Shown: piece after piece, positions 1-64,000 of the stretch
Position numbering within the stretch: the stretch's first letter is position 1
How the letters are laid out: each line of letters opens with the position of its first letter
Origin: Bacteroidaceae bacterium
GTDB taxonomy: Bacteria > Bacteroidota > Bacteroidia > Bacteroidales > Bacteroidaceae
Reading direction: 5' to 3'
Length of the DNA stretch: 64,000 nt
Assembly (NCBI GenBank): GCA_016280445.1
Contig: JAEEGS010000022.1
Location: 1-64,000, forward strand
Position numbers and translations under genes: made by a program
The notes under the pieces: model-generated
Database searches by the model: none
What the model was told of the DNA's origin: nothing
The model's input: only the letters and a program-made list of their open reading frames with translations

Positions 1-164
1 ACTACAACCTCCCTGCATTGCAGCAGAATGCCATCGAGCGACACCTCGACGTACACAGTTTCCCCACCTACAAGCTCTTCAACCGCGAAGGTAATCTGCT
101 GGACCTGGAAATAGATGCCCGCGACCTTGACCAACTGGTACACCTGTTGGAGCAAATGAAATAA
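1..164 (+). CDS. Thioredoxin-like protein, C-terminal fragment
   Basis: The window opens inside this gene; reading from base 3 gives 53 residues ending in TAA at 162-164. The fragment contains an FPTYKLF stretch, which resembles the cis-proline segment of thioredoxin-fold proteins, followed by NREGNLLDLE and a terminal amphipathic helix, as in TlpA/AhpC-type oxidoreductases of Bacteroidetes. The CxxC active site would lie upstream, outside the window, so neither redox activity nor a signal peptide can be judged. No clear terminator follows; a repeat element starts within about 20 bases. Confidence 0.6.
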   Translation, partial: YNLPALQQNAIERHLDVHSFPTYKLFNREGNLLDLEIDARDLDQLVHLLEQMK

Positions 165-173
165 ACCCTACCG

Positions 174-365
174 ACATAAAAGAAGGACTACCCGAACGGT
201 TCTTCCACACTTTCCAAACCGACATCGACGACGTCGGTTTGCCGACATCGACGACATCGGTCAACCGACGTCGTCGATGTCGTTTTTGAGGCTGTGAAAG
301 CACCCTTTCAGAGACTTTGCCCCGAAGCCATCGGAGGCAATGCCGTAAAACCACACAGGGCAATG
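174..365. repeat. 23-base-period intergenic element with three 17-base near-palindromes (copy 1)
   Basis: Three related 17-base units lie at 220-236 (CGACATCGACGACGTCG), 243-259 (CGACATCGACGACATCG) and 266-282 (CGACGTCGTCGATGTCG). They are separated by 6-base spacers, giving a period of exactly 23. Each unit is nearly its own reverse complement. The 23-base register continues on the right through blocks beginning near 291, 314 and 337, and on the left through 197-219 (TTCCACACTTTCC). The same architecture appears at 41.6 and 58.3 kb. It lies between two plus-strand genes and contains no credible gene. Confidence 0.8.
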
Positions 366-382
366 AGTTTATCGGTGGAAAA

Positions 383-414
383 TTTGGCGAATAAGAGGAT
401 TAGTCGTAACTTTG
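383..414 (+). promoter_or_regulatory. Bacteroidetes-type promoter for the BRO-N gene
   Basis: TAACTTTG at 407-414 matches the -7 consensus, and TTTG at 383-386 lies 20 bases upstream, the expected spacing for the -33 box. The start codon follows about 30 bases later. It lies just beyond the right edge of the first repeat element. Confidence 0.75.
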
Positions 415-446
415 CAACCAATTGTTTACTGATGTAAATCATCAAG

Positions 447-1319
447 ATGATGGACGAGAATTTTGCCATACAACTCTTCGAGGGCAAGAAGGTGCGCCTT
501 GTGTGGGATGCGGAACAGGAAAAATACTATTTCGCCGTGGCGGATATTGTGCAAGTGCTGACGGACAGTACAGATGTCAAGCAGTATATCAAGCGGATGC
601 GAGCACGTGACACAGAACTCAACTTCAGGTGGGGTACAATTTGTACCCCTACTCGCATGATGGCTGCCGACGGGAAGATATACAAGACTCAAGCCGCTGA
701 TTTAGAAGGTATTTTCCGCATTATCCAATCAATACCGTCGAAAAAAGCCGAGCCTGTGAAAAGGTGGCTCGCTGAGGTTGGTGCCCAACGTATTGACCAG
801 ATGATAGACCCAGAACTGACATTCCAAATGGCGGTTGAAGATTACCGCCGTCAAGGCTATAGTGACCGCTGGATTAACGAGCGCATGCGTTCCATCGAGA
901 TGCGCAAGGAACTGACTGACGAATGGCATCGCTCAGGTATTCACGAATCCAAAGACTTTGCCATCCTCACCAACGTGCTCACAAAGGCTTGGAGTGGTAT
1001 GACCACAGGGGAGTACAAACGTTACAAGGGGCTAACCAAACAGAACCTGCGCGACAATATGACAAATATCGAATTGGCTTTAAACACATTGGCCGAAGTT
1101 GCCACTACCGAGTATTCACGACAGTCGAACCCACAAACGATGGACGAAAGTCGCCGAATAGCCCAAGAAGGAGGTGGTGTGGCCCGTGATGCTCGCCACA
1201 CCATGGAACGTCGTCTCGGTCGTTCAGTCGTTTCATCTGAACGTGCCTCCGACTACATCAAACCCCTCGAAAGTAGCGAAATAGAGGTTCTTCCGCCAAC
1301 GAATAAAAAACCATCATAA
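447..1319 (+). CDS. BRO-N domain antirepressor-like protein
   Basis: A 290-residue protein whose first ~110 residues resemble the BRO-N domain (IQLFEGKKVRLVWDAEQEKYYFAVADIVQVL), a DNA-binding module of phage antirepressors and DinD-like proteins. The middle is charged and helical, and the C-terminus (about 215-290) is polar, with an ADARHTMERRLGRSVVSSE-like segment common to chromosomal members in gut Bacteroidetes. No phage genes surround it, so it is probably a domesticated regulator rather than part of a prophage. It has its own promoter. A GATG doublet offers starts at 447 or 450. The DNA target and function are not known. Confidence 0.75.
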   Translation: MMDENFAIQLFEGKKVRLVWDAEQEKYYFAVADIVQVLTDSTDVKQYIKRMRARDTELNFRWGTICTPTRMMAADGKIYKTQAADLEGIFRIIQSIPSKKAEPVKRWLAEVGAQRIDQMIDPELTFQMAVEDYRRQGYSDRWINERMRSIEMRKELTDEWHRSGIHESKDFAILTNVLTKAWSGMTTGEYKRYKGLTKQNLRDNMTNIELALNTLAEVATTEYSRQSNPQTMDESRRIAQEGGGVARDARHTMERRLGRSVVSSERASDYIKPLESSEIEVLPPTNKKPS

Positions 1320-1343
1320 GATGAAAAAAGCAAATAGAAGAAT

Positions 1344-2315
1344 ATGATTTACAGATACAGCGGACGGTCAGGAGTGCAACTCCCGGTGCTGAGTCTCGGC
1401 CTGTGGCACAACTTTGGCAGCGTGGATGACTTCTCTGTAGCCACCCAGATGGTGGTGAGGGCATTTGATGCGGGCATCTGTCATTTTGATTTGGCAAACA
1501 ACTATGGGCCTGTGCCTGGGTCGGCAGAGACGAACTTCGGCAGAATTCTGAAGAATGAGTTGGCAAGCCACAGGGATGAGATGTTTGTCTCGTCGAAGGC
1601 GGGGCATGAGATGTGGCCGGGGGTGTATGGGGGCAACAGCAGCAGGAAGAACCTGATTGCTTCGTGCGACCAGAGCCTGAGGCGGACGGGCTTGGAATAC
1701 TTCGACATCTTCTACAGTCACCGCTACGACGGGGTGACTCCCATCGAGGAGACGATGCAGGCTCTCATTGACTTGGTGCATCAGGGAAAGGCACTCTATG
1801 TGGGCATCTCGAAGTATCCGCCAGAATTGCAGCAAAGGTGCTACGACATTCTGAAGGAGGCGCATGTGCCTTGCCTGCTGAGCCAATACCGTTGTTCGAT
1901 GTTCGACCCGAAAGCCAAGATGAACAACTTCCAGATAGCCACCGACAACGGCAGTGGCATCATCTGCTTTTCACCCCTTGCACAGGGCTTGCTGACGGGA
2001 AAGTACAACAATGGCATTCCCGAGGGAAGCCGTGCTGCCCGGAGCACTGGTTTCCTGCAGCAGAGCCAAGTGACGCCCGAACGTGTGGAGGCTGTGAAGA
2101 AACTCGCCGTCATTGCCGAGGAGCGTGGACAGAGCATCGCACAGATGGCACTCGCGTGGGTGCTTAGCGATGAACGTGTAACCAGTTGTATCATCGGCAC
2201 CTCGTCGGTGGCGCAGTTGGAGAACAATCTTGACACGCTCCAGAACCTCACGTTCAGTGGGGAAGAAATGCAGCGCATTGACAATATCATTAACGATTCC
2301 AAACTATGGTTCTGA
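1344..2315 (+). CDS. Aldo/keto reductase, YghZ/Gpr-like
   Basis: A 323-residue NADPH-dependent aldo/keto reductase. The catalytic tetrad is visible: Asp49 and Tyr54 (FDLANNYGP), Lys85 (SSKAGHEMWPG) and His126 (YSHRYD). The KAGHEMWPG motif and C-terminal IIGTSSVAQLENNL follow the YghZ/L-glyceraldehyde-3-phosphate reductase subgroup, which reduces small reactive aldehydes such as methylglyoxal. It starts 24 bases after the BRO-N gene with no separate promoter seen. Its TGA overlaps the ATG of the next gene (TGATG), so translation is probably coupled. Confidence 0.9.
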   Translation: MIYRYSGRSGVQLPVLSLGLWHNFGSVDDFSVATQMVVRAFDAGICHFDLANNYGPVPGSAETNFGRILKNELASHRDEMFVSSKAGHEMWPGVYGGNSSRKNLIASCDQSLRRTGLEYFDIFYSHRYDGVTPIEETMQALIDLVHQGKALYVGISKYPPELQQRCYDILKEAHVPCLLSQYRCSMFDPKAKMNNFQIATDNGSGIICFSPLAQGLLTGKYNNGIPEGSRAARSTGFLQQSQVTPERVEAVKKLAVIAEERGQSIAQMALAWVLSDERVTSCIIGTSSVAQLENNLDTLQNLTFSGEEMQRIDNIINDSKLWF

Positions 2316-2836
2316 TGAAAAAACTCTCCATCCTACTCCTTTCGCTGCTGATGCTCACAGCATGCTCTGACGACCCTAAATACTCCAATGAGAACCCAGT
2401 GCAGTGTCTATTCAACCCTTTGCAATACGCGGAACTCAACCTTGTCATAGGGAATATAGGACAATACATGACCCTCCGAAAATCTTCGTCTAAAATCGTA
2501 ATGACAAGTGCCTCCAGTTCCACCACCTACAACCTTGATGCCACGCAGAAATATTTTGAATATGGATTAGGTGGGCTGATTGTGGGTACCACTTATGACC
2601 AAGAACTTGTCGTGTATGACTTGGCCTGTCCGAGCTGTAACAGGGCAAACTACCGTCTTGTCCTTTCTGATGATGGGTTTGCCACATGTCCCAACAGTAA
2701 ATGTGGAATCAAATATAATCTCAACTACCCGAAGATGTCGCCGGAAGTGCCGGAAGGATGCATCCATGAAAAGCCCAGGGTGCTTTTCCAATACAGAGTT
2801 ATATTTGATGGAACCTACGTTCGAATTTGGAACTAA
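2315..2836 (+). CDS. Lipoprotein with four-cysteine Rieske/zinc-ribbon-like domain
   Basis: Starting at the ATG overlapping the preceding stop gives a clean lipoprotein signal (MKKLSILLLSLLMLTAC, lipobox LTAC); an in-frame ATG at 2306 would add three residues. The 173-residue protein has a C-terminal region with CPSC and, about 20 residues later, CPNSKC, four cysteines that could bind zinc or iron. The placement resembles a Rieske-like fold, but the two histidines of a classical [2Fe-2S] Rieske site (CxH..CxxH) are absent. It is translationally coupled to the reductase before it and the flippase after it (TAATG). Function unknown. Confidence 0.6.
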   Translation: MKKLSILLLSLLMLTACSDDPKYSNENPVQCLFNPLQYAELNLVIGNIGQYMTLRKSSSKIVMTSASSSTTYNLDATQKYFEYGLGGLIVGTTYDQELVVYDLACPSCNRANYRLVLSDDGFATCPNSKCGIKYNLNYPKMSPEVPEGCIHEKPRVLFQYRVIFDGTYVRIWN

Positions 2837-4323
2837 TGTCTGCCACTAACCTGAAGGAAAAGACGGCTCGTGGCTTCTTTTGGGGAGCCTTGAACAACGG
2901 AGCCATGCAGGTGTTGAACGCTGTGTTCGGCATCGTCTTGGCACGTAAGTTGGATCAGTCGGATTATGGTCTGATTGGCATGCTCACCATCTTCACGCTG
3001 GTTGCCACCTCCCTGCAAGACAGTGGGTTTGTCACGGCGCTGACCAACAAGCGTGATGCCACTCATCACGACTACAACGCAGTTTTCTGGTTCAACATCA
3101 TCGTGTCTCTTCTGCTGTACATCCTCTTTTTCTTTTGTGCGCCTTTCATCGCGGACTTCTTCGACGAGCCCATCCTTACGGATTTGTCCCGCTATTACTT
3201 CCTTGGTTTCTTCATTGCCTCCTTCAACATTGTGCCACGTGCCATTCTGTTCCGGCAACTAAAGCAACGGGAACTCGCTATCATGGGACTTTCTTCCATG
3301 CTCGTTTCTGGCATTGTCGGCATCATCATGGCTTACAATGACATGGCTTACTGGGGTCTTGCCACGCAGACGCTAACGTTTAACGTCATGATTAGTATTC
3401 TCAGTTGGGTACTGTCGGGATGGAGACCAGCGTTTTCCTTCACTTTCTCTCCTATCCGCGAGATGTTTCCGTTCTCTTGCAAGATGCTCATTACCAATAT
3501 ATTCAATCAGGTTAATAACAACATCTTCTCCGTCGTGCTCGGCAAGATTTACACCAAGGTGGAGGTGGGAACCTACACCCAGGCTAACAAGTGGAACACA
3601 ATGGGTGCATCCACCATCACAGGTATGGTGCAAGGAGTGGCACAACCCACCTTCGTGCAAGTGGGAGATGACCTGGAAAGGTTGAGACGTGCTTTTTCTA
3701 AGATGCTACGCTTCACTTGCTTCATCTCCTTCCCCGTGATGTTTGGTCTTTCGCTCGTGGCGCCTGAGTTTATCGTGGTGCTTATTAAAGAGAAGTGGTT
3801 GCCCTCTGCCCATCTGATGCAAATTCTCTGCATCGGTGGAGCCTTCCTTCCCATTGCCACACTCTATTTCAACCTGATTATCTCGCGTGGCAAGTCCGAT
3901 GTGTATATGTGGAACGTCATAGCACAAGGCTGCTCCATCCTTGGTGCTATCTTGATGATACATGCACTGAACAGTTGCTTCCCTTCTTCTCTTCTTCCTT
4001 TCTTCCAATCCCCGATTGACCTCATGGTCGTCGCCTATGTGGCCATCGTCATTCTCTGGACAGGCATTTGGCATCGTTTTCTTTATCAGGAAATCCGATA
4101 CCCCTTCCTTGCTGCGCTGAAAGATATCCTTCCCTTCCTTCTCGTCGCTGCTGCCACGATGGTCATCACCTGCTTCGCCACTTGTTGGATAGAGAATCTT
4201 ATTCTTTTGCTGGTTGCCCGCATCTTCCTTGCCGCCATCATTTACCTAGGTACACTTTGGTTGCTTGGTGCAAAGATTCTCAAAGAAAGCATCTGCTATT
4301 TGCTGAAAAAGAACCCCGAATAA
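2836..4323 (+). CDS. Polysaccharide flippase, Wzx/WzxC-type (MOP superfamily)
   Basis: A 495-residue inner-membrane protein with about 12-14 hydrophobic segments. The opening (SATNLKEKTARGFFWGALNN) and the LARKLDQSDYGLIGMLTIF stretch are typical of PST/WzxC flippases, which move undecaprenyl-linked oligosaccharide across the inner membrane. The ATG at 2836 overlaps the upstream TAA; a TTG at 2827 would place the start inside the lipoprotein gene and is less likely. No glycosyltransferases adjoin it, so its glycan is unknown. It converges with the esterase gene 13 bases downstream. Confidence 0.85.
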   Translation: MSATNLKEKTARGFFWGALNNGAMQVLNAVFGIVLARKLDQSDYGLIGMLTIFTLVATSLQDSGFVTALTNKRDATHHDYNAVFWFNIIVSLLLYILFFFCAPFIADFFDEPILTDLSRYYFLGFFIASFNIVPRAILFRQLKQRELAIMGLSSMLVSGIVGIIMAYNDMAYWGLATQTLTFNVMISILSWVLSGWRPAFSFTFSPIREMFPFSCKMLITNIFNQVNNNIFSVVLGKIYTKVEVGTYTQANKWNTMGASTITGMVQGVAQPTFVQVGDDLERLRRAFSKMLRFTCFISFPVMFGLSLVAPEFIVVLIKEKWLPSAHLMQILCIGGAFLPIATLYFNLIISRGKSDVYMWNVIAQGCSILGAILMIHALNSCFPSSLLPFFQSPIDLMVVAYVAIVILWTGIWHRFLYQEIRYPFLAALKDILPFLLVAAATMVITCFATCWIENLILLLVARIFLAAIIYLGTLWLLGAKILKESICYLLKKNPE

Positions 4324-4336
4324 AAGGGATTGGGGC

Positions 4337-5641
4337 TTATTTCACAAAGGTTTTTTTGCCGTTGATGAGGTAGAATCCTCGCTTCAAAGGGTGGTCGTTG
4401 TTCACCACAATCTGGCGTCCTTGCAAGTCGTAGACGATTTTTGTGTTCTGTTTCGTCGTTGCAGGGTGAACGTCCTTGATGTCTGTCGAGGGACCTGGCA
4501 CCTCTATGGTGATAGGTATCAAGTGCTCTTCGCCGAGGAAATCAGTCACCTTGGCAGTGACGATGCCCGATGTGCCTTTTTTGCCGGCTCTGGCTTTACC
4601 ATTCATCATCATTAAATCCGTGCTGCTGAAAGCATCGACATCCATCTCCTCACGGTGTCCGTCGTTGAAGGTGCACCACAGCAATTTGGGAAGGGTCACA
4701 AAAGTGTTGGCTTTGGCTGTGATGACGGTTTCGTCGAAACTCTGGGGCGTGAAAAATTTCTTCAGGTTATTGGGCAGGGTGTAGTCTGGGTCCTTGCGCA
4801 CGTCACACCCCATCACCTTCAGAGCCTCCACAGCGTAGCGCTTGCCGAAGATGCGGTAACCTGTGGCTGAAAAGTGCCAAGGGTCGTCACCATTGCCAGG
4901 GACATTTTTGCTGCTGACCACATGAGCCGTGGAAATCACATCGGGCACCTTGGCCACGACAGTGTTGTGGTACTCACAACCTCCACCCATGTCCTGACGC
5001 TCAGTCTCACCCACGAACAGGGGCACGTCGGCTGCCTGCAGGTCCAGGTCTGTCAGCATGTCGTTGTAGATTTTCTTCACCATGTTTGGCCAGTTTGGGT
5101 CTCCGCAATTGGTGCAGCCCTGATGCAGCAGGATACCTTTGATGACACCCTTTTCCTGTGCTTTCTTGGCCATGTCAATGAGGCGTCCATAAGGGTTGCC
5201 ACCATAATACATATTGGCCAAAGTAGCCCACCATTCTGTGGGGTTCTCCGTCATCTTCTGCTGATACTTGTCCTTGTCAAACATCTCAATAGGACTGCCA
5301 CCCATCGCGACGGCGATGACCCCAATTTTCACGTCGGAAGGCATGGCTGCCACCATCGTGCGTCCAAAGTAGTCGGCCATGCCCAATTTGCCATTAGGGC
5401 TGACGATGGGGCAGATGGCTTTATACCACCTTCCAGCAGTACGACTGGGGGTGGTGAAGTTGGTGGTGGCCAACATTTGGAAACGGCTATCCACATACTG
5501 GTTGTCCACGGTCTCCCATTGGGCGTTGCCCTCCATGTTCGACTGTCCGAAACAGAGATAGATGTGGAAATTAGGGTCAACTTGTGCATGGGCACCTAGC
5601 CCAGCCATGAACAGCACGACTGCTGTGAGTAGAGATTTCAT
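4337..5641 (-). CDS. Secreted SGNH/sialate O-acetylesterase-type esterase with type IX secretion tail
   Basis: A 434-residue exported protein. Signal peptide MKSLLTAVVLFMAGLGAHAQ is followed by an SGNH hydrolase domain: nucleophile block CFGQSNMEG near the N-terminus, AMGGSPIEMF in the middle and catalytic DPWHFSATGY around residue 245. This is the carbohydrate-acetylesterase type (SASA/DUF303, CE6-like) that deacetylates glycans. The last ~35 residues (IVYDLQGRQIV...RGFYLINGKK) match the type A sorting signal of type IX secretion, so it is probably released or surface-attached. ATG at 5641 is chosen; 5647 is equally possible. Its own promoter lies between it and the GH43 gene. Confidence 0.82.
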   Translation of the reverse strand: MKSLLTAVVLFMAGLGAHAQVDPNFHIYLCFGQSNMEGNAQWETVDNQYVDSRFQMLATTNFTTPSRTAGRWYKAICPIVSPNGKLGMADYFGRTMVAAMPSDVKIGVIAVAMGGSPIEMFDKDKYQQKMTENPTEWWATLANMYYGGNPYGRLIDMAKKAQEKGVIKGILLHQGCTNCGDPNWPNMVKKIYNDMLTDLDLQAADVPLFVGETERQDMGGGCEYHNTVVAKVPDVISTAHVVSSKNVPGNGDDPWHFSATGYRIFGKRYAVEALKVMGCDVRKDPDYTLPNNLKKFFTPQSFDETVITAKANTFVTLPKLLWCTFNDGHREEMDVDAFSSTDLMMMNGKARAGKKGTSGIVTAKVTDFLGEEHLIPITIEVPGPSTDIKDVHPATTKQNTKIVYDLQGRQIVVNNDHPLKRGFYLINGKKTFVK

Positions 5642-5683
5642 ATTCATATAATAGATGATGTGATAGTAGTTGCTTTCTGGCTG

Positions 5684-5715
5684 CAAAGGTACGGCTTTTT
5701 GCAGATATGGGCAAA
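5684..5715 (-). promoter_or_regulatory. Promoter for the SGNH esterase
   Basis: On the minus strand TACCTTTG (5691-5684) has TTTG at 5715-5712, 20 bases upstream. It lies just inside the end region of the GH43 gene, so the esterase can be expressed apart from GH43. Confidence 0.7.
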
Positions 5716-5728
5716 AAAAAGGAGCCAT

Positions 5729-6721
5729 TTAAGGTTTGGCTCCTTCCCATACGTCTTTCCAAGGGATGGTCATGCGGTCAGTCTTCTCATCAATCTCGAT
5801 GGGTAGCCAGAAATAGCGGCTGTCGGAGAGATTTCTGGGGTGCCACTCGTCGAAAAGGGCGATGAAGCGACCATTAAGTGGCAGGACAAAGGTGCTCTGT
5901 CCCATATACGTTTTATCGCCATCTTCGCTGACACAGGGGTTGCCGAGCATAGTCCAGTCGCCCATTAACGAGTCGGCCACGGCAATATCTGCTTTGTTGG
6001 GAGCCCACCCTGTGCAACCGCTGGAGAGGAGGTAATACTTGCCCTTGTACTTGAACACCGCAGGGGCTTCGCGTGACATGCCGATGAGGGCACGTTTGTA
6101 GGTGCCATCACATTTCAAGTAGTCGGGTGTGAGGCGGTTGATGTGCAACGTCTGATTCTCTTCCGATGAGCAGATTTGGTAGGCCGTTCCATCGTCATCG
6201 ACAAAAAGCGTCTGGTCACGGCTCATGCCCCCGTTGGGACGGAAACTGCCGAGATATTTGAAAGGTCCTGTGGGTGTCTCGCTCACTGCCACACCGGCAC
6301 ATGCCTTCGAGTAGTCAGCACTTTCGGCATGCACCCACATGACAAACTGCTTCGTCTTCTTGTTGTAGATGACCTTCGGACGCTCGATGACCTTCGAGGG
6401 GTGCAGGTCGCTGTTTCTGTCGTTAGGTTCTGGTGGCAGCACTACGCCCTCAAACTTCCATGTGAGCAAATCCTTGCTGCTGTAGCAGTTTACGCCACCC
6501 ATGATGACACGCTCGATGTGTGAAGTGGGGTCTTGCGAGGTGAAACCACCCTTATTCTCGCCATACCAGTAATAAGTGTTCTTGTACTTCATGATGCCAG
6601 CGGCATGGGCATTGATAAAGTTACCATCGGTGTCTTTCCACAAGGCTTTTTGTGGCAGTTGGGCATGTACGAAGAGGATTCCTGATGCCCAAAGAATGAA
6701 AAGTGCAATTTTTTTCATCAT
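5729..6721 (-). CDS. Exported glycoside hydrolase family 43, exo-beta-1,3-galactanase-like
   Basis: A 330-residue protein with signal peptide MMKKIALFILWASGILFVHAQ and a single five-bladed propeller domain. KYKNTYYWYGENKGG, ERPKVIYN, SRDQTLFVDDDGTAY and SREAPAVFKYKGKYYLLSSG follow GH43. The usual N-terminal catalytic-base aspartate is not visible (INAHAAGIM occupies that place), and MGQSTFV near residue 280 supplies a glutamine. Both features fit subfamily 24 exo-beta-1,3-galactanases, which cleave arabinogalactan backbones. Glu in SREAP is the likely acid. No C-terminal sorting tail is present. The subfamily is inferred from motifs. Confidence 0.75.
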   Translation of the reverse strand: MMKKIALFILWASGILFVHAQLPQKALWKDTDGNFINAHAAGIMKYKNTYYWYGENKGGFTSQDPTSHIERVIMGGVNCYSSKDLLTWKFEGVVLPPEPNDRNSDLHPSKVIERPKVIYNKKTKQFVMWVHAESADYSKACAGVAVSETPTGPFKYLGSFRPNGGMSRDQTLFVDDDGTAYQICSSEENQTLHINRLTPDYLKCDGTYKRALIGMSREAPAVFKYKGKYYLLSSGCTGWAPNKADIAVADSLMGDWTMLGNPCVSEDGDKTYMGQSTFVLPLNGRFIALFDEWHPRNLSDSRYFWLPIEIDEKTDRMTIPWKDVWEGAKP

Positions 6722-6770
6722 TGATAGGAGGTTTTTAGGGAACTTTTTCTTGTTTTCTGCATCCCAACTC

Positions 6771-6801
6771 TTGACAAAACCACAAAAAAATTGTACCTTT
6801 G
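6771..6801 (+). promoter_or_regulatory. Promoter for the flavodoxin lipoprotein
   Basis: Plus-strand TACCTTTG at 6794-6801 with TTGA at 6771-6774 in the -33 place (19 bases). It points rightward from inside the GH43 leader, so the two promoters face each other and could interfere. Confidence 0.55.
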
Positions 6802-6821
6802 CATCATGAATGGGATGACTG

Positions 6822-6853
6822 CAAAGGTACAACTTTCCATCGAAGTCACCAAA
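6822..6853 (-). promoter_or_regulatory. Promoter for the GH43 gene
   Basis: Minus-strand TACCTTTG (6829-6822) with TTTG at 6853-6850, spacing 20. The leader to the start codon is about 95 bases. A plus-strand promoter lies inside that leader, so the two transcripts overlap. Confidence 0.7.
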
Positions 6854-6931
6854 TTTTCCGAGTTATCTCTAATTTCGGACAATCATTTTCTGGATTGAGA
6901 CGATATGAATAGAAACCAAATATTATTTGTC

Positions 6932-7762
6932 ATGAAAAAAATTAGATGGATGTTGGCCATTGTGGCCGCATTGATGACCACGATTTCCTGTGGTTCACAG
7001 AAAGAGGCACCCAAGTTGCTGGTTCTCTACTATTCCCAGACATCGAACACGAAGACGGTGGCTCAGGAGATTGCCACCCGATTGAATGCTGACATCGAAG
7101 CGATTGTGCCTGTGAAACCATACGATGGGGATTTTCAGGCAACGATTGCACGTTGTGGGCAGGAGCGTGAGCAGGGAATCATTCCTGACATTCATCCGAT
7201 AGCCGCCGACATTTCTAAGTATGACGTTATCTTCATTGGCTACCCCATCTGGTTTGGCACTTATGCGCCGCCCGTTGCCGCCTTCCTGGAAAAGGTGGAT
7301 TTGAGTGGCAAGAAAGTCGTGCCTTTCTGTACCTTTGGTAGTGGAGGCCTGGAGTCCAGCGTCAAGAATCTGGCTGAGAAACAGCCCAATGCGGAAATTC
7401 TCCCAGGTTATGGGGTTCGTGCAGCACGTATGGATGCTGTACCCAAGGAAGTGGAACAGTTTTTGAAGGCGGGTGGCTTCATAGAAGGTGAGTATACCCA
7501 GTTGGAAGCATTCCCTGAACAGCACCCTGCAAGTGAGGATGAAGCAGCCATTTTTGATGCTGCCGTAGAGGGTTATCCCATGATTCATGCTAAGGCCTCG
7601 GCTGTTGCGTCTCGCACCATCCCTGGTGGCGTTGAATACTTGTTCTCTGCTGTTGATCTTCCTCGTGAGGACAATCAGCCAGCACCTCCTGCCGCAGAAA
7701 TGAAGGTTTATGTGACAGTGTTGGAAGGAGAAACTCCTGTGTTCACACAAGTCGTCAGGTAG
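6932..7762 (+). CDS. Flavodoxin-domain lipoprotein
   Basis: From ATG 6932 a 276-residue protein begins with lipoprotein signal MKKIRWMLAIVAALMTTISC; ATG 6905 is an alternative adding nine residues. Residues ~30-185 form a flavodoxin fold: LVLYYSQTSNTKTVAQEIA binds the FMN phosphate, and IFIGYPIWFGTYAPPVAAFLE and PFCTFGSGGLESSV shape the flavin site. The remaining ~85 residues, with EYLFSAVDLPRED, have no recognised domain and may be an added partner-binding region. Lipoprotein flavodoxins of this type are common in Bacteroidetes; the electron partner is unknown. Confidence 0.85.
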   Translation: MKKIRWMLAIVAALMTTISCGSQKEAPKLLVLYYSQTSNTKTVAQEIATRLNADIEAIVPVKPYDGDFQATIARCGQEREQGIIPDIHPIAADISKYDVIFIGYPIWFGTYAPPVAAFLEKVDLSGKKVVPFCTFGSGGLESSVKNLAEKQPNAEILPGYGVRAARMDAVPKEVEQFLKAGGFIEGEYTQLEAFPEQHPASEDEAAIFDAAVEGYPMIHAKASAVASRTIPGGVEYLFSAVDLPREDNQPAPPAAEMKVYVTVLEGETPVFTQVVR

Positions 7763-7802
7763 GTTGCATCACCGCTACAGAAATATAAAAAGTCCTTTTT
7801 AT

Positions 7803-7833
7803 TTTGTATTGTGTTTGATTTGCATTACCTTTG
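7803..7833 (+). promoter_or_regulatory. Promoter for fumarase gene
   Basis: TACCTTTG at 7826-7833 with TTTG at 7803-7806, spacing 19. The fumarase ATG follows 42 bases later. Confidence 0.75.
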
Positions 7834-7875
7834 CATCTTGATAACCACTAACAAACCAATAAAAGTCTAACATTT

Positions 7876-9528
7876 ATGGCTCAAGCACCAGAATTTAAGT
7901 ATGCACCGATGTTCCAGATGGGACAGGACACAACGGAATACCGCCTGTTGACCAAAGAAGGCGTAACCGTGAGCGAGTTTGAGGGTAAGGAAATCGTGAA
8001 GGTCTCTCCCGAGGCTCTCACTTTGTTGGCTCAGCAGGCCTTCCACGATGTAGAGTTCATGTTGCGCCGTGAACATAACCTGCAGGTGGCAAAGATACTT
8101 CGAGACCCTGAAGCAAGTGAGAATGACAAGTATGTGGCATTGCAGTTCCTGCGCAATGCGGAAACGGCTGCCAAGGGCATCTTGCCTTTCTGCCAAGACA
8201 CAGGTACTGCCATTATCCACGGTGAGAAGGGTCAGCAGATTTGGACAGGTTTCGAGGATGAGGAGGCGCTGTCGAAGGGTGTGTTTAATACCTTTACACA
8301 GGACAATCTGCGCTATTCCCAGAATGCTCCGCTGAACATGTACGACGAGGTGAATACGAAGTGCAATCTTCCTGCACAAATTGATATTGAGGCAACGGAA
8401 GGTGCTGAGTATCGTTTCGTGATGGTGGCAAAGGGCGGAGGTTCTGCCAACAAGACCTACTTCTATCCTATGACAAAGGCAACTATCCAGAACGAGGGCA
8501 CACTGCTTCCTTTCCTTGTGGAAGAGATGAAGCATCTGGGCACAGCGGCTTGTCCTCCTTACCATATTGCATTTGTCATTGGTGGCACTTCGGCGGAGAA
8601 GAACCTGCTGACGGTGAAACTTGCCTCTATCAAATACTATGACTCACTGCCTACAACGGGTGACGAGACGGGTCGTGCATTCCGCGACGTGGACTTGGAG
8701 GAGAAACTCTTGAAAGAAGCATATAAGATTGGTCTCGGTGCACAATTTGGCGGTAAGTATCTGGCACACGACATTCGCGTGATTCGTCTGCCTCGTCATG
8801 GCGCAAGTTGTCCAATTGGCATGGGCGTTTCCTGCTCTGCCGACCGCAATATCAAGGCAAAAATTAACAGGGATGGTATCTGGTTGGAAAAGATGGATAG
8901 CAACCCTGCAGAGTTGATTCCAGAAGAACTGCGTCGTCCAGGCGAAGGTGGCAAGGGCATTGAGATTGACCTGAATAAGGGCATTGACGCTGTACGTGCT
9001 GAACTGACTAAATATCCTGTATCGACTCGTGTAAACCTGAAGGGCACCATTATCGTCGCACGTGATATCGCTCATGCGAAACTGAAAGCCCGTCTGGATG
9101 CTGGCGAGGGCATGCCACAATACTTTAAGGATTATCCTGTTCTCTATGCAGGTCCTGCCAAGACACCAGAGGGTTATCCTTGTGGCTCGATGGGCCCGAC
9201 TACAGCTAACCGCATGGATCCTTATGTGGATGAGTTCCAGGCCAACGGCGCATCGCTCGTGATGATAGCCAAGGGTAACCGCACCCAGCAGGTGACCGAC
9301 GCTTGCAAGAAGCATGGTGGTTTCTATCTCGGCACTATCGGTGGTGTGGCTGCAGTGCTTTCACAGTCGAGCATCAAGAGCATCGAGTGTGTGGAATATC
9401 CAGAACTTGGCATGGAGGCTATCTGGAAGATTGAGGTGGAAGACTTCCCTGCTTTCATCCTTGTGGACGACAAGGGCAACGACTTTTTCAAGCAGTTGAA
9501 ACCCTGCGAGGGATGTACAATTCTCTGA
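7876..9528 (+). CDS. fumA: Fumarate hydratase, class I (iron-sulfur)
   Basis: A 550-residue single-chain class I fumarase interconverting fumarate and malate. In this group the reductive branch to succinate makes it central to fermentation. The three cysteines expected to hold the [4Fe-4S] cluster are visible: Cys106 (PFCQDTGT), Cys226 (AACPPYH) and Cys312 (GASCPIG). The C-terminal beta domain ([33 protein letters not shown]) is fused, as in E. coli FumA/FumB. It has its own promoter; the next small gene begins 6 bases after the stop. Confidence 0.95.
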
Positions 9529-9534
9529 TGGACG

Positions 9535-9813
9535 ATGCGTTGGTTCGAACCTTATCTACAGACAATCCTCATGGAAGCAGGTGAGGAGGGACTGCGCATC
9601 AACAACATCGTTCTGGGCATCTGCAACATGGAGCCGAAACTTTTCAACACGCCTCACACCTACGAGGAGGCATGGAAAGAAGTTTATCAATTCCTTCGTG
9701 CGGAGAGCAAGAAAGTTGAATCGCCTTACCGCTATGTGGAGGGCAAACGGGGTCACTTCTTCTTCGACGGCAACAAAGTGACAGAAGAAACACAGATGAC
9801 CATAGAATTTTAA
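9535..9813 (+). CDS. Small protein of unknown function
   Basis: A 92-residue soluble protein without signal or membrane segment. EAGEEGLRINNIVLGICN followed by YEEAWKEVYQFLRAESKK and a terminal GKRGHFFFDGNKV looks like helix-turn-helix plus beta wing, so a winged-helix fold is possible but only inferred. It starts six bases after fumarase and lies 20 bases before frr. A different-frame ATG overlapping the fumarase stop at 9528 does not lead into this protein. The length, spacing and charge pattern suggest a real gene. Confidence 0.6.
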   Translation: MRWFEPYLQTILMEAGEEGLRINNIVLGICNMEPKLFNTPHTYEEAWKEVYQFLRAESKKVESPYRYVEGKRGHFFFDGNKVTEETQMTIEF

Positions 9814-9833
9814 TACTTAAAATACATACAATT

Positions 9834-10394
9834 ATGGAAGATGTAAAGAAATATCTGGAAGACGCTGAGGAAAAGATGGAGTTTGCCGCCATGCACCTCG
9901 AAGAGGCACTCAGCCGTATCCGTGCAGGACGTGCCAATGTGCACATTCTTGATGAAGTTCGTGTTGACTCTTATGGTAGTATGGTGCCGCTGAGCAACGT
10001 GGCATCGCTCAACACCCCCGATGCCCGCAGCATCACCATCAAGCCTTGGGATAAGTCCATGCTGCGCGTTATTGAGAAAGCCATTATTGATTCATCTGTC
10101 GGCATCATGCCTGAGAACAACGGTGAAATCATTCGTCTGGGCATCCCCGCACTGACAGAGGAACGCCGTAGGGATCTCACTAAGCAGTGTTCGAAAGAGG
10201 CTGAAACAGCCAAGGTGAGTGTACGCAATGCCCGTCGCGATGCCATCGAGAAACTGAAGAAGTCCATCAAGACAGGCACGCCAGAGGATATGGAGAAAGA
10301 CTACGAAGACAAGGTTCAGAAGGCACACGACAAGTACATCAAGAAGATTGATGGCATGCTCGAAGCCAAGAACAAGGAAATCATGACAGTGTAA
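9834..10394 (+). CDS. frr: Ribosome recycling factor
   Basis: A 186-residue RRF that, with EF-G, splits post-termination ribosomes. The full three-helix bundle is present: N-terminal EEALSRIRAGRANVHILDEVRVDSYG, the hinge beta domain (PLSNVASLNTPDARSITIKPWD) and the long C-terminal helices (LTEERRRDLTKQCSKEAETAKVSVRNARRDA). Length matches the family. It sits between the small unknown gene and rsgA, two ribosome-associated functions side by side. Confidence 0.97.
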   Translation: MEDVKKYLEDAEEKMEFAAMHLEEALSRIRAGRANVHILDEVRVDSYGSMVPLSNVASLNTPDARSITIKPWDKSMLRVIEKAIIDSSVGIMPENNGEIIRLGIPALTEERRRDLTKQCSKEAETAKVSVRNARRDAIEKLKKSIKTGTPEDMEKDYEDKVQKAHDKYIKKIDGMLEAKNKEIMTV

Positions 10395-10430
10395 TGCTTC
10401 GGGCAACAAACCGAAGAAGAATTCCCAAGG

Positions 10431-11387
10431 ATGCACGGACTCGTCATCAGAAACACGGGCTATAGTTACACCGTAAAATCGGATGCGGGAGAGGTCTTTG
10501 AATGTAAGGTCAAAGGCAACTTCCGCATCCGTGGTATCCGTACGACAAATCCAGTGGCTATTGGAGACGGTGTCACCTTCACACCCCAAGAAGTGGAGGG
10601 GAATATAGAGCAGGCGAGACAAGGTCTAATCGTTGAGATGGATGACCGCAAGAATTACATCATTCGCAAGTCGACCAACCTCTCCAAACAGTCCCACATT
10701 ATCGCTGCCAATGTCGATATGTGCTTCCTTATTGTTACCATCAAGCAGCCAGAGACCCCCCTCCAGTTCATCGATCGCTTCTTGGCCAGCGCAGAGGCCT
10801 ACAGTGTACCAGTCACCCTTATCTTCAACAAGATTGACCTGATCGACGAGGAATGGAAGAGTTACCTCGAAGGGGTTGTCCATCTTTATGAGACGGTTGG
10901 CTATTCTTGTCGCTGTATTTCCGCCACAACAGGTGAAGGTGTGGAGACCTTGCGCCACGAACTGAAAGGTAAGATAACCCTCCTCTCAGGCAACAGCGGT
11001 GTGGGTAAATCAACCCTCATCAATGCCCTTTTCCCTCATCTTCATCTCCGCACCAGCGAAATTAGCGATGCTTATGAGACGGGTAAGCACACAACCACCT
11101 TCTCCGAAATGTATGAAGTGGACACAGATGGAGGATACATCATTGACACTCCTGGTATCAAAGGGTTCGGCACCTTTGACATGAAGCGGGAAGAAGTCAG
11201 CCATTATTTCAAGGAAATCTTCCACTTTGCTGCTGATTGTCGTTTTAATAACTGTACCCATACTCACGAGCCTCATTGCGCTGTGCGTGAGGCTGTTGAA
11301 CGTCATGATATCGCTGAAAGCCGTTATAACTCCTATCTTTCCATGCTCGAAGATGAAAAAGAAAACAAATATCGTGCTGCTTATTAG
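10431..11387 (+). CDS. rsgA: Ribosome small-subunit GTPase RsgA
   Basis: A 318-residue circularly permuted GTPase that helps mature the 30S subunit. The motif order shows the permutation: NKID (133-136) comes before GNSGVGKST (187-195), TTT (221-223) and DTPG (239-242). An N-terminal OB fold (~1-75) and a C-terminal zinc-binding block with Cys270, Cys275 and Cys283 complete the family layout. The 3' end overlaps the start of the TPR gene by 35 bases. Confidence 0.96.
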   Translation: MHGLVIRNTGYSYTVKSDAGEVFECKVKGNFRIRGIRTTNPVAIGDGVTFTPQEVEGNIEQARQGLIVEMDDRKNYIIRKSTNLSKQSHIIAANVDMCFLIVTIKQPETPLQFIDRFLASAEAYSVPVTLIFNKIDLIDEEWKSYLEGVVHLYETVGYSCRCISATTGEGVETLRHELKGKITLLSGNSGVGKSTLINALFPHLHLRTSEISDAYETGKHTTTFSEMYEVDTDGGYIIDTPGIKGFGTFDMKREEVSHYFKEIFHFAADCRFNNCTHTHEPHCAVREAVERHDIAESRYNSYLSMLEDEKENKYRAAY

Positions 11388-12189
11388 TGTGCTGATGTGG
11401 CTCATGATGCTACCAGCAGCAGGACAGACTTATGAAGACTGCATCGGAAAGGGACTTGTTGCCGCCAACAACCAACAGTATGATGAGGCCATTGCTCTCT
11501 TCCGCCAGGCTCTCCGACTTTCTCCCCATGATATTCGCAATGCCCTTACGTATGCCAATATAGCGCATGTGCAGGAAGTGATGGGAGATTCTTTGAAAGC
11601 CCTTGACAGTTATGACATGGCACTGGGTATCGCTCCGCTTAACCTTCCGATACTCAAGGCACGAGCCAGCCTTCTGATGAGCCTTGGTAACTATACGAAG
11701 GCCATCTTTGATTATGGAAAAATCCTTGACATTGAGCCGACAAATGTTGATGCCTTGCTCAATCGTGCTTACATTTATCAGAAACGTCTAGACTTCCAGA
11801 ACGCAAAGAGTGACTATGAACGGCTGCTCACGCTTCAGCCCGACAACTATGCGGCATTGTTGGGTGTGGCCATTCTTTTTCAGCAGGCGAATAAGCCCGA
11901 GGAGGCTATCGCTCGACTTTCGCAACTCATTGGGCAATGGCCGGAGAAGGCAGAACTATATTCTGTTCGTGCTGAGATAGAGGCTGAGGCCAATCAGACC
12001 GAATTGGCTATTATGGACTTGGATAAGGCTATCAGCCTTGAACCGACGAACAAGAACATGGTGCTCACGAGAGCGTACATCTATTTGAAAGAGGGAAAGA
12101 AACATCTGGCCAAGCAAGATTTTGAAAGAGCCATTGCTTTAGGAGTTCCTCGTGGACAACTGAAAGAGGAACTCAAACAATGCCGTTGA
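11353..12189 (+). CDS. Exported tetratricopeptide-repeat protein
   Basis: ATG 11353 gives a signal peptide (MKKKTNIVLLISVLMWLMMLPAAGQ) and a 278-residue product. About six to seven TPR units run from residue ~27 to the end (for example YDEAIALFRQALRLSPHD, YTKAIFDYGKILDIEPTN, TELAIMDLDKAISLEPTN). The helical solenoid presumably scaffolds protein contacts in the periplasm. The reading frame stays open upstream, but the signal peptide fixes this start inside the end of rsgA, implying coupled translation. Confidence 0.85.
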   Translation: MKKKTNIVLLISVLMWLMMLPAAGQTYEDCIGKGLVAANNQQYDEAIALFRQALRLSPHDIRNALTYANIAHVQEVMGDSLKALDSYDMALGIAPLNLPILKARASLLMSLGNYTKAIFDYGKILDIEPTNVDALLNRAYIYQKRLDFQNAKSDYERLLTLQPDNYAALLGVAILFQQANKPEEAIARLSQLIGQWPEKAELYSVRAEIEAEANQTELAIMDLDKAISLEPTNKNMVLTRAYIYLKEGKKHLAKQDFERAIALGVPRGQLKEELKQCR

Positions 12190-12210
12190 CACAAAAAAAT
12201 GCCTTTTTAT

Positions 12211-12241
12211 TTTGTTCTTTCCACAAATAGCCTTACCTTTG
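12211..12241 (+). promoter_or_regulatory. Promoter for tRNA-Asn
   Basis: TACCTTTG at 12234-12241 with TTTG at 12211-12214 (spacing 19), ending 18 bases before the mature tRNA. Confidence 0.75.
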
Positions 12242-12259
12242 CATCACATTTAAGAAAAC

Positions 12260-12333
12260 GCTTCAGTAGCTCAGTTGGTTAGAGCACATGACTGTTAATC
12301 ATGGGGTCGTTGGTTCAAGCCCATCCTGAAGCG
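12260..12333 (+). tRNA. tRNA-Asn (anticodon GTT)
   Basis: A 74-base cloverleaf folds by hand. The acceptor stem is GCTTCAG/CTGAAGC with discriminator G. The D arm is GCTC/GAGC with loop AGTTGGTTA. The anticodon stem is CATGA/TCATG with loop CTGTTAA, so the anticodon is GTT. The variable loop is GGGTC and the T arm is GTTGG-TTCAAGC-CCATC. The T stem has one T-T mismatch at its second pair. CCA is not encoded. Promoter upstream and terminator downstream make it a single-gene unit. Confidence 0.92.
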
Positions 12334-12334
12334 C

Positions 12335-12364
12335 AAAAAGGCTCGCAATTGCGAGCCTTTTTTT
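12335..12364. terminator. Bidirectional intrinsic terminator after tRNA-Asn
   Basis: A-rich run, palindrome GGCTCGCAATTGCGAGCC and a T run. It ends the tRNA transcript on the plus strand and can end trkH on the minus strand. Confidence 0.85.
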
Positions 12365-12378
12365 GTGGTGGAGAATGT

Positions 12379-13863
12379 TTATCCCTTCTTCCAGAAACTT
12401 CTGGTGAAGAGAAGCATGATGGGGAAGATTTCCAAACGTCCGATGAGCATGAGGAAGGAGCAGACATACTTAGCCAAAGGCGATAGAATGGCCCACGAGT
12501 GCACGGGGCCGTAATAGCCCATGCCTGGCCCTACATTGCTGATGCTTGACATGGCAATACCGAAGGCCTCGTAGTAGTCGAAGTTGGGATGCACATCGTT
12601 CGGATCAACACCACTCAATGCCAACACAAAGGCTCCTAGAAAAAGGGAACAGACAAAGAGAGCCACAAACCCGAGCAGGGTTTGTACGATGGAGTTGGGC
12701 ACAATGTTCCCGTTCATGCGGACAGGCGTAATGGCGCGTGGATGGAGAATATGGGTGAACTCATTCTTCAAGACGCGATAGATGATGCTGAGGCGCACAC
12801 ACTTGAAACCACCGCAGGTGCTGCCTGAACAGGCTCCTGCAAACATGACAAAGAGAAGCACAGGCATGAGTTGTACGGGCCAGAGGGTGTAATCGACTGT
12901 GGCAAGTCCTGTGGTGGTTTGAAGGGAGATAACCGTGAAGAGACTATGGCGGACAGAAGCCTCCACATCATACATGGGGTCTCCTAAGGCCAATGACACG
13001 GTACAAATAAGTGATGCGCCTAACACGATGATGAGATAGGCACGCAATTCGGCATCAGCAAAGAATTTTTTCAGTTTCCCCTTGAGGATGGTATAATATA
13101 TTAATGTGTAGTTGATGCCCGAGACAAACATGAAGAAGATGAGCACATACTCAATGGCGGGCGAGTTATAGTAATCTCCAAGAAGAGCCGAGTGGGTGCC
13201 GTAGCCTCCTGTGGCCGTAGTGCATAAAGCGTAGTTCGTGGCATCGAAGGCGTTCATGCCGCACAGCATCAAGGCGGCGACACAGAGAATGGTGAGCATC
13301 ACATACACACCGCCAATCCATCGGGCAGCCATCGAAATGCGTGGATGTACTTTGTCGTGCAGCGGTCCTGTTGCCTCTGCTGCAAAGAGTTTCACTTCGC
13401 CCATACCAAAGGCTGGCAAGATGGCGATGGTGAAGAAAACAATGCCGATACCGCCAATCCACTGCGTCAAACTGCGCCAAAAGAGCAGCCCCTTGGGCAT
13501 AGAGTCAAGGTCGTCAATAATTGTGGCTCCAGTGCTGGTGAATCCCGACATGGTTTCGAAGAATGCGCTGGCAACATCTGACACGTGACCGTCGAGCAAG
13601 AAGGGGAACATGCCTATCAGCGTGAAGAGCACCCACACGATAGACACAATGATGTAGCCATCTTTTCTACCCATTTTTTTGCCAGCCTTCCGACCGACAA
13701 TGACTCCAACGATGCCTAGCAGAAGAGCCGCTGCGATGGGTGGAATGAAAGCGTGTATGCCTTCGCCGTAAAGCCAACAGACAACTTGGCACAACATCAT
13801 CAATCCCGCCTCGATGAAGAGGAGGAAGCCGAGAATCTTTGCTATCAGTTGCCAGTTGACCAT
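12379..13863 (-). CDS. trkH: Potassium uptake protein TrkH
   Basis: A 494-residue membrane subunit of the Trk potassium transporter. The four pore-loop filters are readable in order: TSTGAT, TATGGYGT, TTTGLAT and NVGPGMGYYG, set among roughly ten membrane helices. It opens with LIAKILGFLLFIEAGLMML, an intact family N-terminus. It lies downstream of trkA on the same strand (116 bases apart), so channel and gating subunit are adjacent. Confidence 0.95.
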   Translation of the reverse strand: MVNWQLIAKILGFLLFIEAGLMMLCQVVCWLYGEGIHAFIPPIAAALLLGIVGVIVGRKAGKKMGRKDGYIIVSIVWVLFTLIGMFPFLLDGHVSDVASAFFETMSGFTSTGATIIDDLDSMPKGLLFWRSLTQWIGGIGIVFFTIAILPAFGMGEVKLFAAEATGPLHDKVHPRISMAARWIGGVYVMLTILCVAALMLCGMNAFDATNYALCTTATGGYGTHSALLGDYYNSPAIEYVLIFFMFVSGINYTLIYYTILKGKLKKFFADAELRAYLIIVLGASLICTVSLALGDPMYDVEASVRHSLFTVISLQTTTGLATVDYTLWPVQLMPVLLFVMFAGACSGSTCGGFKCVRLSIIYRVLKNEFTHILHPRAITPVRMNGNIVPNSIVQTLLGFVALFVCSLFLGAFVLALSGVDPNDVHPNFDYYEAFGIAMSSISNVGPGMGYYGPVHSWAILSPLAKYVCSFLMLIGRLEIFPIMLLFTRSFWKKG

Positions 13864-13979
13864 ATTATTTGTAAAGTTTAGAGTTTAAAGTTTAGCGTTG
13901 AGAGAGGACTGATGCGGTGTGCTCATTGAGGAACAACTGGCCGCATGGTCTTTCACCTTTAAACCTTCACCTTTCAACT
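13864..13979. other. trkA-trkH intergenic region with heptamer repeats
   Basis: Three head-to-tail heptamers (AGTTTAG, AGTTTAA, AGTTTAG) occupy 13875-13895 and related inverted text (CCTTTAAACCTTCACC) lies near 13958-13975. The two could pair weakly. No promoter box was recognised. Confidence 0.4.
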
Positions 13980-15362
13980 TTATTTAAAGAACTTGTCCAA
14001 TTTTCGTAGCGTGTTGTCAATGCAGAAGACCACCACTTTGTCGCCTGCCTGCAACTGTGTGGAGCCGTTCACCAACATGGATTTCCCTTCTCTCGACATG
14101 CCACCGATGTTCACGCCGCGTGGGAAACGCAAATCCATCACCTTTTTCTTCGTCACTTGCGAACCAGCCTTCACTACAAATTCGGCTACGTCGGCATTGC
14201 CGATGGTCAGCATCTTCACGTTGTCCACGTCGCCTTTCAGGAGCATGCGGTAGATGTGGCTGGCGGCAATCATCTTCTTGTTGATGATGGTGCCGATGTC
14301 GAGGTCGTTGGCCATATCGAAATAATCGAGGTTTTCCACCTGCGCGATGGTTTTGTGGATGCCTCGGCGACGTGCGGCCACGCAAGCCAGAATGTTTTGC
14401 TGGTCATTGTCCGTCAAGGCGATGAGGGCCTCGGTACTGCCGTAACCTTCGTCGTTCAACAAGTCCACATCATATCCCTCTCCCTCCAGAATCATCGTTT
14501 TAGGCGAGACAAGCGATTGCAACTCTTCCGTCCGTTTCTTGTCGGGCTCGATAATCTTGACACTATCGTGGATGGTCTCCAATTTCCAGCAGGCTCGTAC
14601 AGACAGTTTTCCACCTCCGATAAGAAGGCTGTTTTTCACGGCTGGGTAGTCGTCCTTTCCTGTCAGATGGCGGATTTCAGTCAGATTTTCTTTGGTGGTC
14701 ATGAAGAAAACGAGGTCGCGTGGCAAGATTTGTTCGTCGCCATGAGGACAGATGGTCTCGCCGTCACGTTTGATGGCCACCACGTGGAAGTTGTGGCCGT
14801 AGGTAACACCGATTTCCTTCAAGGTGTGACCCACGAGTTGGTTATTCTTGTTGCTGATTTCCTTTTCATAAATAGGATGTGCATCGTGCATCTTCACGCT
14901 CAACAAAAGCAATTCACCATTGTTGAACTCCCACATCTGGCGCACCCAACTATATCGTGAACTGGTCATGATGTCTTCTGCTGCGAGCAGTTCTGGATAG
15001 ATGAGCGACTCGATGCCCATTTTCTTGAAGAGTTCGATGTTCTCAGGCTTCATGTATTCATAGTTGTCCACGCGTGCCACTGTCTGTCGGGCACCCAGTT
15101 GTTTGGCCAGCATGGCGCAGGCGAGGTTTTCGCTCTCGTTGGGTGTTACGGCGATGAAAAGATCGGCATGATTCACCTCGACATCCCTCATTCCATTGAC
15201 AGAAGTGGGTTGACGCACCAGTGTCATGATGTCCAATTCGTTGCCCCAGCGGAGGAGTTTGTTCTCGTCGGCATCGATGAGAACGACATCCTGATGGTCG
15301 TTTGACAACATTCGCGCCAAGTGTGTGCCTACGGCGCCTGCACCTGCAATAACTATTTTCAT
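13980..15362 (-). CDS. trkA: Trk potassium transporter regulatory subunit TrkA
   Basis: A 460-residue cytoplasmic protein that binds NAD(H) and gates TrkH. Two RCK modules are visible: [19 protein letters not shown] with acidic VLIDADE at the N-terminus, and [17 protein letters not shown] around residue 230, each followed by a TrkA-C domain (the last ends [10 protein letters not shown]). ATG 15362 starts exactly at the Rossmann motif and its bases overlap the dxs stop (ATGA); a longer reading would run into dxs. Confidence 0.95.
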
Positions 15363-17272
15363 ATCAAAACCTTTGCTATTCCTTCTGCATCCATACCGCA
15401 TTGTTTGCGAAGTTCGGCCACTGTGCCGTGCATCACAAACCGATTGGGGATGCCGATGCGTTTCACTTCCACGTTATATCCATGGTCGGCAAAGAACTCC
15501 AGCACAGCGCTGCCAAGGCCTCCTGTGATGATGCCGTCTTCCACCGTCACCACCTTCTTGAACTTCTTGCCCACTTCGTGCAGGATGTCTTCGTCGATAG
15601 GTTTGAGGAAGCGCATGTCGTAGTGTGCGATTTCCAGCGGCGCTTCTGGCCGTTCGTTCAGCGACTGCAGTTCGGCGATGACGATGGCCTTTTGTGCCTC
15701 CACGCCCAACGGGCCAAGACTCAATACGGCGATGTCCTTGCCGTCTTTCAGTTTTCGGCCTTTGCCCACAGGCAGTTCTTCGAGGTCGCAATGCCAGTCG
15801 ATGGTGTTGCCGCGTCCGCGTGGATAGCGGATGACGAACACGCCTTTGTCTGGCAGTTGTGCCGTATACATCAGGTTCCTCAACTCTGGTTCGTTCATGG
15901 GTGAGGAGATGGTCAAATTGGGGATGGGGCGGAGGAAAGCCAGGTCGAAAGCACCATGATGTGTCGACCCATCTTCGCCCACCAATCCTGCGCGGTCGAG
16001 ACACAGCACCATGTTCAGGCGCATTGTGGCAGCATCGTGGATGATGTTGTCGTAGGCACGTTGCATGAACGACGAGTAGATGTTGCAGAATGGCATCATG
16101 CCATCCTTGGCAAGGCCGCCCGAGAAGGTCACGGCATGTCCTTCTGCGATGCCCACATCAAACACGCGGTTGGGCATCGCGTTCATCATGATGTTCATAG
16201 AACAGCCTGTTGGCATCGCGGGTGTTACGCCTACAATCTTCGGGTTCTGTTGTGCCAGTTCAAGGAGCGTCTTGCCAAACACATCCTGAAACTTTGGTGG
16301 ATGCGGTTTGTCGTCGTGGTTCACAATGCGTTCACCTGTGTCTGGATCAAACTTTCCAGGCGCGTGCCAGATGGTGGCATCCTCTTCGGCGGGAGCATAG
16401 CCATAACCCTTTGTGGTGTGAATATGCAGCAGTTTGGGGCCTTTCATGTCCTTGATGGCTTGGAAGATGCGCACCAACTCCACCACGTTGTTGCCCGCAG
16501 CAGGTCCGAAATACCGGATGTCCATTCCCTCAAACATGTTCTTCTGGCGTGTCAGTACCGATTTCACGCTGTTGTTGAAGCGGATGATGCCTTTACGGCG
16601 TTTCTCGTTCAAGATGCCCCAACCGAAAAGTTTCCGTGAAATCTTATACCTTATATTATTATAGGTGGTGTTGGTGGTCAGTTGCAGCAAGTATTGCCGC
16701 ATGCCGCCCACGCTCTGGTCGATGGACATATTATTGTCGTTCAGCACAATCAGCATGTCGTTGGGTGTGCTGGCTGTGTTGTTGATGCCTTCGAAGGCCA
16801 ATCCGCCGCTCATGGCACCGTCGCCAATCACCGCCACCACCTTTCTGTCTTCTCCCTTCAGTTTGGCCGCAGCCGCCATGCCCAATGCTGCCGAGATGGA
16901 GTTGCTGGCATGGCCGCAGCAGAAGGTGTCGTACTCGCTCTCGTCGGGGTGCGGAAAAGGTTTCAGCCCGTTCAGTTTGCGGTTGGTGCAGAATTTGTCG
17001 CGCCGCCCCGTGAGTATCTTATGTCCGTATGCCTGATGCCCCACGTCCCACACGATGCGGTCGTAAGGTGTATTGAACACGTAATGCAATGCCACCGTCA
17101 ATTCCACCACACCGAGGCTCGAAGCCAGATGCCCGGGATTCATTGCCAACTCCTCAATAATGTCGCGTCTCAGTTCATCGCACACGGCGGGCAATTCTTC
17201 CACCTTCAACTGGCGCAGGTCGGCTGGGTAGTCAATCTTTGTCAGGTACTTGTATTCGTTGCTGTCTCCCAT
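15359..17272 (-). CDS. dxs: 1-deoxy-D-xylulose-5-phosphate synthase
   Basis: A 637-residue thiamine-diphosphate enzyme joining pyruvate and glyceraldehyde-3-phosphate, the first step of the MEP isoprenoid route. The cofactor motif starts at [16 protein letters not shown] (150-165) and ends with LNDNNMSI (177-184). [12 protein letters not shown] and the transketolase central domain ([16 protein letters not shown]) are intact. It is the first gene of a three-gene minus-strand operon with trkA and trkH. Metabolic linkage to potassium uptake is not obvious; the order is probably historical. Confidence 0.96.
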
Positions 17273-17292
17273 ACTTCGATGTTAAAAGCATG

Positions 17293-17324
17293 CAAAGGTA
17301 CGAGTTCGTGAGAGAATAACCAAA
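17293..17324 (-). promoter_or_regulatory. Promoter for the dxs-trkA-trkH operon
   Basis: Minus-strand TACCTTTG (17300-17293) with TTTG at 17324-17321, spacing 20. The dxs start is 20 bases downstream. Confidence 0.8.
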
Positions 17325-17496
17325 TTTATTTGTATTTTTCCTCATCTCAAACCCTTCAAGAGCATAACTTTTTCATTTCATGGAACATAAATTGTGTTTT
17401 TTAATGAAAAAGGTGAAAAAAAGTGAAGAAATAGGTATAAAATTGTTCTTTATGTATGAAAAAGTATCCATTTCCGTTGTTTTCGGTTAAAAAGTG

Positions 17497-17528
17497 TTGG
17501 AGGATATGTGAAAAAGACTTTATCTTTG
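17497..17528 (+). promoter_or_regulatory. Promoter for the outer-membrane barrel gene
   Basis: TATCTTTG at 17521-17528 with TTGG at 17497-17500 in the -33 place (20 bases). The leader is about 80 bases and starts with AT-poor and then purine-rich sequence. Confidence 0.65.
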
Positions 17529-17616
17529 CCGCGTCATCCAAAAAGAGGGGAATCCGAAAACCTCAGAATGACCTTCATAACAGAGTAGGAAAAACTAATT
17601 GTAAAATGAGAAAATT

Positions 17617-18222
17617 ATGAAAAAGTTTTTGATCGCTGCTATCGCAGTTCTCGGTTTCACAACCGCAAACGCACAGTACACAGCTGAGGCTGGTGACATC
17701 CAGACTTCTGTAAGTTTCCGTCCTTTCGCTAACGGTCAAGATGGCAAGGAGATGTTTGAGAACGTTGGTATCAATGCTTCTTACTTCCTCACTGACAAGG
17801 ACGCTATCCGTGTAAATTTGAACTTCGGTTCTGACTCTGGCAAGGAGAACGATGTTAAGAACTCTCAGACTGACTTTGGTTTCGCTGTAGGTTATGAGAA
17901 CCACTTCAAGACTTATGACCGCATTGACCTCTTCGCAGGTGTTGAGGCTGGTTTCGCTACTCGTAGCCGCAAGTATGCTGGCCACAAGGTTGAGGGTGGT
18001 TACACTAGTTTCGGTGCTGGCATCTTCACTGGTATCAACTTCTATGTTTACAAGAAGCTCTACATCGGTACTGAGATTGGTTTCAACTACGCTCACTACA
18101 ACTACAACAAGTATGATGCGCAGGATTACGAAGGCAACTGGGTTAAGGTTGATCCTAAGACCAGCAACAACTCTATCAAGTTTGAGGTTGAGCCTATGCT
18201 GAAGCTCGGTTGGACTTTCTAA
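17617..18222 (+). CDS. Small outer-membrane beta-barrel protein
   Basis: A 201-residue protein with signal peptide MKKFLIAAIAVLGFTTANAQ. Alternating strands such as TSVSFRPFANG, GINASYFLTDKDAIRVNLNFG, GFAVGYENHF and YIGTEIGFNYAHY, and a terminal aromatic (GWTF), are typical of eight-stranded OmpX/OmpW-like barrels. It is monocistronic, with its own promoter and a strong terminator. Codon use is narrow (repeated GGT, GCT, AAG, TTC), which suggests high expression. Substrate or role is not evident. Confidence 0.8.
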   Translation: MKKFLIAAIAVLGFTTANAQYTAEAGDIQTSVSFRPFANGQDGKEMFENVGINASYFLTDKDAIRVNLNFGSDSGKENDVKNSQTDFGFAVGYENHFKTYDRIDLFAGVEAGFATRSRKYAGHKVEGGYTSFGAGIFTGINFYVYKKLYIGTEIGFNYAHYNYNKYDAQDYEGNWVKVDPKTSNNSIKFEVEPMLKLGWTF

Positions 18223-18245
18223 TCCATCCAGTTTATAACATAATA

Positions 18246-18296
18246 AACCAAAAAAGGGGGCGGCAGAATTTGCCGACCCCCCTTTCTTTTTGTGCT
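18246..18296 (+). terminator. Intrinsic terminator after the barrel gene
   Basis: A GC-rich stem GGGGGCGGCA with loop GAATT and return TGCCGACCCCCC is followed by TTTCTTTTT. Confidence 0.85.
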
Positions 18297-18321
18297 TCAT
18301 TCCCGATGGTCTTCCGTATCC

Positions 18322-18602
18322 TCTTCAACGCCCCTTCCAGTTTCTCTTCAACGTTCCTTTCACATCCTTTTCGATGTTCCTTTCACATCCTCTTCAATCT
18401 TCCTTCCACACACTATTCGATGTTCCTTCCACACACTCGACATCGTGAGTGCCGCAACCTCCACTGACTCTACGCCGTAGCCTCCATTGCCTTAGCGGCG
18501 TAGCCACAATCGATTCCTTGTTGGAATTGATGAATTCATAGAAGGAATTGATGAGTAAGTAGAAGGAATTGATCGATTCGTAGAAGGAATTGATGACGAT
18601 GG
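18322..18602. repeat. Tandem array: eight 23-base units then four 21-base units (copy 2 of the 23-base family)
   Basis: Five units of the type TCTTCAACGTTCCTTTCACA followed by TCC start at 18322, 18345, 18368, 18391 and 18414. Three further 23-base blocks (18437, 18460, 18483) keep the register but change sequence, each ending in AACC or AGCC; these contain the inverted pair CTACGCCG/CGGCGTAG. Then four 21-base units of the type AGAAGGAATTGATGAGTAAG plus one base occupy 18519-18602. The array lies between the barrel-gene terminator and metG. Confidence 0.85.
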
Positions 18603-18633
18603 TGGGTGTCATCTCATGCTGTTTTTCATGTTG

Positions 18634-18665
18634 CAAAGGTACGAAAATTTTTCTTCCTTGTCAAG
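18634..18665 (-). promoter_or_regulatory. Minus-strand promoter reading into the tandem array
   Basis: TACCTTTG on the minus strand (18641-18634) with CTTG at 18665-18662, spacing 20. No annotated gene lies downstream; the transcript would run through the 21-base and 23-base repeats. Confidence 0.5.
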
Positions 18666-18748
18666 TGTTTTCCTCGTCATTCGGGTGAAAAAAGGAGGAT
18701 TCTGACAAAAAAACGCCCTCCCGTCACCGCTATCACAAAATAAATCAG

Positions 18749-18756
18749 TAACTTTG
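18749..18756 (+). promoter_or_regulatory. -7 box for metG
   Basis: TAACTTTG lies 27 bases before the metG ATG. A good TTTG at -33 was not seen. Confidence 0.6.
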
Positions 18757-18782
18757 CAATTTGTTAGCAATTGTATATCAAC

Positions 18783-20849
18783 ATGGAAAAGAAGAATTTT
18801 AAGAGAACGACTGTGACGGCGGCTTTGCCATACGCCAATGGCCCTGTGCATATCGGCCACTTGGCTGGCGTGTATGTGCCTGCCGATATATATGCGAGAT
18901 ACCTGCGTCTGAAAGGACGTGAGGTGATGTTTGTGTGTGGCAGCGACGAGCATGGTGTGCCTGTGACCATCCGTGCGAAGAAGGAAGGGTGCACCGTGCA
19001 GGATGTGGTGGACAGGTATCATGGCATCATCAAGAAGTCGTTTGCTGATTTTGGCATCTCGTTCGACATCTATAGCCGCACCACCAGCAAGACACATCAT
19101 CAGTTTGCGGCAGATTTCTTCAAGAAACTCTACGACGAGGGCAAGTTTGTGGAAATTACCTCCGAGCAGTTCTACGATGAGGAGACCAAGCAGTTCCTGA
19201 CCGACCGCAACATCAAGGGCGAGTGCCCACGTTGCCATGCGGAAGGTGCATACGGCGACCAGTGCGAGAAGTGCGGCGCCACGCTGTCTCCAGAAGAACT
19301 CATCAACCCCGTGAATGCCATCAATGGCAATCCGCTGGTGAAGAAAGCGACGAAACATTGGTATCTGCCCCTCGACCAGTATCAGGGATGGCTTGAAGAC
19401 TGGATTCTGAAGGGACATCCGGAGTGGCGCAGCAATGTGTACGGCCAGTGCAAATCGTGGCTGGATGGTGGCTTGAAGCCCCGTGCTGTCACGCGCGACC
19501 TTGATTGGGGCATTCCCGTGCCCGTGGAAGGCGCTGAGGGAAAAGTGCTCTATGTGTGGTTTGATGCGCCCATCGGCTACATCTCCAACACCAAAGAACT
19601 CTGCGAGAAAGAGCCTGAGAAGTGGGGTACTTGGCAGACGTGGTGGCAGGATGAGGAGACCCGTTTGGTCCATTTCATCGGCAAAGATAACATTGTTTTC
19701 CATTGCATCGTGTTCCCGTCGATGCTGAAGGCACACGGCGACTACATTTTGCCCGACAACGTGCCCAGCAATGAGTTCCTCAATCTGGAAGGTAACAAAA
19801 TCAGCACCTCCAAGAACTATGCCGTGTGGCTCAACGAGTATCTGGAGGAGTTGCCCAATCGTCAGGACGAACTGCGCTATGTGCTCACGGCCAATGCTCC
19901 TGAAACGAAGGATAACGACTTCACGTGGGCTGATTTTCAGGCACGCTGCAACAACGAACTGGTAGCCGTGTATGGCAACTTCGTGAACCGCGCTCTGCAA
20001 CTCACCCAGAAATACTACGATGGAATCGTGCCCACTTGTGGCGAACTGACCGAAACCGACAAGGCGACGCTCGCCGAGTTCGCCTCTGTGAAGGACAACG
20101 TGGAAGCGCTCATCGAGGGCTTCAAGTTCCGCGAGGCACAGAAAGAGGCGATGAATCTCGCTCGCATCGGCAACAAGTACATTGCCGATGAGGAGCCCTG
20201 GAAAGTCATCAAGACCGACCCCGAACGTGTGAAGACCATCATCTACATCTCTCTCCAACTCACGGCCAATCTGGCGATTGCTTTCGAGCCGTTTTTGCCG
20301 TTTTCATCGGCAAAGTTGCGTGAGATGATAGGCATGGAGACGCTGAACTGGGAAGACCTCGGCAAGACCGACCTGCTGCCTGCTGGCAAGCAACTCGGCA
20401 AACCCGCTCTTTTGTTCTCGAAGATAGAGGATGAAACCATCAAGTTCCAGACAGACAAACTCGAAGCCACCATCAAGGCCAACGAAGCCGCTAACGCAAC
20501 GGTGGCTCCCGTGAAGGAGACGGTGGCATTCGACGATTTCACCAAACTCGACATCCGTGTGGCCACCGTGCTCGAATGTGAGCGTGTGCCTAAGATGAAG
20601 AAGTTGCTCAAGTTCAAACTCGACGATGGCACCCCGCAGGGCCGCACCATTGTGAGCGGCATCGCTCAATGGTATGAACCCGAGCAATTGGTGGGCAAGC
20701 AGGTGCTCTTCATCGCCAACCTGGCTCCACGTGAGTTCAAGAATGGCCTCGTGAGCGAGGGTATGATTCTCTCTGCTGAGAACTTTGATGGCAGCATCAG
20801 CGTGACCACTGTGGAGAAGCCAGTGAAGGGTGGTAGCCAGGTTTGTTAG
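18783..20849 (+). CDS. metG: Methionyl-tRNA synthetase
   Basis: A 688-residue class I synthetase charging tRNA-Met. HIGH (23-26), a zinc knuckle with [20 protein letters not shown] and the KMSKS equivalent GNKISTSKN are present. The C-terminal ~110 residues ([22 protein letters not shown]) form the fused Trbp111-type tRNA-binding/dimerisation domain. ATG 18783 is preferred over an upstream in-frame ATA-led extension because family members begin just before the [14 protein letters not shown] block. It heads a run of plus-strand envelope genes. Confidence 0.96.
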
Positions 20850-20885
20850 CCATCTTACGCATTGGGCGACCTTTTGGCAAATGAA

Positions 20886-22121
20886 ATGAAAAAGAAGGTT
20901 ATTGGGAAATGGACGCTGGTCGTCGTGGTTGGGGCACTCATCGTGTGGTGTGCCACCCGATGGAATGTGTGGTTCCACAATAGCGAGGAAGCCCCTTATG
21001 TACCTTCTGAAGTGCCGACGAGAGTGCTGCTGACGTTTGGCGATGAAGATGGGATGAACAGAAATGTCAGTTGGATGTGCGACACTATCCTACGTGAGGC
21101 GTGGTTGGAACTGGAAGACGAAACCACCCGTATGATGGAACGTGTGGGCGCCACAGGTGAGGTGTTTGAGTCGCGGAGCGGAAAGGCCGCTTATTATGTG
21201 GCGCGCCTGCGAGGTTTAGAGGCGGGACACACCTACCGCTACCGTGTATGTACAGGCGATAAGGCATCGGAATGGTATGCCTTTCAATTGCCCGATGAAA
21301 TCGACCGAGAGACTTCTTTTATCTATATGGGTGACATTCAGGACACCATTGGTGGCGTTGCCAACCAACTGCTGAGAGAGGCTTTTCGCCAGCATCAAGA
21401 TGCTGAGTTCCTTGTGTGTGGAGGTGATTTGACGGAACGTCCAACCGATGCTTTCTGGGCTGAAACGTTCGAAGGTCTCGATTCCATCGGACAATCTGTG
21501 CCTGTATTGACGGTGCCGGGAAACCACGAATACCTCAAGGGTGTCATTGGCCAACTCGAACGACGTTTCTCGCTCATCCATTCGTATTTCCTCGATTCGA
21601 TGGTGGGTGAAAACCATGTGTTCACCGTTCGTTATAAAGAGATACAACTCTTCTGCCTTGACAGTAACCGGGAGTTCTTCTATTTGTGGACACAACGTCA
21701 GTGGTTGGAAGAGAAGTTGAAGGAGAGTCAGGCGAAGTGGAAAATCGTTGTTTTGCACCATCCACTTTATTCCACCCGTGGAAAGACCAACAACCTTATC
21801 CAGCGATGGATGTTCGACGATGTGATTCAGACGTATGGTGTTGACCTCGTGTTGCAAGGACATGAGCATGTTTATGCACGCATGAGTTCACATGATGGGA
21901 AAAAATCGACGCCCGTCTATACGGTCAGCCACTGCTCGCCCAAGAACTACAAGACAGAATTCCCCGATGGATTCGACCGATTTGAAAAGGTGAGCCGCTA
22001 TTATCAGATGATACGCACGCATGGCGACACTCTCTTCCTCACCGCTACGGATGCCAACACGCAGCGGCTGGTCGATTCACTCTTCATCGAAAAGAACTCA
22101 CATGTGATAATTCATGATTGA
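20886..22121 (+). CDS. Membrane-anchored metallophosphoesterase with purple-acid-phosphatase-like N-domain
   Basis: A 411-residue protein with an N-terminal hydrophobic anchor (WTLVVVVGALIVWCATRW). A fibronectin-like segment around residues 40-130 (VLLTFG, LEAGHTYRYRVCTGDKASEWYAFQLP) resembles the N-domain of purple acid phosphatases. The calcineurin-like catalytic core follows: YMGDIQD, CGGDLTE, PGNHEYLKG, VLHHPLYSTRG and GHEHVYAR, with all expected metal ligands. It probably removes phosphate from a periplasmic substrate. It lies 36 bases after metG and only 3 bases before the LtaS-like gene. Confidence 0.85.
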   Translation: MKKKVIGKWTLVVVVGALIVWCATRWNVWFHNSEEAPYVPSEVPTRVLLTFGDEDGMNRNVSWMCDTILREAWLELEDETTRMMERVGATGEVFESRSGKAAYYVARLRGLEAGHTYRYRVCTGDKASEWYAFQLPDEIDRETSFIYMGDIQDTIGGVANQLLREAFRQHQDAEFLVCGGDLTERPTDAFWAETFEGLDSIGQSVPVLTVPGNHEYLKGVIGQLERRFSLIHSYFLDSMVGENHVFTVRYKEIQLFCLDSNREFFYLWTQRQWLEEKLKESQAKWKIVVLHHPLYSTRGKTNNLIQRWMFDDVIQTYGVDLVLQGHEHVYARMSSHDGKKSTPVYTVSHCSPKNYKTEFPDGFDRFEKVSRYYQMIRTHGDTLFLTATDANTQRLVDSLFIEKNSHVIIHD

Positions 22122-22124
22122 ACA

Positions 22125-24089
22125 ATGAGACGCATACAACTAAAGAAGTCGCTTATCTCAAGCCCCCTTGCCTTCATCTACAATTTGGCATTGGTTTATA
22201 TCACCTTTGGATTGTGCCGATTGGCTTATCTTTTCGAGAACTGGTCGGTATTGTCGGAAGGTTTCGACACTCTTTCCTTCTGGGAAGCCTTCAAAGGTTG
22301 TTGGATGTTCGACACCTCAGCCATTCTCTACATGAATGTGCTTTATGCCCTCTTGATGTTGCTGCCGCTCCATTGGAAGGAAAAAAACTGGTGGCAGCAG
22401 ATGGCCAAATGGGTGTTTGTGGTGGTTAATTCGCTGTGTGTGATTGCTAATCTGGCTGATGCGGTTTACTTCCAATACACGGGTCGCCGCACGACTGGAT
22501 CAGTCTTTCAGGAGTTCAGCCACGAGAGCAATATCGGCGATGTAATCGGCGTTGAGTTGTTGCGCCACTGGTATCTGGTGCTGGTGGGAGTTGTCCTCAT
22601 TGCTGGATTGATTCTGTTGTATGCCAAACCAACGGGAAAACTCCACCTGCGCATGCTGAAAGACCGCCTTATCTATTATGCTGTTCATTTGGTGTGCTTT
22701 GGACTTTATATCCCCATTACTATTGCAGGCATGCGTGGTGGCGCCACAACAGCGGTGCGCCCTATCACCATCAGTAACGCCAACCAATATGTCAATAGGC
22801 CTGCTGAAGCAGCGCTGATTCTTAACACGCCTTTCTCGATGATTCGTACCATCGGCAAAAAGGTGTTTGTTGACCCTCAATACTTTTCTCGTGAGGAACT
22901 CGACACGATATACTCTCCGGTTCACACACCTGCAGACAGCGTGGTGATGAACAAAAAGAATGTGGTTGTGCTCATCATGGAGAGTTATGGAAGAGAGTAC
23001 ATTGGCGCTTACAACGAAGGGAAGGGCTATACGCCTTTCACCGACTCGCTCATCCAACAGTCTCTCACTTTCGACTTGACGATTGCCAATGGGCGCAAGA
23101 GCATCGACGGCATGCCTTCCATTCTGTCAAGCATTCCACGTTTTGTGGAGCCTTTCTTCCTGACACCTGCCTCCATGAATGAGGTGAGCGGTTTGGCAAG
23201 AGAGTTGGGCAAGGTGGGTTATTACTCGGCTTTCTTTCATGGTGCCGAAAACGGTTCGATGGGTTTTGAAGCCTTTGCCAAATCGACAGGATACAACGAC
23301 TACTTTGGCCGCACAGAGTACAATCAGGATGGACGCTTCAATGGTGACAAGGACTTCGATGGCATGTGGGCCATTTGGGACGAGGAGTTTCTGCAGTTCT
23401 ATGCCTTGAAGATGAGTGAGATGAAGGAGCCATTCATCACCTCTGTCTTTACGGCCAGTTCACACCACCCGTATGCTGTTCCTGACCGTTACAAGGACAT
23501 CTACAAAGATGAGCCAGGTGACCCCAACATCATGCATAAGTGCATCCGGTATGTTGACAATGCGTTGAGGCTCTTCTTCCAGACAGCAGCGCAGCAACCG
23601 TGGTACAAAAACACTATCTTTGTGCTGACGGCTGACCATACCAACAAGACTTCTGAGAAGCATTATCAGACGGAGTTGGGTGTTTGTAGTGTGCCTATCT
23701 TCATTTTCGACCCTTCAGGCGAACTCCAGCCAGAATGGCGCCACTGTATTGCGCAGCAGATAGACATCATGCCGACTGTGCTTGGACTTTTGGGGTATGA
23801 AAAGCCTTACGTGGCTTTTGGACAGAATTTGTTGAGTACGCCCGACGAAGATACATGGGCAGTGACCAACAGCAACGGTCTTTACCACTATGTACGGGGA
23901 GATTACGTGCTGTTGTTCACGGAACAGGGTGAGGTGAAGGCGCTCTACAACTATAAGAAGGACTGGTTTATGAAGCAGAATCTGCTGGGTAAGACGGGTG
24001 AGGTGGAGAAACAGATGGAGCGTGAACTGAAAGCCCTCATCCAGTCTTATATGGAACGAATGGTGGAAGACCGCCTGACAGTGAAATAA
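22125..24089 (+). CDS. LtaS-like phosphoglycerol transferase (sulfatase fold)
   Basis: A 654-residue inner-membrane protein with about five N-terminal membrane helices (to ~residue 205) and a periplasmic alkaline-phosphatase/sulfatase domain. Metal and nucleophile motifs are VVVLIMESYGREY, ANGRKSIDGMPSIL (likely nucleophile Ser326), SAFFHGAENGSMGFE and FVLTADHTNKTSE. Relatives take glycerol phosphate from phosphatidylglycerol and add it to glycans. In a Gram-negative organism without lipoteichoic acid the acceptor would be a periplasmic or surface polysaccharide. Neighbouring genes support a decoration pathway. Confidence 0.85.
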   Translation: MRRIQLKKSLISSPLAFIYNLALVYITFGLCRLAYLFENWSVLSEGFDTLSFWEAFKGCWMFDTSAILYMNVLYALLMLLPLHWKEKNWWQQMAKWVFVVVNSLCVIANLADAVYFQYTGRRTTGSVFQEFSHESNIGDVIGVELLRHWYLVLVGVVLIAGLILLYAKPTGKLHLRMLKDRLIYYAVHLVCFGLYIPITIAGMRGGATTAVRPITISNANQYVNRPAEAALILNTPFSMIRTIGKKVFVDPQYFSREELDTIYSPVHTPADSVVMNKKNVVVLIMESYGREYIGAYNEGKGYTPFTDSLIQQSLTFDLTIANGRKSIDGMPSILSSIPRFVEPFFLTPASMNEVSGLARELGKVGYYSAFFHGAENGSMGFEAFAKSTGYNDYFGRTEYNQDGRFNGDKDFDGMWAIWDEEFLQFYALKMSEMKEPFITSVFTASSHHPYAVPDRYKDIYKDEPGDPNIMHKCIRYVDNALRLFFQTAAQQPWYKNTIFVLTADHTNKTSEKHYQTELGVCSVPIFIFDPSGELQPEWRHCIAQQIDIMPTVLGLLGYEKPYVAFGQNLLSTPDEDTWAVTNSNGLYHYVRGDYVLLFTEQGEVKALYNYKKDWFMKQNLLGKTGEVEKQMERELKALIQSYMERMVEDRLTVK

Positions 24090-24129
24090 ACAGCAGGAAG
24101 AACAAGGTGATGCAACCCAAAGAGACTTG

Positions 24130-25041
24130 ATGAATCTCGCTTATCTCATATCGGCATACACGGATGCTCCGCACGTGAAAAGACTTGTAGAGGCGCTGCA
24201 TCCCGAGGCTCACTTCTTCATACATGTGGACAAGAAGTCGGACATCACTCCTTTTGTCTCCATGATTCAGGGCAGCAACATCCATTTTCTGGAGAATAGA
24301 GTGGCAGTGAGATGGGGAACAATCACGCAGGTGGATTTTCAGATAGCGTTGATAAAAGCAGCGATTGAGTATCCTGTCACGTTCGATTATCTATTCTTTC
24401 TTTCTGGACAGGATTACCCCCTATGGAGCAATGAGCACATTACCCGCTGGATGGAATCCCAACAGGGACGGGAGTTCCTAAGCGGCATACGCATTGACAA
24501 GGATGAGAAGAGTATGCAGCAGCAACGAGCCATTTACCAGTCTTTCCGTCCTCTCTTCAACATCTCCTTCTTGAGCGAAAGAATGAACACGCGCCTGAGC
24601 ATCTTGTATAGGAAAGTCATGTGGATGCTGGGTCGGAGGAAGCGTTTGACGCTGACGGTGGACGGTGAACAATGGGATTTGTACAAAGGGGCTGACTATT
24701 GGGGCATCTCTCAGCAACTGGCCTCTTATATATATAATATGTATCAAAGTCATCCTGAGATATACCGCTATTTCAAGGACTCGTTTGCTCCGTCGGAGAC
24801 AATGTTACAGACTATTGCGTTTAACTCAGGCGAATGGAGAAAGCGGTGCATTTTGTGGGAAGGTGAATATCCTGGGCTTGCGGCTTTAACGCCCCTTCAC
24901 TTTATCATCTATGACCCCGTCATTAAGGTGATGGATGAGACCGACCACGAGACCCTGATGGCGAGTGGAAAGATGTTTGCAAGGAAACTGAGAACCGGCG
25001 AAAGTGACCAACTGGTGGCATTATTAGATGGAAGGAACTAA
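24130..25041 (+). CDS. Glycosyltransferase family 14 (core-2/I-branching type)
   Basis: A 303-residue protein with the GT14 motifs AYLISAYTDAPHVKRLVEAL, FIHVDKKSD and FDYLFFLSGQDYPLWS. Family members transfer N-acetylglucosamine or xylose in beta-1,6-type branches using a GT-A-like fold without a DxD requirement. ATG 24130 is used; a TTG three bases earlier would add one residue. The final 14 bases overlap the first acyltransferase gene, so translation is probably coupled. Confidence 0.8.
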   Translation: MNLAYLISAYTDAPHVKRLVEALHPEAHFFIHVDKKSDITPFVSMIQGSNIHFLENRVAVRWGTITQVDFQIALIKAAIEYPVTFDYLFFLSGQDYPLWSNEHITRWMESQQGREFLSGIRIDKDEKSMQQQRAIYQSFRPLFNISFLSERMNTRLSILYRKVMWMLGRRKRLTLTVDGEQWDLYKGADYWGISQQLASYIYNMYQSHPEIYRYFKDSFAPSETMLQTIAFNSGEWRKRCILWEGEYPGLAALTPLHFIIYDPVIKVMDETDHETLMASGKMFARKLRTGESDQLVALLDGRN

Positions 25042-26155
25042 CCATATACAGGAAACGAGCCTGCTGCCTCCAAAACAGGCAGGAAGGTTGGAGTGGCTGG
25101 ATGCCATGCGTGGCTTCACCATGATATTGGTGGTGGCTTATCATGTGGCAGAGTTTAGTTTCGCCGAATCTGAAAAGGTGTCGGCATCTTTGCCGTTCTT
25201 GGTGCTGTTCCGTATGCCATTGTTCTTCTTTGTGAGCGGCTTCTTGGCCTACAAGGCGACGTGGATATGGACACCGCAGAGTTTTGCCTCTCTTACATGG
25301 AAGAAACTCAAGGTGCAGGTGTTGCCTGCAGTGGTCTTTTTGTGTGTCTTTCTGGTGCTGAAGGGGAGATTCCCTTTCTTTGAGAGTTTGGGAAAAGCAC
25401 TTCAAAGTCCTACGAAGGGTGGCTATTGGTTTACATGGGTGCTCCTCCAGATGTTTCTTATCTATTATGTAGTGGCAGCCACTTTCCAACGATGGGGTAA
25501 GAAAGTAGAAAATGTGGCCATCGTGGTGTTGTGGGTGGTGATGCTGCTTGCTTACATCTCCTTGTACATGCCCCGAACGTTGGGTAAATGGTACGAAACG
25601 GATTGGATGATGTACAGTTCCTTTTATGAGACGCTGAAGTTCATGCATTTCTTTGTGCTGGGTAATCTGGTGCATCGCCATTGGAAGGGGGTGCAGCGAT
25701 TGTTTGATGCAGGATGGTTCTTACCCGTTCTTGTGGTGCTTGCTTTCTTCTGTTGTGCTGACATCTTCAAATGGCATACGATGAAACTGGAGTGGACGAA
25801 TGTGCCAAAGACCTTGGCGATGTACACGCTTATGCTGATTGTCGTGATGTTTTTCCGGTACTATCAGGAACATTTCACTCGACAGACTCGTGTCGGTCGT
25901 GGTTTGCAGTATATAGGTGTCCGCACCCTTGATGTCTATCTGCTCCACTTTATCCTCTTGCCCAAACTTCCTGAAGTGGGCAAGTGGCTTGACAGCCATC
26001 ATCCCAACTTTGTCGTTGACATCGTGCTGGCAGTAGGTGTGGCACTTGTTGTGATTGCTTTCTGTTTGCTTTTCAGCAATATTCTGCGTATGAGTCCTTT
26101 CTTGAAGGAGAATCTGTTTGGACGAAAAGAAACTCTCAAAAGCCCCAAAGATTAA
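25028..26155 (+). CDS. Acyltransferase family 3 membrane protein (first)
   Basis: A 375-residue protein with about ten membrane helices. RLEWLDAMRGFTMILVVAYHVAEF carries the family R/H signature for acyl-CoA-dependent O-acyl transfer to glycans, and MPLFFFVSGFLAYK and DVYLLHFILLP follow the family pattern. It overlaps the GT14 gene and ends one base before the second acyltransferase. The acyl group and acceptor are unknown. Confidence 0.82.
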   Translation: MEGTNHIQETSLLPPKQAGRLEWLDAMRGFTMILVVAYHVAEFSFAESEKVSASLPFLVLFRMPLFFFVSGFLAYKATWIWTPQSFASLTWKKLKVQVLPAVVFLCVFLVLKGRFPFFESLGKALQSPTKGGYWFTWVLLQMFLIYYVVAATFQRWGKKVENVAIVVLWVVMLLAYISLYMPRTLGKWYETDWMMYSSFYETLKFMHFFVLGNLVHRHWKGVQRLFDAGWFLPVLVVLAFFCCADIFKWHTMKLEWTNVPKTLAMYTLMLIVVMFFRYYQEHFTRQTRVGRGLQYIGVRTLDVYLLHFILLPKLPEVGKWLDSHHPNFVVDIVLAVGVALVVIAFCLLFSNILRMSPFLKENLFGRKETLKSPKD

Positions 26156-26156
26156 T

Positions 26157-27266
26157 ATGAAACAGCGTAACCATGCTTTCGACCTCCTGTGTGGCATCTG
26201 TATCATTCGTATGATCATGTTGCACATCACCAATGCCTGTGGTTTTGGCGATGCTGATTGGTGGACTCCCATCATGCAATGGACTTACTTTTTCATGTCT
26301 TTCTTTTTCTTCAAGGCGGGTTACTTCAACAAGACGGTGTCGGGTAACACGAAAGAGTACCTGAAAGACAAAGCGAAAAGATTGCTCATTCCATATGTGG
26401 TATGGGGTATGATTGGCAACACCATCTATTTCTTCTTCGTCTGGTTCATCTTCGACCCTCAAAACGCTCTTTCCAAACAGGTGAAACTGAGCCATTTGTG
26501 GGAATCCAGCCAGTTCTACGGTAACATCCCTTGTTGGTTCCTTTTCTCCTTCTTCATGGCATACGCCGTGGCTCACCTCATTGCCAAAGTACCTCCTCTC
26601 TTCAAGGTGCGTCTCTTTGGAAAGATGCGGAACTTCAAGATACACTGGTTTATCTTCCTGTTGCCCCTGCTCAGTTATTGGCTGTGGACGAAGAAGAATC
26701 CCATGTGGTTCGATATCGATAATGTCTTTATTGGCATCTATCTCTTCTATTTGGGACGTGTGTGGCACTTTGCCATTGAGAAAATGGGTGAGAGTGTTTC
26801 CATCGGTGTGTCGGGTGTGCTGCTTGCCATCTTCATTTATCTCAATGGTATCTATGGTGGAGAATATACGATGGTGGACAATATATGGGAAGGTAACACC
26901 TACATTGTCATCGTCAATATCACCCTTGCGCTCTGCGGACTCTCAGGTATCCTGCTTTGCATTCCTGTGCCTCGCATCCCTGTCATCAACTATATTGGCG
27001 AGCACTCTATGGTGTTCTTTGTGGCTCATTATCCAATCATGATGCTCTATAAGATGATACGCTCAGCCAACGTGCGTACTTTGCGAGGACACTGGGATGA
27101 TTACACCATTCTCATACTGATTCTATTTGGCGTTTGCTTCCTTTTAGTGCCGTATGTGGAAAAAGTGCCGTGGATGTCTGGTAGATTCAAGAAAAAAACA
27201 GTAACTTTGCCATCGAAAAAACCACAAGAAAATCAAACTGAACAAATATGTACAACAACAGAATAG
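26157..27266 (+). CDS. Acyltransferase family 3 membrane protein (second)
   Basis: A 369-residue multispanning protein of the same family. RNHAFDLLCGICIIRMIMLHIT supplies the N-terminal motif; FFFFKAGYFN, AKRLLIPYVVWGMIG and GEHSMVFFVAHYPIMM are conserved blocks. It starts one base after the previous stop. It is more diverged than its neighbour, so the two probably use different positions or acyl groups. The 3' end overlaps the cytidylyltransferase gene by 19 bases. Confidence 0.8.
   Translation: MKQRNHAFDLLCGICIIRMIMLHITNACGFGDADWWTPIMQWTYFFMSFFFFKAGYFNKTVSGNTKEYLKDKAKRLLIPYVVWGMIGNTIYFFFVWFIFDPQNALSKQVKLSHLWESSQFYGNIPCWFLFSFFMAYAVAHLIAKVPPLFKVRLFGKMRNFKIHWFIFLLPLLSYWLWTKKNPMWFDIDNVFIGIYLFYLGRVWHFAIEKMGESVSIGVSGVLLAIFIYLNGIYGGEYTMVDNIWEGNTYIVIVNITLALCGLSGILLCIPVPRIPVINYIGEHSMVFFVAHYPIMMLYKMIRSANVRTLRGHWDDYTILILILFGVCFLLVPYVEKVPWMSGRFKKKTVTLPSKKPQENQTEQICTTTE
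27202..27209 (+). promoter_or_regulatory. Internal promoter before the cytidylyltransferase gene
   Basis: TAACTTTG lies inside the end of the acyltransferase gene, 38 bases before the next ATG. A clear -33 box was not seen, so this is tentative. Confidence 0.4.
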
Positions 27267-27715
27267 TCGTTTATACCTCTGGAACCTTTGACATGTTCCA
27301 CAGTAATCACCTGAAGATGATAGAGTATGCTCGTGGTTTGGGTGACACTCTTATTGTGGGAGTCAGCACCGATGAACTGGTCAGCAGTTACAAACGTCCG
27401 CCCATCATTCCTTTCGAGGAACGCATCGCCATTCTGAAGGCACTTAAATATCCCGATGTGGTCATTCCTCAACATTCACTTGACCACACTGAACTGGTCA
27501 AGAAACTCAATATTGATGTCTTTGTAGTTGGTGACGATTGGACGGGTAAGTATGACTACCTTCAAGAGTTGGGTGTTACGGTATTTTATTTCCCATATGG
27601 CGAAGGTGTTTCCTCCACTAAGATTAAGCAGGAAATCTTGGAGAACTATAACGACATGAAGTCGAAACACGAGATGAAGGTGAATCCCAATGTGAAAGTG
27701 AAGCAGGACTCTTAA
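27248..27715 (+). CDS. Polyol-phosphate cytidylyltransferase, TagD-like
   Basis: A 155-residue nucleotidyltransferase. YTSGTFDMFHSNHLKMIEYA contains the HxxH nucleotide-binding motif and GVSSTKIKQEI replaces the RTxGIST-like C-terminal motif. VSTDELVSSYKRPPIIPFEERI matches glycerol-3-phosphate cytidylyltransferase. It would make a CDP-activated polyol such as CDP-glycerol. The following reductase and LicD genes fit a path that makes and attaches a phosphopolyol. The substrate is inferred from family. Confidence 0.82.
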   Translation: MYNNRIVVYTSGTFDMFHSNHLKMIEYARGLGDTLIVGVSTDELVSSYKRPPIIPFEERIAILKALKYPDVVIPQHSLDHTELVKKLNIDVFVVGDDWTGKYDYLQELGVTVFYFPYGEGVSSTKIKQEILENYNDMKSKHEMKVNPNVKVKQDS

Positions 27716-28413
27716 TGATGAAAAATGCAATTGTTACAGGCGGTACTTCTGGCATAGGGCTGGGTGTAGCAAAGATGTTGCTTGGAAAAGGGTATAAGGT
27801 CTATGTTACGTATGTTGGTCCGGATTCTGCTGAAGAAATAGAGAATTTCATCCCCCTCAAGGTTGACCAGACCCAAAGGAGTGAGGTCTACGCTTTTATA
27901 GATCGTGTAAAAGCGGAATGTGATACGGTTGATTGTGTTGTCTGTAATGCAGGCATGAGCATTCGGAGGTCTTTCACAGAGATGAAAGATGAAGAGTGGG
28001 ATAAGATGATGGAGGTAGCAGTAAATTCTCACTACATTCTTGTCAGAGAGTTGTACGGTCTTATTCCTAACGGGTCAAGAATTCTTTTTACGGGTTCGCA
28101 GATGGGACTTCAGCCTCATGCGACGGTATTGGCTTACGGTGTAACGAAGGCTGCTGTACATGCGCTGACCAAGAATTTAGTGAAAGAGTTTGAAGGAACA
28201 GGAACGACTGTGAATGCCATTGTGCCTGGATTTGTGGAAACACCGTGGCAGAAAGAAAAGCCTGAAGAAATCAAGCAGAACATCTACAGAAAAACTGCTA
28301 TTCATCGATTTGCAGCCATCGAAGAAATTGTGGATGCCTATCGTTTCTGTATAGAGAATCCTTTTGTGAATGGAAGTTTGATAGAGGTGAACGGTGGTTA
28401 TTGTTACAAATAG
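27715..28413 (+). CDS. Short-chain dehydrogenase/reductase
   Basis: A 232-residue SDR. TGGTSGIGLGVAKML binds NAD(P), VCNAGMS is the NAG motif, and the catalytic Ser (FTGSQMG), YGVTK Tyr and Lys are present. It overlaps the preceding stop (TAATG; the adjacent ATG 27718 is equally plausible). Coupling to a cytidylyltransferase recalls polyol-phosphate synthesis pairs in which a reductase makes ribitol- or similar phosphates; that role is inferred. It converges with licD, 12 bases apart. Confidence 0.82.
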   Translation: MMKNAIVTGGTSGIGLGVAKMLLGKGYKVYVTYVGPDSAEEIENFIPLKVDQTQRSEVYAFIDRVKAECDTVDCVVCNAGMSIRRSFTEMKDEEWDKMMEVAVNSHYILVRELYGLIPNGSRILFTGSQMGLQPHATVLAYGVTKAAVHALTKNLVKEFEGTGTTVNAIVPGFVETPWQKEKPEEIKQNIYRKTAIHRFAAIEEIVDAYRFCIENPFVNGSLIEVNGGYCYK

Positions 28414-28425
28414 CATCTGAGCCTT

Positions 28426-29226
28426 CTACCAGATTTTGATATCCTCCGAATGATACTCGCTGCCGGGGTTCTTCGGAAGACTCATATAGTCTCCATACCT
28501 GTAGGCAAGGCACTTTTCCGCCTCCTTCATGATGGGGGCTTTTTTGTATTCATACTTCACATATCTTACGGGCAGATAGTCCTCTTTCAGGCTTTTTTGG
28601 AAATAAGGGATACCCAGTCCGAAATCGTAATATTTCGTGGGCAATAGGAACGCGATGCCTCTCAGGAAGGGGAAGATGACATTCCTGTTCAACGATGCCC
28701 AAGCCCTCACTTTCCCCATTACTTTCAGGGGATCATCCGCAGTGCGCATCATCTTATAAGTATGCCCAAACGTCAGGTTTGACAACTTGTGTATCCACAG
28801 CGGGATGCGCTCCAAAGGAAAGATGTCCACCCAGATGCCGTGCTCTTTCCATACTTTATCATAGCCCGTACGTTCAAACAGCTCACTATGTCTGTCCCTT
28901 ACCTTCGCAAACTGAAAGAAATAGTTCGGGTCTGTTGTATGCCACTGCAACGCCATATTTTCAGGGAGTTCTTGAGGAAGAATCTTCATCAACCGTTCAA
29001 AATCGGGACGCAACATCTCTATGTCAAGGTCATCATCCCAAGGGATGAAGCCTTGATGCCGCACTGCTCCCAGCATGCTTCCACCTGATAGCCAATAGGG
29101 TATGCCGTTTCTTTGGCAGATGTCGTCCAGCACTTCCAACACCTCTAACATGCGTTGCTGCATATGCCACAGCTGCGAGTCTTTGGGGTTATACTTCGCT
29201 CTAAGTTCGTCGGGGTCAAAACTCAT
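28426..29226 (-). CDS. LicD-family phosphotransferase
   Basis: A 266-residue protein of the LicD/fukutin nucleotidyltransferase fold. PYWLSGGSMLGAVRHQGFIP and the following WDDDLDIEM give the metal-binding signature, and DIFPLERIP is conserved. LicD proteins transfer phosphocholine or phosphopolyol from CDP donors to glycans. ATG 29226 is chosen because the upstream ATG (29247) lies within the promoter. Convergent with the SDR gene and divergent from a glycosyltransferase. Confidence 0.88.
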   Translation of the reverse strand: MSFDPDELRAKYNPKDSQLWHMQQRMLEVLEVLDDICQRNGIPYWLSGGSMLGAVRHQGFIPWDDDLDIEMLRPDFERLMKILPQELPENMALQWHTTDPNYFFQFAKVRDRHSELFERTGYDKVWKEHGIWVDIFPLERIPLWIHKLSNLTFGHTYKMMRTADDPLKVMGKVRAWASLNRNVIFPFLRGIAFLLPTKYYDFGLGIPYFQKSLKEDYLPVRYVKYEYKKAPIMKEAEKCLAYRYGDYMSLPKNPGSEYHSEDIKIW

Positions 29227-29244
29227 CTCTTTTTGATTTTTCCG

Positions 29245-29252
29245 CAAAATTA
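29245..29252 (-). promoter_or_regulatory. -7 box for licD
   Basis: TAATTTTG on the minus strand fits TAnnTTTG and lies 18 bases before the chosen start codon. Confidence 0.5.
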
Positions 29253-29284
29253 CAGAAAATTTTTGTTGTTCAAGAAAAAAGCAT

Positions 29285-29292
29285 TACTTTTG
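29285..29292 (+). promoter_or_regulatory. -7 box for the glycosyltransferase gene
   Basis: TACTTTTG lies 23 bases before the ATG. Together with the licD box this makes a compact divergent promoter region. Confidence 0.6.
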
Positions 29293-29315
29293 TATCATAA
29301 ACTGTACCAAAAGCA

Positions 29316-30284
29316 ATGAACACCGCTCCTGTCGCCCTCTTTGTCTACAACCGAGCAGACAATATGCTGAAAACGCTTGAATGCCTTGTGCTGAACACGT
29401 TGGCAGCGGAAACGGATCTTTATGTCTTTTCAGATGGGGGAAAGGATACCAAATCTTGGAAACAAGTGGAGATGGTCAGGAGAGAACTTCGTCGTTTCAA
29501 GACACGCGCTGAACAAGAAGGTGCCCTCAAGAGCATGACCATTATAGAACGCCCGGTAAACTTTTATCTCGAACGTAACATCACGGAGGGCATAGCACAG
29601 GTGTTTGAAAAACATGACCGTATCATAGTGCTGGAGGATGATATTTGTACCTCCAGTTATTTTCTGGAGTACATGAATCGAGCCTTTGACCTCTACCAAA
29701 ACGTGCCTCAAGTTATGCATGTGGCAGGTTTTACTAATCTCAACCTCTATCCTGTTGATTGCTCAGGAGAACAAGCAGTTCCCTTTTATTTCACTCCTCA
29801 CATGTCAGGATGGGGGTGGGGTACGTGGCGTGACCGTTGGCAACGGCATTTTGTTCACTACAGAACACGTGCGGAAGCACTTGATGGACTCACTGAAGAT
29901 GACCAAAACGCTATACAATATGGTGGCGTCTTTCCTTGCCTGAAAAGTCTTGATAAAGACCCTATTCCTTGGGATATCTGTTGGGAAATTGCTATCTACA
30001 AGGCCAAAGGTTTGTGCCTCACTCCCGGACGAACCCTCGTGCGCAACATTGGTCTTCGTAATGGCACCCACTTCCGTTCTTTCGACATCTTGCAACATTA
30101 CGAGTTTGACAGGGAACCATGGAAAGAGTCTCTTCCCATCACCTACGAGGAAAATCCCCGCCTTGATCCGCGTATTGAGAAACTTTTTGCTGAAGCCATT
30201 ACAGATTGGGGCATTCGCTACACCCCTCTCGGCAAATTGGTCCGCTCTATCTACAAGAAATTCAAGTCACACAAAAGTGCTTGA
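29316..30284 (+). CDS. Glycosyltransferase, GT2-like
   Basis: A 322-residue cytoplasmic protein. PVALFVYNRADNMLKTLECL, the metal-binding block IIVLEDDICTSSYFLEYMN (EDD as DxD) and HMSGWGWGTWRDRW are typical of a Bacteroidetes GT-A family related to GT2/GT13. No membrane segment is seen. It has its own promoter and a terminator. Sugar donor and acceptor are unknown; the neighbours suggest cell-surface glycan assembly. Confidence 0.78.
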   Translation: MNTAPVALFVYNRADNMLKTLECLVLNTLAAETDLYVFSDGGKDTKSWKQVEMVRRELRRFKTRAEQEGALKSMTIIERPVNFYLERNITEGIAQVFEKHDRIIVLEDDICTSSYFLEYMNRAFDLYQNVPQVMHVAGFTNLNLYPVDCSGEQAVPFYFTPHMSGWGWGTWRDRWQRHFVHYRTRAEALDGLTEDDQNAIQYGGVFPCLKSLDKDPIPWDICWEIAIYKAKGLCLTPGRTLVRNIGLRNGTHFRSFDILQHYEFDREPWKESLPITYEENPRLDPRIEKLFAEAITDWGIRYTPLGKLVRSIYKKFKSHKSA

Positions 30285-30292
30285 CTCAAAAT

Positions 30293-30330
30293 AATAGCCT
30301 CCTGAAGTCATTGAACCTCAGGAGGCTATT
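30293..30330. terminator. Bidirectional terminator between the glycosyltransferase and Sel1 genes
   Basis: AATAGCCTCCTGA pairs perfectly with TCAGGAGGCTATT around a 12-base loop, with a T-rich tail. It serves both converging genes and abuts the stop codon of the minus-strand gene. Confidence 0.85.
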
Positions 30331-30331
30331 T

Positions 30332-30793
30332 TTATTTTCCAATGAGTTTCAGAATGGCGATAGCATCTTCATCGCCTTCAGCAACATCTTCCTTGATTTT
30401 CGCTCGCACCTTGGCACCGCCCTTGGGATTCTTGATGGCTTTCAGCAACCACGTTTTGGCTTTTGTGGTATCTTTAGCGACACCTTTCCCCTTCAGGTAG
30501 CACTTTCCGACCTGATACTGTGATTTTGCATGTCCTTGCTGAGCGGCTTTGAGATACCATTCGTAGGCTGTCTGGTTGTTTTCTGCTACACCATGTCCTT
30601 TATCATAGCATCGTCCCATGTGGTACTGTGCTTTTTTATGTCCTTTTTGTGCAGCGGGAAGCAGTTTTTTGATCGCCAAATCATATTTCTTTGCGTCGTA
30701 AAGTTTCTTGCCTTCGTTATAGAGCGCGTCTGTACTTTGTGCTTGTACAACGATGCTGAGCATCAATAAAAATGTAGTGATAAAAGTTCTCAT
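30332..30793 (-). CDS. Exported Sel1-repeat protein
   Basis: A 153-residue protein with signal peptide MRTFITTFLLMLSIVVQAQ. After a TPR-like start (LYNEGKKLYDAKKYDLAIKK) come Sel1 units AQKGHKKAQYHMGRCYDKGHG and AQQGHAKSQYQVGKCYLKGKG, each of 36 residues. Sel1 solenoids mediate protein contacts; no partner is evident. ATG 30793 is chosen for the signal peptide; the upstream extension reads into the carB promoter region. Confidence 0.8.
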   Translation of the reverse strand: MRTFITTFLLMLSIVVQAQSTDALYNEGKKLYDAKKYDLAIKKLLPAAQKGHKKAQYHMGRCYDKGHGVAENNQTAYEWYLKAAQQGHAKSQYQVGKCYLKGKGVAKDTTKAKTWLLKAIKNPKGGAKVRAKIKEDVAEGDEDAIAILKLIGK

Positions 30794-30820
30794 AATTGTG
30801 TTGCTTTGTGAATTATTTCG

Positions 30821-30828
30821 CAAAAGTA
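30821..30828 (-). promoter_or_regulatory. -7 box for the Sel1 gene
   Basis: TACTTTTG on the minus strand, 28 bases before the chosen start. Confidence 0.5.
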
Positions 30829-30851
30829 GTAAAAAGAAGTGAAACTTTTCG

Positions 30852-30859
30852 TACCTTTG
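30852..30859 (+). promoter_or_regulatory. -7 box for carB
   Basis: TACCTTTG lies 33 bases before the carB ATG; the region between the divergent genes is only about 100 bases. Confidence 0.6.
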
Positions 30860-30891
30860 CAAAAATTTTTACGAAATTATATTTTTTGCAG

Positions 30892-33800
30892 ATGAAGAAG
30901 CAACTGAAGAAGGTGCTTGTCTTGGGCTCTGGTGCCTTAAAGATTGGACAAGCAGGCGAGTTTGACTACTCGGGTAGTCAGGCACTCAAAGCGCTTCGGG
31001 AAGAGGGCATCCGGTCGGTGCTGGTCAACCCGAACGTGGCAACTATTCAAACGAGTGAAGGTATTGCGGATAAGGTTTATTTCTTGCCGGTCAATACCTT
31101 TTTTGTGACTGAAATCATCAAGAAGGAGCGTCCTGACGGCATCCTGTTGGCGTTCGGTGGACAGACTGCGCTGAACTGTGGTACAGAACTCTTCCAGAAA
31201 GGTATTCTGAAAGAGTATGGTGTAGAGGTGCTCGGCACAAGTGTAGAGGCCATCATGAACACCGAGGACCGCGACTTGTTCGTTAAGGAGTTGAATAAGG
31301 TGAACCTCAAGGTGCCAGTGTCTCAGGCATGTGAGACCATGGAAGAGGCTGTTGCTACGGCTCGTCGCATCGGCTACCCCATCATGATTCGTTCTGCTTA
31401 TGCACTTGGTGGTCTTGGCTCGGGCGTATGTCCAGACGAAGAAACCTTCATCAAGATTGCAGAATCAGCCTTCACTTTTGCCCCACAAGTGCTTGTGGAG
31501 GAGAGTTTGAAAGGTTGGAAGGAGATAGAGTTTGAGTGTATTCGTGATGCTAACGATCACTGCTTCACCGTAGCTTCAATGGAGAACTTCGACCCACTGG
31601 GCATTCACACTGGTGAATCGATTGTGGTGGCTCCTACTTGCTCGCTCACAGAGGAGCAAGTGAAGATGTTGCAGGACATCACTATCAAGTGTGTGCGTCA
31701 CCTTAACATCGTTGGTGAGTGCAATATCCAGTTTGCTTTCAACGCTTTCACCAACGACTATCGTATCATTGAGATCAACGCACGCCTTTCTCGCTCTTCG
31801 GCTTTGGCTTCTAAGGCAACAGGATATCCGTTGGCCTTTGTGGCTGCCAAGATAGCATTGGGTTATACTTTGGACCAAATTGGCGAGATGGGTACCACCA
31901 ACTCTGCTTATGTGGCTCCAAGCCTCGACTACCTCATCTGTAAGATTCCACGTTGGGACTTGACCAAGTTTGTGGGCGTGAGCCGTAAGATTGGTTCCAG
32001 CATGAAGTCTGTGGGCGAGATTATGTCCATTGGCCGCACCTTCGAAGAGCTCATCCAGAAGGGACTTCGTATGATTGGTCAAGGTATGCACGGTTTTGTG
32101 GGTAACGACCACACGAAGTTCGACAACCTTGATGAGGAATTGGCTAACCCCACCGACCTGCGTATCTTTGCTATTGCTCAGGCATTGGAGGAGGGTTATA
32201 CCATCGACCGCATCTATGAACTGACCAAGATTGACCCTTGGTTCATCGAGAAACTTAAGAACATCGTCGACTATAAGCATAAGTTGGAGCAATACAATGC
32301 TATTGAGGAAATCCCTGCAGATGTGTTGCGTCAGGCTAAGATATGGGGCTTCTCCGACTTCCAGATTGCACGTTTCGTTCGCAAGGAGGCTTGTGAGAAC
32401 ATGGAGAAGGAGAACCTTGCCGTACGTGCTTATCGCAAGAAGTTGGGCATCCTGCCAGCCGTGAAGCGTATTCCGACAGTGGCAAGCGAACATCCCGATT
32501 TGACAAATTACCTTTACATGACTTATGCTGTGGAGGGTTACGATGTGAATTACTATGCACATGAGAAGTCTGTTGTAGTGCTTGGCTCCGGTGCATATCG
32601 CATTGGCTCTTCTGTGGAGTTCGACTGGTGTTCGGTTAACGCCATCACTACTGCCCGCAAACTCGGTTATAAGAGCATCATGATCAACTACAACCCAGAA
32701 ACAGTGTCGACAGACTACGATATGTGCGACCGCCTCTACTTTGACGAACTCTCTTTCGAGCGTGTGCTTGATGTGATAGACCTCGAAAATCCACGTGGTG
32801 TCATTGTTTCTGTGGGTGGACAGATACCTAATAACTTGGCAATGAAACTCTATCGACAGAGCGTGCCAATCCTTGGAACTTCACCTGTCAGCATCGACCG
32901 TGCTGAGAACCGCAACAAGTTCTCTGCCATGCTTGACCAACTTGGCATTGACCAGCCGCAGTGGAGCGCACTGACCAGCATGGATGATGTGAAGGCTTTT
33001 GTGGAGCGTGTAGGTTTCCCAGTGCTTGTGCGTCCTTCCTACGTGTTGTCAGGTGCAGCCATGAATGTTTGCTACGACTACGAAGAACTGGAGCGTTTCC
33101 TCCAAATGGCCAGCGAGGTCAGCAAGGAATATCCTGTGGTGATTTCGCAGTTCATGCAGGAGACCAACGAAGTGGAATTCGACGCCGTGGCACAGAATGG
33201 TGAAGTGGTTGAATATGCCATCTCCGAACACGTTGAGTTTGCAGGTGTGCACTCAGGTGACGCCACAATGGTGTTCCCCGCTCAGCAAATCAGTTTTGCC
33301 ACTATCCGTCAGATTAAGAAGATTAGCCGCGCCATTGCGAAGGAACTGAACATTTCAGGTCCTTTCAACATCCAGTATTTGGCAAAGGGTCGTGATGTGA
33401 AGGTCATCGAGTGTAACCTCCGTGCTTCTCGTTCCTTCCCATTTGTCAGCAAGGTGTTGAAGCGCAACTTCATCGATACAGCCACACGCATTATGCTTGA
33501 TGCACCTTACACGAAACCGGATAAGAGCGAGTTCGACATCGACCGTATGGGTGTGAAGGCCAGCCAGTTCTCATTCGCACGTTTGCAGAATGCTGACCCT
33601 GTGCTTGGTGTTGACATGAGCAGTACCGGTGAGGTAGGTTGCATGGGTGACACTTACGAGGAGGCTCTGCTCAACTCCATGATTGCCACAGGTTATAAGA
33701 TTCCTTCTAAGGAGAAGGCCATCATGATTTCTTCAGGTGGCACTAAAGAGAAGGTGGCGATGCTTGATGCCGCTCGTGCGCTTGTGGAGAAGGGCTACAC

Positions 33801-34125
33801 CATCTGTGCCAGCGAGGGTACAGCCAAGTTCCTTAACGATAACAATGTGAAGGCAACGGCTGTAGCATGGCCTGATGAAGAAAATAGCGACAAGCCCAAT
33901 GTGATGAAGATGATAGCCGACCATAAGTTCGACCTCATCGTCAACATTCCTAAGAATCACTCGAAGCGCGAACTGACGAACGGTTACCGCATTCGTCGTG
34001 GTGCTATCGACCACAACATTCCGCTTATCACGAATGCTCGTTTGGCCTCGGCCTTCATTGAGTCTTTCTGTGAGAAAGGTATGGAAGACCTGCAGATCAA
34101 GTCATGGCAGGAATATGACGCTTAA
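30892..34125 (+). CDS. carB: Carbamoyl-phosphate synthase, large subunit
   Basis: A 1077-residue synthase making carbamoyl phosphate for arginine and pyrimidines. Two homologous halves each carry an ATP-grasp domain: N-half VLVLGSGALKIGQAGEFDYS, C-half VVVLGSGAYRIGSSVEFDWC. The C-terminal ~130 residues form the MGS-like allosteric domain (EKVAMLDAARALVEKGYTICASEG). Both half-motifs read like the animal CAD/CPS1 type rather than E. coli CarB (which has GSGPNRIGQGIEFDY). The glutaminase gene carA is not adjacent. Own promoter and perfect-palindrome terminator make it monocistronic. Confidence 0.96.
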   Translation: MKKQLKKVLVLGSGALKIGQAGEFDYSGSQALKALREEGIRSVLVNPNVATIQTSEGIADKVYFLPVNTFFVTEIIKKERPDGILLAFGGQTALNCGTELFQKGILKEYGVEVLGTSVEAIMNTEDRDLFVKELNKVNLKVPVSQACETMEEAVATARRIGYPIMIRSAYALGGLGSGVCPDEETFIKIAESAFTFAPQVLVEESLKGWKEIEFECIRDANDHCFTVASMENFDPLGIHTGESIVVAPTCSLTEEQVKMLQDITIKCVRHLNIVGECNIQFAFNAFTNDYRIIEINARLSRSSALASKATGYPLAFVAAKIALGYTLDQIGEMGTTNSAYVAPSLDYLICKIPRWDLTKFVGVSRKIGSSMKSVGEIMSIGRTFEELIQKGLRMIGQGMHGFVGNDHTKFDNLDEELANPTDLRIFAIAQALEEGYTIDRIYELTKIDPWFIEKLKNIVDYKHKLEQYNAIEEIPADVLRQAKIWGFSDFQIARFVRKEACENMEKENLAVRAYRKKLGILPAVKRIPTVASEHPDLTNYLYMTYAVEGYDVNYYAHEKSVVVLGSGAYRIGSSVEFDWCSVNAITTARKLGYKSIMINYNPETVSTDYDMCDRLYFDELSFERVLDVIDLENPRGVIVSVGGQIPNNLAMKLYRQSVPILGTSPVSIDRAENRNKFSAMLDQLGIDQPQWSALTSMDDVKAFVERVGFPVLVRPSYVLSGAAMNVCYDYEELERFLQMASEVSKEYPVVISQFMQETNEVEFDAVAQNGEVVEYAISEHVEFAGVHSGDATMVFPAQQISFATIRQIKKISRAIAKELNISGPFNIQYLAKGRDVKVIECNLRASRSFPFVSKVLKRNFIDTATRIMLDAPYTKPDKSEFDIDRMGVKASQFSFARLQNADPVLGVDMSSTGEVGCMGDTYEEALLNSMIATGYKIPSKEKAIMISSGGTKEKVAMLDAARALVEKGYTICASEGTAKFLNDNNVKATAVAWPDEENSDKPNVMKMIADHKFDLIVNIPKNHSKRELTNGYRIRRGAIDHNIPLITNARLASAFIESFCEKGMEDLQIKSWQEYDA

Positions 34126-34151
34126 AGAGAAGGATTGAGCATCTTTCTCAA

Positions 34152-34197
34152 AATAAAAGGGGTGGGACGCTCTGCAGAGCGTCCCACCCCTTTTATT
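34152..34197. terminator. Perfect 46-base palindrome terminator after carB
   Basis: The 46 bases are exactly self-complementary: AATAAAAGGGGTGGGACGCT... mirrored around TGCA. The stem is 21 base pairs with a four-base loop, A-rich on one side and T-rich on the other, so it serves carB and the converging cvfB. Confidence 0.9.
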
Positions 34198-34206
34198 ATT
34201 ATATGT

Positions 34207-34968
34207 CTAATCCTCCACCCCGGAAGTCTTTCCTTTGACGGTCAGTTCGATGCCGTTCGCGTGGAGACTGATGAGGTCTTGCTTGTAAAGGTCGCCAAGC
34301 GCCTGCTTGAACACCTTCTTGCTCACGCCAAACTTGTTATAGATTTCGTCAGATGGTGTTTTGTCGTGGAAAGGAAGGGATCCCTTCTCTGTATCCCTGA
34401 GATGTTGGAGGAGACGGCGTGAGAAGTCGCCGATGATAACACGACGGTCAGCAGGTGTATCGCGTGGTTCAAACCTGTTTTGTCTCCGGGGTTCCTGTCG
34501 CTGCTCATCTGCTGCTTGTTCGCTGATGGCCTTTTGGAACTTCTCTATTTTGCTGGAGCAAACAATACGATAGGTTTTGTCGTCGATGTAGCAATAGACG
34601 AGATAGCGTTGGCCTCGTTGCATGCGCACTTTCTGTTCACGGAAGGGGCAGAAGAGGTCTTTCATGAGTCCCCAGTTGAGGTAGGCACCGTAGTCGTTCA
34701 CCCAGGCACATTCGAGATAGGCAAATTGCCCCACTTCGATGTAGGGGTGCTCAGTGGTGGCGATGAGGCGCTCGTCCTGATCGAGATAGAGGAAAACGTC
34801 AAGAATGTCACCTACTTTGGTGCCTTCTGGCACATAGCGGTTGGGCAGTAAGATGTCGCCAATAGGGCCACCCTCCAGATATACTCCCTGCTCTTTTCTA
34901 CGCAAGACTTTCAGTTGATTCCTCTTGCCCAGTTGTAGTGTCTTCTGCTGTGTGTTGTCCGTTGTCAT
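34207..34968 (-). CDS. cvfB: S1-like RNA-binding protein, CvfB family
   Basis: A 253-residue protein. The N-terminus [20 protein letters not shown] and [12 protein letters not shown]-like text form an S1-type OB fold; a second S1-like domain ([23 protein letters not shown]) follows, and the C-terminus ([14 protein letters not shown] after [20 protein letters not shown]) is a winged helix. CvfB proteins bind RNA and affect virulence gene expression in staphylococci; the role here is unknown. Its ATG lies 71 bases inside lolD. Confidence 0.88.
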
Positions 34969-35617
34969 AGTGAATGAGTCCGTCTTTAATGTGAATAGTT
35001 CTATCAGTCAGTTGTGAGAGTTCTTCATCATGGGTGACGATGACGAAGGTCTGTCCGAATTTGTTACGCAAGTCGAAAAAGAGCCTGTGTAGTTCTTCCT
35101 TGTTCTTGGAGTCGAGCGAACCAGAAGGTTCGTCGGCCAAGATGATGGCAGGGTTGTTGATGAGTGCTCTTGCTACAGCCACGCGTTGTTTCTCACCGCC
35201 CGAAAGTTCGGATGGTTTGTGGTTCTTTCGGTCGCTGAGGTTAAGGTAATCAAGCAGTTCCTTGGCACGTTCTTCCGTTTGCTTCTTGCTTTTTCCGCCA
35301 ATGAGAGCGGGGATGCAGACATTCTCCAAAGCCGTGAATTCAGGCAGCAGTTGGTGAAACTGGAAGACAAACCCCAGATGTTGGTTGCGGAATTTGGCGA
35401 TGTCCTTGTCTTTCAGCCGAGTCACATCGATGCCGTCGATGATGACGGAACCCGTGTCGGGTGTATCCAGTGTGCCCATGATTTGCAGGAGGGTTGTCTT
35501 ACCCGCTCCTGAAGGACCGACGATGCTGACCACCTCACCCTTGTTGATGTGGAGGTCGATGCCCTTCAGCACTTGTAGAGTGCCGAAGGATTTGGTGATA
35601 TTTTGGAGTTGTATCAT
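34898..35617 (-). CDS. lolD: Lipoprotein-releasing ABC transporter ATPase LolD
   Basis: A 239-residue ATPase that powers LolCE in moving lipoproteins off the inner membrane. Walker A GPSGAGKT (34-41), Q-loop in [14 protein letters not shown], signature LSGGEKQR (138-145), Walker B ILADEP and His196 are intact. The last ~25 residues form an acidic tail ([17 protein letters not shown]), which is translated from DNA shared with the start of cvfB. LolC/E genes are not adjacent, as is usual in Bacteroidetes. Confidence 0.9.
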
Positions 35618-35688
35618 TGTTTTTATGGGTCTTATGGGGGTGAATGTTTTCTATCTGAATGGAGAAAGTTGCCAAACGCGCGGGCTTG

Positions 35689-37830
35689 TCATCCCAATTC
35701 TCCTATCCACTTGCTCAGCCAGCGGCCAACGCGTGTGCTGCCTGTATTGGTGCCATGGTGGTGTGGATCTGTAAAAGGAGATATTTCACCCGCTTGTTCT
35801 TGTTGGTCGGGGTAGATGAGCATGAGGCTTTGTCCAGCGAAATGGGTGGGCAATTGATAAGGCAGACGGGCAAAAGAACTCTGGTAGGAGATACTTCCTC
35901 GACGTGCGGTGACCACCACGAGCAGATGGTCGCCCTTGATTTCGTGGCGTAGCGCAGGGAAGTCACTCCACGATTCAAATACTTCGTAGTTGTCTCTGAC
36001 GCTCTTGTGGCGTTCCCGCATGTAGTGCATGATGAGGTTGCCTGTTTTTTCGGTAGCATAGAAGTCCATCTGGCAACCGAGATCCTCTGCCATTCGCGCG
36101 ATACGGTTGATCCAGCGGTAGAATCCCTTCTCATACTCTGCTTTTTCGGGTACAGCCACTACAATCCGTCGGATGGTGTTGGCTGGGATGGTCATGCTGA
36201 CGATGATGAGTTGGCGCGACATGTTTTCGATGAGGCCTTGGGCAAACTGTCCAAGGAAGGAATCACCTTTGTGGCGCTGGCAATGCAGTCCGATGAGCAA
36301 CTCGCTCGCGTCGTTTTCTCTCAAGGCGTGGATAGTGGCGGTGACGAAGTTAACGGCCAGACGGGTCTGTGTCTGCACAGGTACATCGGCGGCAGATGCC
36401 AATCGGGTGGCCATGTTGAGACACTCACGGCTGTGAGCCTGTGTTTGTTCGCTGAGGTCGGCATCGTTGATGATGTTGAGACAGATGAGGCCTCGGTTCA
36501 GTCGCTGGTTGCGCATCATGAAGGCGGTGGACATCAACGTCCTGATGTTGCTGGGTTCGTTGACGGGGATGAGAATCTTCTCATCGTCAAGTGCTGTACT
36601 GTCTCGTCGGGTTCGTTTGTTACTCTCGGCATTCCTCACCTTCAGTTTCTTGGCGGCTTGGTCGGTGGCGATAGAAGAGATGATGCACGAGATGAGTATC
36701 ATCATCACCACACCATCCAGCACGGCGTTGTTCATCAGGGGGACGCCTGGAGCCACCTCCAGTTTCACGCCCACCATCACCATAGCTAATGCACCTGCAG
36801 CATGCGCTTCGGTCAAGCCGAACATCATCACACCCTCTGTGCGTGTCATACGGAAAATCTTACGGCTGAGCAGGGCGGCGAGGTATTTGGAGAGCGTTCC
36901 GGCAATGACCATGATGGCCACCACTATGGCGGCTTTACCTTCGCGGAACATCGGGGCGACATTCACCAACATGCCGACACCAATTAGAAAGTAGGGAATG
37001 AAGAGGGCATTGCCGGTGAACTCGATACGTCTCATCAACGGAGAGGTGTTCGGCACGAAACGGTTGAGCACCAAACCCGAGAGGAAAGCTCCGAAGATGC
37101 CTTCCAGTCCGCAGAGTTCGGCTGTGGCGGCAGAAAGGAACACCACCGCCAGCGTGAAGGTGAACTGGATGACAGGTTCGCTATACTTGCGGAAGAAAGC
37201 CCGGATAAGTCGTGGAAGCAGGAAGAATACTCCGAAGAGATAGACGGTCACCTTGAGTGCGAAGAACAGCCAGAACCACACACCGCCTGTTCCCTTGATG
37301 GTGCCGGAAATGCCTGCCAGAAAGAGCAGCGCCGACAGCAGAGCCACCATGGTGGCGGCCACCGAGATGGTAACAGAGGGCTCATTGCTGATTCCGTAGC
37401 GTCCCACGATGGGGTAGGCCACCAGTGTGTGTGATGCGAAAATGCAGGCCAGCAGCAGTGAGGCGGCCAGGCTGTAGTTGAGGAACCAGTAGCCGGCAAC
37501 AAATCCCAGCACGAAAGGAATCACCGTCGTGATGACACCGAACGTGATGCCCTTTATGCGGTTCTGCTTCAGGTTCTGTATGTCCATCTCTAAACCAGCC
37601 AGGAACATGATGAAGTAGATGCCCACCTTGCCGAACAGTTCAAACGAAGCATCACGCGCCAAGATGTTGAATCCGTTTTCACCTATCAGCACACCTGCCA
37701 AAATCATTCCAATCAGATGTGGAATGTGTAGTTTGCTGAAAATCATTGGGGCAAACAGTATCACACAGAGCACGAGGAAGAAAATCCATGTGGGGTCGGT
37801 GATGGGAAGATATGTGGTGATGACGTCCAA
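35689..37830 (-). CDS. CPA2 cation:proton antiporter with cytoplasmic universal-stress-like domain
   Basis: A 713-residue protein. About 12 membrane helices cover residues 10-395, with IPHLIGMILAGVLIGENG, VGIYFIMFLAGLEMD and LCGLEGIFGAFLSGLVLNR typical of KefB/NapA-like exchangers. ILIPVNEPSNIRTLMSTA and IRRIVVAVPEKAEYEKGF in the C-terminal ~290 residues suggest tandem USP-like nucleotide-binding domains rather than the RCK domain of KefB. The ion is probably Na+ or K+. It lies 71 bases upstream of lolD on the same strand. Confidence 0.85.
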   Translation of the reverse strand: MDVITTYLPITDPTWIFFLVLCVILFAPMIFSKLHIPHLIGMILAGVLIGENGFNILARDASFELFGKVGIYFIMFLAGLEMDIQNLKQNRIKGITFGVITTVIPFVLGFVAGYWFLNYSLAASLLLACIFASHTLVAYPIVGRYGISNEPSVTISVAATMVALLSALLFLAGISGTIKGTGGVWFWLFFALKVTVYLFGVFFLLPRLIRAFFRKYSEPVIQFTFTLAVVFLSAATAELCGLEGIFGAFLSGLVLNRFVPNTSPLMRRIEFTGNALFIPYFLIGVGMLVNVAPMFREGKAAIVVAIMVIAGTLSKYLAALLSRKIFRMTRTEGVMMFGLTEAHAAGALAMVMVGVKLEVAPGVPLMNNAVLDGVVMMILISCIISSIATDQAAKKLKVRNAESNKRTRRDSTALDDEKILIPVNEPSNIRTLMSTAFMMRNQRLNRGLICLNIINDADLSEQTQAHSRECLNMATRLASAADVPVQTQTRLAVNFVTATIHALRENDASELLIGLHCQRHKGDSFLGQFAQGLIENMSRQLIIVSMTIPANTIRRIVVAVPEKAEYEKGFYRWINRIARMAEDLGCQMDFYATEKTGNLIMHYMRERHKSVRDNYEVFESWSDFPALRHEIKGDHLLVVVTARRGSISYQSSFARLPYQLPTHFAGQSLMLIYPDQQEQAGEISPFTDPHHHGTNTGSTRVGRWLSKWIGELG

Positions 37831-37890
37831 TGTGATAGGTTTAGTTATCTAAAAGGGTGCATTTGTGTTGCTAAACACATGAAATTCGTG

Positions 37891-37898
37891 CAAAGATA
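37891..37898 (-). promoter_or_regulatory. -7 box for the antiporter
   Basis: TATCTTTG on the minus strand about 60 bases before the antiporter start. No good TTTG was found at the expected distance. Confidence 0.5.
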
Positions 37899-37942
37899 CG
37901 CTTTTTCCTTTATTCCCCTTTCCTTTTTCTACTGAAAAGTTG

Positions 37943-37950
37943 TAATTTTG
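37943..37950 (+). promoter_or_regulatory. -7 box for asd
   Basis: TAATTTTG lies 46 bases before the asd ATG in the divergent region. Confidence 0.55.
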
Positions 37951-37996
37951 CAGCGTTTTTCAAGAATCAATAAGAAAACATAAATAAGGTAATAAG

Positions 37997-39007
37997 ATGA
38001 AAGTAGCAATCGTCGGCGCCAGCGGCGCTGTAGGACAGGAATTCCTTCGTGTTCTTGATGAGAGAAATTTCCCTATTGATGAACTCGTTCTGTTTGGCTC
38101 CACTCGTAGTGCAGGCCGTAAGTACACGTTCCGTGGCAAGGAGTATGAAGTGCAACTCCTCAAGCACGGCGACGACTTCAAGGGTGTGGACATCGCCTTC
38201 ACTTCTGCTGGTGCAGGCACATCGAAGGAGTTTGCTGAAGACATCACCAAGTTTGGTGCCGTGATGATTGACAACTCCAGCGCTTTCCGTATGGATGATG
38301 ATGTGCCATTGGTGGTACCTGAGTGCAACGCTGAGGATGCCCTCAATCGTCCTCGTGGCATCATCGCCAATCCCAATTGCACCACCATTATGATGGTCGT
38401 TGTGCTCAAGCCTATCGAGAAGTTGAGCCACATCCAGCGCATCCACGTGGCCAGCTATCAGAGTGCTTCAGGTGCTGGCGCAGCCGCTATGGCAGAACTG
38501 CAGCAGCAGTACAAGGAACTGGTGGAGGGCAAAGAGCCTACCGTGAACAAGTTCGCCTATCAGTTGGCCTACAACGTGATACCTCAGATTGATGTGTTCC
38601 AGGACAATGGCTACACCAAGGAGGAGATGAAGATGTTCAACGAGACTCGCAAAATCATGCACACCGATGCCAAGTGCTCGGCTATGTGTGTGCGCATCTC
38701 GTCGCTCCGTGCCCACAGCGAGGCTGTGTGGGTGGAGACAGAGAAGCCCATCAGCGTGGAGGAGGCACAGGCTGCCATCGCTGCTGCTGACGGTGTAACA
38801 CTCATCGACGACCCCAAGAACCAGAAGTACCCCATGCCGCTCTTCACAGCAGGCAAGGATGATGTATATGTGGGTCGTGTGCGCAAAGACCTTGCCAACG
38901 AGAACGGTCTCACCTTCTGGCTCTCAGGTGACCAAATCAAGAAAGGTGCAGCACTCAACGCTGTGCAGATTGCTGAGTACCTCATCAAGGTGGGCAATGT
39001 GAAATAA
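37997..39007 (+). CDS. asd: Aspartate-semialdehyde dehydrogenase
   Basis: A 336-residue NADPH enzyme reducing aspartyl phosphate to the semialdehyde, the branch point for lysine, threonine, methionine and diaminopimelate. [18 protein letters not shown] binds NADP; Cys128 in NPNCTT is the nucleophile; [18 protein letters not shown] and [15 protein letters not shown] (His general base) follow. Monocistronic, with a promoter upstream and terminator directly after. Confidence 0.96.
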
Positions 39008-39034
39008 TTCACAGAGAAACCTCTGTACTGATAC

Positions 39035-39081
39035 AATAAAAGAGCCCCCGTTACCTGATTAGGAACGGGGGCTCTTTTATT
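39035..39081. terminator. Bidirectional terminator between asd and the FKBP gene
   Basis: AATAAAAGAGCCCCCGTT pairs with AACGGGGGCTCTTTTATT around an 11-base loop. Confidence 0.9.
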
Positions 39082-39089
39082 TGTTCTTT

Positions 39090-39728
39090 TTAGTGTTCTG
39101 CCTCGCTGGCTCCATGCCACGTGGTGTTCGTGTCTATCTTGTATTTGTAGATACGTGCCAATTTGATGTCGAAGATGAGGGTGGAGTAGGCTGGAATGGA
39201 GCCTGACGAGTTGGTGGTCGTGCCATAACCCAGATAGTAAGGAACAACCACTTTCCATCTGTCGCCCACCACCATGTTCATGGTGGCAGTGGCAAATCCC
39301 ACCACATTTTCTGCCACCGACAAAAGGGCTGGCACATCCGTCTCCTCGTCGAGATTGTAGGTGTTGTAACTCTTGCCGAAGATGTATCCCTGCGGGTAAG
39401 AATCCGAAGGAATCAGGCGGCCGAGATAATGCACACGGATGGAGTCATTATACTCAGGGTTCTTTTCCCCCTCACCATCCTCCATCTTCTTGATGTAGAT
39501 GTAGTGATTGTTGCCCAGATTGTGGTTTTCATCCGATTCAATCAGATTGAAGGCAACCATCTTGCTCCATCCGTCGGTGCCCGTTTTGGCAAGGTCGGCG
39601 ATAGAGTCCACGTAGTGCTGATTCCTGCTCGGCCAGTTGGCATACTCGCTCACCTCTTCGTTCTCTTTGCACGAGGAGCCCCCCAACCCCCAAAGGAGGA
39701 GGGCTAACGCGATGAGGAAACCCTTCAT
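39090..39728 (-). CDS. FKBP-type peptidyl-prolyl isomerase lipoprotein
   Basis: From ATG 39728 a 212-residue lipoprotein with signal MKGFLIALALLLWGLGGSSC; ATG 39785 would add 19 residues. The C-terminal half has FKBP features (DSIRVHYLGRLI, GFATATMNMVVGDRWKVVVP, YYLGYG...GSIPAYSTLIFDIKL), though the first strand-loop region is modified with inserts. It resembles GldI-like periplasmic folding helpers. The signal-peptide codons coincide with a C/G-rich repeat also found in nearby intergenic DNA. It lies downstream of glyQS and may be cotranscribed. Confidence 0.8.
   Translation of the reverse strand: MKGFLIALALLLWGLGGSSCKENEEVSEYANWPSRNQHYVDSIADLAKTGTDGWSKMVAFNLIESDENHNLGNNHYIYIKKMEDGEGEKNPEYNDSIRVHYLGRLIPSDSYPQGYIFGKSYNTYNLDEETDVPALLSVAENVVGFATATMNMVVGDRWKVVVPYYLGYGTTTNSSGSIPAYSTLIFDIKLARIYKYKIDTNTTWHGASEAEH
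39677..39705. repeat. C/G-rich palindromic repeat inside the FKBP signal-peptide codons
   Basis: On the minus strand it begins AGCCCTCCTCCTTTGGGGGT and ends GGGGGGCT. It differs at few positions from the repeat at 39807-39834 and from the two in argE, and encodes LALLLWGLGGS of the lipoprotein signal. Confidence 0.75.
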
Positions 39729-39806
39729 GCCTCGAAAAGGAAGGGATGCGATGGTGCGCTTGATGTTTATGATGATAGTTTTCATTTCTATATCCGGGGT
39801 TGCGTG

Positions 39807-39834
39807 AGCCCTCCCCCTTTGGGGGCGGGGGGCT
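39807..39834. repeat. C/G-rich palindromic repeat at the glyQS 3' end
   Basis: A 28-base sequence, AGCCCTCCCCCTTTGGGGGC then GGGGGGCT, nearly self-complementary. It overlaps the first two bases of the glyQS stop codon. Confidence 0.8.
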
Positions 39835-41386
39835 ATTTCAGATTCTTCAGCAGGCTGGTGATGGTCACCTGGTCTTCGATGATGCCGCGCAGGTCGGCAA
39901 TGTTCACGCGCTCCTGCTTCATTGTGTCGCGGTAGCGGAGGGTGACGGTGTTGTCCTCCAGCGTCTGGTTGTCCACAGTCACACAGAAAGGTGTGCCGAT
40001 GGCGTCCTGACGGCGGTAGCGCTTGCCAATCTGGTCCTTCTCCTCGTACTTGCAGTTGAAGTGGAACTTGAGTCCATCGATGATTTCACGTGCCTTCTCT
40101 GGCAGGCCATCCTTCTTCGTCAATGGGAACACAGCCAGTTTGATAGGAGCCAATGCAGCAGGCAGACGCAGCACCACGCGGGTGTCGCCACCTTCGAGCT
40201 GTTCCTCGCAGTAGCTGTGGCACATCACAGACAGGAACATACGGTCTACACCAATAGAGGTCTCAATCACGTAGGGAGTGTAAGAGGTGTTGTCCTCTGG
40301 GTCGAAGTATTCAATCTTCTTGCCTGAATATTTAGCGTGCTGACTGAGGTCGAAGTTTGTGCGGGAGTGAATGCCCTCCACCTCCTTGAAACCGAACGGC
40401 ATCTTGAACTCCACGTCAGTGGCAGCGTTGGCATAGTGTGCCAGCTTGTCGTGGTCGTGGAAGCGGTAGTTCTCCTCGCCAAAGCCGAGTGCCTGATGCC
40501 AAGCCATACGACGCTTCTTCCATTCTTCAAACCAAGTCAGCTCAGTACCAGGCTTCACGAAGAACTGCATCTCCATCTGTTCGAACTCACGCATACGGAA
40601 GATGAACTGACGAGCCACAATCTCGTTGCGGAATGCCTTACCAATCTGTGCGATACCGAATGGCACTTTCATGCGACCAGTCTTCTGCACGTTCAGGTAG
40701 TTCACGAAGATACCCTGAGCTGTCTCTGGACGCAGGTAGATGGTGGATGCACCTTCAGCCGCAGCACCCATCTCTGTCTTGAACATCAGGTTGAATTGGC
40801 GCACATCTGTCCAGTTTCTTGTGCCGCTGATGGGACATACAATTCCCTCGTCGAGGATAATCTGCTTCAAGCCCTCCAAGTCGATGCCACCCTCTGCGTT
40901 CATCACTTCCTGATAACGCTGGTGCAGGGCATCACGCTTCTGCTGCTCCTCCAATACGCGAGGTGAAGTGGCTCTGTATTGTGCTTCGTCGAAGGCGTCA
41001 CCAAAGCGCTTACGTGCCTTAGCCACTTCCTTCTCAATCTTCTCGTCGTACTTGGCAATCTGGTCCTCGATGAGCACATCGGCGCGATAACGCTTCTTCG
41101 AGTCGCGGTTGTCGATGAGTGGGTCGTTGAATGCGTCCACGTGACCTGAGGCCTTCCAAATGGTGGGGTGCATGAAGATGGCCGAGTCGATGCCCACGAT
41201 GTTCTCGTGCAGCAACACCATGTACTGCCACCAATACTGCTTGATGTTGTTCTTCAACTCCACACCGTTCTGACCGTAGTCATACACGGCGCCGAGTCCG
41301 TCATAAATCTCAGAGGAAGGGAACACGAAACCGTACTCCTTGCAGTGGCTCACCACTTTCTTGAAAATGTCTTCTTGCTGTGCCAT
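39833..41386 (-). CDS. glyQS: Glycyl-tRNA synthetase, single-chain class II
   Basis: A 517-residue alpha2-type synthetase charging tRNA-Gly, unlike the alpha2beta2 enzyme of E. coli. Motif 2 lies in FGIAQIGKAFRNEI, motif 3 in YVIETSIGVDRM; GIVCPISGTRNWTDVRQFNLMF and YLRPETAQGIFVNY are family blocks. The anticodon-binding domain (LAPIKLAVFPLTKKDGLPEKA) is C-terminal. ATG 41386 (MAQQEDIFKK) is chosen because the upstream ATG overlaps the promoter. Its stop lies within a palindromic repeat. Confidence 0.96.
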   Translation of the reverse strand: MAQQEDIFKKVVSHCKEYGFVFPSSEIYDGLGAVYDYGQNGVELKNNIKQYWWQYMVLLHENIVGIDSAIFMHPTIWKASGHVDAFNDPLIDNRDSKKRYRADVLIEDQIAKYDEKIEKEVAKARKRFGDAFDEAQYRATSPRVLEEQQKRDALHQRYQEVMNAEGGIDLEGLKQIILDEGIVCPISGTRNWTDVRQFNLMFKTEMGAAAEGASTIYLRPETAQGIFVNYLNVQKTGRMKVPFGIAQIGKAFRNEIVARQFIFRMREFEQMEMQFFVKPGTELTWFEEWKKRRMAWHQALGFGEENYRFHDHDKLAHYANAATDVEFKMPFGFKEVEGIHSRTNFDLSQHAKYSGKKIEYFDPEDNTSYTPYVIETSIGVDRMFLSVMCHSYCEEQLEGGDTRVVLRLPAALAPIKLAVFPLTKKDGLPEKAREIIDGLKFHFNCKYEEKDQIGKRYRRQDAIGTPFCVTVDNQTLEDNTVTLRYRDTMKQERVNIADLRGIIEDQVTITSLLKNLK

Positions 41387-41425
41387 TATATGTAAGTTTT
41401 TATTGTTCAGTTTGTAAAAACTTTG

Positions 41426-41433
41426 CAAAGGTA
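41426..41433 (-). promoter_or_regulatory. -7 box for glyQS
   Basis: TACCTTTG on the minus strand, 40 bases before the glyQS start. No clear TTTG at -33. Confidence 0.6.
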
Positions 41434-41527
41434 CGACATTCTTTCCTAAAAGCCGTGATTTGAACCTAAAAATAATGTGAAAGGGAGGAAAATTTCCTCC
41501 AAAAACCGACTGTCAGTGCCACCAATA

Positions 41528-41722
41528 CCTTCCTTTCACTACCTCCAAAGACTCTCTTTCACTGCCTCAATGGCGGTGTGACTCAGACCGACCCTATCGG
41601 TGTGAGTCACACCGACACCCCCGGTCTGAGTCACACCGTTTCCGAGGCAGTGGAAGAGAGGTGGAAGAGGTAGCGGAAGGGGCATTAAAGAGGTAGTGGA
41701 AGTGAGTCTTTGGCAGTTATGC
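41528..41722. repeat. 23-base-period intergenic element with three 17-base near-palindromes (copy 3)
   Basis: Three 17-base units lie at 41574-41590 (CGGTGTGACTCAGACCG), 41598-41614 (CGGTGTGAGTCACACCG) and 41622-41638 (CGGTCTGAGTCACACCG), with 7-base spacers. The third is the exact reverse complement of the first. The left flank has two 23-base blocks sharing TTTCACTrCCTC (41528, 41551). The right flank has three starting GGCAGTGGAA, GGTAGCGGAA and GGTAGTGGAA (41646, 41669, 41692). The flanks are roughly inverted copies of each other. Together with the sequence out to 41789 it fills the gap upstream of glyQS; no gene is seen. Confidence 0.85.
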
Positions 41723-41789
41723 CGTCAACTCAGTTTCCAGCTCTTGATTGGCAATGTCTTGTGGCTTTCCATTTGGAAGATGCCCATTG

Positions 41790-41921
41790 TTAATCTTCAT
41801 CGCCAGCCTTGATGTCTCTTCTTCCTCTGAACTCATTTACTCTGTTGGAGCCCTCCACCATCATGGTGGGGCCAAGAATCTGAACTACTTTTGTTTCAGG
41901 AGTTTTGTATGTTTTCTTCAT
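41790..41921 (-). CDS. Small peptide (43 residues) at the end of the surface-protein operon
   Basis: ATG 41921 lies two bases after the fimbrillin stop and the frame ends in TAA at 41792-41790. The product starts MKKTYKTPETKVVQILGPTM and ends RRDIKAGDED. Short peptides starting MKK-Y-xPxT-VV are frequent next to fimbrial and surface genes in Prevotella and Bacteroides, but their role is not established. Tight spacing and the conserved-looking start support a real gene. No signal peptide is seen. Confidence 0.65.
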   Translation of the reverse strand: MKKTYKTPETKVVQILGPTMMVEGSNRVNEFRGRRDIKAGDED

Positions 41922-41923
41922 AT

Positions 41924-42943
41924 CTAAGGAATAATTTTAGTAATATTAGTGCCGTCAATCTTATATAGGGAATTCTTGCCGATGTTGAGGCTTACGTCAT
42001 GTTGGTAACCCAACTCAAATTCGTCACCGAATGGGATGTATGCCGTTCCGCTGTATACATCATTGTCACCCTGCTTAATTGTGCAGTCAATTTCAAAATA
42101 GGTGCCTGTAGAGGAGGTGGGGTTGGTGGCGGGGTCCCATGCTGTCAACGTCTGTGGAATCATGAAAAGGTAGGGTTCGACAGACTTGTCGAGGGGAATG
42201 AACTCCGTCGAGCCAAGCGTAATAGGGTCACCAGCGTAGAGCGTGAAGCCGGCATTGGTTTGAATTGATGACCATGATGAGGTGTTGTAGTGGTATGCAC
42301 CTTTCTTTTTCACGTTGCAGAGTTTAACTCTGCTCACGTTTAGTGTATAGGCTTCCATATTCGTGGACTTCTTCACAAAAAAGCGCAATGCCGAGCAGAC
42401 GTGGTCGAAGGAGAAGTAAATTTTGCCCTGTGTGTTGTTCCATGTGCCACTGGTGGTGGATACCAGCAGGTCTTTTTGCTTAGAAGACAACTCATCTACG
42501 GTGAAGTCGATATAAGGGTAGGGACCGTCTTCAGTCTCGCCTTCAGGAATGAAATAGATTTGTTTTTCGTTCTCATTTAAATTTTTATCTTCATAGGTAA
42601 AAGCATACCAGTTGACGGTGATGTTGCCCGCAACGGGCCAACTACTGTCGTCAGCCGACCATTTTCCATCATTAGCAGTGACCTTTATATCATTGCTTGA
42701 ATAGAAAGAATCATACGCATAGTTCATATTAAACGCTGTGAGCGAAGCGGTGGTGCTGATGGCTGCTCTTGTGTCGCGGATTCTCGCTTCGGCACCGGAG
42801 GTCACATACGGATTCTCCGTCACTTGAATGGTCAGTGGGTACTGAGTCTTGGTGGGCGGCTGTTGTGCACCTCCGTCATCGTCGCTGGAGCAGGCGGTCA
42901 ATCCTATCAGCCCCAGGGCGATCATCATCATTTTTGTTTTCAT
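41924..42943 (-). CDS. Fimbrillin-family lipoprotein
   Basis: A 339-residue protein with lipoprotein signal MKTKMMMIALGLIGLTAC followed by SSDDDGG, an acidic outer-membrane sorting context common in Bacteroidetes. ISTTASLTAFNMNYAY, GNITVNWYAF, GKIYFSFDHVCSALRFFVKK and YLFMIPQTLTAWDP match fimbrillin-like (Mfa/FimA superfamily) domains. RIRDTRAA near residue 55 could be a processing site. Third gene of a minus-strand operon behind the giant surface protein; it may be an anchor or minor subunit. Confidence 0.8.
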   Translation of the reverse strand: MKTKMMMIALGLIGLTACSSDDDGGAQQPPTKTQYPLTIQVTENPYVTSGAEARIRDTRAAISTTASLTAFNMNYAYDSFYSSNDIKVTANDGKWSADDSSWPVAGNITVNWYAFTYEDKNLNENEKQIYFIPEGETEDGPYPYIDFTVDELSSKQKDLLVSTTSGTWNNTQGKIYFSFDHVCSALRFFVKKSTNMEAYTLNVSRVKLCNVKKKGAYHYNTSSWSSIQTNAGFTLYAGDPITLGSTEFIPLDKSVEPYLFMIPQTLTAWDPATNPTSSTGTYFEIDCTIKQGDNDVYSGTAYIPFGDEFELGYQHDVSLNIGKNSLYKIDGTNITKIIP

Positions 42944-42967
42944 TCTTTTGTTTGTGATTATTGTTGA

Positions 42968-43813
42968 TTACATATTGACTGTTTGAAATCCAGCAATCAC
43001 CTTGAACGTGTTGTGGAAGGTGAGCACGCGTTGGGTGGCAGCGTGGTAATACTTCAGCGTGACAGTTTCGCCCGCCATGCGTCCGAACACGGTCATAGTG
43101 ACGGGCACAGAGAACAGGTGGTCGTCGAGTGTGTAGGTGCCCCTGCACTCATCGTTCACGAAAGCGCCCAACATATCACCCACAGCGGGTTGGATATCCG
43201 ACAACTCCAAAGATGTGACAGCCACATTGAGGTCCATCACCACTGGGTACTTTGTCGAACCGTGTGTGAACTGTGGGATGAAGTCTTCGTTGATGCCGAA
43301 AACATCGCCAATCTTAGCCTGACTCTGGGTGGAGAAGGTGAACGTCTGTTTCAGCTGACTGCAATAGTAGCATATATCCACGTTCATCGGCATCTTGTCG
43401 GACTCATTGCCGTAAGGCTTCAGCAGGAAGGTTCCATTGACCCCATTGCCATTTCCGCTTACGTTGATGGCAGGCCCACTCATTCCGCGCATTTCGTTAT
43501 CTACGAAGACAGCCAACAGATCGTCCTCGCTGGCATAGGGTTTCAGGGTCTCCTCTATCTGAATCAGCATCACGCCCCAGTTCTCGAAGTAGCTGGGGTC
43601 AGGTTCCGTCCAGTCAGGGCGGGCATCATTGCCCATCCAATCCACTTGCCACGATGGAGCGTTGTTCACGTTGTTGGCGGTGAAGAATGTTTGTGTCTTA
43701 CCCGAACCATGTCCATCGTCATCGTTGCAAGCCCCCCATGTGAGGCCTGCCAGCAGGAGACAGAGCATCATGGATAACTGATGATTGCTCATTGACAGTT
43801 TCATAGTCTTCAT
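42968..43813 (-). CDS. Lipoprotein with two surface modules shared with the giant protein
   Basis: A 281-residue protein whose signal ends CLLLAGLTWGAC, then a DDDGHGSG linker. Two similar modules follow: DLLAVFVDNEMRG (~residue 95) and GDMLGAFVNDECRGTYTLDD (~205), each followed by beta strands and a YYC/YYHA segment. Related text (DIIGAFDSNNVCHG, DHLVAFADGELCGE) occurs twice near the C-terminus of the giant protein encoded just upstream, which suggests common origin. It starts eight bases after that gene. Several start codons are possible (43813, 43804). Function unknown. Confidence 0.7.
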   Translation of the reverse strand: MKTMKLSMSNHQLSMMLCLLLAGLTWGACNDDDGHGSGKTQTFFTANNVNNAPSWQVDWMGNDARPDWTEPDPSYFENWGVMLIQIEETLKPYASEDDLLAVFVDNEMRGMSGPAINVSGNGNGVNGTFLLKPYGNESDKMPMNVDICYYCSQLKQTFTFSTQSQAKIGDVFGINEDFIPQFTHGSTKYPVVMDLNVAVTSLELSDIQPAVGDMLGAFVNDECRGTYTLDDHLFSVPVTMTVFGRMAGETVTLKYYHAATQRVLTFHNTFKVIAGFQTVNM

Positions 43814-43821
43814 ACGTTTTT

Positions 43822-46800
43822 TTACTTAATAACGATTTTCTTTCCATTGTAGATATAAACTCCCTTGTTGGTGGGTCGCTTAGGCAGCAACACGCCGCTG
43901 GTGGTGTACCAACGTCCGTTCTCCTTGTTGGAGTGCACGAAACTAATGGTTGTTGGCTCTTCGGGGCTACCCACCACAGCGTTTGCGCTGAAGGTCATCA
44001 CCTCGGATGTCGAGGCAATCAGCTCGCCGTCTCGCTCAACAGCAAACCACAAAGGTTTCTGCTCGTCTCCACCGATGCTCAGATAGAGGTTCTCGTTGGA
44101 ATCGTCGGTTCTGTTGTAGACAGCCTCGCCGCAGAGTTCACCATCAGCAAAGGCCACGAGGTGATCGCCTTCTTCCAGTTCGATGCCCTCCACGGTGGCC
44201 GATACCGTCATCGTGCAACGCTTGGGGGCGTAGGCAATGCTGGATTGGATGCTTGCCCACTCGTCGATGAAGGTGCTGTTCGGCTCGTAGAACGGATAGA
44301 GGAACGATGTTTTTGTGGCAGCTTTGCGCAACATCATGTAGCCTTCGCCAGGCTTCATGTATTGGAGGCTGCCGCGCCAGCGTCCCACACCACCTGTGAT
44401 GGTGAAGTAGGCAAACTCTTTCTGGCTCTTGATGACATCACCTGCCTGGGCTTTGTCGTAATAGTCGCTCAGAGCAGTCTCCACAGGGAGGTTCAGCATT
44501 GGTGTGTAACCGATGCCATTCCAGCCTTGTTCCAGTTCAATGGTGCGCATGTCTTTCTGCTTGATGATGAAGCCTGCGATAGGGAATTTGATGTCTTCCT
44601 GCACCTTGATGGCATAGGCCCTCTTCGGCGTGAGGAAGATGTCTGACAAGGCGTCGGTCGATAGCCATTGGCCATTGATGTATGTCAGCGCCACATCGCT
44701 GTTCATGTCGGTCAGCACGTCACCATCTTTCCAAGGCAGTCCGTCGAGCAGTTTGTGCAGATTGAAGAGTTCCTCGCTCTCCACGTTGAACGATACCCAG
44801 TTCCAGCCAGACTTCAGGTCGAAGGTCTGCACGAACTTGCTGCCACCTACGAAGCGTACAGGAGTTTCGGTGCCCAGCACATCGCCATTCTTGAACAAGA
44901 TGGTCGGTGAGAGTGCACCTCCATTGATGGATACCGAGAGTTGCAGCTCACAGCCTGTATCGAATTCCCAAAGCTTGAAAGAAAGTTCGCGGCCGCTCGA
45001 CTCATTGTCATACAGGGTCAGGTAGAGACTGCTCTCGCCTGTCTGTGCCGAGTAGTCGATGTGGGCAAATCCGTGACACACGTTGTTGCTGTCGAAAGCA
45101 CCGATGATGTCGCGAGGGTCGATGTCAATTTCATTGTTAAGATACACCTGTCCCACGATGTTCATCGAAGACATCAACAAGTCGCTGTTGACGTTCCATG
45201 CCCATTCAGGCATTTCGCCCTGCACGGTCAGATTGAGATACAATGGTTCTGACACACCTTCTTCATCGGTCAGGTAAAGAATTTCGTCATAGGAGCCCAC
45301 GTTCAGGTTCTTGTTCACCGTGGCTACGAGGGTGATGATGTCTTTGGGGCCGATGACGTCGCTGTATGTGTCCAACGTGAGCCATGTCGGGCAGTTCTGG
45401 ATGGTGTACGTGTGGCTTGTGGAACTTTTGTTGCTCAGTGCCAAAATGATTGTTGACTCGTCTTGGCCGTATGACACGGTCACCGTCTTTCGGTTGGTTA
45501 CCCATTGCAGTGCACTGCTTGTCACGTAGTAGCATGCCGTTGCGGGCGAGGCCATCGCATTGCCGTTCTTGTCCTCAATGTCGCGAATGGTCACGTAGAT
45601 GTTGCGGCGGTTGATGCGCGATGTCTGCTCATCAATGCTCACCAGCACTTGGTTGTCTTTTCCCACAAAGCTGAAACTCAAGTTTTTCAGCTCCTCGTAA
45701 GGCACAACAGGTGCGGCCTCCGATGCATCAATGTGAGCCATAACTGTTTCCACAGGCACATCGTCGGCAAACGAATAATCATACATCGGTGTCGAGGTTG
45801 GCTGTTGTGTCACAGGGTCTTTCTGGTAGCGGATGTTGCCCATGTCGTCCAGATAAATCTTCTTGCTGTACGGGTATGCCACCAGTACGAGGTCGTTATC
45901 CTTCACCCGTTCCTGACGGTCAAAGCTCAGATAAGTGAGCAGGCCTTTCTCGTCACCGTGAGGACTCTTTGTCGAGTAGCTTGTGATGAGTGACAGAGGC
46001 AGGGCTTGCTCAAAGAAGCACAATTCATCTATATTGCCACGTAGCCAGTTGCGCGTGTCGATGGTGGCCACTTTACCGTCGGCCTGCTGCTCTGTGTAGC
46101 GGGCTGCACCAATCAGAGGATATCCTCCACTGATGCCGCCCAGGCTGTCAGCCGAGAAAGTTGCACGCAATACATGATCCATGTAGATGTTGACCACTCC
46201 ACTCGAACGGTTCACCGTCATCGCGTAGTGGTGCCAGTCGTTGTCACTGTAGCTGCCCGGCACTTCCACTGCCATGCCGTGTGTGCGGTATGTTAGTTTC
46301 TCTGCCTCAAAGCCCAGACAGAACTGGTTCTGAGCACCGATGTCGTTCTTGCGTCCAGCACCATTGCTGATTAGCACACCACGGCCCTCTGCATCAGTCT
46401 TGAACCAGAACATCAGTGTGTAGTCCTGCTCAGCTGTGCGATTCATAGCATCTTCATGCAGTGCCAAACCATGGTCTTCCCAGTCAAGATGCAGCGACAT
46501 GCCGCGAGGTATAGCCCAGCCAGCATTATAGAGCTTGGCGTTGGCACCCTGCGTCTTGTCCAGCGCATAGTCACCCGTGCCTTCGTTCATTGGATAGTAA
46601 TCGACGAGTCCCATTTCATGGCCTGTCAGTCGTTTGCTACCGTAAGTGGTACCCAGTTGTCCACCTGTCAAGGCGCGATACCACAGGCGAGCCTCCATCA
46701 TGCGGCCTTTGTAGAACTGGCTCTTTTTACGGTTGGTTTCATTCGTGCGGCCGAAGATGAGTGGACCGGTACCAATGTAAGCCTCCGAGAGTGCGAATGT

Positions 46801-49800
46801 ACCCATCGCCACACCACCATTATAGAAGGTCAGCGAGTCTTTCTTCAATGCTTCGGTGTTGAGTTTCAGCTGTCCATTTTCCGTGATCCATTTTTCATTG
46901 ACGGCTTTTTTGATGACTATCGCCACTTGCGTGAATCCTGCTGGATCAATCGTCTTGGTGGAGGTGAATGACTCACCATTCACCACAGCTTTCAGTTGAT
47001 TGTCCTTTGTCAGCCACAGTTGCAACGTCTTGCCATTGTCTCCGTGAGAGAACAGTGGCATGTCGCTACCCGTCTGTTCAGGCTTGATCATCAGGTCGAT
47101 GGTCAAATCCTTGCCGCTGAAGTTGCGCTGTGCTTCGCTCTCCACGCTGCTATTTCCGTCGAACTGGATGCTCACCGACTCCGATACCCTGTCGTTGTTC
47201 ACCTCGCCCTTTACCTCGAAGTTCGTGATTCTGTTCAGGTAGTTGTACTCGATGTCCTCCGAGAAGTTGAAGATAATATTATCGCCCAGATTCAGCACAC
47301 CGTCCTTAGGCTCCGGTGTACCGAACAACTGCGGACGACGTGTATCTTTCACACCGCTCATCACCTTCGATGACGTGGTCAGGAACGAGTTGCCGTCGCG
47401 GCAATAGAGGACGGCCCGCAAATCGTAGGCCTTTTCCATCACTGTGCCCTCACCATAGAACTCGGTGTGGATGTTGCCGTTCTCAGGTATCATCTTACAA
47501 ACGCCATTGGCCTGAGCCATCAGCGTCGAGTCAGCATAGTAAGAACAAAGATTCGTCCAGTATTCGTCGCCGCGCTGCGACTCTTTGTATTGGAACTCGA
47601 TGTGGTCAAAGTTATGCTGATATTTGTTGAAGCCATCAATGGTGATAGGCATAAACCAACCACGCTTCTCATTATACTGTGCATCGGTGTTCATCACCCA
47701 CTTGTCGTTTGGCGAAGAAATGTTCACAGCGCCAGCCTGACGCAAGTAGTGTACATCGATCTTTGCGCTGTTTACCGTGTGCGCATAGTCTGAGGACGAG
47801 GCGATCTCGAATGTCAGACCCTCATAGTCAAATTCGCTGCCAGCATAGATTTCCAGGGTCTTTTCCAGCATCTGGCCAGGAGCCAGCGCCATACTTAGTC
47901 CGTTGGCATTGAGCGGTGCACCGTCCACCAAGACCTTCGCACCGTTGGGATTACTTTGCTGGTCCAGATAGAGGGTGTTCATCATCAGACTGCCGCTGAC
48001 GAGCTGAGGCTCTTCACTATCGTTGGTCAGATACATCTTGAAGCGGGCAGGGTCTCCGTATGCTACACCGCTCACGCTTTGACGGTCGAACGTGATTTTC
48101 GGGTTGCAGATTTTCTTCGTGCGCTCGTCCAAGACGGTGCCACTCTGGTAGACGAGTGTACGGCGCTCGTCCTCCCATGGGTTGCAGGTTGCGCCACCGC
48201 GAGTACGATACACGAAGCCGCGGGGATAACGTACGTTTCTCAGGTCGTTATCACGTGCAAGGTATTCCATCACGTATTCCACACCGTCGGAGAAGTTCTG
48301 GTTGGTGAACACATCGAGCAGATTGCTGGACTTGACGAGAGTGGTGTCGGTCTGGGTGCGATAGAGGTCGAAGTTCAGGTGGCTCTTCGCATCCATCGAG
48401 ATGGTGAAGCTCTCCTTGCGTGTGAAGGTCTTCGACTCCCCCGAAACATCTTTCACATCGTAGTCCATGACTGGCAGGATGCTGAACTTGAAGGTTTTGC
48501 CATAGAAGGACACTCTGGTTTCGAAGGCGGGGTTCTTGGTGTCTGACCTCTCGGTGGAACCTGCTTTGGCGGATGTGCTCAGTTTGCCCCACAGTGAACT
48601 GAGTATCTTGGAGGCTACCTTCACGCCAATGACGGCACTGCCTGCCAGCAACTTGTCACTATAGGAGTCATCGAAATAGTTGCCGCTGATGATGCCTGGC
48701 AGATGGTAGTAGTTGGAGATGGTGTAGTCGCTCTCGAATGTCTCGCCATAGGTGAGTTTCGCGCCTCCGTCTACTTCGTAGTTGGCCACATACTCGTTAG
48801 CGTTCAGTTTCTCGCGTTCGTTCTCGGCTATCATGTTCATCCATGCATAGATGATTTGGCAACGTGTGGCCACTTCGTCCTCAAGCTGTGTTTCGGTGCC
48901 TGATGGCAGGTGGATGACGTAGTTCATGCCTTCCATTTCGGGCATGGTACTGGTGTAGTAGAAGATGGTGTCGGCATTTGTGTTCACGACGGCGAAGTTC
49001 TCGCTGTCGGCATCCACCAACGAGCGATAGACAGGTTTACCTGTGATATTGGCCTGTTGCTGTGCTTCTTCGGGAGTGCCTGTGAACATCAAGGAGCGGA
49101 GTTCCATCAGTTGTTTTGGCAGCAGTTCTGTCTGGATGTGCTTCTGCGAGTGGACGAACTGCGACTGCACCTTCGGGCCATAGGCTATCGACTCATCGCG
49201 CACGAGGTGGAAGAGGCGGCCATTGTCGTCGCGACCTTCGGCGATGTGCACCAGTGTGCCGTACTTGTCGGTGGCAATGCCGATGCTGCCGCCACCCAAA
49301 CGACCTAGCATCAGTTGGTACAGGCTATCGGGGATGGCGCGGATAGTGCTCATAGGTGTCACCACGATGTTCTGCACCATGCCGATGTAGAGGTCGGCTT
49401 CTGCACCAGTCATGGTGGCCGCACTGCTGGTACTGATGTCTTCGGTCACGTTCATGGTGTAGGAGAAGGCGCGTTTACCCTCCATGGTGAACGCGTATTC
49501 AAAATCAAGTACCTTCTCGGTGTCGGCAGCATTGATGATGCCGTTGGCACTGCCCACTCCCTCGGGGGCTGCAACAGCGCCTTGGAAGTTCTCAAGTTTG
49601 GTGCCTGAGGTCCACGAAAGTGCCAGACCTGCCTTCAATTTCATGTCGAGCGTATAGGTGTATTTCAGTTTTGAACCCTTCGACAAGGTGGCTGAACTGC
49701 CGCCACCTGGTGGGTCGCGCAGGATGTCGATGAGCAGGGGAAGTCCGTCGGCCATCACATCTTTAGCACCGCCTGTGGCAAACATGTTGAGCACGTAGCC

Positions 49801-52800
49801 TTTCAGCGGTGGGGCTTCGTAGGTAGTGCCATCCTGCTCCAGGGTCATCGTCACGGTGTGCAGGGCATCCTTGCCTGTCAGCAGGCGTGTGGTCTGGTCG
49901 GCTTGCAGTTGGAAGACTCCCTGGCCGAGGCTATCGAGCTGCACCACTTCTTGATGCAGACCATTCTTCAGGCCGTTGTGTACAGTCACTTTGCCACCGC
50001 CAATCCTCACCAAATCCACTTTGGTGCTGCTGGCAGAATTATTCCACGGGTAGCGTTCCACGACGGAGAGTTGGATGGGGTATTTCCGTTCAAGACTGAA
50101 GACGGGGTAACCGAAGGTGTAGGCAGCATTCTTGGCCATAAGAGGCTCTGCTCCATGGTCATCTTCGGGTGTGGAGTCTTCGTTGCCGCGACAGGTGAGC
50201 GACAGTTCGCTCAACTGAACTTCCCAACCCTCGTAAGTGCCGATGTTTCCCCAAGTGGTGTTGAGGATTTCCAGACGGAAGAACTGGAAGAAATGGTGGT
50301 TGGGTACATCAAGATTGTACGTTTGCAGGTTGTAGGCTTCCATGCCTGCATCGTCGGTTTCCATCAACAGAGTCCATTCGTCGTCCTCGGTGGCACGTCC
50401 GAGCAGGCGCATGGCCTTGGGGTTGCGGCCATCGTAGGTCTTTGTGTCGTCGCCTGTGGTCAGGTTGAGCGTGCTGATGCTGACCAGTTTGTCGGCCTTG
50501 AAATTGACCCACCAACCATTAGTTTTGGAAACCACACACCATTTGGTGTTCGGGTTGTCATCGAACAGTTTTTCATACGATTGGGAGCCGCTCTTCTCGT
50601 GGCTTGCATCTTGAGGTGTCAGTTTCGGAGTGTGGGTGAAATTGTCAAATGGGTTGACATAATCGGTATATCCTGCCACTTTCGGATACGCCAGCGGCAC
50701 AGTCACCTTGTCACCTCCGATGGTCTGTGCCTGATAGTAACGGTCGCCAAAGTAGTCGAAGGTGTCGTAGCCCATTTGGCGGTAAGTGATTTCCACAGGA
50801 GCGTGGTAGATGCGGTTATAGCGGGCATTGTAAGTTTCCGCGGGCAGAGAGATGCTGTTTCCATCGACATCAGTGTAGGTGCCCTTGTGAGTCTGTGTCT
50901 TGGGTTCCAGACAGTCGGTCAGGTCGATGACCTCGCTCACCATGCCATCCTGGAACAACGTTGGGTAGCCCTCGCAATACACTTGCTGTACCTTCCAGCG
51001 CACTGGAGGCAGCATGAGCATGTATTCTCCTGTCACGGAGTCGGGCTTCACAATCATGCGCTTGCGCTGCATCTCGACCATGGTCTTGTGACCGCCACCA
51101 GCAGGATGATTGAAGGTGACATCACGCTTAGATTGCTCAGGGTGCAGATTGTCATACACCAGCCAAGAGGTGTTGTCGCCCTCCAGCGCCATCACCATCG
51201 TCAGGTTCTGCCCCAGGTTGTTCCTTGACAGGTTGTTGTCCAGCGGCAGGTTGCCCTGATCTTTGCCACCCACCACGCGACCCGTCAACTTCACGGTCGT
51301 TGCGTCGTAGAAGTAGGCCTGATCCACCTTGTCGGTCAGTATCACACCCTGCTCACTCTTGTAGTAGCCATCGTTTGTGAACGTGTGACCGTCCATCACC
51401 ACCTGGATGATGTTGCGGATATCGCCCAGCACCATGAACTGGCAGCGACCCTCGAAGTCGGTCTCCACATAGCCGTTCTGCGTGTTGTGCATCAGTTCGC
51501 CGTTCACCTTGAAACGTGCACCCTTCACGGGGATGCTCGTGCCGTCGTACATCACGAAGGCTGTGAACTTGAGTCCGTTGGTGATGGTGAACTCATGCAC
51601 CTGACGGTGGTTGATAGAGTCGTTGAAATTGACAGCGTAACTTCCACGCTCCAGTGCGATACCAGCCGTGCTGACAGGTGTCACATTGTAGGTGACGCTC
51701 TTTTGGCTCATGTACGATAGGTCTTCAGCCATGTAGTAACCCTTCTCGTCGGTAGTGACCTGCACCTTGGCATCGCCAGAAACGATGTCCACCATGATGC
51801 CTGGCACACCTGTACCGTCGTTGAAGCGCACATAACCTTCCAGCTTACCTGTGTGCTTGCAGGCACCTTCCTTAATCTCCGTCTCAGTAAAGCTTACACC
51901 TTCGCAGTCGTTGACACCGCGCACCATATATTCATAGTCAGCCAATGCCGACACGGTCTTGTCCTCGTAGCTCTTCTGGTCAATGCCTGTGGCAATCATC
52001 TCCCAATCCGTCTTTCCCTTCTCTCGGCGCATCACCTGGAAGTAGTCGATGGGGTTGCCATCGGTTTTCCACGTCAGCACGACGCTGCTTTGACGTGTCT
52101 CGGTCTTCAGCGTCTTGTCCACCTTGCCGATGCTCTCGTGATGGAAGTCGGGGAGTGAGGCGATGTCCATATCTGCCAACTGATTCACGATGAAACGGGG
52201 TGCTACTGATGCACTGTCGCCCACAATCTGCCAGTGGGAGCCAAGGAGATAGTGCGCTTTGCCCACGTCTGCTTTGGTCGACAAGCCGATCAGGTCGTTG
52301 GAGGGCATGACAGGCAGGGCTTCTTCCTTCTTGATTTGCCATGTACCTTCTTGCTCCTGATTCATCGCTGCGATCACCCGATTGGGGTCTTTGACATTTC
52401 TGTGGTTGGCAGATGCCATCTCTCCCCAATCGTGGACGGAAATACAATTGGTGCTCTTGGCGTTAGTGCCCCAGTTGTGGATGGCTCCATCTCCAGCACT
52501 ATCGTACCAATAGCCGATGCTGGGATGCACGATGTTAGGATAAGAACCGCACTCATAGACGCGATGCAGGGTCCAAGTGCCGTTGTGCCCCCATCCCATG
52601 ATAGCGCCTCCGTAGGATTCGCCTGTGGCAGTGAGAGTGCCATCGAACAGACAATCCGTCACGTTGACATTCGCATCATGGGCATGACCTACGAATCCAC
52701 CGACATGACCTCGGGTTGAAGTGACTTTGGCAGACACACATACTCTCTCAATGGTAACGATTGGCTTGCCATCTATGTTACCGATGAGTCCGCTCGTGTG

Positions 52801-55329
52801 GTCGCCACCTTTGATGGATCCCGTCACGTTCAAGTTTTTGATGACGACATCCGTCACATTGGCGAACGGAGCAATATAGTATGTGGTTCCTTCATCAATG
52901 TTGTTGAGGTTCAGCGTGTGGCCGCCACCGTCGAAGGTGCCTCTGTAACCGATGGACATAGGGGTGGTTTTGTCGATGCTGATGTCAGCAGCCAGCACGG
53001 CATTCACGTCTGAGTTGCCTCCAGCATCTTTCACCTTGTGCACGAAGCTGTCCCAGTCGGCCGTGTTGTTGATGACGAAGAACCCTGGATGTTCCGACGT
53101 ATACTCCATCGTGCAATAGCTGTTGACGACCGTCAGCTTACCCACATTGGGTCTTACACGCGCCCAGGTTGCGCAGCCATCGTAGTCCGTCCTGATATCA
53201 CTGGGCGTAAACATACAGTTTTCAATGAGCACCTTGCCGTCGCACCAACCCACAAAGCCACCATTACTATGACCGTAAAATCCTTTAAACGCACCATCAA
53301 ATTGGCAATTACGTATAATGGCGTTGGTCGTTGGACCCACCACGGCGACAAAGCCACCGTTGGTGGTATCGCCTCCAGCTCTGCCAGTGATACTCATGGA
53401 CGAAAGGCCATTCTCTATGATGACATTCCCGCTAACAGCGCGTCCTACCATGCCGCTTGCGAACTTCTTGGTAGTGGAGACGCTACCTGCTGTGTGAAGG
53501 TTGCGAATGGTGGCGTTGCTCACAAAGCGGAAGGGGGCGATGTATTCTTCATTCTCGATATTTGGATTGAATGTCAGTGTGTGGCCGTTTCCGTTGAAGT
53601 TTCCACGATAAGGTATACTTTCTGACTCACCAACCATCTTGCTGACCGTGATGTCGGCCATGAGCAGGGCATTCACATCTTTTGTGTTCTGAGCCGCTTT
53701 CACCTTCTCCACAAACTGATCCCAATCCTCTGCGGAATGGATTTGGAAGTAGTCGGTGTCATCCTGAATCCCGATAGGCGAGGTGCCCTGTTCCACGTAC
53801 ATGTCTATATGATAGTTCACGCACGGGCGTGTGAGGGACACAATCTTGTAGCGCGCCTCCAAATCCTGTGCGGTGAGCGTATAGATGGTGGAATCCACCT
53901 GCTCGTCTGAACGGTTGGTCGATGTGATGCGCAATTTCATCTTGGCACGTTCATCCCACACGGCACCATACTCATTGGCATAATCCCATTTGACGCGCAC
54001 GGTATAGGCCCGCTCATCTTCCCACTTGGCCGTGTAGTTGGCAAAGCGCGTCAAGTGCAGGTTTTCCAGCACGCACGAATCTTTGGCAACAGTGGAATTG
54101 TTCTCCCATCCCCACGTCTGGGTGGCCATACGGCGGATGCGGTAGGTCAGATGGTCGAGCGAACCATCCTTGAGTTGTTCCGCAGTGATGGTGTTGATGA
54201 GAGTGCTGTCTATATACTCATATTTCAGCGTTTTGATATCGAACGTCTCCGAGCCGATGGTGACAAAGTCGGACTCTTCGCCTGTCAGCGAGCGCTGAAT
54301 CTCGAAGAAGTCGGTGTCCATCAGATCGTTCGTGCCAGGATACTCGATTCCCCATTGCAACTTCACCGATGCTTTGAGGTCAAGGAGCGGTGTGGCTTTG
54401 AAGTTGATGGGCACATGCAGCATGCTCAGGTCTTGTGATTCGGATGCCACACCCTTGATGTCGTAATTGTTGTCGTCCTTGTAATCTACCACCACACGGA
54501 AATTCTTGTGAGGCAGCGTGGCATCGAGATAAATGGTGCCATTGTTCTGGTCAGTGGGCAATGAATAGGTCACCAACTTGCCGTTATCGGTCATGAATTG
54601 ATACTCGGCTTTCTGCAAACTGCTGTTAGCAATGAACCAAGGCATCTCCAGCTTGCCATCCTCGCTGTAGGAAATCGAGGCAGAAGTCAGCTGCGGATAC
54701 ACGATTCCCTGCGCATCAGGAACTGCGACGGTGCTGTTGCTCAGGGAGATGGAGTATTGTGTGTCCCATGCGAGGCCGTTGGTGTAGTCGCACTTGACGT
54801 CCCATGAGAATTTCAGTTCCTTGCCCAGCAAGTTGTAAGGAAGACGCCACACAGCAGCGATATCGTAGGTGTTGCCGTCGGGGTTTTCATACACCAAACG
54901 GCTCAATTCCCCGTCACCGCTGGTCAGTGTGAAGTGTTTGCTCGAGTTGCCCTGCGTCACCTCAATGCTTCCGCCTGCGGTGGTCTTGAACTTACACCAC
55001 AGGTCACTGTGGTCGTTATCGTGGCTGTTTTCATCCTTTCGCCACCAAAGCAGCGTTTCAGTGTGTTCTGTGCCAGCATCATCCTTCCACGTCACCTTGA
55101 GGTTACCGTTGCTCACCCAGTGGTCGATGCCATCCTCGTCATAGACAGGCACCTTGATGCTGATGGTATTCGACCCGTTGAGCATCACTTGATACCGATA
55201 GGTGTCCTCCACATTCTTTGCCAACAGTTGCAGTGGCATCAGCCACGCCAGCAGGACAAGCAACTGCATAACCATCAGGCGGAGTAGATTTACCCCTCCC
55301 ATTCGCGGAATGAAATGTTTAGCTTTCAT
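43822..55329 (-). CDS. Giant multidomain surface protein with type IX secretion tail
   Basis: A 3835-residue exported protein. After a signal peptide (VMQLLVLLAWLMPLQLLA) come beta-sandwich-rich regions, a beta-helix region with GLUG-like repeats (~530-1010; HSAEDWDQFVEKVKAA and ADWDSFVHKVKDAGG open its two halves), a fibronectin III domain (~1075-1150), a carboxypeptidase-regulatory-like domain (~1160-1210) and a discoidin/F5-8C domain (~1570-1715). A long unknown middle is followed by two LamG domains (~2730-2880 and 2940-3120), a BACON-like segment (~3280-3370) and two GAF-D modules. The end (GVYIYNGKKIVIK) is a type A sorting tail. Glycan or host adhesion is inferred. The frame is intact over 11.5 kb. 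Confidence 0.85.
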   Translation of the reverse strand: MKAKHFIPRMGGVNLLRLMVMQLLVLLAWLMPLQLLAKNVEDTYRYQVMLNGSNTISIKVPVYDEDGIDHWVSNGNLKVTWKDDAGTEHTETLLWWRKDENSHDNDHSDLWCKFKTTAGGSIEVTQGNSSKHFTLTSGDGELSRLVYENPDGNTYDIAAVWRLPYNLLGKELKFSWDVKCDYTNGLAWDTQYSISLSNSTVAVPDAQGIVYPQLTSASISYSEDGKLEMPWFIANSSLQKAEYQFMTDNGKLVTYSLPTDQNNGTIYLDATLPHKNFRVVVDYKDDNNYDIKGVASESQDLSMLHVPINFKATPLLDLKASVKLQWGIEYPGTNDLMDTDFFEIQRSLTGEESDFVTIGSETFDIKTLKYEYIDSTLINTITAEQLKDGSLDHLTYRIRRMATQTWGWENNSTVAKDSCVLENLHLTRFANYTAKWEDERAYTVRVKWDYANEYGAVWDERAKMKLRITSTNRSDEQVDSTIYTLTAQDLEARYKIVSLTRPCVNYHIDMYVEQGTSPIGIQDDTDYFQIHSAEDWDQFVEKVKAAQNTKDVNALLMADITVSKMVGESESIPYRGNFNGNGHTLTFNPNIENEEYIAPFRFVSNATIRNLHTAGSVSTTKKFASGMVGRAVSGNVIIENGLSSMSITGRAGGDTTNGGFVAVVGPTTNAIIRNCQFDGAFKGFYGHSNGGFVGWCDGKVLIENCMFTPSDIRTDYDGCATWARVRPNVGKLTVVNSYCTMEYTSEHPGFFVINNTADWDSFVHKVKDAGGNSDVNAVLAADISIDKTTPMSIGYRGTFDGGGHTLNLNNIDEGTTYYIAPFANVTDVVIKNLNVTGSIKGGDHTSGLIGNIDGKPIVTIERVCVSAKVTSTRGHVGGFVGHAHDANVNVTDCLFDGTLTATGESYGGAIMGWGHNGTWTLHRVYECGSYPNIVHPSIGYWYDSAGDGAIHNWGTNAKSTNCISVHDWGEMASANHRNVKDPNRVIAAMNQEQEGTWQIKKEEALPVMPSNDLIGLSTKADVGKAHYLLGSHWQIVGDSASVAPRFIVNQLADMDIASLPDFHHESIGKVDKTLKTETRQSSVVLTWKTDGNPIDYFQVMRREKGKTDWEMIATGIDQKSYEDKTVSALADYEYMVRGVNDCEGVSFTETEIKEGACKHTGKLEGYVRFNDGTGVPGIMVDIVSGDAKVQVTTDEKGYYMAEDLSYMSQKSVTYNVTPVSTAGIALERGSYAVNFNDSINHRQVHEFTITNGLKFTAFVMYDGTSIPVKGARFKVNGELMHNTQNGYVETDFEGRCQFMVLGDIRNIIQVVMDGHTFTNDGYYKSEQGVILTDKVDQAYFYDATTVKLTGRVVGGKDQGNLPLDNNLSRNNLGQNLTMVMALEGDNTSWLVYDNLHPEQSKRDVTFNHPAGGGHKTMVEMQRKRMIVKPDSVTGEYMLMLPPVRWKVQQVYCEGYPTLFQDGMVSEVIDLTDCLEPKTQTHKGTYTDVDGNSISLPAETYNARYNRIYHAPVEITYRQMGYDTFDYFGDRYYQAQTIGGDKVTVPLAYPKVAGYTDYVNPFDNFTHTPKLTPQDASHEKSGSQSYEKLFDDNPNTKWCVVSKTNGWWVNFKADKLVSISTLNLTTGDDTKTYDGRNPKAMRLLGRATEDDEWTLLMETDDAGMEAYNLQTYNLDVPNHHFFQFFRLEILNTTWGNIGTYEGWEVQLSELSLTCRGNEDSTPEDDHGAEPLMAKNAAYTFGYPVFSLERKYPIQLSVVERYPWNNSASSTKVDLVRIGGGKVTVHNGLKNGLHQEVVQLDSLGQGVFQLQADQTTRLLTGKDALHTVTMTLEQDGTTYEAPPLKGYVLNMFATGGAKDVMADGLPLLIDILRDPPGGGSSATLSKGSKLKYTYTLDMKLKAGLALSWTSGTKLENFQGAVAAPEGVGSANGIINAADTEKVLDFEYAFTMEGKRAFSYTMNVTEDISTSSAATMTGAEADLYIGMVQNIVVTPMSTIRAIPDSLYQLMLGRLGGGSIGIATDKYGTLVHIAEGRDDNGRLFHLVRDESIAYGPKVQSQFVHSQKHIQTELLPKQLMELRSLMFTGTPEEAQQQANITGKPVYRSLVDADSENFAVVNTNADTIFYYTSTMPEMEGMNYVIHLPSGTETQLEDEVATRCQIIYAWMNMIAENEREKLNANEYVANYEVDGGAKLTYGETFESDYTISNYYHLPGIISGNYFDDSYSDKLLAGSAVIGVKVASKILSSLWGKLSTSAKAGSTERSDTKNPAFETRVSFYGKTFKFSILPVMDYDVKDVSGESKTFTRKESFTISMDAKSHLNFDLYRTQTDTTLVKSSNLLDVFTNQNFSDGVEYVMEYLARDNDLRNVRYPRGFVYRTRGGATCNPWEDERRTLVYQSGTVLDERTKKICNPKITFDRQSVSGVAYGDPARFKMYLTNDSEEPQLVSGSLMMNTLYLDQQSNPNGAKVLVDGAPLNANGLSMALAPGQMLEKTLEIYAGSEFDYEGLTFEIASSSDYAHTVNSAKIDVHYLRQAGAVNISSPNDKWVMNTDAQYNEKRGWFMPITIDGFNKYQHNFDHIEFQYKESQRGDEYWTNLCSYYADSTLMAQANGVCKMIPENGNIHTEFYGEGTVMEKAYDLRAVLYCRDGNSFLTTSSKVMSGVKDTRRPQLFGTPEPKDGVLNLGDNIIFNFSEDIEYNYLNRITNFEVKGEVNNDRVSESVSIQFDGNSSVESEAQRNFSGKDLTIDLMIKPEQTGSDMPLFSHGDNGKTLQLWLTKDNQLKAVVNGESFTSTKTIDPAGFTQVAIVIKKAVNEKWITENGQLKLNTEALKKDSLTFYNGGVAMGTFALSEAYIGTGPLIFGRTNETNRKKSQFYKGRMMEARLWYRALTGGQLGTTYGSKRLTGHEMGLVDYYPMNEGTGDYALDKTQGANAKLYNAGWAIPRGMSLHLDWEDHGLALHEDAMNRTAEQDYTLMFWFKTDAEGRGVLISNGAGRKNDIGAQNQFCLGFEAEKLTYRTHGMAVEVPGSYSDNDWHHYAMTVNRSSGVVNIYMDHVLRATFSADSLGGISGGYPLIGAARYTEQQADGKVATIDTRNWLRGNIDELCFFEQALPLSLITSYSTKSPHGDEKGLLTYLSFDRQERVKDNDLVLVAYPYSKKIYLDDMGNIRYQKDPVTQQPTSTPMYDYSFADDVPVETVMAHIDASEAAPVVPYEELKNLSFSFVGKDNQVLVSIDEQTSRINRRNIYVTIRDIEDKNGNAMASPATACYYVTSSALQWVTNRKTVTVSYGQDESTIILALSNKSSTSHTYTIQNCPTWLTLDTYSDVIGPKDIITLVATVNKNLNVGSYDEILYLTDEEGVSEPLYLNLTVQGEMPEWAWNVNSDLLMSSMNIVGQVYLNNEIDIDPRDIIGAFDSNNVCHGFAHIDYSAQTGESSLYLTLYDNESSGRELSFKLWEFDTGCELQLSVSINGGALSPTILFKNGDVLGTETPVRFVGGSKFVQTFDLKSGWNWVSFNVESEELFNLHKLLDGLPWKDGDVLTDMNSDVALTYINGQWLSTDALSDIFLTPKRAYAIKVQEDIKFPIAGFIIKQKDMRTIELEQGWNGIGYTPMLNLPVETALSDYYDKAQAGDVIKSQKEFAYFTITGGVGRWRGSLQYMKPGEGYMMLRKAATKTSFLYPFYEPNSTFIDEWASIQSSIAYAPKRCTMTVSATVEGIELEEGDHLVAFADGELCGEAVYNRTDDSNENLYLSIGGDEQKPLWFAVERDGELIASTSEVMTFSANAVVGSPEEPTTISFVHSNKENGRWYTTSGVLLPKRPTNKGVYIYNGKKIVIK

Positions 55330-55553
55330 AGTTCTTCTTATTTTCGTGTTATTCTATCTTCATATAGGTTCTCTCTTCAGCTCGATTCAACATTGATAAC
55401 ATGGTGTTTGTAAAGAAAATGGTACACTTGCCATCTTTTCGTGGCAAATATATGAAAAAATGGATGAAGTGAAAACAAAAAGAAGATTTTTCTTTCTGAA
55501 ACAGAATCTTTTTTGTCCAATATATCAGCGAGATGTGAAAAAGTGGTCTTTTT
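55330..55553. other. Region between the receptor and giant-protein genes
   Basis: 224 AT-rich bases hold the tentative giant-gene promoter and several T runs near 55545-55558. No terminator stem or gene is clear. Confidence 0.4.
55445..55452 (-). promoter_or_regulatory. Probable -7 box for the giant-protein operon
   Basis: TATATTTG on the minus strand, 115 bases before the start. The nearest TTTG (minus strand 55479-55476) is 23 bases upstream, slightly too far, so this is tentative. Confidence 0.4.
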
Positions 55554-58139
55554 TTATTGGTGCAAATCTTTCGTCCCCTTCACTAGGTGTAGCTTACAGC
55601 TCAGCATCATGGTTCTTCCGAGCAAGTGGCAGTTGTAGGTGTAGTAATCGGTAGCGGTGTAGGTGGTGTAGGCATAGTGGCGAGTGTTGAGTAGGTTTTG
55701 GAGGGTGAGTTTCCACACGGCACGTTTTGTTTTGTATTGGGCAGAGGCACCCAGCAGGAAAGCGGACTTGTGTTGGGTGGAACTGAGTTGTTGGCGCACG
55801 ATGTGGGCATTGACTTTCACTTCTAGGTTCTCGATAGGATAGAGGGCGAAGTAGCCGATGGCAGTGACGGCATCAAGGGCATCGATGGTGCTGAGACGGC
55901 GTGTGTAGCCTCTGGAGTAGCGTCCTTCCCCCGTCAGTTGTATCCATGCAAAGGGATTGTAAGTGGCTTCGCCGCTGCAGGTGTAGCCATAGTTGTAGGA
56001 AGTGACGAGGAGGGATTGAGACACGGATTCGTTAGTTCCCCAATATCCGGAGGTCTTGAAGATGAGTTTAGTGTGGATGGGAATGTAGGATTTCGAGATG
56101 CTCAGGTCTGCTGTGGCGGAGCGGAAGTGGCTATGCTGTAGCAGAGAAGCGTTCGCCACATCGGTGCCGCTGACGGTTTGGGCGGTGAGTGTGTTTCGTT
56201 TGCCTTGGTTCCAGGAGGCATTGGCGACAATGGTGAAGTATTGGTAAGGAATCTGAAACTTATAGTTGAGGTCGGTCGACCATTTTTGCTGTTTGCCGAT
56301 AATGCCCGATGCCGCTGATACGCTGCGGTAGGTGGTGTGGACAGGGGTGGTGAGCAGGTCGAGGATATCACCCGCAGAAGTGGTGAATTGGCTGTTCAGA
56401 CGCAGTTCCGATTCTCCACTGAAGGTGTAGCGGAAGGTGGCTGTAGGGTTGAGGTGGGGGAGTGAGTAGGTGCAGTGGGTGTAGTGCAGATGGAGCCAGC
56501 GCAACGTGGCGACCATGCTGATGTAGATGCGTTGGTCGGGCGAACGCCATTCGGTGTTGGGGTAGAAGGATGGGGTGATGTTCCAGCCACTTATGCGCTG
56601 TTTAGTTTCCACCATCTGATAGTCGGCACGGAAGTCAAACGGGATGTTGATGCGCCACTGCGGGTTGATTTTCCACTGATAGGCAGTGCTGTGGCTGGTC
56701 AGAAGCGAGGTGCTTTGAGCATGTTCGGTGAGGTCATTCATGGCCAGTACAACGCTGGGCGAACGCTGGAGTTGCACGTTGGAGGTGAGGCTCCATTTCT
56801 GCTTGCCGATGCGCACTTTGGCTTGGAAGTTGTTGGCGATGTTGAGGGCGGTGGCGGAGCGGTGCTGATGGTTGATGGTGGGAGTGGAGGAGGTGATGGC
56901 GGTGAAATCTCCATCAGCAAGGGTGAAGACGGGACATTCGTTCTCCTCGAATTGTGCTTTTACTCGCAGGTTGTCGCAGAAGTAGTGGTTGGAGGCGTTG
57001 TCTTCATACTTCAGTTCGAGCATCGGGCGGTGAAGGCGTGTCCACGGACGAGTTGTTTCAGTGATGGAAGTGTTCAGCCCTTCGCCCAAATAGATAGTTT
57101 GAGTGGAGAAACTGTTGCGGTTCTCCTCGTAGGTGTAGTTGATGTTGGCACGTACTTGACGGGTGGTGTCCAGTTTAAGAATGCCGTTCAGGCTTCCGTA
57201 GGCATTGGTCTGGTATAGATATTCACCTACTGGTGGCTGTCCACCGCCCCATTTCCCCAATTTGCTTGTTGCTAAGGAGGAAACGTTGCTGTTGCCAAAG
57301 TGGTCAATCATGTCGTAGGAGCCGAAATCACCGTGGTTACTGCCCTTGGAAGAGGCTATCGTCTGGAAGTTGTCGGTGAACATCATGCCCGTCACCCCTG
57401 CCGCATAGAGTGCTTTTTTCTCCATCCAACCTGCACCGAAGATGGGTTCGCCGAAAGGTTTGAACTTCGCTTTCTTAGTCAGTTTGATGTTCAGGGCGAC
57501 GTTGGCGCTTTCTTCGTCGGCATCAATCTTCTTCTCCTTGTGATGGCGCAGCACCTGCACTTGGCTGGTGTATCCGGCAGGGATGTTTTTGGTGGCGAGA
57601 TTGTATCTGCCATCCAGCATGTCGAGCCCTTCGATGTAGAACTTGCTGATGGGGCGACCCATGTAACGGATGGCTCCTGTGCCTGATACCTCGATGCCAG
57701 GCAACCGTTTCAACCCATCTTCCAAGGTCACGTCGCCCTTGCCCAAGAAGGAGGCGAGGTTGTAGGACAGCGTGTCGCCCATCATGTGCAGGGGTGGCGC
57801 CTTCACTTTCACTTCGCGCAGGGCAATGGTGCGGGGGATGAGCGTCATGTCTTGTGTCCTTTTTCCCTTGGGCTCTTTCATAGAAAAGACCTCCCTCTCA
57901 TATGCCACGTGCGAGAAAATGAGAGTGACTTCTTCCTTCCCATCGAAGCGGAGGGTGTACATCCCCTGTCGGTCAGTGGTCGTATAGGCAAGCGAACGCC
58001 CATCCCGTTCCGCTTTGACAATCACGTCGGCAACGGGTTGGTTCTGGAGGTTTCTCACTGTGCCCGTCACTTCGTTTGTCTGACACCATGCTGTTGCTGT
58101 GGACAGGATGAGAATGATGATGAGGATGAACGTTTTCAT
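55554..58139 (-). CDS. TonB-dependent receptor-like outer-membrane protein
   Basis: An 861-residue protein with signal peptide MKTFILIIILILSTATAWCQ, then a carboxypeptidase-regulatory-like domain (VTGTVRNLQNQPVADVIVKA), a plug-like region (GDVTLEDGLKRLPGIEVSGT, YIEGLDMLDGRYNLATKNI) and a long beta-barrel ending at LVKGTKDLHQ. It is the OMP_b-brl_3/TonB receptor type that habitually sits beside GLPGLI proteins. ATG 58139 is chosen for the signal peptide; 58187 is an upstream alternative. It is last in a run sigma-TonB-GLPGLI-receptor, with a repeat element in the gap. Ligand unknown, perhaps a peptide or metal complex. Confidence 0.85.
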   Translation of the reverse strand: MKTFILIIILILSTATAWCQTNEVTGTVRNLQNQPVADVIVKAERDGRSLAYTTTDRQGMYTLRFDGKEEVTLIFSHVAYEREVFSMKEPKGKRTQDMTLIPRTIALREVKVKAPPLHMMGDTLSYNLASFLGKGDVTLEDGLKRLPGIEVSGTGAIRYMGRPISKFYIEGLDMLDGRYNLATKNIPAGYTSQVQVLRHHKEKKIDADEESANVALNIKLTKKAKFKPFGEPIFGAGWMEKKALYAAGVTGMMFTDNFQTIASSKGSNHGDFGSYDMIDHFGNSNVSSLATSKLGKWGGGQPPVGEYLYQTNAYGSLNGILKLDTTRQVRANINYTYEENRNSFSTQTIYLGEGLNTSITETTRPWTRLHRPMLELKYEDNASNHYFCDNLRVKAQFEENECPVFTLADGDFTAITSSTPTINHQHRSATALNIANNFQAKVRIGKQKWSLTSNVQLQRSPSVVLAMNDLTEHAQSTSLLTSHSTAYQWKINPQWRINIPFDFRADYQMVETKQRISGWNITPSFYPNTEWRSPDQRIYISMVATLRWLHLHYTHCTYSLPHLNPTATFRYTFSGESELRLNSQFTTSAGDILDLLTTPVHTTYRSVSAASGIIGKQQKWSTDLNYKFQIPYQYFTIVANASWNQGKRNTLTAQTVSGTDVANASLLQHSHFRSATADLSISKSYIPIHTKLIFKTSGYWGTNESVSQSLLVTSYNYGYTCSGEATYNPFAWIQLTGEGRYSRGYTRRLSTIDALDAVTAIGYFALYPIENLEVKVNAHIVRQQLSSTQHKSAFLLGASAQYKTKRAVWKLTLQNLLNTRHYAYTTYTATDYYTYNCHLLGRTMMLSCKLHLVKGTKDLHQ

Positions 58140-58181
58140 GTGTGGAGTCGGTTTTGAAGGTGATGAAAAGAAATCGGTGGC

Positions 58182-58215
58182 TTTCACAAGTGACCGATTT
58201 TGTGGTATACCTTTG
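58182..58215 (+). promoter_or_regulatory. Plus-strand promoter reading into the repeat element
   Basis: TACCTTTG at 58208-58215 is a perfect -7 box with TTTC at 58182-58185 as a weak -33 (22 bases). No plus-strand gene follows; the transcript would cross the 58.3-kb repeat and run antisense to the GLPGLI gene. Confidence 0.45.
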
Positions 58216-58248
58216 TTTAACTAATCCTTAATTACCATGCCTTTTGAG

Positions 58249-58463
58249 AGGTAGCGTCGTAGCCTCTGAAGGAGCATGCCCGTATCCTTTGATGATGTAT
58301 ACTCGAAGCCTCTGAATCGACGTCGTCGACGTCGGTTAACCGATGTCGTCGATGTCGACCAACCGATGTCGACGATGTCGGTTTAGGGGTTGTGGAAGAG
58401 CCTCTGGGGAGGTTGTGGAAATGAGTCGGTGGAGGCAGTGCCGTAACTGGTGGGGAGGGTGCT
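58249..58463. repeat. 23-base-period intergenic element with three 17-base near-palindromes (copy 4)
   Basis: Units lie at 58318-58334 (CGACGTCGTCGACGTCG), 58341-58357 (CGATGTCGTCGATGTCG) and 58364-58380 (CGATGTCGACGATGTCG), spacers six bases, period 23. They closely match copy 1 at 0.2 kb. The left flank repeats GCCTCTGAA at 23- and 46-base steps; the right flank repeats GGTTGTGGAA (58388, 58411) and GGCAGTGCCG (58434) every 23 bases. It lies between the GLPGLI gene and the receptor. Confidence 0.85.
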
Positions 58464-58472
58464 CTTCCGAGG

Positions 58473-59327
58473 CTATTCCAGTTCGAGCGGTTGATAGTAA
58501 CGAACATTGTCTTTGTGTGGAGAGTAGATGCCATTGTAGTACTCTACCCAGTCGGTGGGTCCCCACATGTAGGATTGTATCTGGATGTTATCGCCAGCCG
58601 ACAGCCAATAGTGCGGGTCTTGCACGAAACGAGGGTTGCAGAAGAGTCCGTTGCGGAACTTCACGTATTTGTCATGGGGCATCTTCACGTGGTCGGGTTT
58701 GGGTGTGTAGGTGATGGGGTAGTGCTCCGTCACCAGTGCGTTGAGTTCGAAGTGGTGTATGCCTTCGCTGTCGTCAGCCTTGACAATCAATCCCGGACAG
58801 CCATGCAGTTTCCAAGGCCCTGCGGTGGAGGGCACTTCGTCGGTGTAGAAGACCGTCCATGTCCTGCCGCCAAACTCGCCTACGGCTTTCTTGCAGGGAT
58901 AGGTGGCGATGGTGGCGGTGTCTTCTTTCAATGCCCACTGGATGGTATTCATCGGCTCCGTGATTTCATAGGGTTTGGGCACAATCCCCTCACGGGTGGT
59001 CAACTGACCTTCTGGATAGTTTGTGTAGACACACTCGGGCATCATGTTGACACAATGCGACCACATGCCGTGCAGCGTCTCTTCCTTGCGGTGATGGTGA
59101 ATGAAGTAATCGTACCAATAATACTCCATCATGCGGTTCACCTTTGTGCCCACTTGCACCGCCAATCGCACGGTGTCGGTGATGGCCTCGCCTGTCTTGC
59201 CCATGCGGGTGTTGCAGGCATAGTCGTACACAATCGTGAACAGGGAAACGTCCACACTGTCTTTCGTTTGGCTGAAGCCACAGAGGGCTGCCATCCCTGT
59301 GAGCAGGGACAGAAAAAGTCTTTTCAT
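58473..59327 (-). CDS. GLPGLI family protein
   Basis: A 284-residue exported protein with signal MKRLFLSLLTGMAALCGFSQ. The family motif reads GPWKLHGCPGLI (170-181), with Cys in place of the usual Leu, followed by VKADD. The domain is all-beta, periplasmic and usually encoded next to an outer-membrane receptor of the type found here. Some relatives are implicated in surface secretion or peptide export, but the function is not settled. It lies between a TonB-domain protein gene and the receptor gene on the same strand. Confidence 0.85.
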   Translation of the reverse strand: MKRLFLSLLTGMAALCGFSQTKDSVDVSLFTIVYDYACNTRMGKTGEAITDTVRLAVQVGTKVNRMMEYYWYDYFIHHHRKEETLHGMWSHCVNMMPECVYTNYPEGQLTTREGIVPKPYEITEPMNTIQWALKEDTATIATYPCKKAVGEFGGRTWTVFYTDEVPSTAGPWKLHGCPGLIVKADDSEGIHHFELNALVTEHYPITYTPKPDHVKMPHDKYVKFRNGLFCNPRFVQDPHYWLSAGDNIQIQSYMWGPTDWVEYYNGIYSPHKDNVRYYQPLELE

Positions 59328-59397
59328 GTTGTCGGAATTTTAGGGCGAAGTGCCTGAGATAAGGCTCCCGGCACTTCACCACGGGGTTATTGTTTCT

Positions 59398-60033
59398 TTA
59401 TTGGAGGCGGAAGGTGACAGGTATGGTGAAATGTGTGCGCACAGCCTTGCCCTTGATTTTCCCGGGTGTCCACTTTCCCATCATGCGGCACACCCGGAGG
59501 GCTTCGTCGTGGCAGGCCTTTTGGGCGGTCTCAAACTCCGACATCGTGATGTAGTCGCGGTCTTGTGGCTTTCCTGTGGCTTGCACGTTCCGTTTGATGA
59601 GTTTCCGGTGGTCGGTCGCTTCCTTGAGAACCTTGAATTGAGTGCATCTGCCATCTTTCTCCACGACGAACTGCACCATGACACGGCCTGCCACTCCGCA
59701 GTCTTCTGCCACTTTGGGGTAGTGAAGGTTCTGGATAAGGTGCTGCATCAGCGCATCCAGGCCATCGGCATAGACAGGATTCTCCTCCACCACGTCATAG
59801 ATAGGGTCGTCGTCTGTGGCGAAGACAGCGTGGAGTGTGGAGGAGTTGGAACTGATGACCGCCGAGGCGATGACTGCCCCACCGAGCAGGAAGATGATAC
59901 CAGCAACAGCGGCAGCCTTGGCGGTGAAGGACTTTAGCCTCCGATGGGGGGCGATGGTCTCTTTCTCAAACTTTGCCCATTCTTGGTTGATGTCGGGCAT
60001 TCCTATTTTCTTGTCAAGTTCTTGAGTAGTCAT
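59398..60033 (-). CDS. Membrane protein with TonB C-terminal domain in anti-sigma position
   Basis: A 211-residue protein. The first ~35 residues are cytoplasmic, one membrane helix (AKAAAVAGIIFLLGGAVIAS) follows, and residues ~100-211 form a TonB-like domain (GLDALMQHLIQNLHYPKVAE, VAGRVMVQFVVEKDG, GKIKGKAVRTHFTIPVTFRL). The proline-rich spacer usual in TonB is missing. It starts two bases after the ECF sigma gene, a place normally held by an anti-sigma factor, so the short N-terminal tail may bind sigma. That is inference from topology and context. Confidence 0.75.
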   Translation of the reverse strand: MTTQELDKKIGMPDINQEWAKFEKETIAPHRRLKSFTAKAAAVAGIIFLLGGAVIASAVISSNSSTLHAVFATDDDPIYDVVEENPVYADGLDALMQHLIQNLHYPKVAEDCGVAGRVMVQFVVEKDGRCTQFKVLKEATDHRKLIKRNVQATGKPQDRDYITMSEFETAQKACHDEALRVCRMMGKWTPGKIKGKAVRTHFTIPVTFRLQ

Positions 60034-60035
60034 GA

Positions 60036-60557
60036 TTAAGCAGTTTTAAAGATGGAACGGATTTTAGATAAAGAATGCGTGATGTGCTTGTTGACGGCCG
60101 ATGGGCTGATGCCCAACGATTGTGCTGTCTCCGTGTAGGTCATGTCTTCGTCGTAGTGGAGGGCGAGAATGCGTTTATCCTGCTCAGTGAGGTGTTGGTC
60201 AATAATTCGTGCCAGTTCCTCCAGAAGTTCTTGCCGCTCTTGCTCCTGCTGCGTGTGCTGTTCGGCTTGCAGATCTGCTTCGATGGCGGCGTTTTGTTGA
60301 TGAGTGCGGAGGATGTTGAGGCAATGGTTTTTCACCGCTGCCATCAGGTAGCCTGTGACGGTGTCTTCCTTGAGAGGCGGTTTCCGGTGCCACAGTTGCG
60401 TGAACACTTGGCTCACAGCATCGCGGGCATCTTCTTGGCAAAGGTCTTGAGAGCGTTGCCTTGCGTCTTTTGCCAGCAGGGAGTAAGCAAAGCGGTACAT
60501 TTGCTGATAGTTGCTCTTGTACACCTGCTCAAAGGTCTTTTTGTCGTAATTAATCAT
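60036..60557 (-). CDS. ECF RNA polymerase sigma factor
   Basis: A 173-residue sigma-70 family factor. Region 2 runs from FEQVYKSNYQQMYRFAYSLL to VSQVFTQLWHRKPP and region 4 from DKRILALHYDEDMTYTETAQ with helix-turn-helix SLGISPSAVNKHITHSLSKI. It lacks region 3, as ECF factors do. It heads a minus-strand run ending in the TonB-dependent receptor, so it likely controls that set. No convincing promoter of the usual housekeeping form was found upstream, which may fit autoregulation. Confidence 0.88.
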   Translation of the reverse strand: MINYDKKTFEQVYKSNYQQMYRFAYSLLAKDARQRSQDLCQEDARDAVSQVFTQLWHRKPPLKEDTVTGYLMAAVKNHCLNILRTHQQNAAIEADLQAEQHTQQEQERQELLEELARIIDQHLTEQDKRILALHYDEDMTYTETAQSLGISPSAVNKHITHSLSKIRSIFKTA

Positions 60558-60661
60558 GTTTCTTATTCACTTTAGTAGAGGTTCTTTACATGTGAGACAC
60601 ACGAAAACACAAATCAAATACCCCTAAGTGCGATTTTTTTTGCAAAATAAAAGAAAAATAC

Positions 60662-60669
60662 TAACTTTG
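60662..60669 (+). promoter_or_regulatory. -7 box for argE
   Basis: TAACTTTG lies 21 bases before the argE ATG. TTTTTTTTGC around 60634-60642 provides a TTTG at 60638-60641, 20 bases upstream. Confidence 0.7.
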
Positions 60670-60690
60670 TCCCCGAAAAGGAAAGAAAAA

Positions 60691-61839
60691 ATGGAAAAGA
60701 CTTATAAAATGGAAACCATGGAGGCAGTGGAACTGCTGAAAAGGCTGATTGCCACGCCCAGTGTGAGTCGCGACGAAACGGCTGCGGCAGATGTGCTGGA
60801 GGCATACATGAAGGAGAAAGGGCTGAACCCGCAGCGTCACGGCAATAATGTGTGGCTCACCAGCCTCCCGACCCCCGAAGGGGGAGGGCTATCGCAGTGG
60901 GAATCTGGCGACAAACGCGGTGTGAACCCTCCCCCTTCGGGGGTCGGGGGGCCTACCATCCTGCTCAATGCCCATATCGATACGGTGAAGCCTGTGGCTG
61001 GCTGGCAGCGTGACCCCTTCTGTCCGACTGTGGAGGGCGATAAGCTGTATGGGCTTGGCAGTAATGATTGCGGCGGTGGATTGGTCTCCTTGCTGATGGC
61101 TTATATTGGGCTTAATGGGGAACTCACCTCGCCCATTCAGCCCAATAACCCCATGAATGTAATCTTCCTCGCTTCTTGCGAAGAAGAGGTAAGCGGTAAG
61201 AACGGCATTGAGTCCGTCCTTCCTCTTCTGCCTAAGATTGACTTTGCCATCGTGGGTGAACCCACAGGCATGCAGCCAGCCATTGCCGAGAAGGGATTGA
61301 TGGTCATCGATGCCACTGCACACGGCAAGGCAGGTCATGCGGCTCGTAACGAGGGCGACAATGCCATCTATCATGCCATGAAGGACATCCAATGGCTGTC
61401 GGAGTGGCAGTTCCCGAAGCAGACGGAACTGCTGGGGCCTGTGAAGAATACGGTCACCATCGTCAATGCGGGCACGCAGCACAATGTTATCCCCGACACG
61501 TGCACCTTCACCATCGACGTGCGCTCAAATGAGTGCTATACGAACGAGGAAATCTTTGCCTTCTTCCAAGAACATCTCACCTCGGAACTCCATGCGCGTT
61601 CTTTCCGCCTGTCTTCCTCTAAGATAGACGAGTCGCACCCCTTTGTTCAGGCCTGCATCAAGGAAGGTCTCAAACCTTTCGGCTCTCCCACTTTGAGCGA
61701 CCAAGCCCTCATGCGCTTCCCTTCCCTCAAACTGGGGCCAGGCGACTCCTCACGTTCCCACACAGCCGACGAATACATAAAAATCAGCGAGATAGACGAT
61801 GCTATCTCGCTGTATGTGAAGTTGCTGTCTGCGCTATAA
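60691..61839 (+). CDS. argE: M20-family deacetylase (acetylornithine/succinylornithine deacetylase-like) with an in-frame repeat insertion
   Basis: A 382-residue M20 metallohydrolase, in Bacteroidetes the step releasing ornithine in arginine synthesis. Metal ligands are AHIDT (His95, Asp97), GSNDCGGG, CEEE and the C-terminal DSSRSHTADEYI. HGNNVW (50-55) should run directly into PTILLNAH, but residues ~57-88 (SLPTPEGGGLSQW...NPPPSGVGG) intervene. These are encoded by an inverted pair of C/G-rich repeats. The frame stays open. The 3' end is duplicated beyond the AAA+ gene. The insert lies in a surface-loop place, so activity may persist. Confidence 0.88.
   Translation: MEKTYKMETMEAVELLKRLIATPSVSRDETAAADVLEAYMKEKGLNPQRHGNNVWLTSLPTPEGGGLSQWESGDKRGVNPPPSGVGGPTILLNAHIDTVKPVAGWQRDPFCPTVEGDKLYGLGSNDCGGGLVSLLMAYIGLNGELTSPIQPNNPMNVIFLASCEEEVSGKNGIESVLPLLPKIDFAIVGEPTGMQPAIAEKGLMVIDATAHGKAGHAARNEGDNAIYHAMKDIQWLSEWQFPKQTELLGPVKNTVTIVNAGTQHNVIPDTCTFTIDVRSNECYTNEEIFAFFQEHLTSELHARSFRLSSSKIDESHPFVQACIKEGLKPFGSPTLSDQALMRFPSLKLGPGDSSRSHTADEYIKISEIDDAISLYVKLLSAL
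60862..60890. repeat. C/G-rich palindromic repeat inside argE, left copy
   Basis: AGCCTCCCGACCCCCGAAGG followed by GGGAGGGCT. It is the reverse complement of most of the right copy and resembles the two at 39.7 and 39.8 kb. Confidence 0.8.
60926..60953. repeat. C/G-rich palindromic repeat inside argE, right copy
   Basis: ACCCTCCCCCTTCGGGGGTC followed by GGGGGGCC. With the left copy it frames 35 bases and could form a long hairpin in DNA or RNA. Confidence 0.8.
61779..61827 (+). repeat. 49-bp direct repeat, copy within argE 3' end
   Basis: Starts AAAAATCAGCGAGATAGACG and ends GTGAAGTTGCTG. It encodes KISEIDDAISLYVKLL of ArgE and contains an inverted pair GCGAGATAG/CTATCTCGC around ACGATG. 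It is identical to 62992-63040. Confidence 0.95.
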
Positions 61840-61845
61840 ATTGTG

Positions 61846-62898
61846 TCATTTCCGTTCTTCCACCCATCTTCTGAAAAAAGGATCTTCTATTTCGTATCGG
61901 TCACTCTTGATGACATAGCCTTGTTTCATCAGTTTCTTGAGAATGCTAAAAGTGGTGCTGGTGGGTGTGGTGCGGTCGGCAAGGGGATTGGTGCCGTTGG
62001 GTTTGCTAAGTTCTTGTAGCACATGGCGGTCGGACTTGTTGAAGTTGAGCCAAAGTCGTTCGAAATCAAGATCATGGAGCATGACGAGCCTCTCGACAGC
62101 TTTGGAGATGATGTCTGTTGATTCGTGTTCGTAGTTGACCAAGTCCCATACTTGGGCAGCAATTTGTTGGGTGTAGTAGGGGTGGCAGTCGGTGAAGGCA
62201 AGAATGTCTTCTGCTAAATCGTCGTTTAGCCGTTCTGCAACATATTGTTTGAAGTCTTCATAGGGAATCTTTGCCAATCGCATCAGTTGTCCGAAATGGT
62301 AAAAGGGCGATTTTTTCTTTTCGAAGATGCTTTCCATCATTGATTCTTGGCTGCCCAAGAAAATATAGTTGATGTGCTGGTGCGTCTGCATAATGGAGCG
62401 TAGTTGTTTGTCGAATCCTTTGGCAATATTCGTCACTTCTTGAAACTCATCCAGCACGACAATGAGGCGATTCTCCGCTGTGCTTACCTTTTGCAGAAGT
62501 TCCATCGCATCCTCCAGCATGACATCGGTGTTCATGGATGGGTTGAACGAAACATCCACCGCTCCATTCATTGGGTTGGTGGAAATGGTGGGCACAATAC
62601 GGAAGTGCGTCATCAGATGCTTGAGCCTTTCTCCTGGGTAAATTCTGAAAAGGGCACTCATCAATCGGATGGTGAAATTCTGAACGCTTGTCACATTCTG
62701 CATGTTGATGATGATGTGTTTACGTTCAGTTCTTTTGAGCGCTTTGTTCACAAGGCTTGATTTGCCAAAGCGTCGAGGACTAATTAGCACAAGATGATTT
62801 TCACTCCGTAGAATCTGCTCCACGTATTGAAGCTCTTTGCTTCTGTCGGTAAAGTACTTCCCGTCTACGATAGTGCCGAATTTGAAAGGATTTTCCAT
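61846..62898 (-). CDS. AAA+ ATPase (archaeal-type, PF01637-like) with winged-helix end
   Basis: A 350-residue ATPase. NPFKFGTIVDGKYFTDRSKE opens the family; Walker A is SPRRFGKSSL (40-49), Walker B LIVVLDEFQE around 142-151, sensor-like YIFLGSQESMM, and HPYYTQQIAAQVWDL follow. The C-terminus (FSILKKLMKQGYVIKSDRYE, DPFFRRWVE) is a winged helix. These STAND-like ATPases are abundant and mobile in Bacteroidetes; the function is unknown. Visibly richer in A+T than its neighbours. It has its own promoter and lies between two perfect 49-bp repeats of the argE end. Confidence 0.88.
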   Translation of the reverse strand: MENPFKFGTIVDGKYFTDRSKELQYVEQILRSENHLVLISPRRFGKSSLVNKALKRTERKHIIINMQNVTSVQNFTIRLMSALFRIYPGERLKHLMTHFRIVPTISTNPMNGAVDVSFNPSMNTDVMLEDAMELLQKVSTAENRLIVVLDEFQEVTNIAKGFDKQLRSIMQTHQHINYIFLGSQESMMESIFEKKKSPFYHFGQLMRLAKIPYEDFKQYVAERLNDDLAEDILAFTDCHPYYTQQIAAQVWDLVNYEHESTDIISKAVERLVMLHDLDFERLWLNFNKSDRHVLQELSKPNGTNPLADRTTPTSTTFSILKKLMKQGYVIKSDRYEIEDPFFRRWVEERK

Positions 62899-62929
62899 AT
62901 TGCGATTTTTTTCGTTGCGAAAATTTTCG

Positions 62930-62937
62930 CAAAGGTA
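62930..62937 (-). promoter_or_regulatory. -7 box for the AAA+ ATPase
   Basis: TACCTTTG on the minus strand, 31 bases before the start and inside the repeat-bounded segment. CTTG at 62960-62957 or 62956-62953 is a weak -33. Confidence 0.65.
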
Positions 62938-62991
62938 TATAAAAGGTCTTGAACAAGCAAGAAATCAGACGATTTTTCTTTCATGTGGCAA

Positions 62992-63040
62992 AAAAATCAG
63001 CGAGATAGACGATGCTATCTCGCTGTATGTGAAGTTGCTG
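62992..63040 (+). repeat. 49-bp direct repeat, second copy of the argE 3' end
   Basis: Identical to 61779-61827. The frame here continues as LNSFLFSG then stop, so it is an orphan tail without the rest of argE. Identity stops sharply at both ends apart from extra A residues on the left. Confidence 0.95.
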
Positions 63041-63053
63041 AATTCATTCTTGT

Positions 63054-64000
63054 TTAGTGGGTGACGAATAGGCTGGCAATCTTGTTGAGGACGGGTGTTG
63101 AGTCAGTTACACGTTCCAATATCTGGTAATCGATGCGGTAGCCTGACAATTCTACCTCCACGGCAATGTAGTTCTTGGAAAGCCATGTGAACGTGTGCTC
63201 TTTACCGTCTGTCTTGAACGTTTTCTTACCCGTAGATTCAAATGTGTTGATAACACCCGTGCCTGTTATGCTATTTGTGGCGATGGTATGAGTGGGGGTG
63301 AAGATGGTGTATAACCAAAATGTATTCCCTTGTTGTTCGGCCTTCTGGCGGAGAATTTTTAGATCCTTCTTTGTATGGGTCAGGTCATCCATCATGCCAA
63401 TGTATCTCCATGTGCCGATGAGGGGATTCTTGGGGTCTGAAGCATTGTTAGACATGAGCGCATCAAGAATCAGTTTGGCATTCGCGGAATACTTACACGA
63501 CTCATAATATTCTGTACACCAACTGTTGTGTGGAAAGTATACGTGCCCTTCTCTCGTACTCCACCATTTCAGTGTGAAGTGGTCGGCGTTGCTGTCAAAA
63601 ACGCGTGTGGCAATGGCATCTTCGGCATCAGGATCTTCGCCTGTAAAGGAGAGAACTGTCTTGTCGTTAGATAGTAAGGAGAAACTCTGGTCGTTTACAT
63701 TCAAAGTGAGTGTCACGCTGTCTGTGCAGATCTTGTATTGGTCATACGGTTCTTTGATGATGATGTTATATTTGTCCAGCAATGCCACAAGTTTGTATAT
63801 TCCACGAGGATTCTCGCGGGCATTGGGGTCGGTCTCTCTGTATTTCTGTACAACCTGAGGCTGAAGTGCCTCGTCTGTCATTTCCTCCATCTGTTGCATG
63901 GGCTTCTCTTGTGGGTGTCGCTGGGCAAGTTGACTGATGATAAATTCATAGTAGGGGGTTCTGTCATTATCGCGCTGCCAGACCTCATACGTGCCCTTGT
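63054..64000 (-). CDS. Protein of unknown function with lipocalin-like C-terminus (5' end outside window)
   Basis: The frame is open from the right edge of the window to TAG/TGA near 63054; an internal ATG at 63899 is probably not the start because 33 in-frame codons precede it (KGTYEVWQRDNDRTPYYEFI). About 315 residues are visible. NPLIGTWRYIGMMDDLTHTK about two thirds along is the opening of a lipocalin-like calycin strand, followed by FWLYTIFTPTHTIAT and FKTDGKEHTFTWLSKNYIAV. Signal peptide and full domain set cannot be seen. Confidence 0.6.
   Translation of the reverse strand, partial: KGTYEVWQRDNDRTPYYEFIISQLAQRHPQEKPMQQMEEMTDEALQPQVVQKYRETDPNARENPRGIYKLVALLDKYNIIIKEPYDQYKICTDSVTLTLNVNDQSFSLLSNDKTVLSFTGEDPDAEDAIATRVFDSNADHFTLKWWSTREGHVYFPHNSWCTEYYESCKYSANAKLILDALMSNNASDPKNPLIGTWRYIGMMDDLTHTKKDLKILRQKAEQQGNTFWLYTIFTPTHTIATNSITGTGVINTFESTGKKTFKTDGKEHTFTWLSKNYIAVEVELSGYRIDYQILERVTDSTPVLNKIASLFVTH

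What the first reader, a model, noticed from the sequence alone, without database searches (positions are those of the whole stretch)
61779..63040. AAA+ ATPase cassette between perfect 49-bp repeats of the argE 3' end
The 49 bases encoding the ArgE C-terminus occur again 1213 bases away, just beyond a complete minus-strand ATPase gene with its own promoter and lower GC by eye. Restoration of a gene's 3' end with an orphan copy on the far side is the hallmark of integration into a gene end, yet no integrase is present. The repeat holds a 9-bp inverted pair (GCGAGATAG/CTATCTCGC), similar to a recombination or hairpin site. It could be a minimal mobile unit moved in trans, or a duplication.
Basis: partly seen in the sequence, partly recalled or inferred. 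Interest (0 to 1): 0.8.

Follow-up and report, generated by a model that had tools for sequence, protein, structure and literature searches.

The report
One-gene ATPase insert duplicates argE end
A single ATPase gene has been inserted beside argE in this gut bacterium, leaving a second copy of the end of argE on its far side; sister genes of the same family show the same pattern at other gene ends, which suggests that the family moves without a known mobile-element enzyme.

Summary
Confirmed. The 49-bp repeat (61779-61827 / 62992-63040) is the only exact direct repeat of 20 bp or more in the window. It brackets a 350-aa minus-strand AAA+ ATPase (PF01637). Of 45 genus genomes, only G000 (this one), G013 and G057 carry two copies and the ATPase at argE; the 28 other argE loci examined lack both. 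So it is an insertion with duplication of the gene end.

It recurs in the family: 14 of 71 testable relatives have flanking direct repeats of at least 60 bits, against 2 of 156 control genes, at about 10 of 50 sites. Many are the neighbour's 3' end or terminator. At four sites, 0 of 90 unoccupied loci carry the duplication, against 7 of 11 occupied. The unit appears to be promoter plus subfamily-specific palindromes plus ATPase ORF.

The 9-bp hairpin is argE coding sequence, present in relatives without the ATPase. It works like 'insertion with long target duplication', described for restriction-modification genes, in a new gene class. The mechanism is inferred; no circle or movement was observed.

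The parts
60691..61839 (+). argE-like M20 peptidase gene, target of the insertion; ends in-frame KLLSAL*
61779..61827 (+). repeat copy 1, 3' coding end of argE; holds the hairpin arms 61787-61795 / 61802-61810
61828..62991 (.). stretch between the two copies (1164 bp): argE stop, ATPase gene, upstream palindromes and promoter, 45 bp of unassigned DNA
   Evidence: the boundaries of the unit that moved are inferred
61846..62898 (-). ATPase_2 family AAA+ ATPase, 350 aa, with a predicted C-terminal winged helix
62900..62932 (-). operator-like palindromes TTGCGATTTTTTTCG (62900-62914) and TTGCGAAAATTTTCGCAA (62915-62932)
62930..62937 (-). promoter -7 like TACCTTTG of the ATPase (motif recalled)
62992..63040 (+). 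repeat copy 2, orphan copy of the argE end
63054..63998 (-). flanking gene on the far side (runs off the window); a homologue stands next to argE without an ATPase in G060

Best explanation
A one-gene unit (upstream palindromes, promoter, ATPase ORF up to about its stop codon) was inserted at the end of argE, and the insertion duplicated the gene end, so argE stayed intact and an orphan copy remained on the far side. It works like 'insertion with long target duplication', known for restriction-modification genes: no recombinase in the unit, and target copies of variable length (45 to about 240 bp here). Shown: loci with and without the insert, link of the duplication to the ATPase at four sites, recurrence at unrelated genes above controls, one copy usually near the ATPase stop codon. 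Inferred: the DNA-level event is repair-like (capture of the unit at a broken or re-replicated gene end) rather than catalysed by a dedicated integrase; afterwards gene conversion kept the copies alike, homologous exchange moved occupied alleles between species, and losses left solo palindromes. Also inferred: the ATPase binds its own upstream palindromes through its winged helix.
For: Two copies and the ATPase at argE in 3 of 45 genomes, one copy or none within 3 mismatches in the other 42. Of 31 argE loci examined, 3 of 3 occupied carry the duplication, 0 of 28 unoccupied. Four sites together (argE, acyl-CoA dehydrogenase, a 691-aa gene, azlD): duplication at 7 of 11 occupied loci and 0 of 90 unoccupied ones, 5 of the 90 having under 250 bp of downstream sequence. 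Acyl-CoA dehydrogenase site: G044 and G017 empty, G003 with a clean duplication of about 145 bp around the ATPase. Flanking repeats of 60 bits or more in 14 of 71 family genes against 2 of 156 control genes, Fisher p 2e-6; by site about 10 of 50, p 1.5e-5. In 14 of 23 loci with repeats one copy is within 35 bp of the ATPase stop codon. Both copies in G057 share a variant found in no other of 31 argE loci.
Against: The nearest relatives of this ATPase at other sites (G003, G006, G020, G046, G059) have no flanking repeat, and 57 of 71 family genes have none of 60 bits. Occupied loci without duplication exist: G059 at acyl-CoA dehydrogenase, G054 and G059 at the 691-aa gene; G010 is cut by a contig end. 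The two argE tails diverge completely after the 49 bp, and at acyl-CoA dehydrogenase in G055 the two copies are of different ancestry; both fit donor-tail integration better. In G014 the G018 allele is nearly as close (75 of 78) as the second copy (76 of 78), and in G057 the right copy is as close to G055 and G017 as to the left copy (46 of 49 each). G057 has an unrelated downstream gene at the insert and does not group with G000/G013 in a weakly supported argE tree. The genomes named are mostly metagenome assemblies.
Confidence: 0.6

Rival explanations
1. Donor-tail integration: the ATPase entered together with a donor argE end by homology-facilitated illegitimate recombination (one homologous crossover in argE, one illegitimate joint), so the two copies are a donor and a recipient allele and not a target duplication.
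For: argE tails differ beyond the 49 bp (KLLSAL* against an open frame KLLNSFLFSG). At acyl-CoA dehydrogenase in G055 the orphan copy is 94.7% like G003's orphan and 92.0% like G059's gene end but 84.1% like its own gene end. The route is described for Vibrio effector modules that leave orphan genes behind (passages of PMC5361080).
Against: It needs a donor that already has the ATPase at the same gene, so it does not explain first arrival at about 10 unrelated sites. In G057 both copies share a private variant, and in G014 the copies are 76 of 78 alike.
Confidence: 0.25
2. Site-specific integration in trans: an integrase elsewhere recognises the hairpin at the end of argE.
For: The gene end is restored, and the repeat holds a 9-bp inverted pair.
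Against: The hairpin is argE coding sequence conserved in relatives without the ATPase; repeats at other sites have no common sequence or length. Whether an integrase is encoded elsewhere in the genome was not searched.
Confidence: 0.06
3. Assembly artefact: empty and occupied alleles of a mixed population were chained in metagenome assemblies.
For: Named relatives are mostly metagenome-assembled.
Against: The same junctions are found in separate assemblies: G000 and G013 at argE, G003, G055 and G011 at acyl-CoA dehydrogenase. Control genes from the same genomes show it in 2 of 156.
Confidence: 0.05
4. An ordinary local duplication unrelated to the ATPase.
For: 2 of 156 control genes are also flanked by long repeats.
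Against: A long duplication of the argE end is seen only with the ATPase (3 of 3 against 0 of 28; one unoccupied locus, G016, has a 27-bp match at 81%).
Confidence: 0.03

Closest known systems
Insertion with long target duplication of restriction-modification genes (Nobusato et al. 2000; Furuta et al. 2010; known here only through passages of PMC1643837 and PMC3874152)
   Same: Gene unit without a recombinase, flanked by a long, variable duplication of the target (order of 100 bp), recognised by comparing related genomes.
   Different: Cargo is a single AAA+ ATPase, not a restriction-modification system; the duplicated stretches are often gene 3' ends or terminators; upstream palindromes go with the gene.
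Homology-facilitated illegitimate recombination (passages of PMC5361080; start of the abstract of PMC3240628 in the listing)
   Same: One homologous anchor and one illegitimate joint can leave an orphan copy of the recipient gene part behind the new gene.
   Different: Would make the copies two alleles; part of the data (G014, G057) fits a recipient duplication better.
Archaeal ATPase_2 proteins of known structure (2fna SSO1545, 2qen) and, more distantly, Orc1/Cdc6 and RuvB
   Same: Profile match over most of the length to 2fna (6.3e-15); best fold matches are 2qen and 2fna, then Orc1/Cdc6 and RuvB. Repeats next to the gene recall Orc1/Cdc6 at origins (recalled).
   Different: 16-18% identity to 2qen and 2fna in the fold alignment; no evidence of a replication function.
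Gene-end integration by tyrosine integrases (recalled)
   Same: Gene end restored, orphan copy on the far side.
   Different: No integrase between the copies, no fixed core sequence or length of repeat.

Membership tests
Insertion with long target duplication | Related genomes with one copy of the target and no insert | tested here: met
   0 of 90 unoccupied loci at four sites carry the duplication; 7 of 11 occupied ones do
Insertion with long target duplication | Long, variable target duplication (order of 100 bp) | tested here: met
   45 to about 240 bp among 14 of 71 family genes; the window has 49 bp
Insertion with long target duplication | Both copies derive from the recipient's own target | tested here: inconclusive
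   G057 and G014 fit, though G018 is nearly as close to the G014 copies; G055 does not fit; azlD copies in G003 differ at 10 of 75 and both are nearer to G002
Insertion with long target duplication | Restriction-modification cargo in the described cases | tested here: not met
   Cargo is an ATPase_2 protein, so I claim 'works like', not membership of the described set
PF01637 ATPase_2 | Score above the curated cut-off | tested here: met
   50.3 bits against 33.2
Integrase-type element in a gene end | Integrase gene within the element | tested here: not met
   Only the ATPase and two short overlapping ORFs lie between the copies
Integrase-type element in a gene end | Constant core site shared by different insertions | tested here: not met
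   Repeats at other sites are unrelated in sequence and length
Anti-phage defence candidate (PADLOC PDC-S01) | Match over the whole protein | tested here: inconclusive
   16 of 17 members match one PDC-S01 model, best 3.7e-9; the window protein only over residues 24-83
Anti-phage defence candidate (PADLOC PDC-S01) | Defence activity | not testable with these tools
   needs a plaque assay
Homology-facilitated illegitimate recombination | Copies are two different alleles | tested here: inconclusive
   Met at acyl-CoA dehydrogenase in G055; not in G057, whose copies share a private variant

The most novel reading that the evidence does not exclude
The ATPase is an Orc1/Cdc6-like initiator and its palindromes are iterons: the unit is a one-gene mini-replicon that can circularise, pick up a piece of host gene end and integrate by single crossover at that gene end, which yields the direct repeats; recombination between palindrome arrays (they stand on both sides of the ORF in L360, L355, L332, L366 and L296) removes the gene again and leaves solo palindromes. 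No circular form was found in the viral, phage or plasmid collections searched.
Probability: 0.06. Interest if true: 0.9.

Novelty: new variant of a known kind. Interest (0 to 1): 0.55.

Why it matters
If right, a large and little-studied ATPase family of gut Bacteroidales behaves as a mobile gene that carries no transposase or integrase, and long target duplication is not peculiar to restriction-modification genes. It offers many natural before-and-after sites for testing how genes insert without a recombinase of their own, and it ties a probable DNA-binding AAA+ protein to upstream palindromes that differ between subfamilies.

Tried and rejected
Site-specific recombination at the hairpin: rejected, since the hairpin is argE coding sequence in relatives without the ATPase.

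Palindromes as a dispersed element: the 25-base pattern is found in 13 of 45 genomes, one place each except two overlapping places in G017; most are at the ATPase, while G007, G009, G014 and G017 lack an intact ATPase there. Not a dispersed repeat.

Half-site count: 4 or more gives no excess over controls (2 of 70 against 17 of 312); 3 or more does (35 of 70 against 44 of 312), but upstream AT content also differs, 69% against 62%. In the palindrome test (37 of 72 family genes with at most 1 of 30 shuffles as good, against 16 of 120 controls) some best palindromes are terminators or the argE hairpin (for example L114, L116, L117, L156, L166, L169, L171), so it overstates operators.

Viral or plasmid carriage: 49 pattern hits in viral contigs, of which 5 encode relatives (23-30% identity); 2 phage records (22-25%); 18 plasmid records, all under 60% identity. 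No small circular form seen there.

Literature: I found no paper that describes mobility of this family, which search open-licence papers only. Nobusato 2000 was not opened; Furuta 2010 is not held. Both are known here through citing passages. PMC3240628, PMC5760070 and PMC4599002 were seen only as listings.

Weaknesses: control genes needed full 700-bp flanks, family genes 100 bp or more (71 of 72 testable); of 176 control ORFs one was removed as a family member and 19 for short flanks. One control positive (L209, 342 aa) may itself be a mobile gene and the other (L192) is flanked by dispersed repeats; both were kept. The grouping into 50 sites is by flank similarity and can join genes that share only their own upstream region; assignment of the 14 repeats to 10 sites was by hand. 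The L115 start was mis-called and the L182 ORF is short. ATPase offsets printed are wrong for reversed loci; presence is not affected.

Full report
Observation. The 49-bp repeat is real, perfect and the only exact direct repeat of 20 bp or more in the window. Copy 1 codes for the ArgE C-terminus; copy 2 lies beyond a complete convergent ATPase gene. The hairpin arms are present, but the hairpin belongs to argE: the 26-base pattern is found with up to 3 mismatches in 25 of 45 genus genomes, twice only in G000, G013 and G057.

Insertion. argE was matched in 40 of 45 genomes. DNA search shows the ATPase at argE only in G000, G013 (97% over the locus) and G057 (83%). I examined 31 of those 40 argE loci downstream: 3 occupied, all with the second copy; 28 unoccupied, none with a long second copy (L041 has only 83 bp of flank; L043 has a 27-bp match at 81%). 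G007 keeps the palindromic upstream region right after argE but lacks the ORF, which looks like a remnant. Close relatives (79-80% DNA, 69% for G046) stand at other sites in G003, G006, G020, G046 and G059 without flanking repeats, so a repeat is not obligatory.

Family pattern. A PF01637 search of the genus (list cut by the tool) and one search gave places from which 73 stretches were taken; 72 had an ORF and 71 could be tested. Direct repeats of at least 60 bits between the flanks occur in 14 of 71. Controls of 330-420 aa give 2 of 156 (2 of 58 in the smaller first set). Flank similarity groups the 72 genes into 50 sites; by hand the 14 repeats fall at 10 of them. Seen in detail, the repeats are the 3' end, terminator or region just past the neighbour's end at argE, acyl-CoA dehydrogenase, azlD, a 691-aa gene and others; at L119 it is a gene's 5' part, at L148 a weak repetitive tract (67%), and at L152 a copy of the ATPase's own upstream region. 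Among 80 loci of named records, 74 testable, 10 pass the same threshold; of these one is G013 again (L291), one is dispersed-repeat DNA (L322) and two are the palindromes themselves (L360, L355). L315 and L169 show gene end, ATPase, orphan end most plainly. No matching control was run for the named set.

Before and after. At the acyl-CoA dehydrogenase site G044 and G017 are empty: gene end, terminator, flank. G003 reads gene end, terminator, ATPase, palindromes, second gene end with terminator, then the same flank; G055 is alike, and G011 has the duplication with a different right flank. Across argE, acyl-CoA dehydrogenase and the 691-aa gene, 6 of 10 occupied loci carry a tail duplication (3 of 3, 2 of 4 with one cut by a contig end, 1 of 3) and 0 of 81 unoccupied ones; azlD adds 1 of 1 and 0 of 9. 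Together 7 of 11 against 0 of 90, five of the 90 having under 250 bp of downstream sequence. G003 at acyl-CoA dehydrogenase, not among the 30 loci of that call, is a further occupied locus with the duplication.

Anatomy of the unit. Over 23 loci with repeats (14 in the genus, 9 named), one copy lies within 35 bp of the ATPase stop codon in 14; the other lies a median of 104 bp before the start codon. That space holds the promoter and palindromes, whose sequence differs between subfamilies. Upstream palindromes exceed those of 120 control genes, with the caveat that some are terminators. In some named loci a palindrome array also follows the stop codon.

Protein. The window protein matches ATPase_2 above its cut-off. 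The family profile matches 2fna and 2qen. The model (mean pLDDT 83, pTM 0.67, 17 sequences) is nearest to these two and then to Orc1/Cdc6 and RuvB: a AAA+ core with a probable C-terminal winged helix. DNA binding is likely, not shown. Weak matches to PADLOC candidate PDC-S01 and, for 3 of 17 members, to NCBIfam DS8_antiphage leave a defence role open.

How the duplication arises. Two models remain. In target duplication both copies come from the recipient: G057, whose copies share a variant absent from the other 30 argE loci, and G014 (76 of 78, though G018 has 75 of 78) fit. In donor-tail integration the copies are two alleles: G055 fits, as do the argE tails that differ beyond 49 bp in the window. 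I favour target duplication at first arrival at a site, followed by gene conversion and exchange between species. The argE tree joins G000 with G013 (94) and leaves G057 apart with weak deep nodes; the three ATPases at argE group together, so one old insertion with many losses and transfer between species cannot be separated.

Known systems. [quoted passage not shown] The cargo differs, so I say it works like that. Homology-facilitated illegitimate recombination that leaves orphan gene parts is discussed in PMC5361080 (passages).

Verdict. A real insertion of a one-gene ATPase unit with a duplicated gene end, one of a recurrent set; a new variant of a known kind. Interest 0.55.

Noticed in passing
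60863-60952: argE holds an in-frame insert with 26-nt inverted arms (GCCTCCCGACCCCCGAAGGGGGAGGG) that G013 lacks; G057 has a similar tract nearby and a second one further on.
   Followed up: partly
L185:6120-6260 (G007 argE end), L218 (G009:C66), L212 (G014:C73): Upstream palindromes of the ATPase standing without an intact ATPase ORF: precise-looking loss in G007, solo palindromes in G009, decayed start region in G014.
   Followed up: partly
L360, L355, L332, L366, L296: Palindrome arrays stand as direct repeats on both sides of the ATPase ORF, in L355, L332, L366 and L360 in front of the next gene.
   Followed up: partly
L223 and L236, downstream of the acyl-CoA dehydrogenase gene: Empty sites hold a palindrome cluster resembling the upstream palindromes of the ATPase found there in relatives, followed by a second type (TTCACAAACTTGTGATTCACAAAGTTGTGAA).
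   Followed up: no
L315:2989-5464: Two ATPases of different subfamilies stand side by side.
   Followed up: no
L209:1583-2864: A 342-aa control gene is bracketed by a 154-bp repeat at 95%; perhaps another gene that moves this way.
   Followed up: no
G017:C67:66084-66378: Internally deleted remnant of an ATPase of the window's subfamily.
   Followed up: partly
43822-55329 (-): ORF of 3835 aa, not examined.
   Followed up: no
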